In this document: one piece after another, positions 1 through 64,000 of the stretch
How the letters are laid out: every line of letters starts with the position of its first letter
Numbering within the stretch: position 1 is the stretch's first letter
Notes under the pieces: model-generated
Database searches by the model: none
What the model was told of the DNA's origin: nothing
The model's input: the letters and a program-made list of their open reading frames with translations, nothing else
Made by a program: the position numbers and the translations under genes
DNA from: Bacteriovoracia bacterium
Lineage (GTDB): Bacteria > Bdellovibrionota > Bacteriovoracia > Bacteriovoracales > Bacteriovoracaceae
Assembly (NCBI GenBank): GCA_030431635.1
Contig: JAUIIL010000005.1
Span: 1 to 64,000, forward strand
Direction of reading: 5' to 3'
Length of the DNA: 64,000 nt

Positions 1-103
1 TTCCAAAAATTTCGCAGCCTATTCTACTTAGGCCTAGTAATTGAAAAATATCCTCCCTATTTTTTAGTCTCAAATAAATCAACAATTTGTTTAGGTATTT
101 CAT
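1..103 (-). CDS. possible partial CDS, N-terminus only
   Basis: An ATG at 103 (minus) has an AAGGA ribosome-binding site about 7 bases upstream and opens a frame that stays open to the window edge (34 codons). The peptide begins MKYLNKLLIYLRLKNRED and looks helical. It would be the third gene of the minus-strand small-gene operon to its right. The plus strand also has an open frame ending at 120 just before a terminator-like hairpin, so the assignment is uncertain. I do not recognise the product. Confidence 0.35.
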   Translation of the reverse strand, partial: MKYLNKLLIYLRLKNREDIFQLLGLSRIGCEIFG

Positions 104-122
104 TTTATATCCTTAGTTAAGA

Positions 123-155
123 GGTGAATGAGATTTTCTCATCCACCCTTTTTTT
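123..155 (+). terminator. hairpin with T-run
   Basis: An 11-bp inverted repeat (123-133 and 137-147, one mismatch) has a 3-base loop and is followed by a run of seven T on the plus strand. It looks like an intrinsic terminator for plus-strand transcription entering from the left. It overlaps the 3' end of the minus-strand small CDS at 139-330. Confidence 0.45.
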
Positions 156-330
156 GTTGTTTAGTCTTCTTTCTTTGAACTTTTCCTGTCCTAGATTTTA
201 TACTAGAACTAAAGGATTTCGCTTTTTCTGCTGCCTTTATTTCTTTCTTCTTGTAATAGTCAAAATTAATTGCAACAAACTGGTAAAATGACCTTACTTC
301 TCTTAAATAATTTCTCATTACACTTCTCAC
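139..330 (-). CDS. small basic hypothetical protein
   Basis: A 63-residue frame (GTG at 330) or 59-residue frame (ATG at 318) follows two bases after the stop of the upstream gene, as in an operon. The C-terminal half is rich in Lys, Arg and Gln (end KTKQQKKGG), which suggests nucleic-acid or acidic-surface binding. There is no signal peptide or membrane segment. Neither start has a strong ribosome-binding site, so expression may depend on translational coupling. I do not recognise a family. Confidence 0.4.
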   Translation of the reverse strand: MRSVMRNYLREVRSFYQFVAINFDYYKKKEIKAAEKAKSFSSSIKSRTGKVQRKKTKQQKKGG

Positions 331-332
331 TT

Positions 333-776
333 TTACGCTGCAATAGCGATAGAATTACCAAATTCATCAAACCTCTCAACTAGCGGTTTGGTAAACCCAT
401 CTAGCAACCTACTGATTTTTTTTACAGAAATCCTTCTTTCCTTTCTCCCGTTTGAGGCCACATCTCCCCATATTCTCACTTTCTGATTTAAAAAAGGTAT
501 AAACTTTTTCATACCTAATCCATGTTCCAAAAGGATATCTTCGTCATCTTGGGTATAAAGGCTTGATTGATTTACATGGTCAAGTCGATCCCAACCTGCT
601 GCAACTAATGTCCCTTCAAAAACTTGATTTTTCTTAATCATCTCATTCTCCTTTCCTTGAGGGTTGTTTTTCTCACCTCTATATTCTTTCATAAGTTTTC
701 TGGCCATGTTATGCTCTCCAAAGAGTTCATGACATTCTATCGATCCTAATAGTGCTCTCTCTCGTAATGCATACAT
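333..776 (-). CDS. hypothetical protein, first gene of small operon
   Basis: A 147-residue soluble protein. I chose the ATG at 776 because a very strong GAGGAGG ribosome-binding site precedes it. A second ATG at 641 also has a good AAGGAGA site and would give a 102-residue form starting MIKKNQVFEG, so internal initiation is possible. The C-terminal part (VRIWGDVASNGRKERRISVKKIS) reads like a small beta-rich domain. There are no Cys pairs, signal peptide or membrane helix. Upstream at 851-900 lies a copy of the LysR promoter repeat, so this operon may belong to that regulator's regulon. Function unknown. Confidence 0.55.
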   Translation of the reverse strand: MYALRERALLGSIECHELFGEHNMARKLMKEYRGEKNNPQGKENEMIKKNQVFEGTLVAAGWDRLDHVNQSSLYTQDDEDILLEHGLGMKKFIPFLNQKVRIWGDVASNGRKERRISVKKISRLLDGFTKPLVERFDEFGNSIAIAA

Positions 777-850
777 CTTTCCTCCTCGTAAGCTCCAATG
801 TAGGTCTCGCTTACTTTGTTTCTTAACTAGATAATGTCGCTTTTTAATCA

Positions 851-900
851 ATAGGTATAATATATAGTTACTATACCAATAATAGGATTTAGGTATGTAT
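851..900. repeat. copy 1 of LysR promoter/operator repeat
   Basis: The first 24 bases are identical to 2194-2217. The next 26 bases match the second copy closely and end in the same ATGTAT as the LysR start. The copy holds a TATAAT at 856-861 and the palindrome ATAGTTACTAT. It lies upstream of the minus-strand operon starting at 776, just as copy 2 lies upstream of the csbD-like gene. It is probably a shared binding region for the LysR-type regulator. Confidence 0.7.
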
Positions 901-912
901 TATAATAATTTT

Positions 913-1824
913 TTATTGCATTTTCTTTATATGCCCATAATTTAAAACACCTACAAATAAAGTTCCTCCTAGAAGATTACCCAAAGCTGCGCATGTAATA
1001 AAAATAGTCGACCCAAAAAAATCTGGTACTTTAGAGTGAAATAAGCCACTAAAGATTTCAGATGCTCCTGCTATAGAATGAGGAAGGCCACCGTAACCTA
1101 TGATAAAAGTAATAATATATATACACAGGATTTGACCAACTGTTGAAGATGAAGCTAAGACAAGCCATCCCGCCTGTGCCATTAACCATCCAGCTAAAAT
1201 TGCACCAATAAATACTTCAGAGGCAGTATATAGTAATAATTCATTAGATATTTCAATAAAGCCGCTACTTGCATGAATCATTGAATCAGATAAAAAAAGT
1301 AGAACTGAGCTACAAAAAGTTCCACATAAGTTGCCAATTAAGACGATCCCCCAAAGAGTAAGTAGAGACTTAATTTTAACCCTTCCATCAAGAACAGGAT
1401 ACAGAGCAGTTGCTGTATGTTCTGTAAACAACTGGGTTCCACTTATGATCGAAACTATAAAACCCAGTGGATAGACAAGGGCTATAGACAAACGTTGTAT
1501 TTGAAAACTTTCTGTTCCCGAGAAAAGTTGAGATGTGAGTGCAACACACATTCCTGCAAACCCTAAAATTAGTCCTGCAGAAAGGGATGATAAAAATAGA
1601 GAAAAACCAGGTCGCTTATGCTGTTCGACTCCAATCAAAGTGGCCAACTCCAATATATCATCAGGGTGTCTTACAGAGTGATCATTTCTTTTAATAATTA
1701 TAGAAGTAAAATCAGTATTTTCTTGTTTTCTAGATATAGATCGCTCTGTCTCATGGTATTGTCCATTTTTGTCAGAAATACTGTTAACTTTTAATTTGCG
1801 ATCGCATTCGGTTTCAATTTGCAT
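913..1824 (-). CDS. formate/nitrite transporter family channel
   Basis: A 303-residue inner-membrane protein with about six hydrophobic segments from residue 75 onward, preceded by a charged cytoplasmic N-terminus of about 70 residues. The SLSAGLILGFAG and GTQLFTEHT segments are typical of the FNT family (FocA/NirC/YfdC), which forms pentameric channels for small monovalent anions. The long N-terminal extension is closest in style to YfdC-like members. An acid or anion stress role would suit the neighbouring CsbD-like and NhaR-like genes, but the substrate cannot be read from sequence. Confidence 0.85.
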   Translation of the reverse strand: MQIETECDRKLKVNSISDKNGQYHETERSISRKQENTDFTSIIIKRNDHSVRHPDDILELATLIGVEQHKRPGFSLFLSSLSAGLILGFAGMCVALTSQLFSGTESFQIQRLSIALVYPLGFIVSIISGTQLFTEHTATALYPVLDGRVKIKSLLTLWGIVLIGNLCGTFCSSVLLFLSDSMIHASSGFIEISNELLLYTASEVFIGAILAGWLMAQAGWLVLASSSTVGQILCIYIITFIIGYGGLPHSIAGASEIFSGLFHSKVPDFFGSTIFITCAALGNLLGGTLFVGVLNYGHIKKMQ

Positions 1825-1852
1825 AAAGTAGTAAATTCTCCGATGATTGAAT

Positions 1853-1903
1853 ACATAGGGAAGAACTCGCTTTTGCTTATTTTAAAAACGGAGTTCCCTA
1901 TGT
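1853..1903. terminator. long hairpin between csbD-like and FNT genes
   Basis: Inverted repeat arms at 1853-1868 and 1891-1903 pair over 13 bp with a three-base bulge. Neither side has a clear T-run. It could be a weak terminator or a processing site separating the minus-strand csbD-like gene from the FNT gene. Confidence 0.4.
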
Positions 1904-1938
1904 TTGATCTTTGAGATTGGTTTCTAGGATGCCTTGAT

Positions 1939-2139
1939 TTAACTTTTCTTTAATGAATCAGTGAAGGCTTTACATTCTTGCTCGGCCTTGGCCTTATCAT
2001 ATTGATAGGCTTTTTGCACTTTGTTTGGTAACTGATCCATATGGCCATTTAGACCATCAATGTCTGAGTCACTAAGCTTTCCAAATTTAGCTTTAATTTT
2101 ACCTTTTGTTTCTTTCCAGTCATTTTTTGATGATGTCAT
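1939..2139 (-). CDS. CsbD-like stress protein
   Basis: A 66-residue hydrophilic protein with the CsbD/YjbJ pattern: N-terminal WKETKGKIKAKFGKLSD, then a repeat-like DGLNGHMDQLPNKVQKAYQYDKAKAEQE. Members of this family are abundant general-stress proteins of unclear mechanism. An AAGGAG ribosome-binding site precedes the start. It is divergent from the LysR gene, with the operator repeat between them, so the regulator probably controls it. Confidence 0.8.
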   Translation of the reverse strand: MTSSKNDWKETKGKIKAKFGKLSDSDIDGLNGHMDQLPNKVQKAYQYDKAKAEQECKAFTDSLKKS

Positions 2140-2193
2140 CGTTTTTCTCCTTGTTTAGATTGTTAAAAACATGACAATGCCATTAATAATAAA

Positions 2194-2243
2194 ATAGGTA
2201 TAATATATAGTTACTATGTGATACATAGGATATAGATATGTAT
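2194..2243 (+). promoter_or_regulatory. LysR gene promoter/operator, repeat copy 2
   Basis: A 24-bp identical core shared with 851-874 carries a TATAAT (2199-2204) oriented toward the LysR gene, overlapped by ATAGTTACTAT. A second dyad, ATACAT-N11-ATGTAT (2221-2243), covers the LysR start codon and has the T-N11-A spacing usual for LysR-family boxes. Autoregulation and control of the divergent csbD-like gene are inferred. Confidence 0.6.
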
Positions 2244-3188
2244 AACTATAATCATTTATATTATTTTTACATCACGGTAAAATCGGGTGGAGTCACTATT
2301 GCGGCCAAACATCTTTCGATTAGCCAACCATCACTTAGTGGGCAACTAAAAGTTTTAGAAGATTTTCTTCAGATAAAACTTTTTAAAAAGGTGGGTAGGA
2401 AAAACGAGTTAACTCGCGAAGGTGCTGTCATTTTTGGCTTTTGTAGACAGATGTTTGAATTGTCTGAAGAAATGCACGAATCAATCACAGAAAAAATTCC
2501 ACATGCTTCAAGAAGAATTTATATTGGAGTTTCAAATGAAATTGCTCACTCGTTTGTTGTTGAGATTATAAGCCACTTTCTAAAAAAATATAATCCTCAA
2601 CTCAGGCCTAAAGTTACAATGATTTCAGGTATTCACGAAAAACTTGAGGAACAACTTCGTTTTAGAGAAATAGATGTGCTTGTTTCTCAGCTCTCAGCAA
2701 AAAGCCCTGACCTTGAAAACCTTCAAAAGGTTGAGGTTCCGGTTAACCTTGTTTGTACTATAAACAAAAAGCTAAGTCCTCAAAAACGCTATGTAAGTAT
2801 CTCTAATGCATTAAGTATAATTGAAGAAATAGGCCTGCATCGATGGGTAGTGCCCTCGTCAGGATTCAAGTTAAGGTCTGAAATTAATGAATACTTTGAA
2901 ACTAACTCTCTAAAGGGAGATATTGTTTTTGAAAGTGATGTCATAGAATCACTTACTCGTTCAGTTGTCGATAAAGTAGGGATATCTTTTCTTCCTTTAA
3001 TTTATATTCCAAAAGAGCTTGAGAGTAAGTCACTTTACTCCTTTGGACCTAAAAAAGGTTATTGGAAGCATCGAATTTGGATAGCTTCCCATAAAACAAG
3101 TAAAGATGACCATATTGTGAACTCCTTATCTCATTCATTTAAGGAGGTTTGCAATCCTATTATTTCGAGAAAGTTAATCGACGACTAA
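2238..3188 (+). CDS. LysR-family regulator, NhaR-like
   Basis: A 316-residue regulator with an N-terminal winged helix-turn-helix (about residues 1-60, NHLYYFYITVKSGG then ISQPSLSGQLKVLE) and a periplasmic-binding-like effector domain. The YNHLYYF opening and overall pattern resemble NhaR, which responds to sodium and pH stress in enterobacteria. No nhaA gene is in view; the neighbours are an FNT channel and a CsbD-like protein. The start codon lies inside a dyad shared with the duplicated operator, so the protein probably represses or tunes its own synthesis. Confidence 0.8.
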   Translation: MYNYNHLYYFYITVKSGGVTIAAKHLSISQPSLSGQLKVLEDFLQIKLFKKVGRKNELTREGAVIFGFCRQMFELSEEMHESITEKIPHASRRIYIGVSNEIAHSFVVEIISHFLKKYNPQLRPKVTMISGIHEKLEEQLRFREIDVLVSQLSAKSPDLENLQKVEVPVNLVCTINKKLSPQKRYVSISNALSIIEEIGLHRWVVPSSGFKLRSEINEYFETNSLKGDIVFESDVIESLTRSVVDKVGISFLPLIYIPKELESKSLYSFGPKKGYWKHRIWIASHKTSKDDHIVNSLSHSFKEVCNPIISRKLIDD

Positions 3189-3392
3189 TTTTAATTTACA
3201 AGAGTCAGTTACTTACTTTTAGATAACACCATTACTTAACTAGAAGATATCACTGAGTAAAATAATAATTAGGACAATGAGCTTATCTGTGTTAGAGTAA
3301 GTTAATTATTTGATCATGCGATAGTCATTTCGATATTTTGTTCTCAGAACGTCCTTCTAATTATTTCAATCAAATTAAAATTATAAACTTAT

Positions 3393-3429
3393 CACCTCAT
3401 AAGAGGTGAGTATGTGAGCTTTTGCGCTC
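3393..3429 (+). promoter_or_regulatory. two hairpins in the RRM gene 5' leader
   Basis: Stem CACCTC/GAGGTG (3393-3408) and stem GAGC/GCTC (3416-3429) sit just upstream of the start at 3442. Their position suggests control of translation or mRNA stability, as in cold-inducible RNA-binding protein leaders. The rest of 3189-3392 holds no gene that I can see. Confidence 0.4.
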
Positions 3430-3441
3430 AATGGAGAAACT

Positions 3442-3720
3442 ATGAGTAAAAAATTGTATGTAGGAAATTTATCTTATAACACAACAGAGAGTGAACTAAT
3501 GAATGAGTTCTCTCAATTTGGAAGCGTCGATAGTATTAATATTATCGTCGACCGTGAAACAGGCAGATGCAAAGGCTTTGGATTTATTGAAATGTCTTCA
3601 CCCGAAGAAGCCAGTACCTGTATTCTTAAATTGGACACTAAAGAGTTTATGGGACGTGCATTAAGGGTTAATGTTGCCACTACTCAGAAAGAAAAGCCAG
3701 CATTTAGAAATAGATACTAA
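3442..3720 (+). CDS. single-RRM RNA-binding protein
   Basis: A 92-residue protein made almost entirely of one RNA recognition motif. RNP2 is KLYVGNL at residues 4-10 and RNP1 is KGFGFIEM near residues 44-51. Such proteins bind single-stranded RNA and act as RNA chaperones, often at low temperature. A GGAG ribosome-binding site precedes the ATG. A close paralogue lies at 6464-6757. This copy ends in a short basic tail without the Gly-Arg repeats of the other. Confidence 0.92.
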   Translation: MSKKLYVGNLSYNTTESELMNEFSQFGSVDSINIIVDRETGRCKGFGFIEMSSPEEASTCILKLDTKEFMGRALRVNVATTQKEKPAFRNRY

Positions 3721-3736
3721 TTAAAGTTTAAATTAG

Positions 3737-3772
3737 CGTTTCTCTGATTTAAAACCAGAGAAACGTTTGTTA
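3737..3772 (+). terminator. intrinsic terminator after RRM gene
   Basis: A perfect 10-bp stem (3737-3746 with 3756-3765) and 9-base loop follow the RRM stop codon. The T-run is short and interrupted (TTTGTT), so read-through into the next gene is possible. Confidence 0.65.
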
Positions 3773-3783
3773 GGCGGGTAAAA

Positions 3784-4455
3784 ATGAAGTTTTTAAATAA
3801 AATTGCAAAAAAGATAGGAGTATTTGTAAATGATGCTCATTTCGATTTATTAATTGAAGGACTTCGCTTTAAAGGCATTAATGTTCAAAAAATTAAAATA
3901 GGAGATAAAATTGAGGATTTTTCATCAATCATCATTGATTTCTCGTATCCTTTAGAAATGGCATATAGGCTTTTAGATAAAATCGACTCTGATTCAGAGC
4001 TCTGTAATATAAATGTATTTGCTCTTATTTCTTCTCAGGAAGAGATAGATAAAATTACAAGAGCGCAGAATATTAGAATATGTGATTATATTGATATTAA
4101 TTCAACAGTTGATGAGTTGAAGAGGAAGCTTGATGAAGGACTTTCACCTGAAGGTCAACCCAGAAAACATTATGACAATATAAAGGTGAATGTTGAGATA
4201 AAAGGCTTCATGACACATATTTCAGAAAGTGGGGCCCTTTTTTCATCACCTATTTTATTTAATCGAGATAGAAGAGTTAAAGTTACATCAAATTTACTAA
4301 CTGAAATTTGTCAGAATAATCTCCCCATATTCAAAGTTTCTAAGATTTTTCCTTCCCCAAGTAGCATTTTTATAACAGAAATTGATTTTCTAAATTTAAG
4401 TGACATGTCTCGCTCAAATCTTAGGAGGGCAATTATGAGCTGGAGTTTAAAATGA
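3784..4455 (+). CDS. receiver-like/PilZ-like hypothetical protein A
   Basis: A 223-residue soluble protein. The first 125 residues alternate hydrophobic strands and helices like a CheY-type receiver (FSSIIIDFSYP, INVFALISS) but lack a clear phosphoacceptor arrangement. The last 90 residues (VKVNVEIKGFMTHISESGALFSS) resemble a PilZ-type barrel, with ISESGALFSS recalling the D/NxSxxG motif, though the RxxxR arginines are not evident. Its stop overlaps the start of the next gene by 4 bases, and the two have the same length and layout. I infer an ancient duplication. Confidence 0.5.
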   Translation: MKFLNKIAKKIGVFVNDAHFDLLIEGLRFKGINVQKIKIGDKIEDFSSIIIDFSYPLEMAYRLLDKIDSDSELCNINVFALISSQEEIDKITRAQNIRICDYIDINSTVDELKRKLDEGLSPEGQPRKHYDNIKVNVEIKGFMTHISESGALFSSPILFNRDRRVKVTSNLLTEICQNNLPIFKVSKIFPSPSSIFITEIDFLNLSDMSRSNLRRAIMSWSLK

Positions 4456-5120
4456 TTACACAAGTTCTTTTATCAAATGAGAGATATTTATCTTCGCTTA
4501 ATGGATTTTTCAAGAAGTTTAACTTAAAAGCAGAGTTTTCAATAAATATAGAGGATTTCAAAGAGCAATCCCTTAAACGTCATCCTGCGCTTTTCTTTAT
4601 TCAGGCAGATATTGAAAGCTCTTTGGACATTAAGAACTTAGTTGGTGACATAAGAGAGCTCTATGGCCTTTATGTTACAATCATTATCTTTGGTGATGGA
4701 ATGTCACAAACCAAACTTTCAAGCTATTTAGTTGAAGGTGCAGACCAGTTCTTTTCTTTTCCTTTTGATCAAGCCCTAATTGAGGATTTTTTGAGCAAGC
4801 GAACTGAAAGTTCTTTCTTTAATGCTTTTAAGTATCGTAACATCCCAACAAGAGCTTCTGAAGCTTATTTTAATATTGGTTTAGAAGTTGTAGAAATTAA
4901 TACTACTGGTGTTATTTTTCATGGAGATGATCTTATTAAGAATGGAACGATTCTTAATTTACCTCTGAATGAAGTATTCCAAAAATTCAAAGGAATGCTT
5001 TCTTTGCGAATTGTTCGCTGTGAAGTTATGGAGAGTGGTAGATTTATAATTTATACAGTCTATAAAGATATAGAGCAAGTAGAAAAAAATGTTATCGTAA
5101 ATGAAGTTAGGAAAGCATAA
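4452..5120 (+). CDS. receiver-like/PilZ-like hypothetical protein B
   Basis: A 222-residue protein, translationally coupled (ATGA overlap) to the preceding gene. The N-terminal half resembles a degenerate receiver ([31 protein letters not shown]). FSFPFD sits where receivers usually carry the conserved Lys-Pro, so the Lys is missing. The C-terminal half ([20 protein letters not shown]) is a beta-rich PilZ-like region. Loss of phosphorylation residues would make both proteins phosphorylation-independent adaptors. Function is not established. Confidence 0.5.
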
Positions 5121-5143
5121 TTTTTATTAAACTGGAGAAAGTA

Positions 5144-5677
5144 ATGAATCCTTGGCATGATGTGGAAATTGGGAGTGATATTCCAAACAATTTCTCAACA
5201 ATTATTGAAGTTCCAAAAGGATCAAAAGTAAAATACGAATTAGACAAAAAAAGTGGTCTTATAAAAGTGGATAGAGTTTTATTTAGTTCTGTTCATTATC
5301 CTGCGAATTACGGATTTATTCCAAGAACGTACTGTGAAGATAATGATCCTTTGGATGTACTAGTTTTAGGACAAGAACCAGTTTATCCAATGTCAATTAT
5401 GACTGCTATTCCAATTGGTGTTATGAAAATGAAAGATGAAGGCGAAGCCGATGATAAAATAATCGCAGTTCATGCTCATGATCCTGAATATTGTGAGTAT
5501 AAATCAATAAGAGAGTTACCTCATCATCGTATGGCTGAAGTGAGAAGATTTTTTGAAGATTATAAAAAGTTGGAAAAGAAAGTAGTTGTAGTTAATGAGT
5601 TTCTAGATGTAGAAGATGCTAGGAAAGTACTGCTAGAAGCTATTAACCTTTATAAGAAGAAGTTTGGAGAGAGCTAG
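5144..5677 (+). CDS. ppa: inorganic pyrophosphatase (family I)
   Basis: A 177-residue cytoplasmic enzyme that hydrolyses pyrophosphate to phosphate, pulling polymer synthesis forward. The family I signature DNDPLDVLV is present near residue 66, with the upstream YPANYGFIP and the Lys/Glu residues of the metal site. Length is normal for bacterial hexameric enzymes. A GGAG ribosome-binding site precedes the ATG. It follows the receiver-like pair by 23 bases and may be cotranscribed with them. Confidence 0.95.
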
Positions 5678-5719
5678 TAATTCTGAAATTAGGTTGTGAA
5701 AACAATTGAATTCGAAGGT

Positions 5720-6202
5720 TTAACTATCTCTTTCAGCTAATGGTCTAAGGATATTTTTAGATTCCTTAATTGTAACTTTGAACACTAGAGAGATTTCAGT
5801 TATTAGTGAGCCCGTGAGTTTATTAAGTAAGCTTGTTTCAAAACTATTAAGAGTTTTTAGAGAGGTAAGTGTTCTGAATAGCCTAAATAAACCTTGGATA
5901 TCTTGATTTCGAGATTCCCTTTTAAAATATTTTATTCTTTGGGACCTAGTTTCAAAAACTATCGGCGAGCTATAAACTTGGCATTTTTCGATTGAGCTAA
6001 TTAACTCATCTTTTGAAGACAGAAGCCTAAAACCAAGTTTACCTTTAGTAGGGTAATACCTTTTCATATTCTCTTTATATTTTTCGATAATATAAAAAGT
6101 ACCTTCTCCTTCTATTGATTCAACCCCTGTTATAGTTGCTAGACCTAACTCTAGGCCTAAGACTTTCTTTCCAACTAAATTGGCTTCTGGTGTGTTTTTC
6201 AT
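5720..6202 (-). CDS. CarD/CdnL-like transcription regulator
   Basis: A 160-residue protein. The N-terminal 65 residues (VGKKVLGLELGLATITGVESIEG, then YYPTKGKLGFRLL) follow the CarD/CdnL RNA-polymerase-interacting domain layout: a basic beta barrel that starts at a GxxV turn and ends in an L-G-x-R-L segment. The C-terminal part is helical, as in CarD. Such proteins bind the polymerase beta subunit and stabilise open complexes at rRNA and other promoters. The match is by eye and moderately diverged. A conserved DNA-contact Trp is not obvious. Confidence 0.6.
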   Translation of the reverse strand: MKNTPEANLVGKKVLGLELGLATITGVESIEGEGTFYIIEKYKENMKRYYPTKGKLGFRLLSSKDELISSIEKCQVYSSPIVFETRSQRIKYFKRESRNQDIQGLFRLFRTLTSLKTLNSFETSLLNKLTGSLITEISLVFKVTIKESKNILRPLAERDS

Positions 6203-6360
6203 TGTAATTGTCCTTTAGGCAGGAAGAAGAGGTTGCTACTAAATCTGTTATATCATAGAACACATACTAATTATCTAAGGCATTGAATACAAGCCTTGTC
6301 GTTGATATTGTTCAAAAAATTATAATATATTTCTTTTACCTTGTTTATTATCTATGCCGT

Positions 6361-6384
6361 GTTATAATCAATATAACAGTTTTT
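6361..6384 (+). terminator. AT-rich hairpin with T-run upstream of second RRM gene
   Basis: GTTATA/TATAAC (6361-6377) with a 5-base loop is followed after two bases by seven T. The TATAAT-like content means it could instead be a promoter region for the RRM gene. Placement 80 bases before the start fits either a leader attenuator or the promoter. Confidence 0.35.
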
Positions 6385-6463
6385 TTCAGAGATTTTTCCT
6401 TCCAGTTAACTTCTCCTAAAAATTCAAGTTAAAAGTTTAACCATTTTACGAGGAGTAATTGTA

Positions 6464-6757
6464 ATGAGTAACAAACTTTATGTAGGTAACCTTTCATTTT
6501 CTGTTAAAGAAGAAACTTTAACTCAACTTTTTTCTGACTGTGGCTCAGTTGATTCTGCTAAGATTATCACTGACCGTGATACTGGTAGAAGTAAGGGTTT
6601 TGGCTTCTTTGAAATGAGCTCATCTTCAGAAGCAGAAGAAGTTATCTCTAAATACAGCGGCTATGAAGTCGAAGGGCGTGAGTTAAAAATTAGTATTGCA
6701 AAACCACAAGAAAAAAGTGGTGGCTTTCGTTCTGGTGGCGGTAGAGGCCGTTATTAA
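6464..6757 (+). CDS. single-RRM RNA-binding protein with Gly-Arg tail
   Basis: A 97-residue protein with one RNA recognition motif: RNP2 KLYVGNL (residues 4-10) and RNP1 KGFGFFEM (about 44-51). It ends in a short Gly/Arg-rich tail (GGGRGRY). It is a paralogue of 3442-3720 and is preceded by a strong GAGGAG ribosome-binding site. The tail is typical of cyanobacterial and delta-group RNA chaperones. The last bases of the gene overlap the probable start of a methyltransferase in another frame. Confidence 0.92.
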   Translation: MSNKLYVGNLSFSVKEETLTQLFSDCGSVDSAKIITDRDTGRSKGFGFFEMSSSSEAEEVISKYSGYEVEGRELKISIAKPQEKSGGFRSGGGRGRY

Positions 6758-7421
6758 TAGTGAGATTTGTAAGTATCTTGATTTAAAATACCAAAGTATT
6801 GATATAAGAGGCACAGATGTACATTTGTGCTCTCTTAAAAATTCTCAACAATTTAGTGATAAAGATGGCAAAGCAGAGCAGCTTGGTATCAGCAGCGCTT
6901 TATGGCCATTATTCGGAACAATTTGGGATTCAAGTATTATTCTTGCAAACCATATTGCAAGCATTGATTTTAGTAATAAAAAGATTCTCGAAGTTGGTTG
7001 TGGCCTTGCCTTAACAAGTCATTTTCTTCAATTAAAGGGAGCTGATATTACAGCAACTGACTATCATCCAGAGGTTATTAAATTTTTAGAGGCAAACTCA
7101 AGATTAAATAGAATAAAAATAATCCCTTTTGTACAAACAAATTGGGATGATTTAGACTCAGAGCTTGGATGTTTCAACTTAATCATTGGTAGCGACATTA
7201 TGTATATGCAAGAACACCCTGAAAAATTGGCAAAATTTATGGATAAGCATGCTGATTCCAACTCGACTGTTATTGTAGTAGATCCTGGAAGGCATTATAT
7301 AAATCTTTTCACAAAGAATATGCATTTATATGAATTCAAGCACGAAAATATAATACCAAAAGATGTGAAAGATTTAAGTAAGCCTTTCAACGGTCTTATT
7401 CATTATTACACTAGGTTCTAA
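6753..7421 (+). CDS. METTL21-like class I methyltransferase
   Basis: About 222 residues with a Rossmann SAM-binding domain: motif I KKILEVGCGLAL, then ITATDYHPEV and LIIGSDIMYM. The upstream LGISSALWPLFGTIWDSS matches the family 16 protein-lysine methyltransferase style (METTL21-like), so the substrate is probably a protein. No ATG, GTG or TTG follows the RRM stop early enough to keep the conserved N-terminal region. The best-placed start is an ATT at 6753 with an AGAGG site 5 bases upstream. GTG at 6717 or TTG at 6696, inside the RRM gene, are alternatives. It is translationally coupled to the RRM gene either way. Confidence 0.75.
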   Translation: MNSEICKYLDLKYQSIDIRGTDVHLCSLKNSQQFSDKDGKAEQLGISSALWPLFGTIWDSSIILANHIASIDFSNKKILEVGCGLALTSHFLQLKGADITATDYHPEVIKFLEANSRLNRIKIIPFVQTNWDDLDSELGCFNLIIGSDIMYMQEHPEKLAKFMDKHADSNSTVIVVDPGRHYINLFTKNMHLYEFKHENIIPKDVKDLSKPFNGLIHYYTRF

Positions 7422-7422
7422 T

Positions 7423-7835
7423 ATGAATGAACTAATGGAAGCGATTAAGGGCACGGAACTTTTTGAGCGAAACCTGAACATTGATTCGAGAATTCATGCT
7501 AAAAGGTTAGACAGGATTCTTGGCTATAGCATACCAAAAATTGAAGTAAAACTTCTTCAAAAATATCGTGCATATTATAAAGGAAATGACAAAACAAGCA
7601 GGAAAACCCATTACGAGGGAACTCAAACTTGGATCGGCCTTCATCCGCAAGTTCTACAAACTCCTTATAATGAGCTTTATGAAGCATTAAAAAAGCTTTA
7701 AAAGTAGTTGATATTGGTTGTGCTTATGGAAGAGTTGGCATCATTGCTAACGCTTTATTTCCTGAAGCCAGGTTTATTGGTTATGAGATTGTTCGTAAAT
7801 TTTTAGAAAATTCTATATCCCAATGGGAAGCATAA
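7423..7835 (+). pseudogene. frameshifted, truncated SAM methyltransferase
   Basis: Frame 1 (92 codons from the ATG at 7423) stops at 7699. Immediately before the stop, a shift of -1 at AAAAAAG (7689-7695) continues into VVDIGCAYGRVGIIANALFPE, a clear SAM-binding motif I. The fused frame ends at 7835 soon after motif II, so the catalytic domain is also cut short. The heptamer is in the exact phase for -1 slippage, so programmed frameshifting is possible, but truncation favours decay. The start lies 1 base after the preceding methyltransferase. Confidence 0.7.
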
Positions 7836-8244
7836 TTAGAAGAACCCTCTAGTATTCTACGTTTTTCAAGAAATTGATCACATGCAAACACATCAGAAGT
7901 TAAGAAAATTAAAAAAAAGAGTACAAAGTATTTTCATTTTCAATATTTTTCAAATATATGGCCCATACAAATACAATGCACCTATTATCCCAGCTTTCGT
8001 GACCGCAAACCAGAGTCGTTGAACGATTTACAAAAGAGCTGTCAATTAAAGAGACAGCTTTGAATTTAGTGAGAAGTTAAAATTATTAACGCTTTAACAA
8101 CCTTGAGGGTCATATTCAGTTGGCGCAGAGAAAGTGTTGAAAGAAACTAGCATAAGCTCTCCTAAACGCCCAGCATGATAGACGTGAACTCGCACAAATG
8201 CTAAAAATAGCCCTCAAGAGGGTTTTTAAAAGGGAGTCTGTTTT
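7836..8244 (+). other. gene-poor stretch: gene remnant and structured leader
   Basis: From 7840 to 8025 one plus-strand frame is open with a coding-like composition (PLVFYVFQEIDH, FIFNIFQIYGPYKYNAP) but no start codon near its beginning. It may be the C-terminal remnant of the broken methyltransferase. A hairpin GCTGTC/GACAGC with a short T-run lies at 8037-8058. Then comes a possible structured leader with a terminator before the gene at 8245. Confidence 0.45.
8101..8227 (+). promoter_or_regulatory. candidate structured leader RNA with competing terminator
   Basis: CTTGAGGG (8102-8109) can pair with CCCTCAAG (8211-8218), closing about 100 nt that contain a further stem AGCAT/ATGCT (8172-8202). 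The same CCCT (8211-8214) can instead pair with AGGG (8219-8222), followed by TTTTT, as a short terminator. The two pairings exclude each other, which is the layout of an attenuator or riboswitch. It lies directly before the CDS at 8245. I recognise no known aptamer. Confidence 0.4.
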
Positions 8245-8874
8245 ATGAAATCTATTCTTTTATTAATTGTTTTTTCACTAAGCCTTTTCGCTTACAACAG
8301 ACCTGATAAAATTTTATGCTACGTTGGAAACCAAGCCGCCCCACAAGGCCCTGGCTACCCCCAACATAACGATAAATTTATTCAATCTTCGAGCACAAAA
8401 GCTGTTAAGCTTGGGTCTTGGCCAGAAGAAGGTATTATCTACCGTTCTGGAACAACTTCAGTTGTTCAGTATGGCTTCTTTATTAATACCCAAGAAGAAC
8501 TTGAAGAATTAAAGAAAAAAAATGATGACTTTAGATTTTGGGTTAAAAACTTAAATTTTGAACAATACCTAGAGCGCCAAAAAGAAAGACCACATGCCAT
8601 TAACTCTTTTGTTAGTATGCATTTAACGAGTGAAGGGATTGACGTTACTGTGCGCAAGATACTCAATGAATTTAACCTCTCTCATGGCCTTCTTGTTCCT
8701 TATCATAAACCTGAGGAAACATTTATACTTTCTTATGAAAACTTAGAACTTCCTTTTATTCTCAATGGTGTCGCCATCAGTTGTCATGAAGAGCTCAGTA
8801 GAAATGTTGATAGCTATAAAAAAGAAATTAAGAGACTTAAAAAAGAACTCAAAGAAATTAAAAGTTCTCGTTAA
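8245..8874 (+). CDS. exported hypothetical protein
   Basis: A 209-residue protein with a signal peptide (MKSILLLIVFSLSLFA) and a mature, soluble periplasmic or secreted domain. The C-terminus is a short charged coiled coil of KKEIKRLKKELKEIK type. Two Cys (CYVGNQ, ISCHEEL) could form a disulphide. An AAGGGAG site precedes the ATG. It is followed 17 bases later by another exported protein in the same direction. No family recognised. Confidence 0.7.
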   Translation: MKSILLLIVFSLSLFAYNRPDKILCYVGNQAAPQGPGYPQHNDKFIQSSSTKAVKLGSWPEEGIIYRSGTTSVVQYGFFINTQEELEELKKKNDDFRFWVKNLNFEQYLERQKERPHAINSFVSMHLTSEGIDVTVRKILNEFNLSHGLLVPYHKPEETFILSYENLELPFILNGVAISCHEELSRNVDSYKKEIKRLKKELKEIKSSR

Positions 8875-8891
8875 ATAAAAAGGATTATCAA

Positions 8892-9476
8892 ATGAAAAAA
8901 TTTATATTTTTTATGACTTTGATTTTTACCTCTCAATTGTTTGCTTCTCCTTTAGAAAGATCAAAGGATATATCAAGACTTCTTATTAATAACTATAGAG
9001 AGCTCACTGATGAACTAGGTTATTATTATTCAAGGCTTGTTAAATTTGAAAGCCAAGAAGTGAAAAAGGGTGTTTATAAACATTCTCTCATTTTCTCTAG
9101 TAGTTATAGGAGTTCAAACGAAGCTGCCATTGTTGATATCACAGAAGATTTTACTGCAACTTGGTCAGATGGGCCTATTAAGTATAAGATCAAAAAGAAA
9201 TATCAAGAAGATCTCAATACAACGACAGAGCTCTCTGTAGAACCAGAAGTTCAAGAAATCGCTCAAATTTTAATTGAAAAATATGATGTGACAAATACTC
9301 TTTTTTCGCTGGGAATAGATAGATTAATTAAAATCGAGAAGAATCAAACAGAGGGAAAAACGCAGTTTGATATCTCTTTTACAAGGTTTTGCATGTGCAC
9401 CTTTTTATCAGCTTACATTAAAGTAGTGAAAGACAAGGACACATTTGAGTTTGAAATGCTCATTAAAGAAGACTAA
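8892..9476 (+). CDS. exported hypothetical protein
   Basis: A 194-residue protein with signal peptide MKKFIFFMTLIFTSQLFAS. The mature part alternates charged helices and strands, with a late FCMCTF segment. It is cotranscribed with the preceding exported protein (17-base gap, AAGGA ribosome-binding site). Its end overlaps the convergent next gene by 4 bases. No family recognised. Confidence 0.65.
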   Translation: MKKFIFFMTLIFTSQLFASPLERSKDISRLLINNYRELTDELGYYYSRLVKFESQEVKKGVYKHSLIFSSSYRSSNEAAIVDITEDFTATWSDGPIKYKIKKKYQEDLNTTTELSVEPEVQEIAQILIEKYDVTNTLFSLGIDRLIKIEKNQTEGKTQFDISFTRFCMCTFLSAYIKVVKDKDTFEFEMLIKED

Positions 9477-10042
9477 TTTTTTTGAAAGACAGTTTCAAAA
9501 GTAAATTCCCATACTTGAGACTGTCTTTTTACCGCATAAGATCCTATTTTAAATACCTTTGAACAACTCTCTATATAAAGCCAACTACCTTTCAGGAAAA
9601 CTTTATCAATTCCTTTTAAATGATAATACCTATATTCTTCGTATTCACTCTCCCCTACAACGACATCTTGCTTAACTCTCCACTCAACAAGAGTTGGAGC
9701 TTTATTTAAGAGAGAAACGCTCTCTCTTTTTTCATCAAAATAAACAGGATTATTTTTGTATTGTTCATGGACGAATTGAGAGAGTTCGCTAAATTTTTGG
9801 TATGTTTCTATTCTTTTGCATTCATAAATAACATTATTTTCAGTTGCGCAGATAAAGTTATTATCCTCAAGAATCTCTTTTCTTTGCTTGGCATTTGCCC
9901 ATCTCATATCAATGGATTCTCTTATATAGAGAAAAGTTGGATTGTAATGAGAAAAACGAAACTGACCAGAGAGTTTCTCTTTAACTGGAAGACATGAACT
10001 CCAGGCCATGCCAATAGACATCATCATGATAAAAAACTTCAT
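9473..10042 (-). CDS. exported hypothetical protein
   Basis: A 189-residue protein with a signal peptide (MKFFIMMMSIGMAWSSC). The Cys near residue 17 could mark a lipobox (WSSC) but is not ideal. Four or more Cys in the mature part (FICATENNVIYECKRIE, ESCSKVF) suggest disulphides in the periplasm or outside the cell. Convergent with the previous gene. No family recognised. Confidence 0.65.
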   Translation of the reverse strand: MKFFIMMMSIGMAWSSCLPVKEKLSGQFRFSHYNPTFLYIRESIDMRWANAKQRKEILEDNNFICATENNVIYECKRIETYQKFSELSQFVHEQYKNNPVYFDEKRESVSLLNKAPTLVEWRVKQDVVVGESEYEEYRYYHLKGIDKVFLKGSWLYIESCSKVFKIGSYAVKRQSQVWEFTFETVFQKN

Positions 10043-10127
10043 ACTCTATTTCCTTGAGTAGTAAAATTTTATCTAAAGCAGACAAAGCTCGTCAATCATT
10101 CAAAAACTGAGTATTTTTATCGGGAAT

Positions 10128-11291
10128 CTATCTTGTTAATAAATAAAGAGATTCAAATCTTTTTAAAAAGAAATTAAGAGCATTAAGCCAATGTTTTTTC
10201 TTTTTCTTTTCAAATTCTTTCAAATAAGAAGCATACTTCTCTTCCGATTTTAAAGAAAGTTGGTGGGCCAGTCCTAAGGTAAAAGCTTCATAATAAATAA
10301 TATCGAGGTTCTCTTGAGAGCTATATTTTCCAAGTTTAACTCCCTTATTCCCTTCATCCCTAATACGAAACAAATAAGTCTCATTATCAATTTCAACATC
10401 ATCAAATAAGCGGTTAAATTGTGAACTTAAAAAAAGCGATTTGGCGATAACAATTTTATCTCTGGGTGCTGTGTCTTGTGTAGAGAACATTTGTTTTAAT
10501 TCAACCCAGTAAATCTGGCCTAAATCATTTATCACATATTGATATCTTTTAAGTCCTGCAGAACCTCCGTCCTTCTTCACTCTCAAATAAAAGTCTTCTA
10601 TCTTAACATGAGGGCCGACTAATAATTGAAGATAGAAGAGAGCTTTTCTTCTCTCCAGATCTGAAACTTCGGTGACTTCTTCAGGATCTTGATTAATAAA
10701 GAAATACCCCTTTCCCTCTTCATAAGAAATATCATCCTCTGAATACTCTCCAGCTTTTTTAAGGGCCTTCTTTTTTATTTCTTTAAGAATTGAAGGTAAC
10801 TCAACCTCTTCTCCTTTAAGGCCTTTCAAGTAAAAAGAGAGGTAGAGCTCGGTATCAATTTTATTTTCAACTAAAACCGATGAAAGAAGAAGTCTAAGAA
10901 CATCAGCGTAAGGCTGGGTCCTATGAATTTTATCAAAATCATTAATCATAAATTTAGGCTTCATCTCATCATTAATTAAAAATCCAAAGTTTTCAAAATG
11001 AACATCTCCAAAAGCATAGCTTTTTATTTTTTTTAATTTTCTATGCAAAGAAAGGCAGTTCAAACTTTGATTGAACTCATAATGAAAGAGAGAATAGAAC
11101 GTTCTTAAGAACATATGTTTATCTTGATTTTTACTTAAGAGTCTCAGAATCTCTTCTTTTGAAAGATGGGGGTTATCATTTTGAATAACTTTAATAACTG
11201 AATCCTTATTCAAAAGTGTTTCTGAACACTTAGAAAAACTCGCTGATAAAAGAAAGTGAGAAAAAATAAAAATGGAAAATAGAGATCTCAT
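10128..11291 (-). CDS. exported DUF2252-family protein
   Basis: A 387-residue protein. The AFGDVHFENFGFLIN and MINDFDKIHRTQPYADVLRLLLS segments are the DUF2252 hallmark (GDxHxxNFG then NDFD), a fold related to aminoglycoside/choline-kinase-like enzymes. Unlike most DUF2252 proteins it begins with a signal peptide (SIFIFSHFLLSASFSKC), so it probably acts outside the cytoplasm, where ATP is scarce. The substrate is unknown. It is divergent from the TRAP transporter operon. Confidence 0.8.
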   Translation of the reverse strand: MRSLFSIFIFSHFLLSASFSKCSETLLNKDSVIKVIQNDNPHLSKEEILRLLSKNQDKHMFLRTFYSLFHYEFNQSLNCLSLHRKLKKIKSYAFGDVHFENFGFLINDEMKPKFMINDFDKIHRTQPYADVLRLLLSSVLVENKIDTELYLSFYLKGLKGEEVELPSILKEIKKKALKKAGEYSEDDISYEEGKGYFFINQDPEEVTEVSDLERRKALFYLQLLVGPHVKIEDFYLRVKKDGGSAGLKRYQYVINDLGQIYWVELKQMFSTQDTAPRDKIVIAKSLFLSSQFNRLFDDVEIDNETYLFRIRDEGNKGVKLGKYSSQENLDIIYYEAFTLGLAHQLSLKSEEKYASYLKEFEKKKKKHWLNALNFFLKRFESLYLLTR

Positions 11292-11400
11292 AAATTTCAG
11301 GCCTTCTTAACTCGTTGCGGTGCTCTGTGCACCCCCATGAATGCTGACTATTTAAACAAAAGTCATGAAAAAAAGATAAACACGTCGCAGCTTTAATGTG

Positions 11401-11429
11401 TTGAGCTGTTTGCTGCTTGCCTATATAAT
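11401..11429 (+). promoter_or_regulatory. sigma-70-type promoter of the TRAP operon
   Basis: TTGAGC (11401-11406) and TATAAT (11424-11429) are separated by 17 bases, 38 bases upstream of the GTG start. This is the best-formed vegetative promoter in the left half of the window. Confidence 0.7.
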
Positions 11430-11466
11430 GGCATAGTAGCCGTTCAACAATATTAAGGAGTTCCTC

Positions 11467-12444
11467 GTGTTTAAGTTCGCACTAGTGCTGAGTTGTCTTG
11501 TTTTTTTCATTTCTTGTAACAAATCTGAAAATAAATCATATGTCTCTATTGGAACTGGTGGAGTGACCGGGGTTTATTACCCTGTTGGCGGGGCCATTGC
11601 TAAAATGGTGAATACTCATTTTAAGGACACTGTAAAAGCGTCAGCTGAAGCCACTGACGGATCAGTTTATAATATAAACGCTGTTCTTAGTGGTGATCTC
11701 CAATTTGGAATCGCTCAATCAGATAGACAATACCAAGCGGTTCACTCACTTGCTGAATGGAGCACAACAGATAAAAGTAAAACTCAAAAACTACGCGCTG
11801 TTTTCTCCCTTCATAGAGAGGCCATGACTTTTTTAATTGCTGAAGATAAGGGAATTAGCTCCATTAAAGATCTAAAGGGTAAAAATGACGTTAGAATTAA
11901 TATTGGTGCTATGGGTTCAGGAACAAGAGAAAATACTATTAACGTTCTTGAGCATTTTAATATTAAACCAGATGTTGATTTCCAATCAGAAGGAATTAAA
12001 TCCTCTGAATCTTCTAAGTTACTCCAAGACGGAAGAATTGATGGGTTTGTTTTTACGGTGGGCCATCCAAGTGGAGCTTTCAAAGAAGCAACAAATGGAA
12101 AAAGAAAAACTCTCTTTATTAGTTTATCAGACAATAATTTGGATAAATTGATTGAAAAGTTTCCTTATTACGCAAAAACAAAAATACCTATTTCTTTTTA
12201 TTCTCAAGCCACCAATAAAGAAGATGTTCCAACTGTTGGTGTTGTGGCCACACTAGTTTCTTCCAGTGATGTTAGCGAAGAAGTTGTCTACAACCTTGTA
12301 AAAAGTGTTGTAGAAAATCTGGATAAATTTAAACAAATTCACCCTTCTCTTCACGAACTAACAAAAGAGAGCATGATTGAAGGACTTTCAGCTCCTTTAC
12401 ACGATGGTGCCTTAAAGTATTTTAAAGAAATAGGATTAAAATAA
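11467..12444 (+). CDS. TAXI-family TRAP transporter substrate-binding lipoprotein
   Basis: A 325-residue periplasmic binding protein. VSIGTGGVTGVYYPVGGAIA near residue 26 is the TAXI signature, and IGAMGSGTRENTINVLE is the second conserved block. The N-terminus is a lipoprotein signal ending FFISC, so it is membrane-anchored. It starts at GTG (11467) with AAGGAG 6 bases upstream. The membrane gene starts at the next base after its stop, forming a two-gene transporter. TAXI systems commonly take up dicarboxylates or related organic acids. The ligand here is unknown. Confidence 0.9.
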   Translation: MFKFALVLSCLVFFISCNKSENKSYVSIGTGGVTGVYYPVGGAIAKMVNTHFKDTVKASAEATDGSVYNINAVLSGDLQFGIAQSDRQYQAVHSLAEWSTTDKSKTQKLRAVFSLHREAMTFLIAEDKGISSIKDLKGKNDVRINIGAMGSGTRENTINVLEHFNIKPDVDFQSEGIKSSESSKLLQDGRIDGFVFTVGHPSGAFKEATNGKRKTLFISLSDNNLDKLIEKFPYYAKTKIPISFYSQATNKEDVPTVGVVATLVSSSDVSEEVVYNLVKSVVENLDKFKQIHPSLHELTKESMIEGLSAPLHDGALKYFKEIGLK

Positions 12445-14514
12445 GTGGATCAAAAAGAATTAGAAGAACTTAATAAAGCCGAAGAGCTTGTTGCCGAAAC
12501 TGAAGGTGGGGCAAGACACTCTATTACTGGTTGGGGGAAAAATCTTTTTTGCCTAATCGCTGCAGCTTGGTCAATTTTTCAAATTCTACTGGCCGATGTT
12601 CTCCTACTTGACTCAATCGTTGTAAGATCTATTCACTTGGCCTTTGCTATTTTTCTCGTTTTTCTGAGTTTTCCCGCTTTCAAAAAAAATAAAGGCCTTG
12701 GTTTGAAAATTTCAAATGGCCCCAAGTTTTTACAATTCTTAACTCACGATAGCTCTATCCACTTTGTTGATCTCATTCTTGCGATAGTTGCCGCTATGGC
12801 TTCTCTTTATCTGGCTTATGATTATGTTGGGATTGGAAGTAGACAAGGTTTTCCTAATACCACTGATATTGTTATGGGTATAACTCTTCTTGTTCTTCTT
12901 ATTGAAGCTGCCAGAAGAGCACTAGGTCCAGCTTTGCCAACAATTGCCTCTTTTTTTATTATTTATAGTTTTTTTAGTGAGTATGCTCCTTCTATTATTT
13001 CCTTTCAAAACGCAACCCTTTCAAAAGTGATTAATAAACTAACAATGGGATCTGAAGGAATTTTTGGAATTCCTCTCTATGTTTCAGCTTCAACTGTTTT
13101 TCTTTTTGTTCTCTTTGGTGCCATTTTAGAGCGCGCGGGAGGAGGAAAGTATTTTATCGATCTCGCTTTTTCTGTTCTCGGAAAATATAGAGGTGGTCCA
13201 GGGAAAGCCGCGGTCTTGGCCAGTGGATTAACGGGAATGGTTTCAGGTTCAAGTATTGCAAACACTGTGACAACCGGAACATTTACCATTCCTTTGATGA
13301 AGAAGGCTGGCTATAGTGGAATTAAAGCCGGGGCCATTGAAGTTGCGGCCAGTACTAATGGACAGCTCATGCCTCCTATTATGGGAGCCGCTGCTTTTAT
13401 TATCGCAGAGTACTGTGGTCTTTCTTATTTTGAAGTTGTGAAAGCCGCTTTTATTCCTGCTGTTTGTTCTTATATTGCTCTCATTTATATTACTCATATT
13501 GAGGCTTGTAAGCTTGGTCTTGAAGGTGTTCCTAAGAGCCAATTACCTCAGTTTTGGAAGACTTTGAAATCTGGATTACATTTTTTAATTCCACTTATTT
13601 TTCTTTTCTATCAACTCATTATTCAAAGACGATCAGCTCAGCTCTCAGTTTATTACGCTATTATTGCCCAGGTTGTTCTCATCTATGGAAAAAATATTTT
13701 TGATGGCCATAAAGACAAATCTCACAGTATCTGGTCTTCAATTAAATTTAGTTCTTGGGAAGTATGGGAAGCACTTATTTCTGGTGGAAGAAATATGATG
13801 TCTATTGGGGTCGCCGTTGCCGCGGCTGGGATTATTGTGGGAATTGTCACTCTTGGACTTGGAAACGTGATTGTCGATCTCATTGACATCATCTCGGCTG
13901 GAAACCTCATCCTATTACTTCTTATTACTGCTGTGACTAGCCTTATTCTAGGGATGGGGCTCCCAACAACGGCCAATTATATTGTTATGGCCACTTTAAC
14001 AGTCCCGGCGATTGTTACCTTATCTGGAGAAATGGGACTTGAGGTTCCACTCATTGCGGCCCATTTGTTTTGTTTTTATTTTGGAATTCTCGCCGATGAC
14101 ACTCCTCCTGTCGGACTGGCTGCTTATGCTGCTGCAGCGATATCTAAGGAAGACCCTATCCAAACCGGTTTGCAAGGTTTTATCTATGATATGAGAACAG
14201 CAATTCTGCCTTTTATGTTTATTTTCAACACCGACCTGCTCCTCATTGGAATCAATAGCATTCCTCACGCTTTATTTGTTTTTGTAAGTTGCTTGGTCGC
14301 TATGTTTAGTTTTGCAAATATCACTCAGGGGTTTTTCTACAGAAAGAATAAAGCTTTTGAAACAGTGCTTCTTATTATCGTGTGTGCTCTCTTATTTCGA
14401 CCTTATTTCTTTGCTGAGAGAATTAATATTTCTCCAATCACTGTAGGTGTTATAGGAATTGTTCTCTACACGGCCCTCTATTTTTTCCAACGTCTCAATT
14501 CATCAAAAGCATAG
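12445..14514 (+). CDS. TRAP transporter fused 4TM-12TM permease
   Basis: A 689-residue inner-membrane protein combining the small DctQ-like and large DctM-like subunits, as usual for TAXI systems. Conserved GMVSGSSIANTVTTGTFTIP and LGMGLPTTANYIVMA blocks line the transport site. It uses the sodium gradient to import the substrate delivered by the binding protein. The start is GTG, directly abutting the upstream stop, so translation is coupled. The C-terminus has a few extra hydrophobic helices. Confidence 0.93.
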   Translation: MDQKELEELNKAEELVAETEGGARHSITGWGKNLFCLIAAAWSIFQILLADVLLLDSIVVRSIHLAFAIFLVFLSFPAFKKNKGLGLKISNGPKFLQFLTHDSSIHFVDLILAIVAAMASLYLAYDYVGIGSRQGFPNTTDIVMGITLLVLLIEAARRALGPALPTIASFFIIYSFFSEYAPSIISFQNATLSKVINKLTMGSEGIFGIPLYVSASTVFLFVLFGAILERAGGGKYFIDLAFSVLGKYRGGPGKAAVLASGLTGMVSGSSIANTVTTGTFTIPLMKKAGYSGIKAGAIEVAASTNGQLMPPIMGAAAFIIAEYCGLSYFEVVKAAFIPAVCSYIALIYITHIEACKLGLEGVPKSQLPQFWKTLKSGLHFLIPLIFLFYQLIIQRRSAQLSVYYAIIAQVVLIYGKNIFDGHKDKSHSIWSSIKFSSWEVWEALISGGRNMMSIGVAVAAAGIIVGIVTLGLGNVIVDLIDIISAGNLILLLLITAVTSLILGMGLPTTANYIVMATLTVPAIVTLSGEMGLEVPLIAAHLFCFYFGILADDTPPVGLAAYAAAAISKEDPIQTGLQGFIYDMRTAILPFMFIFNTDLLLIGINSIPHALFVFVSCLVAMFSFANITQGFFYRKNKAFETVLLIIVCALLFRPYFFAERINISPITVGVIGIVLYTALYFFQRLNSSKA

Positions 14515-14642
14515 CGTTAGAAACTCTAATTATTGCTAGACAAAATGGGCCGCATCATAAGATGATATGTAGACTCGTGGCTTTATAAAAGGACTTTATT
14601 TACCACTAGTTACAGCTGCACACGCAAATATGGGGAATAGAG

Positions 14643-17600
14643 ATGAGACTTCTAAGATTGCACCTGCAAGGGTTTAAATCATTTCGTGATAAAACGACAA
14701 TTTATTTTGACGATGGAATAACGGGTATTGTTGGCCCTAACGGTTGTGGAAAGTCCAACATTGTTGACGCCCTTTTTTGGGTTATGGGTGAGCAGTCAGC
14801 AAAACACTTACGTGGAAACAGCATGAAAGATCTTATCTTTGCTGGTTCTGATAAATACTCCCCATCATCCTTTGCTGAAGTTTCTCTTGTTTTAAGTAAT
14901 GATAACGGAAAGCATATTCATATTGGTGGACAGGTTGCAAAACCAACTGAAATTCAAATTACCAGAAAGCTTTATCGTAATGGTGAAACTGAATACAGAA
15001 TCAATGGCCTTCCCGCCAGACTCAAAGATATCCAAGAAGTTTTTATGGATACAGGAGCTGGGGCCAAGTCCTACTCCATCATTGCCCAGGGTGAGATTAA
15101 CCGCTTAGTTCAGGCCAAACCTGTTGAGCGTAGAACAATGATTGAAGAAGTTGCTGGGATTACAAAATTTAAAAAGAGAAAAGTTGAGTCTCTTCGTAAA
15201 ATGGATAACACTCAACAAAACTTAAACCGTTTAAACGATCTTCAATCTGAAATTTACAAGAATCTTAAAGCTCTTGAAAGACAAGCGGAGAAAGCTGAAA
15301 GAGCTAGAAGCTTAAAAGAAAAGATAAAAAAATATGACCTTCTTGTTGAGTCACACAAAGAATTTAATTTTCTGAAAGATTTTTCTGAAGGCAAAGACTT
15401 TATTGCAAAAAACCAAGCTCTCTTAAGTGAACTGATTATTGATAAAGAAAAGCTTGAGTTAACTCTCCAAGACGAGAGAATTCAAAAAAGTGTTTTAACT
15501 GAAGAAGTTGATTCTCTTCAGAAAGAATTTAATGAAATCTCAAGAGAGCTTGCTGGACTTGAGCAAAAATTGAACTATTCAAAGAAAAATAAAAATGAAA
15601 AAGAAACTTATCTATCTTCAAAAGAAGAAGATATTAGTGAGCTTCGTTCAGACTTAATGGTTCTTGAGCATAAGAAAAAAGATTTAGAAGCTCATTTGGA
15701 AGAAATTAAAAGTGAGCAAAGTGATAACTCAGAATTAAAAGAACTTGAAACTCAACTACAGGAATTGAGAGAGAACACAAAGAATAAAGAACAAGCTTAC
15801 TTAACTCTTAAAGAGCAAGTTGAAAATCACAGAGATGAATTAAATCTTATCGAACAAGAGCAGTTTAGAGTGACTTCTCGTCTTGAAGAAATCTCTTCAA
15901 ACCTAGAGGATATTTCAAAAGAAATGGAGCTTCTTGAAGAGCAGTCTTCACTTTTTTCAGGGGATCTGGCGAGACAGAAAAAAGAGTTAGAAGCTTCTGA
16001 AAAAACATTTACTGAATTAAAAGAAAAAGAAAATAATCTCAAAGAACAGATTGATACCCTTTCTGTTAAAGAAAAAGAATTGAGAATTCAAGTTAAAGAA
16101 GTTAATCAAGATTTTCTTAAAAAGGATTCTAAACTTCAATCTTTAAAAGAAATTAATTCTAATCTCGAAAAAACAAAAGAAGGTGCTTTTGAGTATCTTG
16201 ATGAGACTCAAGATCAAAACACTCAGTTCTTATCAAACCTGATTGAATGTGAGCAAAAATACGAAAAAGCAATTGAATCTTTGGTTCAAAGTTACTCTCA
16301 TTCTCTGATTACAGCTGAAAAATCAAATGAATCCTTTTTAAACTGGTTTCAAGAAAAAGGTGAAACAAACCTTGATTACTTTAGAGTTTCAAAAGCAGAA
16401 GCTTTAACAGAAGAGTCTTTGGAAAGACTAAGTGTTAACGGTCTTGAAGGGATTATTAAAATTAACGATATTATTAATATTAAAGATCCTAAATACACTT
16501 CATCTATTCAATCTTTATTTGAAGGTTTTTTAATTGTTGAAAATCTTGATTTGACCTTAGCAATGAAAATCTCCCCAGAGCTACGTTTCAAGGCTTTAGT
16601 TTCAGTAACGGGAGATCTTACTGTAAAAAGAGTCAATAACTCTCTTCAGGTATCACTTAGAAAGAAAGCTGACCTTGAACAAGGGATTATTCAAAGAAAT
16701 AACGAGATTAAAATTTTAGAAGTTGAAGTTGAAGAACTGAGAACGCAATTAAGAGATGTTGAAGCTGAACTTAACGAAGTTGAAAACTCTTTAACAGCAG
16801 CGAAAGAATCTTACGGAAAAACAAGAGACTCTTTTAATAATGCTCAAACAGATTATATTACTAAGAAAAGTGCTCTGGAATCGAAGCAATCAAATTTCGA
16901 ATCCTCACACGCTAGAATTGAGATTTTGCAAAATAGAAAAACAGAGCTCTCTTCTAGTCGTCTGGAGCTTATGGAGAAGGATGATAAAAATAAGAAAGTT
17001 TTATCTAACTCCAATACTATTATCACTGACAAGAAAGAGCAGCTGGAAAGTGTCAAAACTGAATATGAGACCTTGAAGGCTGAACTTGAAGAGAAAAAAC
17101 AAGCTTTTGTTGATATGGAAGTTCAATCTAGAACTTTTGAAACAAGACTTGAAAGCGTTAATAATCAAATAAAAGAAAGTGAAGAGAACAGAGAAAAGTC
17201 AGAGAAGAAACTAGAGCAAGCTATTGAACAAACAAGTACCTTGCGTGAAGAAATCGAGTTACTTGAATCTGAAATAGATGAACTCTCTGAAAATAATCAA
17301 GAACAAGCTCAAGAAGTCAAACAAAGAGAAGAAGAACTAAGCATGAAAAAGAATGAGCTTAACTCGCTTCTTGATGGAATGCATGGAAGAGAATCTGAAG
17401 TGAAAGATATCTCATCAAAGATTAACAAGATTGAAAAAGAGCTTTTTGAAAGAGAAGTTAAAGTTAAGCAGATTGTTGAAGAAGAAGAGCTTGTTGTTAG
17501 AAATATTTTTGAAAAATATCAAATTGATTTAAGAGCAGTTCTAAGTGAGTTTCTCGAGCTTGGCCCTGAGACTATTAACGATCTTAACGATATTTCTAAT

Positions 17601-18326
17601 GCTTTTGTCATGGAAACTGAAGAAGGTCCTCAAGCTATCCAGAAAAATAGTTATCAATTTGATAGACGCTACGGAGCTGCTTTAAGAGAGTGTAAGGACA
17701 AATTCAGACAGTACAAAGCAGAGTTTAATAGGCTTGGAGAAATTAACTGGCAAGCTATTGAAGATTATAATAAGCAAAAGCTTCGTTATGACTTTCTCAA
17801 AGAGCAAGAACTTGAACTCAAGAAGTCTCTTACCGATCTTGAAACAGCAATTAGACATATCGATGATAAATCTAAAGTGCGCTTCAAAGAAGCCTTCACT
17901 GAAGTTAATGATAAGTTTACAAAAATCTTCCCTATTATTTTTGGAGGTGGTGCTTCTAAACTAGAAATCACAGGAAGCCTTGATGATGCCGAATGCGGAA
18001 TTGATATTATTGCTCAACCTCCAGGGAAAAAAATGCAAAATATCAACCTTATGTCTGGTGGTGAAAAAGCCATGACTGCGGTGAGCCTTATTTTCTCTAT
18101 CTTTCTTGTGAAGCCTTCACCATTTTGTCTTCTTGATGAGGTTGATGCTCCTCTTGATGACGCCAACGTTGGTCGATTTAACGAGCTTTTAAGAGAAATG
18201 AGCTCTGAGTCTCAGTTCATTTTAATCACTCACAATAAGAAAACCATGGAGCTTAATGATAAGCTCTATGGGGTAACAATGCAGGAGCCTGGGATATCTA
18301 AGGCCTTGTCAGTACAACTACAATGA
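14643..18326 (+). CDS. smc: chromosome segregation ATPase SMC
   Basis: A 1227-residue SMC with all expected parts. Walker A GPNGCGKSN is at residues 31-39. Long coiled coils flank a hinge around residues 500-660. The C-terminal head has the signature LMSGGEKAMTA and Walker B FCLLDEVDAPLDDANV. It forms the core of condensin with ScpA and ScpB, which are not in this window. The length is usual. Its stop overlaps the lolA start by 4 bases (ATGA). Confidence 0.97.
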   Translation: MRLLRLHLQGFKSFRDKTTIYFDDGITGIVGPNGCGKSNIVDALFWVMGEQSAKHLRGNSMKDLIFAGSDKYSPSSFAEVSLVLSNDNGKHIHIGGQVAKPTEIQITRKLYRNGETEYRINGLPARLKDIQEVFMDTGAGAKSYSIIAQGEINRLVQAKPVERRTMIEEVAGITKFKKRKVESLRKMDNTQQNLNRLNDLQSEIYKNLKALERQAEKAERARSLKEKIKKYDLLVESHKEFNFLKDFSEGKDFIAKNQALLSELIIDKEKLELTLQDERIQKSVLTEEVDSLQKEFNEISRELAGLEQKLNYSKKNKNEKETYLSSKEEDISELRSDLMVLEHKKKDLEAHLEEIKSEQSDNSELKELETQLQELRENTKNKEQAYLTLKEQVENHRDELNLIEQEQFRVTSRLEEISSNLEDISKEMELLEEQSSLFSGDLARQKKELEASEKTFTELKEKENNLKEQIDTLSVKEKELRIQVKEVNQDFLKKDSKLQSLKEINSNLEKTKEGAFEYLDETQDQNTQFLSNLIECEQKYEKAIESLVQSYSHSLITAEKSNESFLNWFQEKGETNLDYFRVSKAEALTEESLERLSVNGLEGIIKINDIINIKDPKYTSSIQSLFEGFLIVENLDLTLAMKISPELRFKALVSVTGDLTVKRVNNSLQVSLRKKADLEQGIIQRNNEIKILEVEVEELRTQLRDVEAELNEVENSLTAAKESYGKTRDSFNNAQTDYITKKSALESKQSNFESSHARIEILQNRKTELSSSRLELMEKDDKNKKVLSNSNTIITDKKEQLESVKTEYETLKAELEEKKQAFVDMEVQSRTFETRLESVNNQIKESEENREKSEKKLEQAIEQTSTLREEIELLESEIDELSENNQEQAQEVKQREEELSMKKNELNSLLDGMHGRESEVKDISSKINKIEKELFEREVKVKQIVEEEELVVRNIFEKYQIDLRAVLSEFLELGPETINDLNDISNAFVMETEEGPQAIQKNSYQFDRRYGAALRECKDKFRQYKAEFNRLGEINWQAIEDYNKQKLRYDFLKEQELELKKSLTDLETAIRHIDDKSKVRFKEAFTEVNDKFTKIFPIIFGGGASKLEITGSLDDAECGIDIIAQPPGKKMQNINLMSGGEKAMTAVSLIFSIFLVKPSPFCLLDEVDAPLDDANVGRFNELLREMSSESQFILITHNKKTMELNDKLYGVTMQEPGISKALSVQLQ

Positions 18327-18931
18327 TTAAGTTTCTTGTTGTTTTTATCACGCTGAACTCTTTTGCTTCAGATTTTTTACCTAAAGGCTTTAGCGCCAAC
18401 TTTATTCAAAAAGTTATTAGTGAAATCTCTGGAAAAGAGCGAATAAGCCAAGGTCTATTGGAGTACCAGTTTCCTGGAAAAATTAAGTTTGAAATTACTC
18501 AAGGTGGATCTTCTCTTTTTATAAGTAATGGCCAAAAAAGCTGGTACTACACTCCTCCTTTTATCGAAGGAGAAAAAGGAAATGTTGTTATTCAACGCTC
18601 TTCTAGTATTTTTCTCTCAAAATTTTTTGATTCTCTTCAACAAGGCCTTAAGGATAATAAACTCTACAACATCAAAAAATCACCCACAACACTTGAGTTT
18701 ATTTTTCATTCAAATGTTGCAGATTCAATTGGTCTTAAAAAAGCTCTTTTCCCCATCCAAGGTGTTGACCCAAAACAACTAAACCTTTCCAAGCTGAAAA
18801 AAATGATTCTCACACGCTCTGATAATAAGGAGATTGTTTTTGAATTAAGTGAATTTAAAGAAAAAAACCAGTTCCCAATTAACCACTTTCTTTTTACTCC
18901 TCCAAAAAATACTACCATTCAGGAAAAATAA
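18323..18931 (+). CDS. lolA: outer-membrane lipoprotein carrier LolA-like
   Basis: A 202-residue protein with signal peptide MIKFLVVFITLNSFAS, then GFSANFIQKVISEISGKERISQG and GKIKFEITQ, YYTPPF. This is the LolA pattern of a half-barrel that carries lipoproteins across the periplasm from LolCDE to the outer membrane. It overlaps smc by 4 bases, so it is translated from the same message. Sequence drift from E. coli LolA is large, but length and motif order agree. Confidence 0.85.
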   Translation: MIKFLVVFITLNSFASDFLPKGFSANFIQKVISEISGKERISQGLLEYQFPGKIKFEITQGGSSLFISNGQKSWYYTPPFIEGEKGNVVIQRSSSIFLSKFFDSLQQGLKDNKLYNIKKSPTTLEFIFHSNVADSIGLKKALFPIQGVDPKQLNLSKLKKMILTRSDNKEIVFELSEFKEKNQFPINHFLFTPPKNTTIQEK

Positions 18932-18935
18932 ACTT

Positions 18936-19634
18936 TCATGGCTTACAAAATTTGACTTGAACAGAGCTATAAAAAGCTCTTACACCTTTTGTACTAATAA
19001 TACTTACTTCAGTGAAACCATATTTTCGTGCCTGTTGCCCCGACCATGTATTTTGAGCTGCGTTTTCAAGAGGAACTAGAGAATTTAGCGTTTTGAAGTT
19101 AAATTGCTCTAAATTATCACCAAAAACCCATTCTCCTAAAACACATTTAACCTTATCTGCAAAATGTCCCATTACAAATTTATAACCTTCACTTCCATAG
19201 AGAACTCGGGAACGATTATTGTTGTTATTTTTATTTCTTGTTTCAAACCAAATATACAAATGACTATTGTCAGGATCTTGCAGCTTTGCCCAAAATCTAT
19301 TTCCCGTCCCGGATTCATTAAGTACTAAAGAATCCTCCCTTATAGCCAAATGAAAATTATCACTCTCAACAATAAATTTATCCCCATCGTAATAAGGAGG
19401 ACCATCATCAAACAAAGCCCATGGAGCATCAAAGCTACCATCTTCATCAAAGGAAATAATCCTATTTGTTCTAACATCTTGCTCATTCAAAAAGTACTTC
19501 CTAATAAACTTTAAATCGGAGTCGGTTACATAATCAGGAAGATTAAAAGATAAAGCTTTTTCGAAGTTTTCATTACAGGGAAAAGCAGAGGATGAAACAG
19601 CAAAAAAAGCGATAAAAAGGAAGACTTTCAACAT
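18936..19634 (-). CDS. exported hypothetical protein
   Basis: A 232-residue protein with a signal peptide (MLKVFLFIAFFAVSSSAFPC). Aromatic and Asp-rich stretches (DEDGSFDAPWALFDDGPPYYDGDKF broken into short turns) and late KVKCVLGEW and KFCKP Cys residues suggest a secreted, beta-rich fold. It is convergent with lolA. No family recognised. Confidence 0.65.
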   Translation of the reverse strand: MLKVFLFIAFFAVSSSAFPCNENFEKALSFNLPDYVTDSDLKFIRKYFLNEQDVRTNRIISFDEDGSFDAPWALFDDGPPYYDGDKFIVESDNFHLAIREDSLVLNESGTGNRFWAKLQDPDNSHLYIWFETRNKNNNNNRSRVLYGSEGYKFVMGHFADKVKCVLGEWVFGDNLEQFNFKTLNSLVPLENAAQNTWSGQQARKYGFTEVSIISTKGVRAFYSSVQVKFCKP

Positions 19635-19674
19635 AATTAACGCAACATATCAAAAAATAGACCTTTTTGCCAAC

Positions 19675-19710
19675 TCTAAAAATAAACCCCTGGGATTTTG
19701 GCCCCAGGGG
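19675..19710 (-). terminator. strong intrinsic terminator
   Basis: CCCCTGGG (19687-19694) pairs with CCCAGGGG (19703-19710) around an 8-base loop. On the minus strand it is followed by TTTATTTTT. It ends the minus-strand pentapeptide-repeat gene. Confidence 0.8.
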
Positions 19711-19745
19711 TGGCATTTGAGAGTGGAGAGAGAAATGCCGGCTGC

Positions 19746-20177
19746 TTATGCAGCAGCAATCTGATTGATATTGAAATTATTTAATTGAAAAGTGCAGTAA
19801 TTTAAGCGGTTAGAATAAGCACCCATAAAGTCATGGCCAGTGGAACTAAACTTGCAAATTGAAAAATCATTTCCATAAATTCCCCCTAGTTGAAAACGAC
19901 AATCTAAAAACGTACTCGATTGAAAAATGCAATTTCTAATCCCTCCAAAGACAAAACTGCAGTTTTCAAAGACACAATCCTTGAAAAGACAGTCCTCAAA
20001 GGAGGTTGCGTAAAAAGTGCAATTGATGAAATGGCAATCTTCAAACAATACATAAGTCACCAAGGCCCCAGATATTGTTTTTTCCTTGATTGTTGCAGCT
20101 TCCACCACTTCATTCGCCAATCTCATATAACATCCTGTATTTATTGTATTTTTTAAAATTAAAGTGGTTGTTTCCAT
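19746..20177 (-). CDS. pentapeptide-repeat-like protein
   Basis: A 143-residue cytoplasmic protein. Residues 45-95 are a run of A(D/N)LxF-type five-residue repeats: FEDCHFINCTFY, FEDCLFKDCVFENCSF, NCIFQSSTFLDCRF. These should fold as a right-handed quadrilateral beta helix. Cys occupies many repeat positions, which is unusual for a cytoplasmic protein. Some members mimic DNA or bind gyrase; nothing here shows that. It is divergent from an XRE regulator. Confidence 0.75.
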   Translation of the reverse strand: METTTLILKNTINTGCYMRLANEVVEAATIKEKTISGALVTYVLFEDCHFINCTFYATSFEDCLFKDCVFENCSFVFGGIRNCIFQSSTFLDCRFQLGGIYGNDFSICKFSSTGHDFMGAYSNRLNYCTFQLNNFNINQIAAA

Positions 20178-20306
20178 GCTTTTACCTCACCAAAGCTCTC
20201 AAGTACTATCATAATGCAACTGACAAATTGCGTCAAGAAATATTTTTTCATCATGAAATTAAATTTCATTCCGATAAGAAAATTACCTACTTATAGGAGG
20301 TATAAA

Positions 20307-20852
20307 ATGAGCAGATTTAATAAAGATTATTTAGATGCTTTCTTGGGAATCGTTCGTAAGTACATGCAAATGCGTGGGGGACTTTCTCAGAAAGAACTAG
20401 CAGAGATTACAGACTCCAGTGTTTCCACCATGAGCCGGTTTTTAAATAAGAAAACAGATGCCCTTGATGACATGATGATTGCTCAAATAGTTGCAAAGTT
20501 AAATATTCCATTGCACGAGATGATCGATTTCGTTGAGGAAGAGTATACCGATCGATTTAAGAAACTCGTCTCTTTTTATAAAGAAGCCGAAGAAGCCGAT
20601 ACAGATGGAGGAGAAGGAACTGCTCAAAACCAAAATGCGAGGGCCAACGTAAGCATTGGTGGCAAGAAGCGATCGATTCCATTTGGAATGGAAGGAGAGA
20701 GAGGAATTAGTGATAAGCTAGCAAGTCTTAGTCCAAGACAAAAGGCTTATCTCAAAGACTTCCTTGATCTTGATATGGAAGGACGTGATCTCATGGTTGA
20801 TATTGGTAATTCACTTTTCCGCTACTTTAAACAAAGAGGTGTTGAATTTTAA
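20307..20852 (+). CDS. XRE-like helix-turn-helix regulator
   Basis: A 181-residue protein. The helix-turn-helix lies at about residues 25-70 (LSQKELAEITDSSVSTMSRF, then LNKKTDALDDMM). A charged linker and a C-terminal helical domain (SPRQKAYLKDFLDLDMEGRDLMVDIG) follow. The ATG at 20307 is chosen for its AGGAGG site; the frame is open further upstream without such a site. It is followed by an exported VWA-like protein and mutY, so it may control this set. Confidence 0.75.
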   Translation: MSRFNKDYLDAFLGIVRKYMQMRGGLSQKELAEITDSSVSTMSRFLNKKTDALDDMMIAQIVAKLNIPLHEMIDFVEEEYTDRFKKLVSFYKEAEEADTDGGEGTAQNQNARANVSIGGKKRSIPFGMEGERGISDKLASLSPRQKAYLKDFLDLDMEGRDLMVDIGNSLFRYFKQRGVEF

Positions 20853-21658
20853 AATTCGCTCTAATACTTCTTATTTCATTTGACCTGTATGCTGTCCCTG
20901 AGCAGCTAGAAATTTGGTTTGTCTCTGAACCAAGAGTGGCCTCTACTTTTTTAACCCCACTACTTAAAGACTCTTTTAAATACTCCGCTCCTTTTGCACA
21001 AAAACTAGCTTGTATTCCCATGGGTGAGCATTGCTTTGATCCTCAAATAGGACTTTATGATAAAGATAAAAGTGATACTGCTGGTATTGAAGCTACTCCC
21101 AACCTAGAATCTCTTCGTAATGAAAAGGAAAAACTTCCTACGGCCAGTAGTCTTGATAGAAACCTTATTGATTGCGAAAAGAAAGAGAATATTTTTGATA
21201 TTTTCTGTGGAAAAGCCAGAGGAGATGACACCACATCATCAAGTCAATTTCAAGTTTGGATAGATACGAGTTCTAGCATGAAAAAAATTGATGATGTCGA
21301 TTCATCAGGCACATGCCAACGTAAAAGCTTTATAGAGCTCATGCGAAACACTTGCTCTAAAGTTCACGATGTTGATTTTCATGTTTTTAACACGAGAAAA
21401 AAACAACTTGGTGGTATTGATGATGTTTGCCTTAACGTTGGTCTTAACGACAGCAAACGTTTGGTTGAATGGATTAAAACAGCTCAGATGAAAAAATTAA
21501 TCATTATTACTGATATTTATGAACTTGATGTCACTCTTAGTAATTACGTCCTCTCTCAAGGTGGGATTATTCGAGGTGATATTAACGGTTCAGCTCTCAC
21601 AGCAAGTAATCTCCCTGGACTCGCGATGGAAGTTGCCAAAAGCTGTCAAAAGAAATAA
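20846..21658 (+). CDS. exported VWA-like protein with possible ATT start
   Basis: About 270 residues. From 20846 the frame reads LKFALILLISFDLYA, a good signal peptide. A mature domain with QVWIDTSSSMKKID follows, which has the DxSxS metal-site motif of von Willebrand A domains, then KKLIIITDIYEL. An in-frame stop lies just upstream, and the only codon that keeps the whole signal peptide is ATT at 20846, with GAGG 6 bases before it. The first conventional start, GTG at 20936, would remove the signal. It overlaps the XRE gene end by 7 bases. Function unknown. Confidence 0.6.
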   Translation: MLKFALILLISFDLYAVPEQLEIWFVSEPRVASTFLTPLLKDSFKYSAPFAQKLACIPMGEHCFDPQIGLYDKDKSDTAGIEATPNLESLRNEKEKLPTASSLDRNLIDCEKKENIFDIFCGKARGDDTTSSSQFQVWIDTSSSMKKIDDVDSSGTCQRKSFIELMRNTCSKVHDVDFHVFNTRKKQLGGIDDVCLNVGLNDSKRLVEWIKTAQMKKLIIITDIYELDVTLSNYVLSQGGIIRGDINGSALTASNLPGLAMEVAKSCQKK

Positions 21659-21667
21659 ATCTTCTCT

Positions 21668-22681
21668 ATGTTTTCAAAACTTTTAAAATGGTCGCAGAAG
21701 TTTCAAGATCTTCCATGGAGAAACAAAAGAACTCTCTACTCAACCCTTGTTTCAGAGATAATGCTTCAACAAACAACTGTTGGAACCGTTCTTAATCATT
21801 ACGAAAAATTTCTCAAGGAATACCCCACTATTTTTGACCTGGCCCAGGCCAGTGAAGAACAACTTACTATTAGCTGGAAAGGTCTTGGTTACTATAGAAG
21901 GGCCAGAAATTTAAAAAAGGCTTGTGAGCATATTGTGAATGATTATAAGGGAGACATCCCTCTTCACTATGAAACACTCATTTCAATCCCGGGGATTGGT
22001 CCTTATACAGCAAGTGCACTTATTGCAATTGGAGGAAATAAGCCTGCAATCGCAGTTGATGCCAACTTAGAAAGAGTTTTAAGTCGTCTTTTTACAATTG
22101 ATGAATTTAAAGGACCCAAACTTCAAAAGAAAATTCAAGAGAATGACAAAATTTTAAAACTTGCAAAAAAATTAGGGGCCAGGGATTTTAATGAAGCACT
22201 GATGGATCTGGGTAGAAATATTTGCCAAGCCAGAAAGGCTTCTTGTGAGATTTGTCCTCTTCGCTCTGGTTGTATGGCCTATGAAGAGAAAGCTGTACTT
22301 CACTATCCTCGAATTAAAGAAGTCAAAAAAGAGAGTTTTGAACTTGAATTGGCCCGCTTTATTGTTAAGAAAAAGGATTCCTTGCTTGTTTACCAAAAAA
22401 AGAAAGGTCAGTGGCTTGAAGGACAATGGGAAGTACCAACATTTATTCTTAGATCAGAAGACAAAAAACTTATTCAATACCCTATTCTCAAATATAAAAT
22501 AAATAAAAAAGAGTCCCAAATTATTAAAACTGGTATCACAAAATATAAAATCATTAATTATTTGCTAGAGCTTGATTACTCAGACTTTAAAAAACTTAAT
22601 GTTGAGGGAGACTATAAATTTCGACCAATTAAACCTGAAAGCAATTTAGCTTCAAATATTTCTAAGTTTTTGAAAAAATAA
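21668..22681 (+). CDS. mutY: A/G-specific adenine glycosylase MutY
   Basis: A 337-residue DNA repair enzyme that removes adenine mispaired with 8-oxoguanine. The general acid is Glu30 in SEIMLQQTT, a helix-hairpin-helix IPGIGPYTASAL spans residues 107-118, and the catalytic Asp is 131 in VDANLERVL. Four [4Fe-4S] Cys are at 186, 193, 196 and 202 (spacing 6-2-5). The C-terminal Nudix-like lesion-recognition domain is present (GQWEVP). The usual DGN near the Asp reads DAN here. It starts 9 bases after the exported VWA-like gene. Confidence 0.93.
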   Translation: MFSKLLKWSQKFQDLPWRNKRTLYSTLVSEIMLQQTTVGTVLNHYEKFLKEYPTIFDLAQASEEQLTISWKGLGYYRRARNLKKACEHIVNDYKGDIPLHYETLISIPGIGPYTASALIAIGGNKPAIAVDANLERVLSRLFTIDEFKGPKLQKKIQENDKILKLAKKLGARDFNEALMDLGRNICQARKASCEICPLRSGCMAYEEKAVLHYPRIKEVKKESFELELARFIVKKKDSLLVYQKKKGQWLEGQWEVPTFILRSEDKKLIQYPILKYKINKKESQIIKTGITKYKIINYLLELDYSDFKKLNVEGDYKFRPIKPESNLASNISKFLKK

Positions 22682-23411
22682 AATAGTCATCATTAACTTT
22701 AAATTCAATATTAGGAAATAAAACTTGCAACTCATCTTTACTAAAACCTCTCTGGATCCCTTTTATTCTAATTTCTCCTCCAGGTTTTAAAACTCGAACC
22801 ATTTCTTTTAAAGCTCTAATCACATCTTCTTTATTTAAATTATTTAATAATCTGGATGCAATTAACAAATCAAATGTGTTATCATCATATGGAATATTAA
22901 AAACACTACCAGTTACAAGATAATCTTCATACTTATCAACAAATTGCTTAAATACTTTAAACGTATCAGGATCAATAGCTCCTCTCAATTTATCTAACTG
23001 AGAGTACCAAATATCTAAGCCTTTAATCTTAAGCCCATGATCTAACATAGAAGCAACATGAGGCCCAACTCCTTCGCCAATTGAGAGTATATTTTTCCCA
23101 GAAAGAGCAGCTAATTCTTTTTCAGAATCAAGTCCTAAGCCTAGTCTTTGACTGCTTACCATAAAAGGATCGGCTTCACCCGCGAAGGTTACAGCAATAC
23201 CATTAACTCTTACTGCTTTCTCTTTTGTTTCTCCTTTTTGCACAATTTCGATTAAAGGTTTTTCTGTACTTCTCTCTTGAGGAAACCCATCAAAAGATTG
23301 GTGAAAAACTTTATTTTCGAGAGCTTTTTGGAGTAGATCATTTAACTTATCGACACAAGTCGAATAACTACAAGGTAGAGAAATAACTAATAATATAACC
23401 ACAAACTTCAT
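22662..23411 (-). CDS. exported SAM-methyltransferase-like protein
   Basis: A 249-residue protein with a class I methyltransferase domain: motif I NILSIGEGVGPHVASML, then IKGLDIWYSQL, FDLLIASRLLNNL and VRVLKPGGEIRIKG. It also begins with a typical signal peptide (MKFVVILLVISLPCSYS). Export of a SAM enzyme is odd because the periplasm lacks SAM. It may act in prey cytoplasm, or the leader may be a membrane anchor. Its 3' end overlaps mutY by 20 bases, convergently. Confidence 0.7.
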   Translation of the reverse strand: MKFVVILLVISLPCSYSTCVDKLNDLLQKALENKVFHQSFDGFPQERSTEKPLIEIVQKGETKEKAVRVNGIAVTFAGEADPFMVSSQRLGLGLDSEKELAALSGKNILSIGEGVGPHVASMLDHGLKIKGLDIWYSQLDKLRGAIDPDTFKVFKQFVDKYEDYLVTGSVFNIPYDDNTFDLLIASRLLNNLNKEDVIRALKEMVRVLKPGGEIRIKGIQRGFSKDELQVLFPNIEFKVNDDYFIFSKT

Positions 23412-23543
23412 CAGCTAACTCATCGGTGTTTATTGACTTAAATTCCCGACAAGTTGACTCAGGTTGTAAAGTTTTCCCGTTCAAGTAATTCTTAAGGCAG
23501 TGTTTGGGTTTTAAGAGTATATTGCCTCTATAAGGAATTCATT

Positions 23544-24467
23544 ATGTTTGCTCTATTCACAGTCGGCTGTATTTGGGGAACTTCTTTTTTGCTGGCAAAA
23601 GATTTAGTCGCTGTCGTTGGTGCTGAGACAGGAGCTCTTCACCGGGTTTTATGGGGCTCTCTTTTTAGCTTTGTTGTGGCCCTTTTTACTGAAAAATGGA
23701 GCTTTGAGAAAAAAAGGATTTTAAAAGCCTTTATCTATGGCCCTCTATCTATTGGCCTTCCGTTTTATTTTCTCTTTAACGGTCTTAAATACATGCCATC
23801 AAGTATGGCCGCTCTTCTTAATGGACTTATGCCTACTTTCGTTATTATTGGAACTCTCCTGCGTGGAAAGAAAGTTAATCTTTTTCTCGCTTTCTTAGGA
23901 AATCTGATGGCCATCACAGGAGTTTTTCTTCTTGTTGGTGATGTGGATTCTTTTTCTCATTTACAAGTAAATCAAAACCTCTTTATTGGGGTGAGTTACC
24001 TCATGCTCATGAATATTTTTTATTCAACTGGGGGGATATTTTACAACGAACTTCATCCTAAGCTTCCGATGTTTCAATCCCTTTTTTGGATTCTTTTAAG
24101 TTCATCTCTATGTCTTTTTCTTTTGGAAGGAGCTGAAGTTTCAAGCCTTAACTTATTTCACTCTAAAACTCTGAATGCTCTTATTTTGGGAGTTGTGAAC
24201 ACAGCTATCGCGTTTAAACTTTATTATTATGTAATGGAGAAGTATGGAGCTCTCATTGCTTCTCAAGCCCCTTTGATTGCTCCTTTCGCTGCAACAGTCG
24301 TTTCACTGTCTTTTGGTGAAATCCAATTTTCGATTTCTTATATGGTTGCTCTTGTTTTTATCGTAAGCGCTATCAAATTTTCACAAATGGCATTGAGAGA
24401 AAAGCCATTACGTTTTTTAAAGCGCTATCGGATTAAGTTTCTTCGTTTTGTCTCTATCTTGAGATAG
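23544..24467 (+). CDS. EamA/DMT-family transporter
   Basis: A 307-residue membrane protein with ten hydrophobic segments in two EamA halves (GCIWGTSFLLAKDLV at the start, then PSSMAALLNGLMP). Members export amino acids, nucleotide sugars or drugs. The substrate cannot be told. An AAGGA site precedes the ATG. Its stop lies 7 bases from the 3' end of the convergent RNase P RNA. Confidence 0.85.
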   Translation: MFALFTVGCIWGTSFLLAKDLVAVVGAETGALHRVLWGSLFSFVVALFTEKWSFEKKRILKAFIYGPLSIGLPFYFLFNGLKYMPSSMAALLNGLMPTFVIIGTLLRGKKVNLFLAFLGNLMAITGVFLLVGDVDSFSHLQVNQNLFIGVSYLMLMNIFYSTGGIFYNELHPKLPMFQSLFWILLSSSLCLFLLEGAEVSSLNLFHSKTLNALILGVVNTAIAFKLYYYVMEKYGALIASQAPLIAPFAATVVSLSFGEIQFSISYMVALVFIVSAIKFSQMALREKPLRFLKRYRIKFLRFVSILR

Positions 24468-24473
24468 AAAAAA

Positions 24474-24770
24474 GCTGAGAAAAGAAGTAAGCCGGATTCT
24501 GTTAACAACCATCATTCATCTTGGAATATTGTTACCAATACCCTCTTGCACTCTACCCGCAAACATCCCCCGGGAAAGGGTCAAACGTTTGCCTACATGA
24601 GCTTGCACCTCGTAGAGTTTACCTGGTTTCACTACAGCCGAACTGTACTTGCTTTCTGTTGCACTTGTCCTCACCTCACGGTGGACGGGCGTTACCCGCT
24701 ACGACTCCCTATGGTGTCCGGACTTTCCTCCAGGAGAGAACTCCCAGCGATGGTCCTCTTTTCTCAGCTC
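24474..24770 (-). ncRNA. rnpB: RNase P RNA, type A
   Basis: The minus-strand RNA shows P1 pairing (GCTGAGAAAAGA at the 5' end with TCTTTTCTCAGC at the 3' end), the GAGGAAAGTCCGGAC core, AGCGGGTAACGCCCG and the 3' ACAGAATCCGGCTTA. It cleaves tRNA 5' leaders together with the RnpA protein. The span of about 297 nt is short for type A, so some peripheral helices are reduced. The P1 3' strand is followed by TTTTTT, which likely ends transcription. Confidence 0.95.
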
Positions 24771-24774
24771 TTGA

Positions 24775-24803
24775 TTTATACACCGCGTTTTCTGGAGTGA
24801 CAA
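24775..24803 (-). promoter_or_regulatory. rnpB promoter
   Basis: On the minus strand, TTGTCA and TATAAA are separated by 17 bases and placed 4-5 bases before the mapped RNA 5' end region. The -10 is slightly close to the proposed end, so the true 5' end may be a few bases inside. Confidence 0.65.
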
Positions 24804-24859
24804 TAGTGAGTGAACATGCTAAATACTCCAAGTTAACTCTTTGAAAATAGGTCTTTATT

Positions 24860-26275
24860 GTGAAATATGCACTACTTCTTTGTTTTTGTTTTTCTGCTCA
24901 TTGCTCTTTAAAAGATTTAGTTAAAGAGTACTTACAAGAGAACATGAATATTAAATCCAATGAACTTGATAGTCAGTCCGCTTCTTATAACTTAGGAATC
25001 ACTCAGGCGCAAAACGATTGGATGTTATCAGCAGCTCTTTCACACGAAGAAGAAGAAGGTGTTGGTTTTTTTAGTTTTAACCAAGTCAACACAAGAACAG
25101 AGTATGCAACCGTTGGAATTTCTAAAGATAATTTTTGGGGTGGTGAATTCTCTCTTAAGCAAGAGATATACAAATACGATTTAAGAGAGTGGAGCTCAAC
25201 TCCAGCTGTTGGTGTCTCTCCTTATGAAACTGTTACAACTATTAGTTACGCTCAAGATTTAGGGGCAAACTTTTTTGGATTAGAATACCGCACAGATGAG
25301 CAAATAACAGAAACAACAGCGAAAGTAACACAAGTCAACCTTTCGATTCAAAATCAGAATCTGCTTTACGACTTTTTAACCAATTATCTAAATGCCAAAC
25401 TAGATAAAACTTTAGTAGACCTAAATGAAGAATCGCTCAAAAGAGCTCAAAAAAGAAGGGCCGTTATTGCTAAAAGAGTGAGAGACAGACTCAGTAAAAC
25501 CGTTGACCTCTATCAGTCTCAAATCGCAGAGTACTCTCAAGAAGAAACTCTCCTCTCTCAGAAACGCTCCTTATCTCAAAACCTCAACCAACTCTCTTCT
25601 GACTTACATAGAAAAATTATGGAAACAGAGCTAACATCCTACGATTTAATCAATCCTCCTTTATCAGAGAAGACTCAAGGAAAACTTGAGAGAAGTTTAG
25701 ACTTACAATCCCTTCAAGAGAAACTAGTTCTTGCGAAACTCTCTCTTAAGAAAGCAAAAAGAGGTTATTACCCATCCATCACACTCACAGGTTCTTACTC
25801 AACTGACTCTCTACAAGCTAACTTTAATGAAGCCTATTCAAGGGGAGCATTTGGTTCTGGAGCAGAAGTAGGAAGTATCTCACTAGCTGTTTCTTTCCCT
25901 CTTGGCATGAGACAAGTTCGCTCAGAAGTGGCCCAAGAACAACTTGATTTACAAAAAAACGAATATCTTCTTAAAAAGACGAAAACTAATTTAACTAACT
26001 CTCTCTTCAATTTAGAGTCTCGAATTTCATTATTAAAAACTCAAATTGATATTTCGAAGAAGAAAAGACTATTGGCCCAAAAAGCCCTTCAAGAACAAAA
26101 TAGACTTTATTATCTTGGGAAGAAAGATCTTGAAGAAGTTATTCGCTCAGAAGAAACTTTGATTGATACTGAAATCAAGCTCGCTAATAATCTCACATTA
26201 TATAACCTTCTTCTTGGCCAATATGCCTCAGTCAAGGGAAAGCTCTTAAGTTTTGTTTATCAATTAATTGAGTAG
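24860..26275 (+). CDS. TolC-family outer-membrane efflux protein
   Basis: A 471-residue exported protein (GTG start; signal MKYALLLCFCFSAHCS). It has the long paired coiled-coil helices and duplicated halves of TolC-type channels, with AQKRRAVIAKRVRDRLSKTVDLYQSQ and, in the second half, KKTKTNLTNSLFNLESRIS. It forms a trimeric outer-membrane duct. The RND pump gene starts 6 bases later, so the pair is an operon. No periplasmic adaptor gene lies beside them. Confidence 0.85.
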   Translation: MKYALLLCFCFSAHCSLKDLVKEYLQENMNIKSNELDSQSASYNLGITQAQNDWMLSAALSHEEEEGVGFFSFNQVNTRTEYATVGISKDNFWGGEFSLKQEIYKYDLREWSSTPAVGVSPYETVTTISYAQDLGANFFGLEYRTDEQITETTAKVTQVNLSIQNQNLLYDFLTNYLNAKLDKTLVDLNEESLKRAQKRRAVIAKRVRDRLSKTVDLYQSQIAEYSQEETLLSQKRSLSQNLNQLSSDLHRKIMETELTSYDLINPPLSEKTQGKLERSLDLQSLQEKLVLAKLSLKKAKRGYYPSITLTGSYSTDSLQANFNEAYSRGAFGSGAEVGSISLAVSFPLGMRQVRSEVAQEQLDLQKNEYLLKKTKTNLTNSLFNLESRISLLKTQIDISKKKRLLAQKALQEQNRLYYLGKKDLEEVIRSEETLIDTEIKLANNLTLYNLLLGQYASVKGKLLSFVYQLIE

Positions 26276-26281
26276 AATTTT

Positions 26282-29200
26282 ATGACCAGGATTATTGATT
26301 TTTTTCTCAACCGCGCTATGTTGGTTAATTTATTCTCAGTCATGATTATTATTGTAGGATTAGTTTCTTTATTTTCGCTGAGAAAAGAGACTTTTCCCAA
26401 CGTAGATTTTGATATTATTACCATAAGGATAAATTATCCTGGCTCCTCAACTGAAGATACTGAGAAACTCATCTCCATTGAAGTTGAAAGGGCTCTTAAA
26501 AGTGTTGATGGGATTAAAGAGCTCAATATTTTATCTGGAGAGGGTTATAGTATTACAACAATAGAAGTTGATACTGGTTACCATGTTGATGAAGTTCTTG
26601 AAGAAACCCGCAACGCCATTGATACTATTGATAATTTTCCCAATGAAGTCGAAGAGCCCATTATTAAGAAGGCCAATAACAAGCAGCGAGCTATCTTTGG
26701 GATTTCTATTACAAGCAAAGTACACGATGAATGGAAATTAAGAGAAGTTGCTAAAAAGCTAAGAGATTACCTTGAAATTCAACCAGGAGTAGCCCGCATA
26801 GAACTTGATGGATATCGAGATGAAGTCTTTGAAGTTCAGCTAAACCCTGAAAAACTTGACCAATACGAGCTCACTCTTAACGAAGTGAATCGATCTATAA
26901 AAGATAGAAATATAAACTTATCTGCAGGAACCAGTGAAACTCCTCTGGCCGATATTATGATTAGAACTCAAGCAGAGTTTGAATTTAAAAACGATATCGA
27001 AGAAGTAGTAGTTCGTTCTAACTCAACAGGAGCCCAGGTTAAAGTAGCTGAACTAGGCTCTGTGACTCAGAAACTAAAAGATACAAAACAAGAACAGAGA
27101 ATAAACTCTGTAAAAACAATTTCTTTAAAAGTGGTGGCCAAAGAACTCTCTGATATTATCCAAACAACCGACTCCCTTTTTAGTAAAATTGAATCCTTTT
27201 GGATAAAAAATAATCTTCAAGACTATGAATATACAATTGTTGATGACATGTCTTTTTATGTCAAAAGACGTTTAGATATCCTTACGACAAATGGTTTTCA
27301 AGGAATGTTTTTAGTTTTCCTTGCTCTTGTTGCTTTTATGAACTTAAGAGTCTCTCTTATTACCTCACTTGGTGCTCCCATTGCTTTCATGGTCGCTTTC
27401 ACTGTTATGAGCTTTTCTGGATTAACCATCAACCTTATCTCAATGTTTGGACTTATTCTCGTGCTAGGTATGCTGGTTGATGACTCCATTATTGTTGCTG
27501 AGCTCTTCTACCAATTTGTTGAAGAAGGAATGGATCCAAAAGTTGCGGCCAGAAAAGCAGCTGTTGATACTATTGGTCCTGTCACTGCAACCATTGTGAC
27601 AACTATCATTGCCTTTGGTTCTCTTTTTTTCATGGGAGGAATCATGGGAAAATTTTTATGGCCTGTTCCAGCAGCTGTTTTAGTCTGCCTCATTGCATCT
27701 TGGTTAGAGTGTTTTTTTATTTTACCCAGCCATCTTGCTGACTTTACTAAAAGTAAAAAAATTAATGCAGAAAAAACAAAGTGGTACCAACCGGTCCTCA
27801 ATTTCTATCGACGCTCTTTGAAATTTTCTCTTCGCTATTACAAATCAACGATTCTTTTTTTCTCTTTACTCTTGGTGGCATCAGTTGCTCTTTATGTTAA
27901 AGCAATGCGATTTGAACTCTTTCCTGGGGATGATGTTACAGTTCTCTACCTTAATTTAAAAGCACCTGTTGGAACGCCTATTGAGACCTCTAATGAAGCA
28001 CTTAAAATTGCTGAAAAGCTCTCCCTTCAAGAATTAAGAGATGATGAGCTTAAAAACTTAAAATCTTTTCTTGGCTCTTCTTTTAGTAATAGAGGAACAA
28101 CCAAAACAGGTGGTCATTATGCCAGTCTTATTTTCTACATCACAATGGGAAATGAAAGGCAAAGAAGCACTGATGAAATAATGAATTCGCTTATGGAAAA
28201 ACTTAAAAAAGAAATCACAACTCATGAAGTTTTTTATGACAGGTTTCAAAACGGACCTCCTAAAGGAAAGCCTATCAACATCGAACTTTCTGGGAACAGT
28301 CTTGAAGAACTGAAGCTCGTTTCTAAGAAAGTCAAAGAGAGAATTGAAAAAATTGATGGAGTGACTTCAACAGAAATTGATTTTGAAGAAGGAAAAAAAC
28401 AAATCATCATTGATATTAATGAATCTGAAGCCAGGCGCCTAGGCCTTAGTAATACAGATATTGCTTTTGAAGTCAGAGGAGTTTTTGAAGGTCTTACTTC
28501 TACTGAAATTAGGCGTAATGATGAGGATATCGATGTTGTTGTGAGATATGACGAAAAATCTCGTAATAATCTTGATATTTTGAATAAAGTTTATGTTCTT
28601 AATAACACGGGACAAAGAATAAGACTCTCTCAAGTTGCTACGTTCAAAGAAGCTCCAGGGGCCTTTGTTATTAGACGTTATCAAAGGAAAAGAACAATTT
28701 CGGTCTCTGGTGAAATCGATCTCAAGAAGCTCTCAGTCGGAATGGCCAATAAAGAAGTCACTCCCATTGTTGAAGAAGAAATAGCTTCCTACCCTTCTAT
28801 GACTTATGAGCTTAGTGGAGAAGCTAAAGATACTGAAGAATCAATGGGAGGCCTACAAAAAGCTGCGCTTATTGCTCTGTTTGGTATTTTTTTAGTACTA
28901 GTTACTAACTTTGCTTCACTTGCTCAACCGCTCATTATCATGTCAGCTATACCTATGGGTCTTATTGGCGTTATCATAACCTTCTTTTTCTTCAAACTTC
29001 CTCTAAGCTTTATGGCCTTTATGGGTATTGTTGGACTTGTTGGAGTTGTTGTTAACGATTCGATTGTTCTTGTTTCATTTATTAACGAAAAACTCAAAAC
29101 GGCATCCTCTCCACTAGAAGCTATTTATGAAGGTTCTATTTCTCGTTTTAGAGCTGTTATTCTTACAACACTGACAACTTCAGCAGGGCTTTTGCCTATT

Positions 29201-29362
29201 GCCCATGCTTCAGGAGGAGATCCTTTTCTAAAACCAATGGCCATGAGTTTTGCTTATGGGCTTATTTTCTCTACAACTTTGACTCTGCTATTCGTCCCTT
29301 GCTCTTATCTAGCCTACACAAAACTTTATAAAAAAATTTTTAAGAAAGAAGTTATAAGTTAA
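26282..29362 (+). CDS. RND-family efflux pump (AcrB/MexB-like)
   Basis: A 1026-residue inner-membrane protein with twelve predicted helices and two large periplasmic loops. RKETFPNVDFDIITIRINYPG at the N-terminus, GMLVDDSIIVAE and the second-half GIVGLVGVVVNDSIVLV are characteristic of the AcrB/MMPL-type proton-driven exporters. DD in helix 4 supplies the proton relay. It is cotranscribed with the TolC-like gene. The substrate is unknown, and the usual membrane-fusion subunit is not adjacent. Confidence 0.93.
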   Translation: MTRIIDFFLNRAMLVNLFSVMIIIVGLVSLFSLRKETFPNVDFDIITIRINYPGSSTEDTEKLISIEVERALKSVDGIKELNILSGEGYSITTIEVDTGYHVDEVLEETRNAIDTIDNFPNEVEEPIIKKANNKQRAIFGISITSKVHDEWKLREVAKKLRDYLEIQPGVARIELDGYRDEVFEVQLNPEKLDQYELTLNEVNRSIKDRNINLSAGTSETPLADIMIRTQAEFEFKNDIEEVVVRSNSTGAQVKVAELGSVTQKLKDTKQEQRINSVKTISLKVVAKELSDIIQTTDSLFSKIESFWIKNNLQDYEYTIVDDMSFYVKRRLDILTTNGFQGMFLVFLALVAFMNLRVSLITSLGAPIAFMVAFTVMSFSGLTINLISMFGLILVLGMLVDDSIIVAELFYQFVEEGMDPKVAARKAAVDTIGPVTATIVTTIIAFGSLFFMGGIMGKFLWPVPAAVLVCLIASWLECFFILPSHLADFTKSKKINAEKTKWYQPVLNFYRRSLKFSLRYYKSTILFFSLLLVASVALYVKAMRFELFPGDDVTVLYLNLKAPVGTPIETSNEALKIAEKLSLQELRDDELKNLKSFLGSSFSNRGTTKTGGHYASLIFYITMGNERQRSTDEIMNSLMEKLKKEITTHEVFYDRFQNGPPKGKPINIELSGNSLEELKLVSKKVKERIEKIDGVTSTEIDFEEGKKQIIIDINESEARRLGLSNTDIAFEVRGVFEGLTSTEIRRNDEDIDVVVRYDEKSRNNLDILNKVYVLNNTGQRIRLSQVATFKEAPGAFVIRRYQRKRTISVSGEIDLKKLSVGMANKEVTPIVEEEIASYPSMTYELSGEAKDTEESMGGLQKAALIALFGIFLVLVTNFASLAQPLIIMSAIPMGLIGVIITFFFFKLPLSFMAFMGIVGLVGVVVNDSIVLVSFINEKLKTASSPLEAIYEGSISRFRAVILTTLTTSAGLLPIAHASGGDPFLKPMAMSFAYGLIFSTTLTLLFVPCSYLAYTKLYKKIFKKEVIS

Positions 29363-30065
29363 TGGCTGAAGGTAGTAAAATTCTTCCACAATTTTGACAA
29401 TTCATTAATTCAAAATGGTTTTCAACTTTCTCCTTATTAAAAGAAGAGAGCTGAAAGTAGCAATGCTGGCACTTACCTTGTGAAACTAAACTTAAACAAT
29501 TCAATGGATTTCTTTTTTGAGCTTTTAAATATTTTTCTTGAAAAAGAGAAGGCAACTCTTCAACAAGAGTCGTTATTCTTTTTTTGAGGCTTTCTATTTT
29601 TTGTAAAGTTTCATTGTTCTCAGCTAAAACTTCCAATTGAATTTCTTGAAGAGACTTCGTGGCCCCTTGGATAAATTCATCTAATTCGTTTATTTCGTTT
29701 TCTTCTTCTTCGCTTACCTGCATGAGTTCAAAGATATCGTTTTCTATTTGGGATTTACTCTCTTCACATTGTTTTTTTTGATTTTCCCATAACTGTAGTT
29801 GCTTTTCAGAAGAAAGGAAATTTTCTGATTTTTGAAGTTGAGCTAATTCTTCAATTTTATTGGTCAAAAGTATCTCTAATTGCTCCAATTTAATACAACG
29901 CTCAGACTCTTCAAGTTGCTTTGATTGCTTTTCACTAATGGCCCCATCAATCCTTTTTTGGATGTTGATAACCCTGGAATTCGAGCCCATTTCTTCGTTT
30001 AAAAGGTCATTTTCCTTTTTTATTAGACTTTGGATTTCTCTAAGTATTCGGAAGTTTTCAATCAT
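29352..30065 (-). CDS. coiled-coil protein with C4 zinc ribbon
   Basis: A 237-residue cytoplasmic protein. Residues 1-185 are a nearly continuous coiled coil. The C-terminus is a C4 zinc ribbon, GKCQHCYFQLS then MNCQNCGRIL (two CxxC pairs). This is the layout of the zf-RING_7/CT398-like family, reported near RpoN and flagellar functions in other bacteria. It overlaps the 3' end of the RND gene by 11 bases, convergently. Confidence 0.8.
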   Translation of the reverse strand: MIENFRILREIQSLIKKENDLLNEEMGSNSRVINIQKRIDGAISEKQSKQLEESERCIKLEQLEILLTNKIEELAQLQKSENFLSSEKQLQLWENQKKQCEESKSQIENDIFELMQVSEEEENEINELDEFIQGATKSLQEIQLEVLAENNETLQKIESLKKRITTLVEELPSLFQEKYLKAQKRNPLNCLSLVSQGKCQHCYFQLSSFNKEKVENHFELMNCQNCGRILLPSAINL

Positions 30066-30119
30066 ATCAGGAATTAAGCATAACAGATTTGACAGTCTCT
30101 AAAAAAGAATTATTTTTTA

Positions 30120-30563
30120 ATGATGATAAAATATTTATTGTTTGCCTCTCTCTTTTCCTGTGCTGTAACTGAAACCTTATTTGGTCCTTATTCAAAGGAA
30201 AAATATTGCTCGGGACAAACTTTAGATGAAATGAAGAAAAGCAAAGAGAACTTTGAGATGGCCAGTAGAAGTTCACATAGAGATTTGAGCGAATTTCTCT
30301 ACCAAAGCCAAAATGAGCTTAATTCTTGTTTTAAAAAATATACTGTTTCAAAAGTTAAGTCTCGCTATTACTGTGTGGTTGTAAAATTAAGAAAAAGAGA
30401 GAAGTTCAACAAAATTCGCTATATAGCTGTTGATAATAAGCAAGACGGTGTCTCTAGTGACCTGTTATCATGCTTGGAACATAAACTGGCCCAGGTAGAA
30501 AATGTTAAATTAGGCCTTTATATCGATTTAACATTTCACTATCCTTTGAAGTTATCAAGATGA
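30120..30563 (+). CDS. exported protein with AgmX/TonB-C-like end
   Basis: A 147-residue protein with an N-terminal signal (MMIKYLLFASLFSCAVTETLF). Its C-terminal 50 residues (DGVSSDLLSCLEHKLAQVENVKLGLYIDLTFHYPLKL) follow the pattern of the AgmX/PglI C-terminal domain, in which a Cys precedes a helix and a final strand. In myxobacteria such domains are tied to gliding and envelope complexes. Stop and start overlap by 4 bases with the downstream symporter gene. Confidence 0.5.
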   Translation: MMIKYLLFASLFSCAVTETLFGPYSKEKYCSGQTLDEMKKSKENFEMASRSSHRDLSEFLYQSQNELNSCFKKYTVSKVKSRYYCVVVKLRKREKFNKIRYIAVDNKQDGVSSDLLSCLEHKLAQVENVKLGLYIDLTFHYPLKLSR

Positions 30564-32038
30564 AAAAAACTCAAATTCAAAAAATTCTTTTTCTTCTTTG
30601 CACTCTCGTTCTTTTTCTTGTTTTCTGTAAACAAAACTTTGGACAAGCGAATAAAATTCTTGCGATGGCCGCTGTCGCCTTAACAGTTGCTCTGTGGTGG
30701 ATATTCGAAGTTCTTCCCCTTGCCGTAACTGCTTTTTTGCCAGTCGCTCTCTACCCACTCTTAGGTATTATGGAAGCCAAAAAAGTGGCCCCTGTTTATA
30801 TGAGCTCAGTTTTAATGCTCTTTATTGGAGGGTTCTTTATTGCTTTGGCCATGCGCCGATGGGATCTTCACAAGCGTATCGCTTTAAATATCATCTCTTT
30901 TTTTGGCAACGATCCTCAGGGACTTATTCTTGGGTTTATGGTGGCCACTTCCTTTCTTTCCATGTGGATTTCAAATACGGCAACAACAGTCATGATGGTT
31001 TCCATTGCTTTAGCTGTCATTAATAATTATGAGCAGATGAATGGAGAAAATGAAAAAACCAGGCTTTTTTCTAGTGCCTTAATGATGAGCATTGCCTACT
31101 CTGCAACAATTGGTGGTATAGCAACTCTTGTTGGAACTCCTCCTAATATCGCTTTTATTCGAATTTTTTCATTAAGTTTTCCTGATTTACCAGAAGTAAC
31201 TTTTGGACAATGGTTAAGCTTTGGTTTTCCACTGGCCGTCCTTCTAATCTTTTGTGCTTACAAAATTATTGTTTTCAAAATGATTAGGGGAAAAAATATT
31301 GACCGAATTGATCAAGAAATTATTAAAAAGCAAAAGTCTTCTTTGGGTAAAATGAAGTATGAAGAGAAATGGGTTCTCTTTATATTTATCACACTCGCCC
31401 TCTTGTGGATTTTTAGAAAAGACTTGAACCTAGGTTTTTTAGTTATTCCAGGGTGGTCACATTTACTTCAAACACCTCAATACCTAGATGATGGAACGGT
31501 TGCTATTTTTATGGCCCTTCTTCTATTTGCTATTCCTTCCAAGAAAGAGAAGGGACAAAAAATCCTTGATGGCAAAGCTCTTATTCAAATTCCTTGGCAT
31601 ACTATTATTCTTTTTGGAGGAGGATTTGCTCTGGCCAAAGGAGTTCAAGAAAGTGGACTCTCGCTATATCTAGGTCAACAACTCATTAGTATTAAAGATT
31701 ATGATCTCACTTTTATTGTTTTCACGTTAACAGCAGGAATGAGTTTTTTGACTGAACTAGCTTCCAATATGGCCTCAACAGAGATGTTACTGCCAATCCT
31801 TGCTTCAATTTCAAAAACAACTGAAATTTCTCCTTATCTTCTCATGATTCCAGCGACTCTCGCCTCCTCTTCTGCTTTTATGCTTCCAGCTGCAACTGCT
31901 CCCAATGCAATTATTTTTGGGAGTGAGAAAGTTCAAATCATGGATATGGTGAAAGTCGGAATATGGATAAATCTTGTTTTTATTCTTTTTGCTTCGCTAT
32001 TTAGCCTATTTATCGTTCCTATTTTATTTAAAATTTAA
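30560..32038 (+). CDS. DASS/SLC13-family sodium symporter
   Basis: A 492-residue inner-membrane protein with about twelve helices. SNTATTVMMVSIALAVI and IGGIATLVGTPPNIAFI are the two SNT-type sodium and substrate motifs of divalent-anion symporters, and SNMASTEMLLPILAS is the second one. It imports dicarboxylates, citrate or sulfate with sodium. It overlaps the upstream small exported protein gene by 4 bases. Confidence 0.92.
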   Translation: MKKTQIQKILFLLCTLVLFLVFCKQNFGQANKILAMAAVALTVALWWIFEVLPLAVTAFLPVALYPLLGIMEAKKVAPVYMSSVLMLFIGGFFIALAMRRWDLHKRIALNIISFFGNDPQGLILGFMVATSFLSMWISNTATTVMMVSIALAVINNYEQMNGENEKTRLFSSALMMSIAYSATIGGIATLVGTPPNIAFIRIFSLSFPDLPEVTFGQWLSFGFPLAVLLIFCAYKIIVFKMIRGKNIDRIDQEIIKKQKSSLGKMKYEEKWVLFIFITLALLWIFRKDLNLGFLVIPGWSHLLQTPQYLDDGTVAIFMALLLFAIPSKKEKGQKILDGKALIQIPWHTIILFGGGFALAKGVQESGLSLYLGQQLISIKDYDLTFIVFTLTAGMSFLTELASNMASTEMLLPILASISKTTEISPYLLMIPATLASSSAFMLPAATAPNAIIFGSEKVQIMDMVKVGIWINLVFILFASLFSLFIVPILFKI

Positions 32039-32104
32039 ACAAAGTGCGTTATTTGATTTTAATCATGTTTCAAGATAGAAGAATTCTGGCATAATGGAGC
32101 CACT

Positions 32105-33079
32105 ATGATGATAACTTATATCGGAATGTTTATTGTATTTGCTTATGTTCTTGGGAGTATCACTTATGTGTACGCTTTCAGAGGAACTCAACGCTATAGC
32201 TCATTCAAAGAGTATATTCGCAAAGGCTGGCCATTTACTTCACCACTAAATAGTTTTCTATATTTGTTTACTCAAAAGAGGGCCAAAAAGCCCATTATGA
32301 ATTTTTCTGATTTTCCAGAACTTAATATCATTAAAGAAAATTGGGAAGTCATTCGTGAAGAAGCTATTGCTCTTAAAAATCAAAATCTTTTCGATCAAAC
32401 AACTGATAAAAATTCAGATTCTTATTATGATTTAGGATTTAGAACTTTTTATAAATATGGGTGGAGTAAATTCTATCTTACCTGGTATGGTTCAACTCAT
32501 AATTCGGCCAAAAGACTGATGCCAAAATCAACCGCTCTCCTTGAGAAAGTAAAGTGTGTGAACGGATCTATGCTTACGATTCTTCCACCTGGTTCACAAT
32601 TAACTCGCCACTTAGACCCTATGGCCTGCTCTCTTCGTTTCCACCTTGGTCTTTCAACTCCAAATGATGATAAATGCTTTATTAACATTGATGGACAAAA
32701 TTATTCCTGGCGAGATGGTGAAGCTCTTGTTTTTGATGAAACATTTCTTCACTATGCTCAAAATAATACGGATTCAGATAGACTGATTCTGATGTGTGAT
32801 GTTGATAGGCCTATGACAAGTTGGATTGGTTATTTTTTTAACTGGTTTTATAAACTTATTGCTCGTCAAAGTGTTGTTCCTAATACAAGTGAGGATAAGA
32901 GAGGATTTATCAATAAAATCTTTTCAACTCTATCTCCAGCTCTTGCTAAATCAAAAACTCTCAAAGAAACAAATAGACCTCTCTATTTACTACTCAAGTA
33001 CACAGTGAACACAACCCTTGCCTTAGTTCTTTTTGGTGGAGTTTACGCCCTTTTTCTTTTTCTCTCAAAGTTCTTTTAA
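32105..33079 (+). CDS. Asp/Asn beta-hydroxylase-like membrane protein
   Basis: A 324-residue protein with an N-terminal and a C-terminal membrane helix and a central Fe(II)/2-oxoglutarate dioxygenase domain. Iron ligands are in LTRHLDPMACSLRFHLGL (HxD) and ETFLHYAQNNTDSDRLILMCD (distal His with Arg). The family includes LpxO, which hydroxylates lipid A acyl chains, and this membrane-bound layout is consistent with that. GGAG precedes the ATG. Confidence 0.85.
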   Translation: MMITYIGMFIVFAYVLGSITYVYAFRGTQRYSSFKEYIRKGWPFTSPLNSFLYLFTQKRAKKPIMNFSDFPELNIIKENWEVIREEAIALKNQNLFDQTTDKNSDSYYDLGFRTFYKYGWSKFYLTWYGSTHNSAKRLMPKSTALLEKVKCVNGSMLTILPPGSQLTRHLDPMACSLRFHLGLSTPNDDKCFINIDGQNYSWRDGEALVFDETFLHYAQNNTDSDRLILMCDVDRPMTSWIGYFFNWFYKLIARQSVVPNTSEDKRGFINKIFSTLSPALAKSKTLKETNRPLYLLLKYTVNTTLALVLFGGVYALFLFLSKFF

Positions 33080-33148
33080 AAAATTCACTTCTACTTAATA
33101 GACTTATAAAAATCTTTCTCTTAAAATTCCACCTAAAAAGGCAATCAT

Positions 33149-34117
33149 ATGAAATTCATTATTCTTTTTCTTTCTTGCTCTGTTCTCTGGGCCCAAACCA
33201 CTTCAAGAGTTGATGCTCACGCACCAATTGGAATTATGGGAGATCATGTTCACCAAAAAGGTGAATGGATGTTTTCATATCGCTTAATGAGTATGGAGAT
33301 GGAGAATCTTTTACAAGGGACAAGAACAGTTAAAAGTAGTGATCTTTTTAATTCTACTGCATTTATGATGGCCCCAAAAGATATGCAGATGTGGATGCAT
33401 ATGATTGGAGCCATGTATGCTTATAGCGATAAACTTACCGTTATGCTTATGCTTCCTTATATAAAAAATGAAATGACCATTGCCCGAAAAATGCAAAATG
33501 ATGAAATTCAAAGAAAATCCTCAGGACTGGGAGATGTTTCTGTTTCTGCTCTTTATTCATTACTAGATCAAGAATCTAAAAAACTTGTTGTCTCTCTTGG
33601 TCTTTTTCTACCTACTGGAACAATTGATGAAGAAGTTGCTGGAACTAGACTTGGCTATCCAATGCAACTAGGAAGCGGCTCTTACGCTTTAAAACCAAGC
33701 CTAACTTATACTTTTCTAGGGAAAGGGTACTCTTTAGGTTCTCAAGTTTCACTTAAATATTTTGTTGATGAAAATGACGAAAAGTACACAAGAGGAAATG
33801 AGTATAACCTTGATGTCTGGGGTTCTTATCAATTAATAAAATACTTTTCAAGCTCACTTCGATTATCTTATTTTGCTAACGAGAGCATTGATAAAAATGA
33901 CTCGCAAATAAATTCAACAACGTCTCCTGCTAACAGAGCTGAATATCAACACGCAGAAGCCCTCTCTCTTTTCTTGGGTGCAAACTTCTTAGGCCAAAAG
34001 TTTCTTAAAGATCACCGTTTTGCCTTTGAAATAGGAAAACCTATTTATCAAGACAGACCCGGAACTCAGATGAAAACCAACCTTATCTACACTTTTGGAT
34101 GGCAAAAAGCTTTTTGA
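33149..34117 (+). CDS. outer-membrane transporter-like beta barrel
   Basis: A 322-residue exported protein (signal MKFIILFLSCSVLWA). The start of the mature part, HAPIGIMGDHVHQKGEWMFSYRLM, and alternating amphipathic strands ending in NLIYTFGWQKAF (aromatic last residue) are typical of a bacterial outer-membrane barrel related to the MetA-pathway/transporter family. Met- and His-rich segments (MAPKDMQMWMHMIGAMY) hint at metal binding. Specificity unknown. Confidence 0.7.
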   Translation: MKFIILFLSCSVLWAQTTSRVDAHAPIGIMGDHVHQKGEWMFSYRLMSMEMENLLQGTRTVKSSDLFNSTAFMMAPKDMQMWMHMIGAMYAYSDKLTVMLMLPYIKNEMTIARKMQNDEIQRKSSGLGDVSVSALYSLLDQESKKLVVSLGLFLPTGTIDEEVAGTRLGYPMQLGSGSYALKPSLTYTFLGKGYSLGSQVSLKYFVDENDEKYTRGNEYNLDVWGSYQLIKYFSSSLRLSYFANESIDKNDSQINSTTSPANRAEYQHAEALSLFLGANFLGQKFLKDHRFAFEIGKPIYQDRPGTQMKTNLIYTFGWQKAF

Positions 34118-34232
34118 AACATCGCGCTATTTTAAAAAAGTTTGAGCTTTCTTTTTAAAGTTTGACATACCAAACAACTTAATCCATTATCCAGCTATTC
34201 CATGAATCTATTAAAACAAACGGAGACTTTCA

Positions 34233-35156
34233 ATGAAGCCTTTTTTATTTTTGCTTGCTCTTATTTCATACCAACTGCATGCTCATAACGTTTTAGAAGA
34301 ACTCCCTGGTTGCTACCAAGTTGATTACTCTTATTCTGAAATAGAATCTCTTAAAAAAGACTATCAACTCGATAGTCGAGTTTATGATGCTTCTTCAAAG
34401 AGTAATGTTTTTGAACTCTTCTTTCCTCTTATTATTGAAAATAAGAAACTTCATTTTCAAAGAGTGCTTTTTACAAGAACAGAGTCTGGTGAAGTAAAAG
34501 GCTTAATGAAACATTACGCAGAAGTTTTAAGTAAAAATGAAAATTTTTTCTACGCTTTTACTGGAAATCATATCTACTCTCCTCAACAAATTGAAGCTCC
34601 TACTTGGGTTAGAGAAGTGCGCTACCTCGATGATGGGCCAAGCTATTCTTGCAAAGGAAAATGGGGAGCTTTTAGTAATGATGAATATTTTGAATGTAAT
34701 AGTTACGCAAGTATACCAGGAAGAGAATCTAGAGATATGGGTCGAAAAGACTATAACGCTCTAGAGAGAAATACTAAACTTATTTTCTCTTCATGGGGAA
34801 TTTTAGAAAGACAAAATAATATTAAAACAATCCATCAAAATGATAATACCAAAATTCCTCTGGCCAAAGAAGTTGGTAAAGTCTTCTCTATTAAGGTCTC
34901 TGATGATCTTTGCTTTGAGGCAAAACAGTGGGCAGAAGCCAGGAAAGATTTTTGGCTCATAAGTATCGAAATTTGGAATGAATTTTTAAATGGAACAAGT
35001 GAAAAAGTAGTTGAAGTGAGTAACCAAAACGGATTGAGATTCATGAAGATTTGGGATCTTGCTGAAAAATATATCGATAAAAACCTCTCTGATAAGACTA
35101 ACAGAGATGCCGCTAAAGAAGACTTAAGAAAAGTCATCTCCCAGTTCGTTAAATAG
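34233..35156 (+). CDS. exported hypothetical protein
   Basis: A 307-residue protein with signal MKPFLFLLALISYQLHA, a strong GGAG site and Cys residues at LPGCYQVDY, SYSCKGKWG, FECNSYA and DLCFEAKQW. The Trp/Tyr-rich mature part should be secreted or periplasmic. No family recognised. A terminator follows directly. Confidence 0.7.
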   Translation: MKPFLFLLALISYQLHAHNVLEELPGCYQVDYSYSEIESLKKDYQLDSRVYDASSKSNVFELFFPLIIENKKLHFQRVLFTRTESGEVKGLMKHYAEVLSKNENFFYAFTGNHIYSPQQIEAPTWVREVRYLDDGPSYSCKGKWGAFSNDEYFECNSYASIPGRESRDMGRKDYNALERNTKLIFSSWGILERQNNIKTIHQNDNTKIPLAKEVGKVFSIKVSDDLCFEAKQWAEARKDFWLISIEIWNEFLNGTSEKVVEVSNQNGLRFMKIWDLAEKYIDKNLSDKTNRDAAKEDLRKVISQFVK

Positions 35157-35167
35157 ATGATTTTAAA

Positions 35168-35197
35168 AGGGCCATGAGAAATCATGGCCTTTGTTTT
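35168..35197 (+). terminator. intrinsic terminator
   Basis: GGCCATGA (35170-35177) pairs with TCATGGCC (35182-35189) around a GAAA loop, followed by TTTGTTTT. It ends the preceding exported-protein gene. Confidence 0.9.
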
Positions 35198-35334
35198 AAT
35201 TAGACACATTCATTAAAACATTAACAGTAGCTGTTGTCTTAACAATAAGAATTTATCATTAGAAATAGTTTGTTTTTCCTGAAAAAAGAGTCCTCTTAAT
35301 TATTTGAATTTTTCTTTTTAGAATCCTTGGGTTC

Positions 35335-36072
35335 TTAAAACCTAATTTGAGATTTATAAATATCTTTTTTTATACTTCTAGAACCTTTCACATATATAGC
35401 AGTAAAATTATCTTTCCGATGGTTATCACTAAACTTGAAGTCGACAAGAACTACATCTTCATCAATTAATGTTATTTCTCCTTTAACAAAATAATCTTTT
35501 CTCACTTCAGATATAAGAATTTTATTTTTTGATATAGAGCTTGAAAATTCTGCAATATTATCTTTACCAAGAAAATCACTTTTATAACTCTTATTAACAC
35601 TGCCAATTCTTATTAGTTCATGGCCATTACCATCTACAATGTTAAGGCTTACATCATGCCCGACTTTATAATTTACTTGATTGATCTCAGTCCAAAAACC
35701 AATTGTCCTGCCTAGGAACCTACTTTCCACATCATAGCTAACAAACCCAGACTTCTTTACTCCAAAAGGATTTAACTTAGAGGTAAATCCTGCTTCGTAC
35801 TCGTAAGTATTTAACCTAAAAGACATTGGTCCCTTATCTATGAAGAAAACCCCATCATTGTTATCTAGTTTAATATCCTTGATTGAACTTAATAGTTTAG
35901 GATCTTCTTTGATAAGTTGAGCTGGGTAAACTTCCCAGTTCCCTTCAAATCTCTCAATTGTTTTGACTAACCTGGCTCTTGTCCATGGAGTAAGCTTGGA
36001 CATCAACATCTTATTACAAATATTAGCGTAAGAACCCAATGAAATAAAAAGTGCAAAAATAATATTTTTCAT
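35335..36072 (-). CDS. exported hypothetical protein
   Basis: A 245-residue protein starting at the ATG at 36072, chosen because it gives a clean signal peptide (MKNIIFALFISLGSYA). The open frame extends 12 codons upstream. The mature part is rich in Asp, Lys and aromatic residues with no membrane helix. Its overall style (size, signal, 'conserved exported') matches 18936-19634 and 34233-35156, but I cannot align them by eye. Function unknown. Confidence 0.6.
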   Translation of the reverse strand: MKNIIFALFISLGSYANICNKMLMSKLTPWTRARLVKTIERFEGNWEVYPAQLIKEDPKLLSSIKDIKLDNNDGVFFIDKGPMSFRLNTYEYEAGFTSKLNPFGVKKSGFVSYDVESRFLGRTIGFWTEINQVNYKVGHDVSLNIVDGNGHELIRIGSVNKSYKSDFLGKDNIAEFSSSISKNKILISEVRKDYFVKGEITLIDEDVVLVDFKFSDNHRKDNFTAIYVKGSRSIKKDIYKSQIRF

Positions 36073-36173
36073 AAGGCATTCGTTCGCAATTTTGCATAAG
36101 TATGTCAATTTGCCTTCTTATGTATGTAGCTTTTATAGACTCTTGTGGATATTTAATACTATTCTCAAAAAAA

Positions 36174-36250
36174 TGGTCGGAACGACTGGATTTGAACCAG
36201 CGACCCCTATCCCCCCAGAATAGTGCGCTACCAGGCTGCGCTACGTTCCG
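36174..36250 (-). tRNA. tRNA-Pro(GGG)
   Basis: A full cloverleaf of 77 nt with encoded CCA: acceptor CGGAACG/CGTTCCG, D-arm GCGC/GCGC, anticodon stem CTATT/GATAG with loop CTGGGGG (anticodon GGG), T-arm GCTGG/CCAGT with TTCAAAT. It decodes CCC/CCU. Confidence 0.96.
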
Positions 36251-36344
36251 ACTTCTGATAATTTTCTTAAATACCTAATATTTTGCTAGCAATCAAGTCT
36301 TTCCTTCTATAGACAGATATGAAACCACAAAAGATAATACTTAT

Positions 36345-36755
36345 ATGAGCGAGTTTTCCAAAGAAGTCCTGAAAGCATACGAAATGGCCAAAGAAGCGCG
36401 GCTACGATCTTATTCTCCTTATTCAAATTTTAAGGTAGGAGCCGCTATTAAAGTCAAAAACGAAGACCTTATTTGCAGTGCTCATAATATCGAAAATATA
36501 TGCTTTCCTGCCGGAAACTGTGCTGAGTCTGTAGCACTTTACTCAGCTATTTCTCAGCATGGAAAAAAAGAATATGAGTTCATTGTCGTTGTTGCTGATA
36601 CAAAAAACCCAACCGCTCCATGCGGTATCTGTAGGCAAGTTCTTTCAGAGCATGCTGGAGCTGATTTTCCTATATATCTCGCTAATCTTGAGAAAATAGT
36701 TGAGAAAACAACTCTTGGCACTCTCTTACCTTTATCCTTCAATGCCCTTAAATAA
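36345..36755 (+). CDS. cdd: cytidine deaminase
   Basis: A 136-residue tetrameric-type enzyme that deaminates cytidine and deoxycytidine in pyrimidine salvage. Zinc and catalytic residues are in GNCAESVAL (Cys and Glu) and PCGICRQVLSE (two Cys). N-terminal YSPYSNFKVGAA is the substrate-binding block. The length is typical. Confidence 0.95.
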   Translation: MSEFSKEVLKAYEMAKEARLRSYSPYSNFKVGAAIKVKNEDLICSAHNIENICFPAGNCAESVALYSAISQHGKKEYEFIVVVADTKNPTAPCGICRQVLSEHAGADFPIYLANLEKIVEKTTLGTLLPLSFNALK

Positions 36756-36846
36756 AAAAGCGTTTATAGGCAATTTTTGATTCTTCCTTGAATTTCATCA
36801 GCTTAGTTTTAGAATAAATGAATGGATTGTTCTTCATGGAGGAAAT

Positions 36847-37233
36847 ATGAATGAAGCAGGTTTTGACAAAAAATTTATAGCGACTCAGAGGGAGAAGCTC
36901 TTGAAGTTGAAAACAAAACTCATGAACAATCTGAAAGAAAAGGTTAAAGAAGAAATCACTGACTCAGATAAATCGATGACAGAAGAAGGTGAGATAGCTC
37001 AATCTTTGACGACTCAAACTCTTGCCTTACGCATGCATGATGTAACTCTTCAAAAAATCAGAGATATTGATATAGCTCTTCAAAAAATAGTTTCAGGTGA
37101 ATATGGAATTTGCGAAGATACAGGAGAGCCAATTGAGAGAAAAAGGTTAGAAAGAGCTCCATGGGCCAGACTTAGCATTGCAGCTGCAGAAGAACATGAG
37201 AGAGAAAATAGAAAATTTCATCGAGTCGGTTGA
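36847..37233 (+). CDS. DksA/TraR-like protein without zinc cysteines
   Basis: A 128-residue protein with an N-terminal helical hairpin and C-terminal YGICEDTGEPIERKRLERAPWARLSI, which matches the DksA C-terminal block. Of the four zinc Cys, only the first (GIC) remains; the others read Thr, Ser and Ala. DksA-family proteins enter the RNA polymerase secondary channel and modulate ppGpp responses. Non-zinc variants exist and keep the fold. A GGAGGA-type site precedes the ATG. Confidence 0.85.
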   Translation: MNEAGFDKKFIATQREKLLKLKTKLMNNLKEKVKEEITDSDKSMTEEGEIAQSLTTQTLALRMHDVTLQKIRDIDIALQKIVSGEYGICEDTGEPIERKRLERAPWARLSIAAAEEHERENRKFHRVG

Positions 37234-37450
37234 AGCCTCAATCTATCCACCATAATAGAATCAGTCAAATTCATAAATAGGACGTCTGTAACTGACTAAA
37301 ATCATTCTACTAAGTATTGAAGGGATTCTTCAAGTTCACCAACCCTCAGCTAACCATTTCTTATTTCAATAAAAAAATTCTCTGTAAAATATTCAACTTG
37401 GATGAAAGAGCATACGAATTTTGCAACAAAGCGTGTTAGTTTTATGAGAA

Positions 37451-38092
37451 ATGCTTCTTAAAACTTACTTAGTTATTTTGATTTTTTTTAATCTTCTTTC
37501 TTTCGCAATATGCTGTGATACATCTTTCCTTGTAGCTAGTAATGATTTTAAGGAAAATCGATGGTCTAAATCTTTCACTAATCCGACTAAACATAACGGT
37601 TCTCAATATACTTATCTAGTGCATACAGTTGATAGTTGGAGCGAAGGAGCAGAGAAACTCCTACCAAAACCAGAACTACTTCAAGAAGCTTACGCTTTTT
37701 CTGCATCTATCATAAATCAAGATAAAACGGGAACTCATGCTGGAGTTGGCTTCATTATCTCGACACCTTTCAAAACTATAAAAGCTACTCATTTTCAAGA
37801 TATGTTCTCAGGAGATATGTTTAAGCTTCAACCTGAATCAAAAAAAGAGTTATCTCGATTAGTTAGTAAATACAAAGTTTTACTACCAGAAGAAATATTA
37901 CTCAAGTCTAGCCATAAGGTAGATTCATACAATGAAGTTATAATATCAGGAACGAGTGAGTTAAAAATTATTGGAATAGTTATAAAAAGAGGAAAGCTTC
38001 CAATGTATATGAAGCCAAATCGAACACAACTAGAAATAGTGACAAACTATGCTTATGAAAAGCAAATACCTATTATTTATATTAATTACTAA
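37451..38092 (+). CDS. exported hypothetical protein
   Basis: A 213-residue protein with a hydrophobic leader (MLLKTYLVILIFFNLLSFAICC) whose end could be a lipobox (AICC). The mature part (NRWSKSFTNPTKHNGSQYTYLVHTVDS) is soluble and mixed alpha/beta, and ends in IPIIYINY. I could not link it to a family. It is flanked by poor intergenic sequence and converges on the kinase pseudogene. Confidence 0.6.
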   Translation: MLLKTYLVILIFFNLLSFAICCDTSFLVASNDFKENRWSKSFTNPTKHNGSQYTYLVHTVDSWSEGAEKLLPKPELLQEAYAFSASIINQDKTGTHAGVGFIISTPFKTIKATHFQDMFSGDMFKLQPESKKELSRLVSKYKVLLPEEILLKSSHKVDSYNEVIISGTSELKIIGIVIKRGKLPMYMKPNRTQLEIVTNYAYEKQIPIIYINY

Positions 38093-38158
38093 TTTTTAAT
38101 AACTCAATTAGTCTAAAGCACAAAATAATCTACAATCCCTTTTCTAATACTTCAGTGA

Positions 38159-39098
38159 TTAAGAATTTGTTACTAAGGGAAAGCTTAACTCAAATGTTGT
38201 CCCTTTTTTTGAAGATTCAACATAGACCTTTCCTTTATAAAGCTCAACCATCCTTTTAACAAAGGATAGACCAAGCCCGGTTCCTGGATCAAAGATTTCT
38301 TCTCCTGGGTTTTTAGTTGAGAAGCCTGCCTTGAAAATTTTTTCAATATTCTCTTTTGGTATACCCTTTCCATTATCATGAATACTTAGTGCAAAAATTT
38401 TCCCAATAGGTTTTCCAATAATACTAATCGCTCTATTCTCACTCTGAGAAAGCTCTTCTATCGCATTATTTAGGAGGTTACTTATGATTTGTTGTAAATG
38501 GACTGAAGAAATATTAATACAACAACCTTCTTCTATATCAATTTCAAGATATTTTTTAATTTCTTTGTCTTTATTTAGCTCTATCGTGTTGATAACTTCA
38601 AGAATACTGCTTCTAACATTTGTAGGTGTTTCTTCAAAACTTATTTCCCTTGTCGCTGAAAGAGTATTTGAAACAATATCCAAAACTCTCTTGAGAGCAT
38701 CATCAACTCTATCAATAGAGAGCTTTAAATCTTCATTATTTTCAATTGTTCGCAACTTTTTTGTGTTATGTATTGCAACGACAAGTGGATTTTTTAAATT
38801 ATGAACAATTTCAGCCGCATGAATACCGACATTGGCCATACTTTGAAGTTTTACATTAATCGGTTTTTTGCTTTTAATAATTTGAAGATCATCTTCATAA
38901 AGAGTTTTTTCCCATTTCACCAAACAACTCTTCACAAGACTTACCTTCAATTTCCTCACTTTTTTTATTGATAACTTTTGCGGCATGCTCGTTTACTCGA
39001 ACGATATTATTCTTTAAATCTTTAAGGATAAGACCCATGGAAACATTCGTGAGCAAACTTATTAGTGTTTCAAATGCTTTTATATCTTTTTCATTCAT
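38159..39098 (-). pseudogene. PAS-histidine kinase split by a frameshift
   Basis: The first 67 codons (from ATG at 39098) encode a PAS domain (GLILKDLKNNIVRVNEHAAKVI, then GKSCEELFG) and stop at 38895. The other frame, open over 38159-38986, continues with YEDDLQIIKSKKP, a HisKA box (HAAEIVHNLKNPLVVAI) and an HATPase (NLLNNAIEEL, DNGKGIP, GTGLGLSFV). They join by removing one A in the A6 tract at 38905-38910. Either a recent frameshift or a read error split an intact kinase of about 300 residues. No response regulator gene is adjacent. Confidence 0.75.
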
Positions 39099-39219
39099 AT
39101 TATCACTTCTGAATGTTTTATTTTTAAAAGTAGTATATAAAATTCTCTCTATACCACGAAGTTTTTTTTAAACAAACAGGATAACTTTTTCTGAATTGTA
39201 TCTTTTTTTATTTAGTATA

Positions 39220-39252
39220 TCCTAAATTTAGGACTGTTTCTTTTCTAGGAAA
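39220..39252. promoter_or_regulatory. palindrome and hairpin upstream of small exported protein
   Basis: A perfect 14-bp palindrome TCCTAAATTTAGGA (39220-39233) is followed by the stem TGTTTC/GAAACA. It lies 40-70 bases before the start at 39291 and could be an operator or part of a leader. Confidence 0.4.
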
Positions 39253-39290
39253 CACACAACGCAAACACATTTTATGAGAGAGGAGAAAAG

Positions 39291-39545
39291 ATGAGAAAGC
39301 TATTATTTTCTTTAATGCTACTATTTTCACTAGTTTCAAACGTTTACGCTGGAAGCGGTTGCGCCCAAGTTATTGTTGATGGCCAATGTATTCAATATGA
39401 AACTTTTACCATCTTTGGGGTTCATCTTATGCCCTCTGTTTTTTGGGATGATTGGGATGCTTATGTTGATGAATGCTACAATGGAGACTTTAACCACTTT
39501 ATGTCAGATGCAATAACTTCTTGCTCTCCTACTTGTCTTCAATAA
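39291..39545 (+). CDS. small exported Cys-containing protein
   Basis: An 84-residue protein with signal MRKLLFSLMLLFSLVSNVYA and a mature part of about 64 residues. It has five Cys and an acidic, aromatic stretch (FWDDWDAYVDECYNGDF). A strong GAGAGGAG site and an upstream palindrome suggest regulated, ample expression. Small Cys-rich secreted proteins can be toxins, adhesins or surface factors. Nothing here decides that. Confidence 0.65.
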   Translation: MRKLLFSLMLLFSLVSNVYAGSGCAQVIVDGQCIQYETFTIFGVHLMPSVFWDDWDAYVDECYNGDFNHFMSDAITSCSPTCLQ

Positions 39546-39713
39546 AAAATGTAAGAGGTAGGGTTCTGAAAGGAATCTTGCCTCAGTCTTAATTTGAAAT
39601 CTAGCATAGATGTGGAACAACAAAAGCAGAGAACTGTTTTGGAACCACTTTAAGTTTTGGTGTGAATTTTGTATTCACCCAAGTTAAAATTACGAAAATT
39701 CAATAATGCTATG

Positions 39714-39742
39714 AAAAAAGGGCCAAAAAACGGCCCTTTTTT
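39714..39742. terminator. bidirectional-looking intrinsic terminator
   Basis: AAAAAAGGGCC and GGCCCTTTTTT form an 11-bp stem around a 7-base loop. It can terminate transcription from both sides, and serves the small exported protein gene on the left. The intervening 39546-39713 holds only a further hairpin (TTGG..CCAA around 39658-39682). Confidence 0.85.
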
Positions 39743-39869
39743 ATTAAAATATAATATAAGTAAAAAACTTACTGGAGAAGGACAACAGCTAATAGTCTTG
39801 CGGCCATATAATTTAAATTAGCAGGGTTATTAGCGATGACGAAGATAACAGGGTAATTTCGAAAGAAAA

Positions 39870-39948
39870 TGGTCGAGGCGATAGCTTCACTTGAAAAATT
39901 CTCCACTGAGACTTTTTCTTCGCTCAGTGAACCACGACCCAAGGTTCG
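39870..39948 (-). repeat. decayed tRNA-Pro 3' end
   Basis: TGGTCGAGGCGATAG (39870-39884) matches the 3' end of the nearby tRNA-Pro(TGG) (40106-40120) at 14 of 15 bases. Further on, the minus strand reads GGGTCGTGGTTCA, like the tRNA's GGGTCGTAGGTTCA. Between them are about 40 extra bases, including the hairpin CACTGAG/CTCAGTG. It looks like a duplicated tRNA 3' half disrupted by an insertion. Confidence 0.5.
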
Positions 39949-39982
39949 CTGGTGCTTAAACCCAACTCCCACTCCAGATACA

Positions 39983-40105
39983 CTTAATTCAAAATAGCCT
40001 GAAGCTCTAGGAAAGTTGAGCGAGAACGAGGGCGCGTACATAAAAGTACGTAACCGAGTTTGAGTCGAAAACTTGACGACGATGTTTAGGCTATTTTGGA
40101 TTAAG
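39983..40105. mobile_element. 123-bp inverted-repeat element abutting tRNA-Pro
   Basis: Terminal inverted repeats of 18 bp (39983-40000 and 40088-40105) match at 17 positions. The interior contains a perfect CGTAC/GTACG hairpin (40035-40050) and is notably GC-richer than its surroundings. The right end touches the tRNA-Pro CCA. It has the form of a MITE or other hairpin-forming repeat. No second copy is seen in this window. Confidence 0.5.
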
Positions 40106-40182
40106 TGGTCGGGGCGATAGGATTTGAACCTACGACCCTCTCGTCCCAAACGAGATACGCTACCAGACTGCGCTACGCCCCG
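40106..40182 (-). tRNA. tRNA-Pro(TGG)
   Basis: A full cloverleaf of 77 nt with encoded CCA: acceptor CGGGGCG/CGCCCCG, D-arm, anticodon stem TCTCG/CGAGA with loop TTTGGGA (anticodon TGG), T-arm GTAGG/CCTAT. It reads CCA/CCG codons. It is a second tRNA-Pro, distinct from the GGG copy at 36174. Confidence 0.96.
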
Positions 40183-40234
40183 ACTTTAATAGAGTTAATA
40201 GGTATAAATGATCGAGGTGATTTTGACAATGAGC

Positions 40235-40807
40235 TTAAGCTTTTTGAGTGAAGAATTTTAAAGCATGCTCTGCAGCTTTTGCTCGGTGAGAGTTCAGCTT
40301 TTTCCATGCTGAGTTTTCCGCAAGTGTTTGATTATTAAGGGATTCTGGCTTAAAAATAGGGTCATATCCAAATCCTTCACTTCCCCTCATTTCGTGGGAG
40401 ATCTCCCCTAAAAGCCTTCCTTCAAAAAAATAATACTCTCTTTCACTGAGATAAAAACAAAGCACACAAACAAAATAAGCCGCCCTTGTCTCCTTATTTT
40501 TCAACTTCTCAATGACTTGAGAGCATTTACCCTCATAATCACTGTATTCAGGAGCGAAGCGAGCTGAATACACTCCTAGTTCATCCGGAAGAGCTTCCAC
40601 CACAAGACCTGAATCATCAGAAAGAGTAGCGCTTCCAAATTCCTCATAATAAGCTCTGGCCTTCAAAAGAGCATTTTCATGAAAGCTCTCTCCAGTCTCA
40701 TCTACTTCAATTTTTTTTTCAGGGATAACGATATTAAGAAACGAATGAAACAAAGAGTTTAATTCATCAACTTTGCCTTTGTTTGTTGAGGCGAGAATAA
40801 ATTGCAT
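40235..40807 (-). CDS. rdgB: XTP/dITP pyrophosphatase (RdgB/HAM1)
   Basis: A 190-residue house-cleaning enzyme that hydrolyses non-canonical purine triphosphates before they enter DNA or RNA. FILASTNKGKVDEL at the N-terminus, TLSDDSGLVVEAL and the late GFGYDPIFKPE, NSHRAKA are the family motifs. Its start overlaps the rph stop by one base (TAATG), the common rph-rdgB coupling. Confidence 0.95.
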   Translation of the reverse strand: MQFILASTNKGKVDELNSLFHSFLNIVIPEKKIEVDETGESFHENALLKARAYYEEFGSATLSDDSGLVVEALPDELGVYSARFAPEYSDYEGKCSQVIEKLKNKETRAAYFVCVLCFYLSEREYYFFEGRLLGEISHEMRGSEGFGYDPIFKPESLNNQTLAENSAWKKLNSHRAKAAEHALKFFTQKA

Positions 40808-41517
40808 TACACTAAAACCTTTCTTTGTTCTTCAAAAACATCTCTTAAAGCTTTTTGAGCACATTCTAATAATGCCTGCAGTTGTTCAGGGGTAAAGGGC
40901 TCTTCTTCAGCCGTTCCTTGCACTTCAACAAAACGCCCTGACTCTGTCATCACAATATTCATATCTGTATGGCATGAAAAATCTTCTTCATAATTAAGAT
41001 CAGCAATGATTTTCCCTTCTGGAGTAATACCAACACTTAAAGCTGCGAGTGACTCTTTGATAGGGTTTTCTTTTAATAATCCCTTTTGCTTCAAATCTTC
41101 TATCGCCATTTTTAGAGCAACAAAAGCCCCTGAAATTGAAGTGGTTCTTGTCCCACCATCAGCGACCAAAACATCACAATCAACTGTTATAGAGCGCGGA
41201 CCTAGCTTTTCTAAATCAATGACTGAGCGCAAACTTCTTCCTATGAGTCTTTGAATCTCTTGTGTGCGTCCACCGACACTTTTTCTTTCACGTCGAGAGC
41301 GAGTGTGAGTTGAGCCCGGAAGCATTGAATACTCAGCAGTTACCCATCCCCGGGGAGTTTTTTCTGATCTCATCCAGCTAGGAACACTCTCTTCTACGCT
41401 GGCCGTAATATGAACTTTTGTGTTACCAAATTCGGCAATAACACTTCCGGCGGCGTAAGGATTAATGCCAGGGGTAAATTTAATTTTTCTTGGAGTAACT
41501 CTTTCAATGAGAGACAT
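40807..41517 (-). CDS. rph: RNase PH
   Basis: A 236-residue phosphorolytic exoribonuclease that trims tRNA 3' ends and degrades structured RNA. GSVIAEFGNTKVHITASVEE, RRERKSVGGRTQEIQRLIGRSLR and DCDVLVADGGTRTTSISGA are conserved. The start is ATG 41517 (MSLIERVTP), with GAGG 6 bases upstream; an earlier in-frame ATG at 41535 overlaps that site. The start overlaps the divergent birA start. Confidence 0.95.
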   Translation of the reverse strand: MSLIERVTPRKIKFTPGINPYAAGSVIAEFGNTKVHITASVEESVPSWMRSEKTPRGWVTAEYSMLPGSTHTRSRRERKSVGGRTQEIQRLIGRSLRSVIDLEKLGPRSITVDCDVLVADGGTRTTSISGAFVALKMAIEDLKQKGLLKENPIKESLAALSVGITPEGKIIADLNYEEDFSCHTDMNIVMTESGRFVEVQGTAEEEPFTPEQLQALLECAQKALRDVFEEQRKVLV

Positions 41518-42211
41518 AAAAAACCTCGGTTTCAAACATATTCATTTAGACGAGTGTCATTCTACACAACAAATACTCAAAAACCAATTAAGCACGCATC
41601 AATTCTCTCATCCGATTCTGGTTTCAACCCAACACCAAACCCAGGGTGTAGGAAGAAGGGGTAATGCTTGGCATATTTTTAAAGATAGCTTGGCCTTTTC
41701 TTTTTCATGGCCCCTAAGAGATAACCTCACCCTCTCACCTCTTCAAATAGGAGTTTTACTAAAAAAATTTTTCTTCTCCTCTTTCCAAAAAAAAATATCT
41801 CTCAAGTGGCCTAATGATTTACTGGATATTCATGGAAAAAAAGTTGGAGGTATTCTTATTCATCATTTTGGTGAATGCTTGATTGTAGGAGTTGGAATTA
41901 ATCTCAATCCTGATACTGAGAATAAAAAATTCGATTATCCCCATTCTTTTCTTTTAGATACGAAAATGGCCGTAACTCAAAGTCTTTATGAAGAAATTTA
42001 TTCATATCTACTTCATCATCAGAACATCAATGATGAAGAAATAAAAAGAGAGTGGAATCAAGCTTGCTTTCATTTAAATAAAAAAGTTCTTATTATTGAT
42101 GAAGAACAAAAAATAGAGGGAACTTTCATCGGAATCGGAGCACTTGGTGAAGCTCTCTTGGAAAATCAACAAGGCATTCAAAAAGTTTATGCTGGAAGTT
42201 TAAGATTTTAA
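41507..42211 (+). CDS. birA: biotin-[acetyl-CoA-carboxylase] ligase
   Basis: A 234-residue enzyme that attaches biotin to the carboxyl-carrier protein. The biotinyl-AMP site is TQGVGRRGNAW, followed by SLKWPNDLLDIHGKKVGGIL. It lacks the N-terminal DNA-binding domain of E. coli BirA, so it is a catalytic-only type. I chose the ATG at 41507 because HIHLDECHST follows at the expected distance. This start lies 11 bases inside the divergent rph gene. Confidence 0.9.
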   Translation: MRDIKNLGFKHIHLDECHSTQQILKNQLSTHQFSHPILVSTQHQTQGVGRRGNAWHIFKDSLAFSFSWPLRDNLTLSPLQIGVLLKKFFFSSFQKKISLKWPNDLLDIHGKKVGGILIHHFGECLIVGVGINLNPDTENKKFDYPHSFLLDTKMAVTQSLYEEIYSYLLHHQNINDEEIKREWNQACFHLNKKVLIIDEEQKIEGTFIGIGALGEALLENQQGIQKVYAGSLRF

Positions 42212-43434
42212 TTTTTTTCAATAACTGAATCAGCAATACGAGAGAGTTCTTGTTTAATAAGATTCTCAGCAAGATCAGGAATAATCTCCCACGCCACTTT
42301 CTCAATTGATTCTCGACAAAAATCTCTTACGTATTCTTCTAAAATAGGCTTTATTTTCTCTTCTAAGGCTTCTCTTAGCGAGTCTTCAGAAATTAAAGAA
42401 GCTTTTGAAAGATCAATTTCTTGCACTTCTTCTGCTTCATCTTCAAAAGATTCTGACTCATCAATTTCAGGATACTCTAGATCTTCTTCTTCTGGCTCCA
42501 CATGAGATAATTCAAGCTCACTATCTAATTCTTCTGAAAAGTCTTCTTCGTCAAAAGAATCCGTATTAATAACCGTTGGCCCTTCATTTTCAATTTCATC
42601 AGCTTGCCACAACTCATCTTCAGATTCATCACTAATTTGAGACTCAAGACTTTCTATCTCTTCATCTGAATCTGTTCCCTCATTTTCAAGTTCTAAAGAA
42701 TAATCTTCATCAATTGGAGCAAGCTCATCTAGAGAAACCAGTTTTGATTTGGGACCTGAGTCACCTGATATAACTCCTGGTATTTCTAAACTCTCAGAGC
42801 TGCTTTCACCGATAATACCTGGAACTTCTGCAGCTCCCCAATCACTAGCACTTTTCTCTAGCTCATTCATTTCATTATTCTTAGAGACTTCAAACATCTC
42901 TTCGTCTAGATCATCCTCTGACGACTGATCTTCAATAACAGGAGATTCCACACTCCATTCATCGTCTTCACTATCTTCACTTAGATTGATTTCCTCTCTC
43001 TGCGCTTCTGCTTCATCGGTTTCAATACTTTCAATTTCTTCAAGCTCCTCTTCTTGAGCAACTTCTCCAACTTCCTCAATAATAGATCGGCATAAACTTA
43101 TAAGCTTGTTACTATCAAATGGCTTAATAATTTTATCAGAAGCCCCGCACTCACTTAGAGCTTGCTCGTCTATATTGTCAAAAGTCCCAAAAAGCATCAA
43201 AACCCTTAAAGAAGGATTCGCTTCTAAAAGCTCTGAACAAAGATCGTAGCCAGATTTATCTTCAGAAAGATTAAAATCCAAGAGAACGAGACTCGGCTTA
43301 TCCGAAGTTGCTTTTGCAAGAACCTCTGATTCATTTGCACAATCAATCAGATCATAAGGCTCATTGGCCAAAGTAATCTTGATAACTTTTTGAATAGTCA
43401 AACTGTCATCTGCCAATAGCACTTTATGATTCAT
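42208..43434 (-). CDS. receiver protein with acidic linker and helical C-terminus
   Basis: A 408-residue protein. Residues 1-120 are a full receiver domain (ADDSL, VLLDFNLSED with phosphoacceptor Asp, IKPFD with conserved Lys). A Glu/Asp/Ser-rich linker of about 200 residues follows, then a C-terminal helix set (LEEKIKPILEEYVRDFCRESIEKVAWEII in pieces). The layout resembles polar-localised response regulators such as RomR/FrzS types in delta bacteria. It ends the FHA cluster and overlaps birA's end by 4 bases, convergently. Confidence 0.75.
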   Translation of the reverse strand: MNHKVLLADDSLTIQKVIKITLANEPYDLIDCANESEVLAKATSDKPSLVLLDFNLSEDKSGYDLCSELLEANPSLRVLMLFGTFDNIDEQALSECGASDKIIKPFDSNKLISLCRSIIEEVGEVAQEEELEEIESIETDEAEAQREEINLSEDSEDDEWSVESPVIEDQSSEDDLDEEMFEVSKNNEMNELEKSASDWGAAEVPGIIGESSSESLEIPGVISGDSGPKSKLVSLDELAPIDEDYSLELENEGTDSDEEIESLESQISDESEDELWQADEIENEGPTVINTDSFDEEDFSEELDSELELSHVEPEEEDLEYPEIDESESFEDEAEEVQEIDLSKASLISEDSLREALEEKIKPILEEYVRDFCRESIEKVAWEIIPDLAENLIKQELSRIADSVIEKN

Positions 43435-43510
43435 TCTTTTGCTCCAAAAAAATCAATAACATAACCATTATAGATTATAACGAGAAAAGTTAAAATAGAA
43501 TTATTTTAGT

Positions 43511-44251
43511 TTAAAAGTCTAATATCATCAAAGTTTGATTATCAAAATTGCCCCGAGAATTAGACAATTTAAATAAGGTATTAATTTTCTCTTTAGTCTC
43601 TATTCCTTTATTGAGGACATGAGATATTTCATTTTCTTCCAAATAGGAGTAAACACCATCGCTCATAACAACAACACTGTCTCCTGTTTTAACCCTCATC
43701 TCTTTTAATTGATAGTGTAAATCTTGAAAAAGACCAATACCACTCAGGGGAGCTGTCTTAAAATGGCGCTCTATTTGATAGTCAGAACTCAAACACTCAA
43801 TAGTATCAGGCAGAAAAATTGGGTTTAAGTGCCCATCTCTTAAAATAAAAGAAGAAACATTACCCGTTGAACATAAACAAAGAAGTTCCTCTGAGAAAGT
43901 CATAAAAATTCCGGCCGCACCAGCTTTCTGATTGACTTTCTTAGTCATGTTTTCTTTTAAAACTTTTTTGTGAATATAAAACAAGGCATTCATAAGAGCA
44001 TTAGTCTCAAGAAGGTACTTCGAGCTGAAAAAGAAGGGAAGAGTTGAATCTGGATCTTGACTGACTCTGCCGAAAAAAGATTTCATATCTTCTTTAATTT
44101 CTCCGACACACTTATCTCCAATACCACTACCTCCAAAACCATCTAAAACCATAAATAGATTTTTATCTAAATCAAAATCATAAGCATCTTCATTGATTTG
44201 GAGATAAGGTCCTTGATCTGTTTTGGCCGTACATTTTTTCAGTTCAATCAT
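43511..44251 (-). CDS. PP2C-type Ser/Thr phosphatase
   Basis: A 246-residue protein with the PP2C metal motifs: NEDAYDF near residue 20, FMVLDGFGGSGIGDKC (DGxGG) and VVVMSDGVYSYLEE (DG). It should remove phosphates from Ser/Thr proteins. The start shares bases with the FHA gene stop (TAATG), so synthesis is coupled to the FHA proteins, whose phospho-ligands it may reset. No partner kinase is in the window. Confidence 0.88.
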   Translation of the reverse strand: MIELKKCTAKTDQGPYLQINEDAYDFDLDKNLFMVLDGFGGSGIGDKCVGEIKEDMKSFFGRVSQDPDSTLPFFFSSKYLLETNALMNALFYIHKKVLKENMTKKVNQKAGAAGIFMTFSEELLCLCSTGNVSSFILRDGHLNPIFLPDTIECLSSDYQIERHFKTAPLSGIGLFQDLHYQLKEMRVKTGDSVVVMSDGVYSYLEENEISHVLNKGIETKEKINTLFKLSNSRGNFDNQTLMILDF

Positions 44252-46470
44252 TACTCAAGATACTCCTTTAGTTTTTTAGTGGCTTTTTTATAGTACTCAC
44301 TGTCACTTGGTGAAATTTGCTGAACTTCCTGAAATTTTTCTTTGGCATCATTAAATAAACTCAATGACTCAGAAATAATTCCTTCTCGGTAAACCTTTTT
44401 AGCTCTATTATCCAGTTCACCCCTAATTTTATTCATCTCGTTCAGGGATTCTTCATTACTAGGGTCGATATTAAGTATTTCGTTATAAGCTTCATAGGCT
44501 CCTTTTAAATCTTGGCCCTCTTTTAAGGCACGAGCTTTTCCTAGAAGAGGTTCAACTATTGATTTTAAATTCTCCTTCGATTCCTTAAGCATATCAGTAG
44601 CTTCTTTCATGAGATCTTCATCCATTTCTTTTTTATCCAAAAATTCTTGTAATTTAATAATGGCCTTATACCACTCTTGTCTAAGATAGTAGTTTTTACC
44701 AGGAGAGAGAGCAGTAATCATCTCTTGTCTGATTCTCTCTTTTTCTTGAGCTACTCTTTTTTGACGCTCTTTTTCTTGTTTTACTGCATCTACTTCTAAT
44801 TTTAATTCCTGCACTTCAACGTTTTCTGGATCAATTTCAAGAATTTTACTTATTTTTGCTTCAACCAATGAAAGCTTATCCTCTTCAAAAGCTTTCTTCG
44901 CTTCACTCAAGAGCTTTTGAACTTGAGCCTTTATTTTCTCTCTTCTCTCTTGCTCTATTCTTTGTTGCTCTAATCTTTCAAGTTCTTCTAATCCTTCTTT
45001 TGCCTGCAAATAAAGAGACTCTGTATTTTCATATGTTGGAGATATCTCTTTTACAAGATTTAGCTCTTCAATCGCTCTGGCGTAATCTCCTTTAATCGCA
45101 TAGGCTTTCCCAAGCTTATAATGTGAAGCCACATATTCTTTCTCTTCAGGTGAGAGAATACGAACTTCTTTCACCTCTCTCTTTTCTTCTTTGGCCAAAG
45201 ATTGCTCTTTCTTTTCTGTCTCTTTGACTTCTTCTTTGGGTTTTTCTTCATCTAGCAAAACCCAGACTAAAAGAAGACCAACTAGACCATACATTAACTT
45301 CTTTCTTTTCTCAGGATTTTTTAAAATAGATTTTTCTTCGACTGCTTTTTCTACAGAAAAATCCAAGTCCTCAGCGCCTGCTTCTCCTTCAACAAGGCCA
45401 AAGTTGGCCGCATCACCATCATTTTCAACTTCAATTTCTTGCTCAGAATCAACAGGCATTAAAGTTTCAACTTCTTGATCTAACATTTCTGATTTGAGTC
45501 TGACTGTGAAAGTTGTACTTCCTATAACAAATTCATCTCCATTATGAAGCTCAGACTTATTAATTCGAGCACCATTTAAAATGGTTCCATTCGTTGAATC
45601 AAGATCTTCTAGTTGTAAATTGATTTTTGTTTTAATTAATTTAGCATGAACTGATGAAACTTCGTGATCATCAAGGACTATCTGACACTTTTCTTGGCTT
45701 CTTCCAATAAATGTCTCATTGGATTCAAGCATAAACTTATCATAAGGAGCATGTTCACCGAAAATCTCCAACTCAAAAGAAGCAAAACTAGAGAACATTT
45801 GTGTACTATCTTCACTACTTTCGCTTTCAAATCCCCCCTGAGTTTGCTCTTGAGAAAATGATTCATTTTCATCAAATGCCCCCTCTCCATCAGAAAAAGA
45901 CTCACCTACATCATTTGAAAAACTCTCATTATTCTCTAAAAAACCTTCTTCAATCTCATCACTTTCTTGATTTTCTTTTTCTTCTTCAACCAATAGAGGA
46001 TCTTCTTCATTACTCTCTTCTTTGTTCTCAGGATCACCCTCTTCTTGTTCAATTTCCTCTTCTAAAAGACTACTCTCTTCTTCACTTTCATTTTGAGGTT
46101 CATTATAATCAGGTTTATCTTGAATTTTTTCTAATTCCTCTACCTCTTGTTCTTGCGAGCTCTGTAAATCAACAGCACTTACTTCAATAACAAATGGCCC
46201 AAAGTGAAGCCTTTGCCCTTCAGAGAGTTTTTCATCATAAATTGATTGGCCATTAATGAGAATTGTTCCAATATCTGTGAGTCTTTTTATTTTCCATTGG
46301 CCTTCTTCTAGGTAAATTAAAGCATGCTCCCTAGAGACTTGGGGGTCATCAATCTGAAGATGATTATCACTCGATCTTCCTATAAAGACCTCAAAGTTAT
46401 CTGACATTGACAACTCTGGTGTCTCATAATTTGAAATGAGCTGATTATTTTTGTACGCAGCTAATTTCAT
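44251..46470 (-). CDS. double-FHA, membrane-spanning TPR protein
   Basis: A 739-residue protein with FHA domain 1 (FIGRSSDNHLQIDDPQVSREHALIYL, around residues 28-95), a long acidic linker and FHA domain 2 (FIGRSQEKCQIVLDDHEVSSVHAKLI, around 255-320). One membrane helix (KLMYGLVGLLLVWVLL) and a C-terminal TPR/coiled-coil region that would be periplasmic follow. FHA domains bind phospho-Thr, so it likely assembles a membrane complex under kinase/phosphatase control. It overlaps the upstream FHA gene by 26 bases. Confidence 0.85.
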   Translation of the reverse strand: MKLAAYKNNQLISNYETPELSMSDNFEVFIGRSSDNHLQIDDPQVSREHALIYLEEGQWKIKRLTDIGTILINGQSIYDEKLSEGQRLHFGPFVIEVSAVDLQSSQEQEVEELEKIQDKPDYNEPQNESEEESSLLEEEIEQEEGDPENKEESNEEDPLLVEEEKENQESDEIEEGFLENNESFSNDVGESFSDGEGAFDENESFSQEQTQGGFESESSEDSTQMFSSFASFELEIFGEHAPYDKFMLESNETFIGRSQEKCQIVLDDHEVSSVHAKLIKTKINLQLEDLDSTNGTILNGARINKSELHNGDEFVIGSTTFTVRLKSEMLDQEVETLMPVDSEQEIEVENDGDAANFGLVEGEAGAEDLDFSVEKAVEEKSILKNPEKRKKLMYGLVGLLLVWVLLDEEKPKEEVKETEKKEQSLAKEEKREVKEVRILSPEEKEYVASHYKLGKAYAIKGDYARAIEELNLVKEISPTYENTESLYLQAKEGLEELERLEQQRIEQERREKIKAQVQKLLSEAKKAFEEDKLSLVEAKISKILEIDPENVEVQELKLEVDAVKQEKERQKRVAQEKERIRQEMITALSPGKNYYLRQEWYKAIIKLQEFLDKKEMDEDLMKEATDMLKESKENLKSIVEPLLGKARALKEGQDLKGAYEAYNEILNIDPSNEESLNEMNKIRGELDNRAKKVYREGIISESLSLFNDAKEKFQEVQQISPSDSEYYKKATKKLKEYLE

Positions 46471-47407
46471 TTTCTTCCATTCCTAGTTTTTCCTCTAATG
46501 CTTTCAAACTTTTTAAAGCATCTTTATATCTCTCATCTTCGGGATAGTTATGTAGGAGCCTCACAATTGAACAATAAGACACGATGGCCTTACTAAAATG
46601 TAGTGAATCTTCATCTCGTTTGGCATTAACTTCAAAGCTTTTAATTTTTTTATCTAAAGCATCTTTTGTTTTTTGAAGATAAAATTGAGCTTGCCCATCA
46701 TTGGGACTTAACACTAATGCTAGATTAAACTCTTTAATGGCCCTAAAATAATTTTCTTCTCTAAATTCTCTTAGACCTCTTTGAAAAATAACCTTGAGCT
46801 TATCTTGAAGGTCCTTATCCTGGCTGTATTTTCTTTTTCTTAAAGCATCCTCAAACTCATTACTTACTTCTTTTAGCTTATAACTTCCAGACTTAGTTTT
46901 TTCATTCTGAGGAGAAGGTTTTTCATCGTCAAGAGTTAAAAGTAAGACAAGAATGCCACCAATCACAATATGCAAAGGTTTTATTTTTTTCTTTTCTTTC
47001 TCGGAAGAATTTTTTTTCGCTGGAGCTGCTTCTTTTTTTAAGACTTTAATCTCTTCAATATTAACAATTCCAAACTTAAAAACAGTTGAACCAATAATTA
47101 ATTTATCTCCATTTTTTAATGTATGTTGTTTGACTTTTAAATCATTCACCATAATCCCATTCTGTGAACCCAAATCTGTTACAATAAAGCTCCCATCGAC
47201 TTTTGTTATTTCAGCATGTTCCCTTGAAGCTTTAAGATCTTTCAGTGTAATATCTGCTTTTTCAGAACGACCTAAAATAATTCTTGAGTCTACTAAGAAG
47301 TAAGCATTTCCTTTATTCTCGCCCGTCAAACACAAAAGACGATAATGACTTCCCGGCTCCTTAGGTGTTTCAAAGTGCTTATAAATATTCACTTTTTTTG
47401 CTGTCAT
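46445..47407 (-). CDS. FHA-TM-TPR protein
   Basis: A 320-residue protein. One FHA domain (ILGRSEKADITLKDLKASREHAEITK, about residues 42-110) is followed by a basic linker, a membrane helix (LHIVIGGILVLLLTL) and a periplasmic TPR-like region (FRAIKEFNLALVLSPNDGQAQFYLQK). The architecture is half of the next gene product, suggesting duplication. Its start overlaps the upstream FHA gene's stop by 1 base. Confidence 0.85.
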   Translation of the reverse strand: MTAKKVNIYKHFETPKEPGSHYRLLCLTGENKGNAYFLVDSRIILGRSEKADITLKDLKASREHAEITKVDGSFIVTDLGSQNGIMVNDLKVKQHTLKNGDKLIIGSTVFKFGIVNIEEIKVLKKEAAPAKKNSSEKEKKKIKPLHIVIGGILVLLLTLDDEKPSPQNEKTKSGSYKLKEVSNEFEDALRKRKYSQDKDLQDKLKVIFQRGLREFREENYFRAIKEFNLALVLSPNDGQAQFYLQKTKDALDKKIKSFEVNAKRDEDSLHFSKAIVSYCSIVRLLHNYPEDERYKDALKSLKALEEKLGMEENEISCVQK

Positions 47408-48945
47408 TAACTCTCTCTCACAAAAGTAATATAAAAGGCTTTAGCAAAGCCATCTTTTCCCATAAGTGAAGCCACGTTTATTTCATATTCATGGCCACCT
47501 ATTTCATAAGTCTCTTTTTGATTACAACCATCGTTATTAGCCGATTGATCACACAAATCGATAACAGTTGCAGCAAAACCTTGATCTCTGGCCGTATCCA
47601 AAAGACTCATTCCGCTAGAAGAACTTTCTCTGATTCCCATCAAATCCTCTCCTTCTAGGTTTATTCTATTGATATTTTTTTCTGAGTTTAAAATAAGAAC
47701 AGGACCTTGTGCCCCAGATAGAAAATCTTCTAGTTTTCTCAAATAGGGGCCATCATCTTCTAACTCATCAAAACCGCCCTCATCCGTACTTTGCAACTCT
47801 CTCAATCTTTGTAGTACCGAATTGATAGTATTTTTTAAAGGAATACTCTCTTTCATAAGAAGTTTACTCTCAAGTTCTTTTCTTTTCCCTCTCAAAGACT
47901 CTTCAATTTGAAGTTGCATTTGTTCGATATGTCTTGTTGTTAAATAATAAATCATGGCGAAGAAAAAAATGGCCACAAGAATGGATGTACTTAAAGCTTC
48001 AAAATAAGCTTGTGAACTATTGGCAGCTTCTGCAGTCAGGGAACGTGGAGAGAACCGAATGGAAATTCCCCCAACGACCTCCTCTCTTCCTGTTCTTACA
48101 TCATAGGCTTTAATCGCTCCACCGATACCAATTTTTCCATCACTAAGGATTTTAATAAGTGGTTTTGCATTTTTTTGAATCCAATCTCTTGTTTCAATCG
48201 AAAGAGTATCGTTTGTATAAGAATTTAGTTGATTTAAAGGACGTACAACCCTTCCTTCTAAATCAAAAAGTTCATAAGAAACCACACCGTCTTCTTTATC
48301 TAAGAAATTTGTATTAATCTGCTCTAGATTTCTTCTTTGGAGAGCTACGTTATTAATTCTTGCTACCTCATCAGCATAATGCTTTCCTCTTAGCGCTATT
48401 TCATAAACTAAAATATTTTTATTTGTTCTTAAAACAGGAAATATAGTTAAAGCAATATTAATAATAATAAAAAGCCCTAGTAAAATAGCAACTAATTGAG
48501 ACCATTCATATTGTTCGTTAAACCCATAAATAATAGGCATGATTTTCTTTTTAAAATGAAAACGGATCTTTCCAGGAAGGTGATTAGGAACAACTTCTCT
48601 TTGTTCAATTTCAACATCCTCTTTACTCTCTGTGTTTTTTAATGAAACTTTTTTTTCTTTGACATAAACGAGTTGAAAAATGGCATTAGGAACAGCTATT
48701 TTGTCATCTTTATTTAATGCCTGTCTTTTTATAATCTTACCGTTAACAAAAGTTCCATTTGAACTCCCTAAGTCTTCAATATAAACTTTACCCTCATTAA
48801 CTGTTAGGCACATATGTTTTTTTGAGAGACCTTGTAGGGTTAAATTGTGATCTACTTCATTTCCTCTACCAACAATATTTTCGCCTTCATGTAAGATGAC
48901 TTCTTTCCCTCTTATTTTTCCACCAATCGCAACTAATTTATACAT
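47407..48945 (-). CDS. FHA protein with two TM helices and periplasmic sensor
   Basis: A 512-residue protein from ATG 48945. FHA (VGRGNEVDHNLTLQGLSKKHMCLTV) lies at about residues 25-90. A first membrane helix near 150-175 precedes a periplasmic domain of about 150 residues with sensor-like features, then a second helix (FEALSTSILVAIFFFAMIYYLT) and a cytoplasmic coiled coil with a PAS-like C-terminus (FLSGAQGPVLILNSEKNINRIN...). It would couple periplasmic signals to FHA-bound partners. It overlaps DUF192 by 8 bases. Confidence 0.8.
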   Translation of the reverse strand: MYKLVAIGGKIRGKEVILHEGENIVGRGNEVDHNLTLQGLSKKHMCLTVNEGKVYIEDLGSSNGTFVNGKIIKRQALNKDDKIAVPNAIFQLVYVKEKKVSLKNTESKEDVEIEQREVVPNHLPGKIRFHFKKKIMPIIYGFNEQYEWSQLVAILLGLFIIINIALTIFPVLRTNKNILVYEIALRGKHYADEVARINNVALQRRNLEQINTNFLDKEDGVVSYELFDLEGRVVRPLNQLNSYTNDTLSIETRDWIQKNAKPLIKILSDGKIGIGGAIKAYDVRTGREEVVGGISIRFSPRSLTAEAANSSQAYFEALSTSILVAIFFFAMIYYLTTRHIEQMQLQIEESLRGKRKELESKLLMKESIPLKNTINSVLQRLRELQSTDEGGFDELEDDGPYLRKLEDFLSGAQGPVLILNSEKNINRINLEGEDLMGIRESSSSGMSLLDTARDQGFAATVIDLCDQSANNDGCNQKETYEIGGHEYEINVASLMGKDGFAKAFYITFVRES

Positions 48946-49282
48946 CAACAATCTCCAACTCATCACCAACTTGAGTAGAAAGAGGTAATGCTCCACCGCT
49001 TAGTTCAATCACTTTATCTGCTTTAAAATAGATTTTACTAAAACGCCACGGTTTCATTTTTCGAATAATCGCAATCACTTCATTTTTTTTATTTAAAAAA
49101 AGAGCATCCATTTCACAACACATGAAATGAGTATGAATAGCTCTACAATTATAAAACAAAAGTGAATCAGAGTTTTTGATTTCTTTTTTAAACATCAATC
49201 CAAACAATCTTTCTGAGAAAGTTTTTGCCACTTTAAGCTCTGAAACAATCACACTATTTGTTTTTTTATCTTTTATCATCAT
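48938..49282 (-). CDS. DUF192 protein
   Basis: A 114-residue DUF192 protein: RLFGLMFKKE, RAIHTHFMCCEMDALFLNKKNEV and KADKVIELSGG agree with the family. Usual members are exported, but no signal peptide is seen here. The CC pair in the motif is unusual. It sits between a TadC-like gene and an FHA gene with an 8-base overlap, so it belongs to this operon. Confidence 0.85.
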   Translation of the reverse strand: MMIKDKKTNSVIVSELKVAKTFSERLFGLMFKKEIKNSDSLLFYNCRAIHTHFMCCEMDALFLNKKNEVIAIIRKMKPWRFSKIYFKADKVIELSGGALPLSTQVGDELEIVDV

Positions 49283-49285
49283 TCC

Positions 49286-50212
49286 TTATTTCCCCGTTAT
49301 AAACATGATGACAACGGGAGCTCCTAAAACAAGAACAACAGCAGGTAAAATAAACATCATCATTGGAAACAATATTTTGGTAGAAGCCTTCGAGCCTTCC
49401 TTTTCTACTTCAGAACTTCTTTTAGAGCGCATATCATTAGATAAAGATTTTAAAATAGGTCCGATTGAAGCTCCTACTGAATCAGCTGCAATCAAAGTCG
49501 CAGTAAAAGACGACACTTGTAATACATCCACTCTCCATGCCAGTTGCCTTAAAGCTTCAGCACGTGAAGAACCAATTTTTATTTCCTTAATCATGATTTC
49601 AAACTCTTCAGAAAGAGCTGTTGGAGGAGCTTTTTCAATCACTTTTGTCATCGCCGCAACAAAATCAAGTCCTGCTTCAACAGAGAGAGCAAGCATATCA
49701 ACAATAAAAGGCATATTTCTAATGACATCTTTTTTTCTTCTCTCAATCTGTCCATTGACCCAAATATCAGGATAAAAAAATCCTATCACCCCCATGATAG
49801 GTGCATAACTAAGAGGATAATCCATTTCTAAAACTTGATTAATGGCCAGATAGAGGATAGGAAAACCAATAACTAGTGAAAGTTTATAAGCATAAAATTC
49901 ATCTGGATTAAATTGTGAAGTAAGCCCAGCGGTCGCTAATTTTCTTTTATATTTATCTCTAATCCTTTTTTTATTTTTCATCCCATTTACAACTGGAACA
50001 AAATATCTTTTAAAAAAGGGACGCGCATACTTAAGAATAAAAGATTCTTTTTTAGAAACTAGTTTCTCTTTTGACTCATCAAGAGTCTCAGATGCTTTAA
50101 AAGAATCTTCATCTTCAAAAATAGTTCTTGCTATGATGAAGCACGCAAGACCAACTAGAACAATCGAACTCCAATAAAGAATTCCACTGGCCTGGACCAA
50201 AGAAATATCCAT
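49286..50212 (-). CDS. TadC-like type II secretion F-domain protein
   Basis: A 308-residue inner-membrane protein with the T2SSF domain: FIVDMLALSVEAGLDFVAAM, GSSRAEALRQLAWRVDV and SLSNDMRSKRSSEVEKEGSKA, and three or four helices. TadB/TadC are the platform of Flp (Tad) pili. No tadA, tadB or tadZ gene is beside it; the upstream gene is nagZ. It is an orphan platform subunit linked to FHA genes. Confidence 0.85.
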   Translation of the reverse strand: MDISLVQASGILYWSSIVLVGLACFIIARTIFEDEDSFKASETLDESKEKLVSKKESFILKYARPFFKRYFVPVVNGMKNKKRIRDKYKRKLATAGLTSQFNPDEFYAYKLSLVIGFPILYLAINQVLEMDYPLSYAPIMGVIGFFYPDIWVNGQIERRKKDVIRNMPFIVDMLALSVEAGLDFVAAMTKVIEKAPPTALSEEFEIMIKEIKIGSSRAEALRQLAWRVDVLQVSSFTATLIAADSVGASIGPILKSLSNDMRSKRSSEVEKEGSKASTKILFPMMMFILPAVVLVLGAPVVIMFITGK

Positions 50213-50323
50213 AAATTCTCCATAATAATCCGTACTTATAGATTACCAAATTTATGAAAGTTATTTTGGTTGGTGCTAAATTAGGGAAATATTGACCTAG
50301 TGCAAGCTGAACAGTGTACTCAA

Positions 50324-51400
50324 CTATTTCTTTTGTAATTTCTCATGAATCTCTTTTAATTGAGAATTTGCATTGGCCGAGGAAAAACTCTTTGAAATTT
50401 CAGGTATATATACTGGCCTGTAATCAGAGAAATACTCTTCTTTTAAACTTTCGATTTTTTCTAAAGACTCATCAACTCTTTCTTTCTTGAGAGTTTTACT
50501 CTTATATGCTGCTTTTAAAGATTCAAGAGCAGTAAAAGCATCTTCCATTTTGCGGTAACATAAAACATTTGCCCCTGCATTTAAGGCCATCACCGCCGCT
50601 TCCTCAGTAGACCAGTTTTTTCTAATCGCATCCATATACATATCATCAGTAATAATAACGCCTTTAAACTTAAGTTCTTTTTTTAGTAACTCATAAGCTT
50701 TTTCACTTAAACTACAAGGAAGTTTAGGATCAATAGCATCACAAACTAAATGGGCCATCATAATAAGAGCAACTCTTGAACGCGATGCTTTTTTAAAAGG
50801 GATAAAATCAACTTGATGAAACTCTTCAATACTTTGTTTAATGTAGGGAAGAGCAAAATGAGAGTCTTTAGTTGTATTTCCATGTCCTGGAAAATGTTTA
50901 GCACAACCTAGAACACCATTAGTTTGTAGTCCCCTTATAGCTGCGCTGATGTGTTTTTCTACTTCAACAGGATCGTGTCCGAAAGCTCGATCTCCGATTG
51001 CATTTGTTGTATTTTTTCTTAAAACATCACAAACAGGTGAAAAATCTAAATTAACTCCACAGGCCGCTAACTCGATGGCCATTGTTTTATGAACTTCATA
51101 AGTTATTTTAGGAGATTTAAGCTTGGCAATATCATTCATAGGGGGAAAGTGAGTGAAATTTTTCTTAAAGCGAAAAACTCTCCCTCCCTCGTTATCAACT
51201 GATATAAAAAGAGGGTATTCGTCTCTGCATTCTTGAATTTCATTTACAAATTCTGCTAACTGAGCTGGATCTTCATAGTTATGAGTAAAAAGAATCACTC
51301 CTCCAATATTTTCACGAGACAAGAAATCTTTTTCCTCATCCGTTAAAGAGGTTCCACTTAATCCTGTTAAAATAAATTGGCCTAATTTATTTAATGCCAC
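50324..51400 (-). CDS. nagZ: beta-N-acetylhexosaminidase (family 3)
   Basis: A 358-residue cytoplasmic-type family 3 glycosidase that releases GlcNAc from anhydro-muropeptides during peptidoglycan recycling. AKHFPGHGNTTKDSHFALP contains the catalytic His/Asp dyad, and GVIITDDMYMDAI holds the nucleophile Asp. No signal peptide. It lies among mreB and envelope genes. Confidence 0.93.
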   Translation of the reverse strand: MALNKLGQFILTGLSGTSLTDEEKDFLSRENIGGVILFTHNYEDPAQLAEFVNEIQECRDEYPLFISVDNEGGRVFRFKKNFTHFPPMNDIAKLKSPKITYEVHKTMAIELAACGVNLDFSPVCDVLRKNTTNAIGDRAFGHDPVEVEKHISAAIRGLQTNGVLGCAKHFPGHGNTTKDSHFALPYIKQSIEEFHQVDFIPFKKASRSRVALIMMAHLVCDAIDPKLPCSLSEKAYELLKKELKFKGVIITDDMYMDAIRKNWSTEEAAVMALNAGANVLCYRKMEDAFTALESLKAAYKSKTLKKERVDESLEKIESLKEEYFSDYRPVYIPEISKSFSSANANSQLKEIHEKLQKK

Positions 51401-51411
51401 CTATAGCCTCA

Positions 51412-52167
51412 CTATCTCCGAATTACTCGCATCCCTTGAGATACCCATAATAACTTATCAAATTTTAGGTCTGAGCGGAATTGATAAAAAAGTACCTGTC
51501 CTTTTACCATCAGTTTAAACCTATGGTCCTCTTCATTCTTTCCATCATAAACAAACTCTGATTCCGTAAAAAGAGTCGCTTTAATATTTCCATAAAGCTC
51601 TTCGTAATAAGGAAAAGAATCCCATATGACATATAGCTTTAGGCTACCTTCTTGTTTTTGAATACTTTCATAAAAAAACTCTGTTCCTTTAATGCACTCA
51701 GGGAGCTGTGAGAAAAAGCAGAAAACTTCACCTTTAGGAAAACGAATACTTCTTTTTCCATTCCATTTTTTTTCAGGACTTTTCAGGTAAACATCTAAAC
51801 TCTTTTTTTTAGGATTGATTTTTAATTGAGTGAGAAATTCTTTCCCATCAAACCAGACACTATATTGAGAAGCATATGGCCTTAAAATAGGTTTTTTTCT
51901 TTTTCCAATCGTTAAGGTTCCAATACTTGAAATGGTCACACTTTTTTCAACAAGTTTATTTTTTTTAAAATCATAACTAGATAATTTAGAATACGTTATA
52001 ACTTTTTTTGAATTTCTCTTTACTTCTCTTTCAAGAACATACTTTCCAGAAACATCATTATAATCAAAAGAAGCCCTCTCGCTTTCAATTTTTAGGGTTG
52101 AAGCAGGTTTAACGAGGTAGTTATGAGAACAACTAAAAAGAAAAAGACTAATCAATAAAATCTTCAA
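51412..52167 (-). CDS. hypothetical lipoprotein
   Basis: A 251-residue protein from TTG 52167, selected because GGAGGG lies 6 bases upstream and the lipoprotein signal LKILLISLFLFSCSHN begins there. The mature part is beta-rich (KLSSYDFKKNKLVEKSVTISSIG), in the style of envelope scaffold proteins. It overlaps the PilZ gene by 20 bases. No family recognised. Confidence 0.65.
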   Translation of the reverse strand: MKILLISLFLFSCSHNYLVKPASTLKIESERASFDYNDVSGKYVLEREVKRNSKKVITYSKLSSYDFKKNKLVEKSVTISSIGTLTIGKRKKPILRPYASQYSVWFDGKEFLTQLKINPKKKSLDVYLKSPEKKWNGKRSIRFPKGEVFCFFSQLPECIKGTEFFYESIQKQEGSLKLYVIWDSFPYYEELYGNIKATLFTESEFVYDGKNEEDHRFKLMVKGQVLFYQFRSDLKFDKLLWVSQGMRVIRR

Positions 52168-52984
52168 AGCTTTTCCCTCCATCAAGACGAGATAAAACGC
52201 CATGAATCTTCTGAACAAGAAGCTGGTCAACTCTTAAATCTAAGTTTAAAAACTTAACTCCAACTTTATAAATCGCTATATTATTTCTATCCACTTGTTT
52301 TGAATCGACTTTATAGACAATCTCTCCTGTTGGAATTTTGATTTTATCTCCTTCAAAATCAACAACAAGATTTGTGAGTTTTTCACCTTTTTTAAATAAA
52401 CTTCCTTCCATTCTTCCAACGATAATGGCCATACCTGTTGCTGAGATATCTTGCACTCGAAAAGAGAGGTATCCCTCATCTAAGTTTTCTTCATTCTCAG
52501 AGTTTAATTCCTTTAAAAAATTTTTGAATAATCCCGTTTTTGAAAGCTTTGTTTTAAAATCGATAATATTACTCTCACCAACTTTCTCTTCATTGAAATG
52601 AAGTTGAGCTTTTATTTTATAGGTTGGATAAGCCAGTAGTCGAAAAGAAGCTCTTTTTTCCGTTTTATAAAGAACAACACCACTCGTTAAATAGTAACTA
52701 TTTTTTGAAGAAAGAGATTTAATTTCAGCCTGAGTAAAGTAATTAACTCCTGAAGTATTAAAAGATATACAGTAGACCCCGGCTTCGAAAATTCCCTTAC
52801 CAGAATAACTCAAATAGATTTCTCCTTTATCTAAGGATAGGGAATTGACCTGAAAGTTAAACCTATGCTCAGCTCCCTTTTTCCAAACAGTACACAGACC
52901 ATCTGAATTTATAAGAAGCCTAAACTTAGACATTTTCTCCTCATCACTTAGAGGAGAAAATGAAATTTTAGGTTTGGAATCCAT
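52148..52984 (-). CDS. PilZ-domain protein
   Basis: A 278-residue protein with a C-terminal PilZ domain. KRASFRLLAYP carries the two Arg of the RxxxR motif, and VQDISATGMAIIVGRM the DxSxxG motif, so cyclic-di-GMP binding is expected. The N-terminal 120 residues form a separate beta-rich domain (YNxSxxG-like, INSDGLCTVWKKGAEHRF). It lies between mreB and a lipoprotein, which ties c-di-GMP signalling to cell shape or envelope work. It starts 9 bases after mreB. Confidence 0.85.
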   Translation of the reverse strand: MDSKPKISFSPLSDEEKMSKFRLLINSDGLCTVWKKGAEHRFNFQVNSLSLDKGEIYLSYSGKGIFEAGVYCISFNTSGVNYFTQAEIKSLSSKNSYYLTSGVVLYKTEKRASFRLLAYPTYKIKAQLHFNEEKVGESNIIDFKTKLSKTGLFKNFLKELNSENEENLDEGYLSFRVQDISATGMAIIVGRMEGSLFKKGEKLTNLVVDFEGDKIKIPTGEIVYKVDSKQVDRNNIAIYKVGVKFLNLDLRVDQLLVQKIHGVLSRLDGGKSFEDFID

Positions 52985-52993
52985 GTATGATAC

Positions 52994-54031
52994 CTAAGAA
53001 AGAGTCGTTACTTGCCTAAGAAGTGAAATAGACTCGAGAGCTGTTCCACAACCTCTTACAACACAAGTTAGAGGATCTTCGGCCAAAGAAACTGGTAAGC
53101 CTGTTTTCTCTTTAATGAGAACATCAAGATTTTGTAATAATGCTCCCCCACCTGCGAGAATAATACCATTATCAACAATATCAGCAGCTAACTCAGGAGG
53201 AGTTTTTTCAAGAGAGATTTTTATGGCTTCGATAACTTCATTAATAGGATCTGAAAGGGCTTCTCTAATTTCATCAGAAGTTACTTCAATTGTTTTAGGA
53301 GCTCCTGCAATTAAGTCACGCCCTTTCACTTCGTATGTTTTAATCTCATCATCAAAAGGATAGGCATTACCAATTGAAATTTTAATTTGCTCGGCTGTTC
53401 TCTCTCCAATAAGAAGTGAGTATTTTTTCTTAATATAGTTTGTAATGGCTTCGTCAAACTTATCTCCTGCCACTCTCTCTGATTTAGAGAAAACAATTCC
53501 TCCAAGAGAAATAACGGCCACCTCAGTCGTTCCACCACCAATATCGACAATCATATTCCCGGATGGATCTGTAATAGGAAGACCAGCTCCAATTGCTGCT
53601 GCCATTGGTTCTTCAATGAGATAAACTTCTCTGGCCCCAGCTTGTTCAGCAGATTCTTTGACTGCTCTTTTTTCAACCTGAGTGATTCCAAAAGGGATAC
53701 AGATAATAATTCTTGGTTTAACAAGTTTTGACCCATTCATTGCTTTTTGAATAAAGTATTTTAACATCGCTTGTGTGACTTCAAAATCAGCAATAACTCC
53801 ATCTTTCATAGGACGGATAGCTTTGATTGAGCCAGGAGTTCTCCCAAGCATTTTTTTTGCTTCTTGCCCGACGGCCAATACTTTTTGTTGGCCACGGTAT
53901 CCTTGATGAACAGCAACAACTGAGGGTTCATTAACGATAATCCCTCTATCTTTTGCATAAACAAGACAGTTTGCTGTTCCCAGATCAATGGCCAAATCAT
54001 TCGAAAACCAATCAAGAATTTTCTTAAACAT
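52994..54031 (-). CDS. mreB: rod-shape protein MreB
   Basis: A 345-residue bacterial actin. [16 protein letters not shown] (phosphate 1), [19 protein letters not shown] (phosphate 2) and [15 protein letters not shown] (adenosine) are present, with an N-terminal amphipathic start ([12 protein letters not shown]). It forms membrane filaments guiding lateral wall synthesis. mreC and mreD are not in the window. PilZ and lipoprotein genes follow in the same direction. Confidence 0.97.
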
Positions 54032-54048
54032 TTTTTATATCCTTTTAT

Positions 54049-54942
54049 TTACCAACGATAATGTCTTATTTTATCACCTCTTTCAGCGATGTCGGCCATA
54101 ATTTCAATTCCAAGCTCAATATGTTTATCAGTAAACTGCCTGAAAACTTTCGTCGCCGATTTCTTTGTTTTAATCCCCCCTCTCTTTAAGGGAAGATCAG
54201 AAACAAGAAGTAATGCACCAATATTTACTTTACTAGCAAAACCAGCAATAAACAATGTGGCACACTCCATCTCAACTGCAATAACTCTTTCTCTGTAAAG
54301 ATTTAACTTAAACTCTTCATCAAATTCCCAAAGTCTCAAATCAGTTGAGTGAACGACTCCAGTTCTATAATCATGACCATGCTCAACTAAAACTTGGCTT
54401 GCGAATTTTTGAACTTTAAAGGTTGGTAAGGCCGGTACTTGTGAAGGCATAAAGTGCTCGGCCACACTACTAGTTCTAATCGCCCCAATTGGGAGTATAA
54501 AATCTCCTACTTTCAGTGAACTATGAGCTGCTCCACACATCCCCAAAAACAGAGTCGCCTTGGGCTCAATAACGGCTATAAGCTCAATAACCAAAGCCGC
54601 CATAGCAGAACCAATCCCAAATTCAATAATAGTAACATTAGCTGTATCTGAAGAAGCTGCTTTAAAAGCAGAACCTTCCGTATAGTGGGAATCAGCAAGT
54701 ATTGTTTGAAAACGCTGCGTGTAATAATGAAAATTTGTTAAAATAATATGCTCTTTGAACATTTCAAAATCATGCCCTGTATAACGCTCAAGCATATCAA
54801 TAGCTATTTTTCTCTTATCAGCATTAGCGTAGACCCTCTTAGAGCGAATTTTAAGCTCTCTTTCAGAAAGTTTTCTTTTAGAGGACTTCACTTTTGCGAT
54901 TTTTTTCTTCGATGTCTTTTTCGTTGTTGCTTTTTTAACCAT
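54049..54942 (-). CDS. amn: AMP nucleosidase
   Basis: A 297-residue phosphorylase-superfamily enzyme. RYTGHDFEMF, GIGSAMAALVIELI, LFLGMCGAAHSSLKVGDFILP and EMECATLFIAGF with LLVSDLPLKRGG follow AMP nucleosidase (AMP to adenine and ribose 5-phosphate). A Lys-rich N-terminal tail (VKKATTKKTSKKKIAKVKSS) is unusual and could bind nucleic acids. It lies 17 bases upstream of mreB. Confidence 0.85.
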   Translation of the reverse strand: MVKKATTKKTSKKKIAKVKSSKRKLSERELKIRSKRVYANADKRKIAIDMLERYTGHDFEMFKEHIILTNFHYYTQRFQTILADSHYTEGSAFKAASSDTANVTIIEFGIGSAMAALVIELIAVIEPKATLFLGMCGAAHSSLKVGDFILPIGAIRTSSVAEHFMPSQVPALPTFKVQKFASQVLVEHGHDYRTGVVHSTDLRLWEFDEEFKLNLYRERVIAVEMECATLFIAGFASKVNIGALLLVSDLPLKRGGIKTKKSATKVFRQFTDKHIELGIEIMADIAERGDKIRHYRW

Positions 54943-55015
54943 AATTCTCCTTAAGAAATACTACCTATGAGAAAACTCTTGAGCAAATTCTTTATTAATG
55001 GGTAGAATAGCTCAT

Positions 55016-55579
55016 ATGAGTGAAAAATATAAATTCCCCGATCGTTTTACTTCTGGTCAGTTTGTTAAGTACATCAACCGTGATGAAATCAAAGGCCTTA
55101 TTGGCTCTCTTGGTCATACTATTTCTCAAAAGTACGCTAACCAAGAACTCGTCATAGTAGGTATTCTAAAAGGCAGCCTTATCTTTATGGCCGATCTCAT
55201 TAGAGAGATAAAAAATGTTAAACTCTATGTTGATTTTGTTAAAGTGGAGGCCATTGGAAGAGATAAAGAGAGCAATGGTACTATTAGCTTATCAAGTGAT
55301 ATCAAAACAAATATTCACGATAAGAATGTTCTTATTGTAGAGGAAATCATTGATACTGGCAGGGCCCTGGAATTCGTTCACAACCGCTTAAAAAGCTCTA
55401 AACCCAGAAGTATCGAAATCATCACTCTTTTTGATAAACCCTACAAAAGGGCCGTTCCAATTAAGGCCGAGCTTATTGGGAAGAAAATTGATGACCAATT
55501 TATTATTGGTTATGGACTCGATCTTGAGAATTATGGACGTAATTTTGAAGATGTTTACTTTTTAAAGTACCCCAATTAA
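55016..55579 (+). CDS. hpt: hypoxanthine phosphoribosyltransferase
   Basis: A 187-residue purine salvage enzyme from ATG 55016 (MSEKYKFPDR; an earlier ATG at 54998 adds six residues). NVLIVEEIIDTGRALEFV is the PRPP-binding motif with the acidic pair, VIVGILKGSLIFMADLI the substrate loop, and EIITLFDKPYKRAVP the hood region. It converts hypoxanthine or guanine to IMP/GMP. It is divergent from amn, another salvage gene. Confidence 0.9.
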   Translation: MSEKYKFPDRFTSGQFVKYINRDEIKGLIGSLGHTISQKYANQELVIVGILKGSLIFMADLIREIKNVKLYVDFVKVEAIGRDKESNGTISLSSDIKTNIHDKNVLIVEEIIDTGRALEFVHNRLKSSKPRSIEIITLFDKPYKRAVPIKAELIGKKIDDQFIIGYGLDLENYGRNFEDVYFLKYPN

Positions 55580-55652
55580 CGCCACAAGTCTTTTTCCTTG
55601 CCATATTCTGCTCTTTTCATTAAATTCTTTATCCTAACTAACGGAGATAAAA

Positions 55653-55763
55653 ATGGGTATTGGAAGAAAAAAAGTCGTTTATAAAATGAAGAGACGTAAA
55701 GCTCAGGCGAAAAAGAAGGCAAAACTTAAGGCCAAAATCGCTGCTTCAAAAGAAAATAAGTAA
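55653..55763 (+). CDS. very small, highly basic protein
   Basis: A 36-residue frame (MGIGRKKVVYKMKRRKAQAK, then KKAKLKAKIAASKENK) with a clear CGGAG site 8 bases upstream. About half of the residues are Lys or Arg, so it is likely ribosome- or nucleic-acid-associated, like small basic ribosomal proteins. It lies between hpt and the convergent LpoA-like gene. Family not recognised. Confidence 0.6.
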   Translation: MGIGRKKVVYKMKRRKAQAKKKAKLKAKIAASKENK

Positions 55764-55766
55764 CGA

Positions 55767-57752
55767 CTAATTTTTTACAGGCTCAGCATCCTGGCTTGAA
55801 TTAAAAAGCTTAACGACTTTTTTGCGACTTATTGTTAGTGGAGTAAGGTTCTTTAACCAAACTCCATCTTTCATATACCAAAGACCTGTTAATCCTCTTA
55901 TCGATTTTCTTGTTTTTAAACTAATCTCAAGTTGCTCTCTATTTTCAAATTTAAGGTTATTAAGCGCCTTAAAACTTACGTTAAAAGCATCATAAGAAAG
56001 TGTTTCGATAAGCTTAGGGCTTTTACTATAGCGCTTAAAATATCTTGTTCTAAACTCAGAATCGATAAAATCAGGATCGTCTCCAACAAAATGCAGATTT
56101 CCTAAATCCTTTTGCTCTTTAACAATCGAGCGGCTTTTCCAACTGGGGCCACCAACGAAATGAATGTTAAGAGCGTCAAAATAATTAAAAGCTGGAATAA
56201 TTTGAATCGCCTCATGAGGGTAAGCTGGCAAAAAGACCCAATCAAAATCAATAATTGGACTTAGGGTTTGAACTCTTCTTACTATTCTCTTGCCTTGAAG
56301 TTTATAAATATCGCTCCAAATTCTATACTCTTCATCTCTTTCTCTTTTAAACCTTAAACCAAGCAACTTCTCAACCGGTTCCCTATAATCAGTTATATTT
56401 TTTTGATAAGAATGAATACTTGTTAGGGTTATTTTTTTAGCCTTGGCTTGCCTCCATACTTCATTGATATAAGCATCCCCTCCCTCACTTTGAGGATAAA
56501 GAACAGCAAGCTTAGTTCCAAAACGAGTTAGCATTGGGTCTGAAAAAGCCGCAGAAACTTGAGACTCAACTGAACCAGGGATTTCAATAAGAAGATGATT
56601 CTTCTCATCCTTTGGTAAATAAATAGGAGAAAGAGAAATATAAAGAACCCCGAACTTCTTGGCCTCTAGATATTCTTCTTTGGCCGTATCAGGGAAAAGA
56701 CCTCCAATAATCACAGAGACAAAGTTCTTCTCAACAAGTTCTCTCACGGCCATCGCACCAACAATATTACTATCAAAAGAGTTTTTAGTATAAATCTCAG
56801 GCTTCACAAGTTTAAGTCCAGAGTCTGTCGAGTTCATCGCAATAACATCGCTTAAAGCAGCATCAATTCCCTTAAGAGCTTTCTTTCCAAAGGAAGCTTT
56901 CTTACCAGTAAGAGGAAGAATAACTCCAATCGCATTTGGATTAATTTTAGAGTAATTTTCCATTCGAAAAGAAAAATCGCTCACAAAAGCCCTTACTTCT
57001 TCAATGTCGGAGTAGTAGTTTGATAACCAACTCACAACATCACGGGCCTTACCTTTTTGTCCTGAGTAGTAAAGTTTTTGAGCTTCAAGTTTTCCCATGA
57101 AAGCAACGTTAATGAAGCGCTCTTTCTCAAACTCTTGAAGAAGTCTAAGCCTTGAGGACTCATCCAGTTTAAAAAAGTAATCAATAAGTGTTTCGCTATA
57201 GGGATTGTTTCGAAAATCTTGAAAAGACTTCACATCTGAAGTTAAAAGAAAAAGCGACTTCGTAGCAACAGGGTTGTTATTAAGTTGTTGAGAGAGGACA
57301 TAGCTTAGATGGTGATGTTTTTTGGCCTCTTTAGGCTTTAGGACTTTGTAATTAACATCTTGGATGTATAAAAAAGCTTCTCTAGCTCTTCCTAACTTAA
57401 AATAAGCACTCGCAAGATTAAGCTTAACTTGGGCCTTTAGTGAAGGGTCTGAGTCTGCTGTAACAAGAGCTTCATTAAAGTTAGTAATAGCGCTTTGATA
57501 GTTAAAATCAGAAAAATAAATAACCCCGATTAAGTTATACTTCATGGCCCTTTCTTCAGGGTTAATTGTCTGATCATTAATATTATTTAGTCTTTTTAAG
57601 GCAAGCTCGTTTTCACCTTGCTTATAAATGACCTTAATTTCTTCTATTTTTCTAAGAAAACCTTCAGAGTACTGGCCTGATATTAAGCTGACTTGAGAAC
57701 AACTAAGAACGAGGATGAAAGTCATCAGGTATATGAATATTTTTTTTTGCAC
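55767..57752 (-). CDS. LpoA/LppC-like lipoprotein (TPR + type I PBP fold)
   Basis: About 661 residues from GTG 57752 (GAGG 5 bases upstream; ATG at 57770 is an alternative). The N-terminus is a lipoprotein signal ending LVLSC. Residues about 30-260 are TPR-like (YNLIGVIYFSDFNYQSAITNFNEAL). Residues from about 285 (NAIGVILPLTGKKASFGKKALKGIDAAL) have the periplasmic-binding type I fold. This is the layout of LpoA, an activator of PBP1A. Placement away from PBP genes leaves the partner open. Confidence 0.8.
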   Translation of the reverse strand: MQKKIFIYLMTFILVLSCSQVSLISGQYSEGFLRKIEEIKVIYKQGENELALKRLNNINDQTINPEERAMKYNLIGVIYFSDFNYQSAITNFNEALVTADSDPSLKAQVKLNLASAYFKLGRAREAFLYIQDVNYKVLKPKEAKKHHHLSYVLSQQLNNNPVATKSLFLLTSDVKSFQDFRNNPYSETLIDYFFKLDESSRLRLLQEFEKERFINVAFMGKLEAQKLYYSGQKGKARDVVSWLSNYYSDIEEVRAFVSDFSFRMENYSKINPNAIGVILPLTGKKASFGKKALKGIDAALSDVIAMNSTDSGLKLVKPEIYTKNSFDSNIVGAMAVRELVEKNFVSVIIGGLFPDTAKEEYLEAKKFGVLYISLSPIYLPKDEKNHLLIEIPGSVESQVSAAFSDPMLTRFGTKLAVLYPQSEGGDAYINEVWRQAKAKKITLTSIHSYQKNITDYREPVEKLLGLRFKRERDEEYRIWSDIYKLQGKRIVRRVQTLSPIIDFDWVFLPAYPHEAIQIIPAFNYFDALNIHFVGGPSWKSRSIVKEQKDLGNLHFVGDDPDFIDSEFRTRYFKRYSKSPKLIETLSYDAFNVSFKALNNLKFENREQLEISLKTRKSIRGLTGLWYMKDGVWLKNLTPLTISRKKVVKLFNSSQDAEPVKN

Positions 57753-57828
57753 TGCAACCTCTGGATTCAAAAGATACAGTAGATTCTAACGAGAAAAACT
57801 CATCCCGTCACCTGAACGACAGACTTCT

Positions 57829-58899
57829 CTATTGAAAAAGCTCTTTTACCTTATCAAAAAAACCTTTAGACATTGGAGAATTTGATTCTTTCTCTTCATA
57901 GTGAGCAAGCTTCTCAAATAACTCTTTTTGTTCATGTGAAAGTTTTGTTGGTGTTTCCACATGAATACTAATGATTTGGTCTCCAAAACCATACCCACCC
58001 AGTCTACTAATTCCTTTATTTTTAAGCCTCATCCTCTTTCCTGACTGAGTTCCAGCTGGAATTTTAACGGAAACCTTTCCTCCTAAGGTTGGCACTTCTA
58101 TCTCTGCACCAAGAGCTGCTTGAGAAAAACTAATAGGGACTTCACAGTGAACATCAAAGTCATCACGAGTGAAGAATTCATGTTCACGAATTTTTATCAA
58201 AACGTAGAGATCTCCCCTAGGTGCTCCGTTGGAACCAGGTCCACCTTCACCAGTGAGCTTTAATCTTTGTCCTTCATCAATTCCTGCAGGGATTTTAACC
58301 GATAGGTTTACTTTCTTACGAATCATTTGAGCGCTTTCCCCTGCCCCTGAACATTTTGGACAAGTTTGTGAGATCGTAAAAAACCCTTGCTGACGCCTTA
58401 CTTGTCCATGCCCATCACACATATCACATTTTTGAGGAGTCGTTCCTTCTTTGATTTCATGTCTTGTTATAGACACTTCCTTTTCAACTCCAAAAGCTGC
58501 TTCCTCAAAATTAACCGTTACAACTTCTTGTATATCATCTCCACGACGTCCTCGAGGGGCTCCACCTCTGCGGCGACCGCCTCCCATGAAATCACCAAAA
58601 ATATCTCCAAAGATATCGCCAAGGTCTTCAAAGCCTCCAAATCCACCAGCTCCGCCAAAGCCTCCAGCTTGTCCATCAACACCAGCGTGTCCAAATTGAT
58701 CGTAAGCTCTTTTCTTATCTTCGTTTAATAGGACTTCCGCTGCCTCTGAAGCTTCTTTAAATTTCGCTTCAGCTTCTGGGTTATCTGGGTTTCTATCTGG
58801 ATGAAACTGCATCGCTAGCTTTCTATAAGCTTTTTTAATTTCATCTTTTCCAGCAGACTTATCTACACCTAGAACTTCGTAATAGTCGCGTTTGCTCAT
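57829..58899 (-). CDS. dnaJ: DnaJ with a single zinc centre
   Basis: A 356-residue co-chaperone. The J domain (HPD at 33-35), Gly/Phe-rich region (75-115) and C-terminal substrate domains are present. The Cys-rich domain has only two CxxCxGxG repeats (Cys 158/161 and 180/183), matching repeats 2 and 3 of standard DnaJ. Repeats 1 and 4, which form zinc centre I, are missing. It is downstream of dnaK in the grpE-dnaK-dnaJ order. Confidence 0.95.
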
Positions 58900-58919
58900 T
58901 TTTCTTCCTAAAACATAGA

Positions 58920-58946
58920 GGGCCAGCTTAGTTTGCTGGCCCTTTT
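58920..58946. terminator. hairpin between dnaK and dnaJ
   Basis: GGGCCAGC pairs with GCTGGCCC (58920-58942) around 7 bases. The TTTT is on the plus-strand side; on the minus strand the stem is followed by TCTATGTTTT. It may act as a partial attenuator or RNA processing site lowering dnaJ output relative to dnaK. Confidence 0.5.
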
Positions 58947-58966
58947 ATTAATCACTTTAGTTTTTC

Positions 58967-60886
58967 TTAGACTTCTTTATAGTCTGCATCAACCACATCG
59001 TCATCTTTCTTATTGTTTGCAGAAGAAGAACCTGTCTCAGCTGAAGATTGCTCCTGAGCTCCAGCAGCTCCTTCAGCACCAGGTTGGCCATACATTGCCT
59101 GAGCTATTTTGTGAGACGTATTTTGAAGTCTCTCAGTTGCTGCTTTTAGCTCATCAAGATTTTCAGAAGTAAGTTTTTCTTTCGCTTCTTTAATGGCTTC
59201 TTCAACTTCAGATTTAGCTGAAGCATCAACCTTATCACCCGCTTCACTAATTGCTTTCTCTGTTGCGAAAACAAGAGAATCTAAGTTATTTCTGGCATCC
59301 ACCACTTCACGTCTCTTCTTATCTGAATCTGCGTTGGCTTCTGCATCTTTAACCATTCTCTCAATTTCTTCTTCAGATAAACCAGACCCACTAGTAATTC
59401 TAATTTCTTGTTTTTTACCAGTTGCTTTATCAGAAGCCGAAACATTCACAATTCCGTTAGCATCAATATCAAAAGTAACTTCAATTTGCGGAACTCCTCT
59501 TGGAGCTGGAGCAATTCCTGTCAGATCAAACCTTCCAAGTGTTTTGTTGTCATTGGAAAACTCTCTTTCCCCTTGAAGAACATGAATACTAACAGCTGGT
59601 TGATTATCTTGAGCCGTTGAAAATACTTGGGATTTTTTCACAGGTATTGTCGTATTTTTCTCAATCAACTTAGTCATAACTCCACCAAGAGTTTCAATCC
59701 CAAGAGAAAGAGGAGTTACGTCAAGAAGAAGAACATCTTTAACGTCACCAGCTAAAACACCACCTTGAATGGCAGCACCAGCAGCAACAACTTCATCAGG
59801 GTTAACACCTTTAGAAGGCTCTTTTCCAAAAATACTTTTCACTCTTTCTTGAACAGCTGGAACTCTAGTTGAACCACCAACAAGAATGACATCATGGATT
59901 TCGCTTTTATCAAGCCCTGAATCTTTAAGGGCCGTGTTACAAGGAGTGGCCAATCTATCAAGAAGGTCTGAGATTAGCTGCTCAAACTTAGCTCTCGTTA
60001 AGTTCACATTCAAGTGTTTTGGACCAGAAGCATCCGCTGTAATAAATGGCAAATTCACATCTGTTGAAGTTGTACTTGAAAGCTCATGTTTTGCTTTCTC
60101 AGCTGCTTCTTTCAGCCTCTGTAGCGCCATCTTATCTTGTTTTAAATCAATTCCAGTATCTTTTTTAAATTCTTCCGCGAGAAAGTTAATAATTCTATAA
60201 TCAAAATCTTCCCCACCTAGGAAAGTATCACCATTAGTTGATTTAACTTCAAAAACACCATCACTTGTAATTTCAAGAATTGAGATATCAAAAGTACCAC
60301 CACCTAAGTCAAAAACAGCAATATTTTTATCTGTTTTTGAATCAAGTCCGTAGGCCAAAGCAGCAGCTGTTGGCTCGTTGATAATTCTTTTGACATCAAG
60401 TCCAGCAATTCTTCCGGCATCTTTTGTTGCTTGTCTTTGAGCATCGTTAAAGTAAGCAGGTACTGTAATAACTGCTTCTGTTACTTCATGTCCAAGATAG
60501 CTTTCTGCTGATTTTTTCATTTTTGTTAAAACAGATGCTGAGATTTCTTGAGAAGACATTTCTTTTCCGTTTGCTCTTACCCATGCATCTCCATTTTTAT
60601 TCGCAATGATTTCAAAAGGTGCGACTTCCATGAAGCGCTTTACTTCTTCAGCATCAGCTTTTCTTCCGATAAGTCTTTTAATACCAAATAAAGTTTTCTC
60701 TGGGTTAGTAACAGCTTGTCTCTTTGCTACTTGACCAACGAGAGTTTCACCATCTTTTCCATAACCTATAATTGAAGGAGTTGTATTATGTCCTTCCTCA
60801 TTTGGTATAATTTTGTATTTACCGTTTTCTAAAACGGCCACACATGAATTTGTTGTTCCTAAGTCAATTCCAATAATTTTACCCAT
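58967..60886 (-). CDS. dnaK: chaperone DnaK (Hsp70)
   Basis: A 639-residue Hsp70. [18 protein letters not shown] opens the ATPase domain, followed by [17 protein letters not shown] and [14 protein letters not shown]. The linker [15 protein letters not shown] leads to the peptide-binding domain and a lid ending in the acidic [12 protein letters not shown]. It works with DnaJ and GrpE, which flank it. Confidence 0.98.
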
Positions 60887-60903
60887 TTCGTTCTCCTTAT
60901 TTA

Positions 60904-61431
60904 TTAACTATTTTTTGCTACTACCACTTTCGAGGGTCTTAAAAGGCGGCCATTTAAAATATAACCTTTTTCAAACTCTCTAATTACTTCCATTTCTTTC
61001 TTTCCTTCAACGGACTCTTGGCTCATGGCCTCATGGAAATTAGGATCAAACTCCTCTCCAAGGGCATTGATTTGTTCTAGACCAAAAGTCTTTAACGATT
61101 CGATAAAAAGCTTATAAACCATGTCAATTCCAATCGTAATGTTTTTCACTTTTTCATCTTCATCATTCTTTATGGCGCTCAAAGTTCTCTCCAAATTATC
61201 CACAACTTCAAGCATTGCTCTTAAAAGCTTCTCTGAGCCATATTTTAAGAGATCACTTTTTTCTCTTTCAAATCTCTTCTTTAAATTCTCAAACTCAGCA
61301 GCAAGGTAGAGAAACTTCTTTTTATAATCCTCTTGTTCCTGATCTTGCTTTTGCTCCTGTCCCTCTTCAACTTCCTCTTGAGCATCAACTTCTTGCTCTT
61401 TCTCTACTTCTTCTGTTGTTTGATTCTCCAT
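60904..61431 (-). CDS. grpE: nucleotide exchange factor GrpE
   Basis: About 175 residues from ATG 61431 ([16 protein letters not shown] site upstream; an in-frame ATG 5 codons earlier overlaps the site). It has a Glu/Gln-rich N-terminus, a long coiled coil ([20 protein letters not shown]) and a beta-wing end ([26 protein letters not shown]). It is ADP/ATP exchange factor for DnaK. It lies 17 bases upstream of dnaK. Confidence 0.93.
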
Positions 61432-61463
61432 TTTTCTTCCTTTCATTATTCAATCACTACCCT

Positions 61464-61492
61464 TAATCTGGGCACGAAATGACCAGTGTCAA
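61464..61492 (-). promoter_or_regulatory. candidate grpE-dnaK-dnaJ promoter
   Basis: On the minus strand, TTGACA is followed after 17 bases by AGATTA, a weak -10, about 33 bases before the grpE start. No CIRCE dyad (HrcA site) is evident between 61432 and 61579, and hrcA is not adjacent. Confidence 0.4.
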
Positions 61493-61579
61493 TGATTGAA
61501 GAGCAAAGATAAATGCTTGATAAAAAGATTGTCAGTAAAAACAAACACTTAGGGCTGGGTTAAAAGAAATGTAGGACTC

Positions 61580-63355
61580 TTAAACTCCAAGAAAAAGAAT
61601 GAAAATACAAACCCCAAAAAACAAAGACATATTTTGCTCTATGAAATCTCCTTCTTGTGCATTTTCTTCAGCCTCTCCATTGTTCAACAAATGCATGAAT
61701 CCTCCAGATATAAGGCCCGCTAGAATTGCTCTTTGAACTTTATATCCGACGGTTTTGGCGTTAATTGTATCGCTTTGCCACTGATTTATTCTTCGCACAG
61801 GACGCATTAAAGTAAAAAATACTTCTTTATCGACCGAAAAACGAATTTGATTTGGATATTTAATTCCTTCTTTTTTAGCTTGAGCAAAAGCCCCTTTAAG
61901 TAGCTCTTCATCAATTAGAGAAATTGTTTTTTCACGTGCCTCACTTCTTTGGCCGACTTTATTTAAAATTTTAATGATGAGTTCATGAAAAGTACCGATA
62001 TCAAAAGCGAAATGCTTTTGCATCAAGGGTCTAAATGCTCTTTTGACAACAGGGTCCTCCGTGGCCACCATCAATAGCATTTTAAATCCAGTGTTAAACG
62101 CGTTAGAAAATTTTTCTTTGTTTTTAATTTTAAGTTTGGGGGCTACTTCTTCTTCCATGATTCTTTGTAAATTCATCATTAATTTAAATGCTCTAGAAAA
62201 ATCTGAGTTTTTATATGCTTCTGTCCATAATGTAACCGCTTTTTCCGACAAATCTTTTTCAAGATCAATCAGATCGTCCAATAGTTGATTAAGTGCACCC
62301 CATTTGTAAAAAAATTCAATTTCTTCATCTGTAAGCTTTCCCATGCCAACATAGGCAAATAAAACACCTGTCAGACCACCTTTCGTAAAGGTAGTTTCCA
62401 AAATCTCTTTTTCAGTAACGTTCTTAATTGCTTTTTGTAATTGAGAACTTTTAACTTGAATATAAAGAAGTTTTTTTAATAAATGAGTAACAATCGGATC
62501 CTTTTGAGGAGGATATTCTTTTAAAAGATTTCCCGCTAAATAAAAACTAATCGCTTCAAATTCGTTTGAAGGATTTTGAATCTCTCCAGCTAGAATTTTT
62601 TTCGATTTTTCAATCATTTGTCTAACTTGATCGTCCATTCCACTGTCGAAAGCACTATCAGTAATAGGGTGAAGAAGAGAAATCGCATCAATTGCTTTTA
62701 AAGTTCCTCTATTTGTCGCTTCTTTTTCCGCCAACAATCCAAACGCATTTATTGCAAAATAATTGAATCCTCCCATCTTAATGGCCTTATCATTTAGAAA
62801 CTTACTTCCAAAATTCTCTTGCATCCAATTAACTCTTTCGAAATAACTCTCCATATACTTATCAACTTTCATAATTTGCATATCTTGAATACCTGAGAGC
62901 TTCATTGAACGATTTGCTGATTTTATACTTTTCTCAACATTCTTCTTAATAGCATCCTGAACTCTTGTTCCCTTATAAACATCCTCTCTAACACTTTCTA
63001 CAATTTCTTCATAAACATGCCATATGGTTTTGTTTGAGTTTGGTTGTATATTACGTTCTATTTCCTCTACTTTTTCTAAAATAAGTTTTCCTGAAACAGC
63101 CAATTTGTTTTCATTACCAAGCCTTTGAAAAAGATTAAACGTTTTACTCATCGAAGGAGGCATGAACTTATGTGGCACGGAAGCTGACTCTTGCAAGTAT
63201 TTTCCATTCCAATTTAAAATAGCTTCATCTAAAAAAGGTATATTGTGGTGAAAATTATAATTACTCTTAAGATTTTTATTACACTTTTCTTCCGCTGAAA
63301 GGAGATTCAAACACAGAAAGCTCTGAATAAGCAGAAATACTAGTTTTTTCAGCAT
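61580..63355 (-). CDS. large exported hypothetical with C-terminal TM helix
   Basis: A 591-residue protein with a signal peptide (MLKKLVFLLIQSFLCLNLLSA), a long helical mature part and a final membrane helix (MSLFFGVCIFILFLGV). Around residues 335-365 the sequence GALNQLLDDLIDLEKD has a DDxxD-like cluster, recalling DUF2600-type terpene synthases, but export argues against a cytosolic enzyme. It is mostly alpha-helical. The upstream region carries a structured RNA and a terminator, so it may be regulated by that RNA. Function unknown. Confidence 0.65.
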   Translation of the reverse strand: MLKKLVFLLIQSFLCLNLLSAEEKCNKNLKSNYNFHHNIPFLDEAILNWNGKYLQESASVPHKFMPPSMSKTFNLFQRLGNENKLAVSGKLILEKVEEIERNIQPNSNKTIWHVYEEIVESVREDVYKGTRVQDAIKKNVEKSIKSANRSMKLSGIQDMQIMKVDKYMESYFERVNWMQENFGSKFLNDKAIKMGGFNYFAINAFGLLAEKEATNRGTLKAIDAISLLHPITDSAFDSGMDDQVRQMIEKSKKILAGEIQNPSNEFEAISFYLAGNLLKEYPPQKDPIVTHLLKKLLYIQVKSSQLQKAIKNVTEKEILETTFTKGGLTGVLFAYVGMGKLTDEEIEFFYKWGALNQLLDDLIDLEKDLSEKAVTLWTEAYKNSDFSRAFKLMMNLQRIMEEEVAPKLKIKNKEKFSNAFNTGFKMLLMVATEDPVVKRAFRPLMQKHFAFDIGTFHELIIKILNKVGQRSEAREKTISLIDEELLKGAFAQAKKEGIKYPNQIRFSVDKEVFFTLMRPVRRINQWQSDTINAKTVGYKVQRAILAGLISGGFMHLLNNGEAEENAQEGDFIEQNMSLFFGVCIFILFLGV

Positions 63356-63448
63356 GGAACCTTTAAATCACGAATAACGCACAGGGCAAATAATCGATGA
63401 AAAAATGTAAATTTTACCTCGAGATATAAGAGATAACGTTTTTTAGGC

Positions 63449-63476
63449 AAAAAAAAGCCCGGATATTTATCCGGGC
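63449..63476 (-). terminator. strong intrinsic terminator of structured RNA locus
   Basis: A 9-bp GC-rich stem GCCCGGATA/TATCCGGGC (63457-63476), with only two central bases outside the stem or a slightly shorter stem with a 4-6-base loop, is followed on the minus strand by eight T. It ends transcription from the right, 94 bases before the CDS at 63355. Confidence 0.85.
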
Positions 63477-64000
63477 CAGTTTTTCTGTTTTTGATGTTCT
63501 GCCTTACGTTCCTCTAGAGAGTATTCACCCTTTAGATTTTGTTTCAAGCTCAATAATCCTTGCGGATTACTTTACTCAAAAACAGACCTCTTAACCTTTA
63601 AAAAGCACTTGGCTTTTTTGAGATGTACCCGTTTTTCAACTTCCCTATCTCAGGTCAAGACGCCAAAAAGCTTTTACCCTCAACTCTTGCAAGTTTCACC
63701 TTGCTTGACTCTCGTTCGAAGCTAGCTTTCACTTTACTTCTGCTCTCTGACCTTACGTAAATGGCGAACATTTACGCGTTTGAAACTAGTTTTTCCCTTG
63801 CGGGCTGAAGTGTACCAGTTTTGCAACTTCCCTACTTCATTCTAATTCCACCTAAAGCTTTTATCCCAAGACAAAATCGCATTTCACCGCTTTTTTGTTC
63901 TCGTTAAGATTTGAACCCAGTGAATTCAAATCAGCTTCAGTCATTTGGTAGATACCTACCATGAGAGCCTGTCCTCTTTCTCGTTACCTCGAATTTGTCC
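63477..64000 (-). ncRNA. tandem structured RNA, partial at window edge
   Basis: No convincing gene is seen here. The minus strand carries two modules about 188 nt apart. Each has a hairpin with loop GTGAAA (63882-63887 and 63694-63699) and then TAAAAGCTTT. A larger stem follows (GAAGT/ACTTC at 63807-63838, GAGAT/ATCTC at 63620-63651) around conserved AGGGAAGTTG-N-AAAAC-N-GGTACA with an inner GNRA loop. Additional hairpins with GCAA loops occur at 63796-63805 and 63550-63567. The region ends at a strong terminator. It could be a free-standing large RNA or a tandem leader for the downstream gene. Confidence 0.6.

Follow-up and report, generated by a model that had tools for sequence, protein, structure and literature searches.

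How does a ribosome begin a gene whose open frame lacks any conventional start codon that would keep its signal peptide? This question is raised by the gene of an exported VWA-like protein of 270 residues (20846..21658, forward strand) in the window, which is the stretch of 64,000 nucleotides of a Bacteriovoracia genome analysed here. The initial annotation proposed that translation begins at an AUU codon, and the answer given below is that this particular gene is best explained by an AUU start, while the standard starts of its relatives point to a loss in the lineage of the window and not to an old AUU start.

The junction and the genes that meet there

The gene upstream of the junction (20307..20852 as its likely extent, forward strand) encodes a small HTH regulator of the XRE/Cro-C1 type (Pfam HTH_3, E 5.4e-5). 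Its ATG at 20307 is preceded by the Shine-Dalgarno (SD) sequence AGGAGG, and its conserved C-terminus, ...LMVDIGNSLFRYFKQRGVEF, is followed by the stop codon TAA at 20850-20852. Downstream of the VWA-like gene lies that of an A/G-specific adenine glycosylase (21668..22681, forward strand), which is MutY-like, holds the Pfam domain HhH-GPD and scores 256.4 bits against NCBIfam mutY, under the curated cut-off of 286.5.

Read in order, the junction comprises GAGG (20836-20839), the spacer TGTTGA and ATT (20846-20848), the proposed initiation codon. The last three bases of the spacer are an in-frame TGA (20843..20845) that blocks any start further upstream, and direct reading finds no ATG, GTG or TTG in frame between this stop codon and the GTG at 20936-20938, so that the first standard in-frame start lies at +86 from the upstream stop. 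Within the open frame, ATT is the sole near-cognate codon that stands at a suitable distance from the SD, and translation after it reads L-K-F-A-L-I-L-L-I-S-F-D-L-Y-A. The end of the TGA at 20845, the ATT at 20846 and the GAGG six bases ahead of it, as first annotated, were all borne out by this reading. Since the HTH gene stops at 20850-20852, the ATT overlaps the last codons of that gene, in which it is formed by the Glu-Phe codons GAA TTT.

The frame of the VWA-like gene is -1 relative to the upstream gene, an arrangement in which a -1 frameshift might produce a fusion of both proteins. However, the in-frame TGA is separated from the upstream stop by GAA TTT only, and no slippery heptamer of the X_XXY_YYZ type is present; moreover, the signal peptide would end up inside a fused protein, and the relatives described below have separate starts. 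A frameshifted fusion is scarcely credible, and it was rejected on the absence of a slippery site at the junction.

Residues 1-16 of the protein read from ATT are signal-peptide-like, as judged from the sequence itself rather than by a predictor. Within the first 32 residues, the best mean Kyte-Doolittle value over nine residues is 3.0 when the protein is read from ATT, versus 1.4 when it is read from GTG, and the hydrophobic core of 100 relatives has a median of 2.81, like the window protein read from ATT. The claim that a start at GTG 20936 would delete the signal peptide thus holds for this signal-peptide-like segment, and a conserved PEQLEIWF segment, seen in an alignment of 34 sequences, would be lost with it.

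The same alignment shows that the window protein retains its conserved cysteines and a full-length reading frame. A DxSxS motif stands at residues 140-144, where D140 and S142, together with D223, are invariant in the 34 sequences, and S144 is present in the window. No Pfam family matches the window protein at E 0.1 or better, and NCBIfam yields just two weak, unrelated matches. The AlphaFold2 model (mean pLDDT 79.1) alternates strands with helices; its best Foldseek match reaches E 0.012, with none at 0.001, and the weak matches mix Ro60, an integrin I domain, TFIIH and SPOUT methyltransferases. The first three hold VWA domains. The VWA label is weakly supported by these results, and the product is fairly described as an exported protein that carries conserved cysteines and a motif resembling a metal site.

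Start codons of the relatives at the same junction

The exported VWA-like protein is present in 106 of the 129 genomes searched within the same family, the window's own counted, while 22 genomes that represent other families of the phylum are all without it. The junction was read in 103 of these 106 genomes, the other three being fragments at contig ends. In 87 of the 103 loci, namely the window and 86 relatives, the gene that ends at the junction has the C-terminal motif of the HTH gene, whereas the 16 loci with no recognisable upstream gene, two of which (L050 and L102) are truncated by the end of the contig, were excluded. Positions of starts are counted below from the first base of the stop codon of the upstream gene.

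Relatives with a normal start had been named in the initial annotation as evidence against an AUU start, and such relatives are what the comparison found: all 86 anchored relatives have an ATG, GTG or TTG near the junction, in a range from -35 to +37, and the window is the sole one of the 87 loci without any. In 82 of the 86, the standard start falls between -2 and +15 nt of the upstream stop. Most common is TTG at -1 (41 relatives), followed by ATG at +2 (16) and ATG at -1 (12), with GTG at +2 in one relative and ATG or TTG at +3 to +13 in 12. The remaining four begin farther off (L010 with GTG at -14, L017 with ATG at -35, L019 with TTG at +29, and L065 with GTG at -14 or TTG at +37), so a displaced start is not in itself peculiar to the window. 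At the two places where most relatives begin, the window holds TTA at -1 and AAA at +2 (20849..20854), neither of which is a start codon.

Among the 87 loci, the overlapping junction takes the form TTGA or ATGA in 53 and TAATG in 16. The start of the second gene overlapping the stop of the first, with the SD within the first gene, is therefore an arrangement conserved across the loci, and the coupling of both genes is predicted from it. The in-frame codon at the place of the ATT is variable. It is ATT in 17 relatives, in which a normal start follows after one or two codons. The ATT thus arises from the Glu-Phe codons of the upstream gene and is shared by these 17 relatives, which argues that it was never selected as a start and was simply available. 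An AUU start ancestral for this gene was considered and rejected on the standard starts of all anchored relatives and the variability of this codon. These standard starts argue instead that a start was lost in the lineage of the window, and the lost codon may have been either UUG at -1 or AUG at +2.

In a tree of the HTH and VWA-like proteins from 46 loci, the window groups with G034 (support 0.993), whose start is ATG at +2. This closest relative is just 47% identical, the terminal branch of the window measures 0.46, and no close relative of the window sequence was found among the genomes searched. A further scan of named genomes yielded 80 loci, 78 of them already in the family set; the new ones are L239, which begins with GTG at +3, and L241, a fragment, and none of the 80 is a second record of the window's own genome. 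With G034 so distant, the loss may be old or young, and a recent inactivation would look alike.

Recent inactivation is also the most serious of the alternatives. According to it, the start codon was lost and the gene fell silent, or nearly so, with its frame still looking intact. The standard start kept by every anchored relative fits such a loss of function, as does the inefficiency of AUU where it has been measured, and 11 of the 73 family genomes at least 90% complete are without a match, suggesting that the gene is dispensable. On the other hand, the frame is full length and the motif residues are conserved, divergence is ordinary despite the long terminal branch, and the predicted SD, described in the next section, is the strongest of the 87 loci. 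We consider a silent gene unlikely on balance, if by no means negligible. Decay as a pseudogene was rejected: relative to its HTH neighbour across 46 loci, the VWA-like protein of the window shows no excess divergence (rank 12 of 46, z 0.37).

Shine-Dalgarno pairing and AUU elsewhere in the genome

The SD match GAGGTG (20836..20841, forward strand) lies within the upstream gene, and its predicted pairing, -9.6 kcal/mol for the 23 upstream bases against the usual bacterial 16S tail rather than an anti-SD read from this genome, is the strongest of the 87 loci; by the energy of the contiguous run, the window ties for first with L038 among 83 loci. This strength could be due to chance, given that, with Arg-Gly encoded at this place, the codon usage of the contig would produce the required bases in about 24% of cases. 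From the last G of GAGG, the distance is 6 nt to ATT, 9 to TTA and 12 to AAA. A spacing of 6 nt is the commonest among the relatives that start at -1 (18 of 53), while 9 nt occurs in 7 of these 53 and 12 nt in one of 15 that start at +2. The idea that the position of the SD singles out the ATT holds only in part, since relatives also use 9 and 12 nt, and the SD does not indicate the ATT alone.

A coupled, positioned ribosome might also begin at another non-standard codon, the UUA at 20849, which occupies the same place as the UUG of 41 relatives and whose spacing of 9 nt is inside the range of the relatives. But AUU is a single base away from AUG and UUA two bases, and AUU is already an established natural start of infC, both in the literature and in this genome, which makes initiation at UUA very improbable.

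Use of AUU by this genome is supported by its own infC gene (L104, G000:C4), which has AUU and no standard start, and which reads GGAGGTGATTT-ATT with 6-nt spacing. Of the 30 infC loci of the family (L104 and L105-L133), all but three could be read by the motif search, and in 21 of the 27 the frame holds no standard start from the last in-frame stop up to the conserved N-terminal motif. In the infC genes of relatives, a GGAGG-type SD is frequently followed by ATT or ATA; several genomes of genus g24, for instance, read GGAGGTGGGTT-ATA.

A second possible AUU start had been proposed at 6753, in a methyltransferase frame at 6696-7421 of the window. This companion case is weaker than proposed. 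TTG at 6696 and GTG at 6717, 6720 and 6735 lie in frame ahead of the ATT, and conventional starts are thus available; nevertheless, L135, the closest relative of this gene (45% identical), has no conventional start and holds an ATT at the matching place behind the SD-like AAGGCGG. An AUU start may be common to both genes. Among the six relatives that come next, five carry an ATG in frame close to the start, and L139 is without a standard start.

Both cases had been taken together as a sign that this lineage tolerates AUU starts at coupled junctions. A scan over 259 kb of this contig, comprising 237 predicted genes and based on a rough hexamer model that would miss cases with upstream starts like that at 6753, flagged 13 genes with no standard start by eight codons beyond the onset of coding signal. 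Ten of these reach a standard start no later than codon 24 and another reaches one at codon 95, while an SD-spaced AUN or CUG codon is found in the other two, namely the VWA-like gene and a TPR/SH3 gene (G000:C14:149397-150059, reverse strand; L245). The latter has no in-frame standard start and an ATG in another frame beside a run of A5. Its protein is found in 116 of the 124 family genomes searched, and in all 24 loci of relatives that were read, an in-frame ATG lies at most 36 codons from the match. This gene looks like a case of homopolymer frame break, although its appearance could reflect either an error, phase variation or a non-standard start. With two of 237 genes fitting the pattern, one of them an apparent frame break, the scan argues against a general AUU habit and does not bear out the proposed tolerance of the lineage.

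As a side observation, the gene with no standard start in frame before codon 95 (G000:C14:220513-221622, reverse strand) shows coding signal from about codon 22 and has an upstream ATG in another frame, beside a run of T8.

With two further genes of the contig showing apparent frame breaks next to homopolymers, the assembly is perhaps not flawless, and a sequencing or assembly error may also be considered for the VWA-like gene, the true sequence of which would then hold TTG or ATG at one of the usual places. A single differing base would be enough to restore the TTG form at -1. However, the frame relation of the window to the upstream gene is common to 75 of the 86 relatives, so that this is no frame break of one or two bases such as a homopolymer indel would cause; the error would have to be a substitution or, if the true start were the ATG seen in the closest relative, a larger difference. 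The assembly, moreover, is rated 100% complete in 19 contigs. We regard an error as improbable, and more so than a silent gene.

A proposed AUU start and its relation to known starts

The explanation we favour, with modest confidence, is that the start codon was lost in the lineage of the window and that the ribosome now initiates at AUU 20846, guided by the SD and coupled to the HTH gene. The UUG or AUG used by the orthologues would have disappeared from the window gene, and initiation would take place one codon ahead of where UUG usually stands and two ahead of the usual AUG. GAGGUG, six bases ahead, would guide the ribosome to the AUU, assisted by ribosomes that end the HTH gene at UAA 20850-20852, through either termination-reinitiation or local re-binding. 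The product would start with fM-L-K-F-A-L-I-L-L-I-S and keep its signal peptide. Its output would probably be low, about a tenth of that from AUG by analogy with the AUU and AUA starts of S. aureus, and initiation at AUU would be expected to be sensitive to IF3.

The closest known counterpart is infC, the gene of IF3, which starts with AUU or AUA and in which, as in the window gene, an extended SD precedes the AUU with a spacing of 6 nt. Both differ in several respects. The non-standard start of infC is widespread in the family and autoregulatory according to the literature, whereas the one proposed for the window gene is found in one lineage; in addition, the window gene overlaps its upstream gene and its relatives use standard starts. 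The conservation of the non-standard start among orthologues, as seen in infC-like AUU genes, is not shared by the window gene, given the standard starts of all its anchored relatives.

Outside infC, a study on S. aureus describes mapped starts with extended SDs for cvfC1 (AUU) and ccpN (AUA), with AUU and AUA starts yielding about 10% of the AUG level in poor medium, and ccpN up to 30% in rich medium (PMC13009471). The window gene would resemble both in being a non-infC gene with an AUN start and an extended SD. As presented there, however, the starts of cvfC1 and ccpN are experimentally mapped and conserved across species (PMC13009471), unlike the start of the window gene, which is unconserved and deduced from sequence. 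A further example is sigR from Streptomyces, whose GTC start is described as repressed by IF3 (PMC5472188). Both sigR and, as predicted, the window gene are protein-coding genes with a non-standard start overlooked by ordinary annotation, although it is for the GTC start that a regulatory role is demonstrated (PMC5472188). According to the same source, very few non-canonical starts have been experimentally characterised (PMC5472188).

Regarding the signals around the start, SDs are reported to tend to be stronger in genes with GUG or UUG than in those with AUG, in an analysis that leaves AUU outside its scope (PMC5622118). Overlapping gene pairs of the NTGA and TAATG types are associated with translational coupling in two reports (PMC6728339, PMC12548453). 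The relatives share these junctions, whereas the window retains the geometry of the overlap without an NTG start.

Altogether, use of AUU by the window gene is likely, and the gene would belong to a known kind of AUN-started genes, although the loss of a standard start in one lineage would be unusual. Gene finders limited to ATG, GTG and TTG would miss such a start or trim off the signal peptide. Since 86 relatives retain a standard start near the same junction, the locus offers a clean natural comparison for how a gene at an overlap survives once its start codon has been lost. More tentatively, the start may have shifted over one or two codons to a latent AUU that has an unusually strong SD, with the output of the VWA-like protein set jointly by the translation of its HTH partner and the level of IF3. 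If true, this would represent a coupled start outside infC that evolved naturally and is tuned by IF3, in which the capture of a start by a near-cognate codon is made visible.
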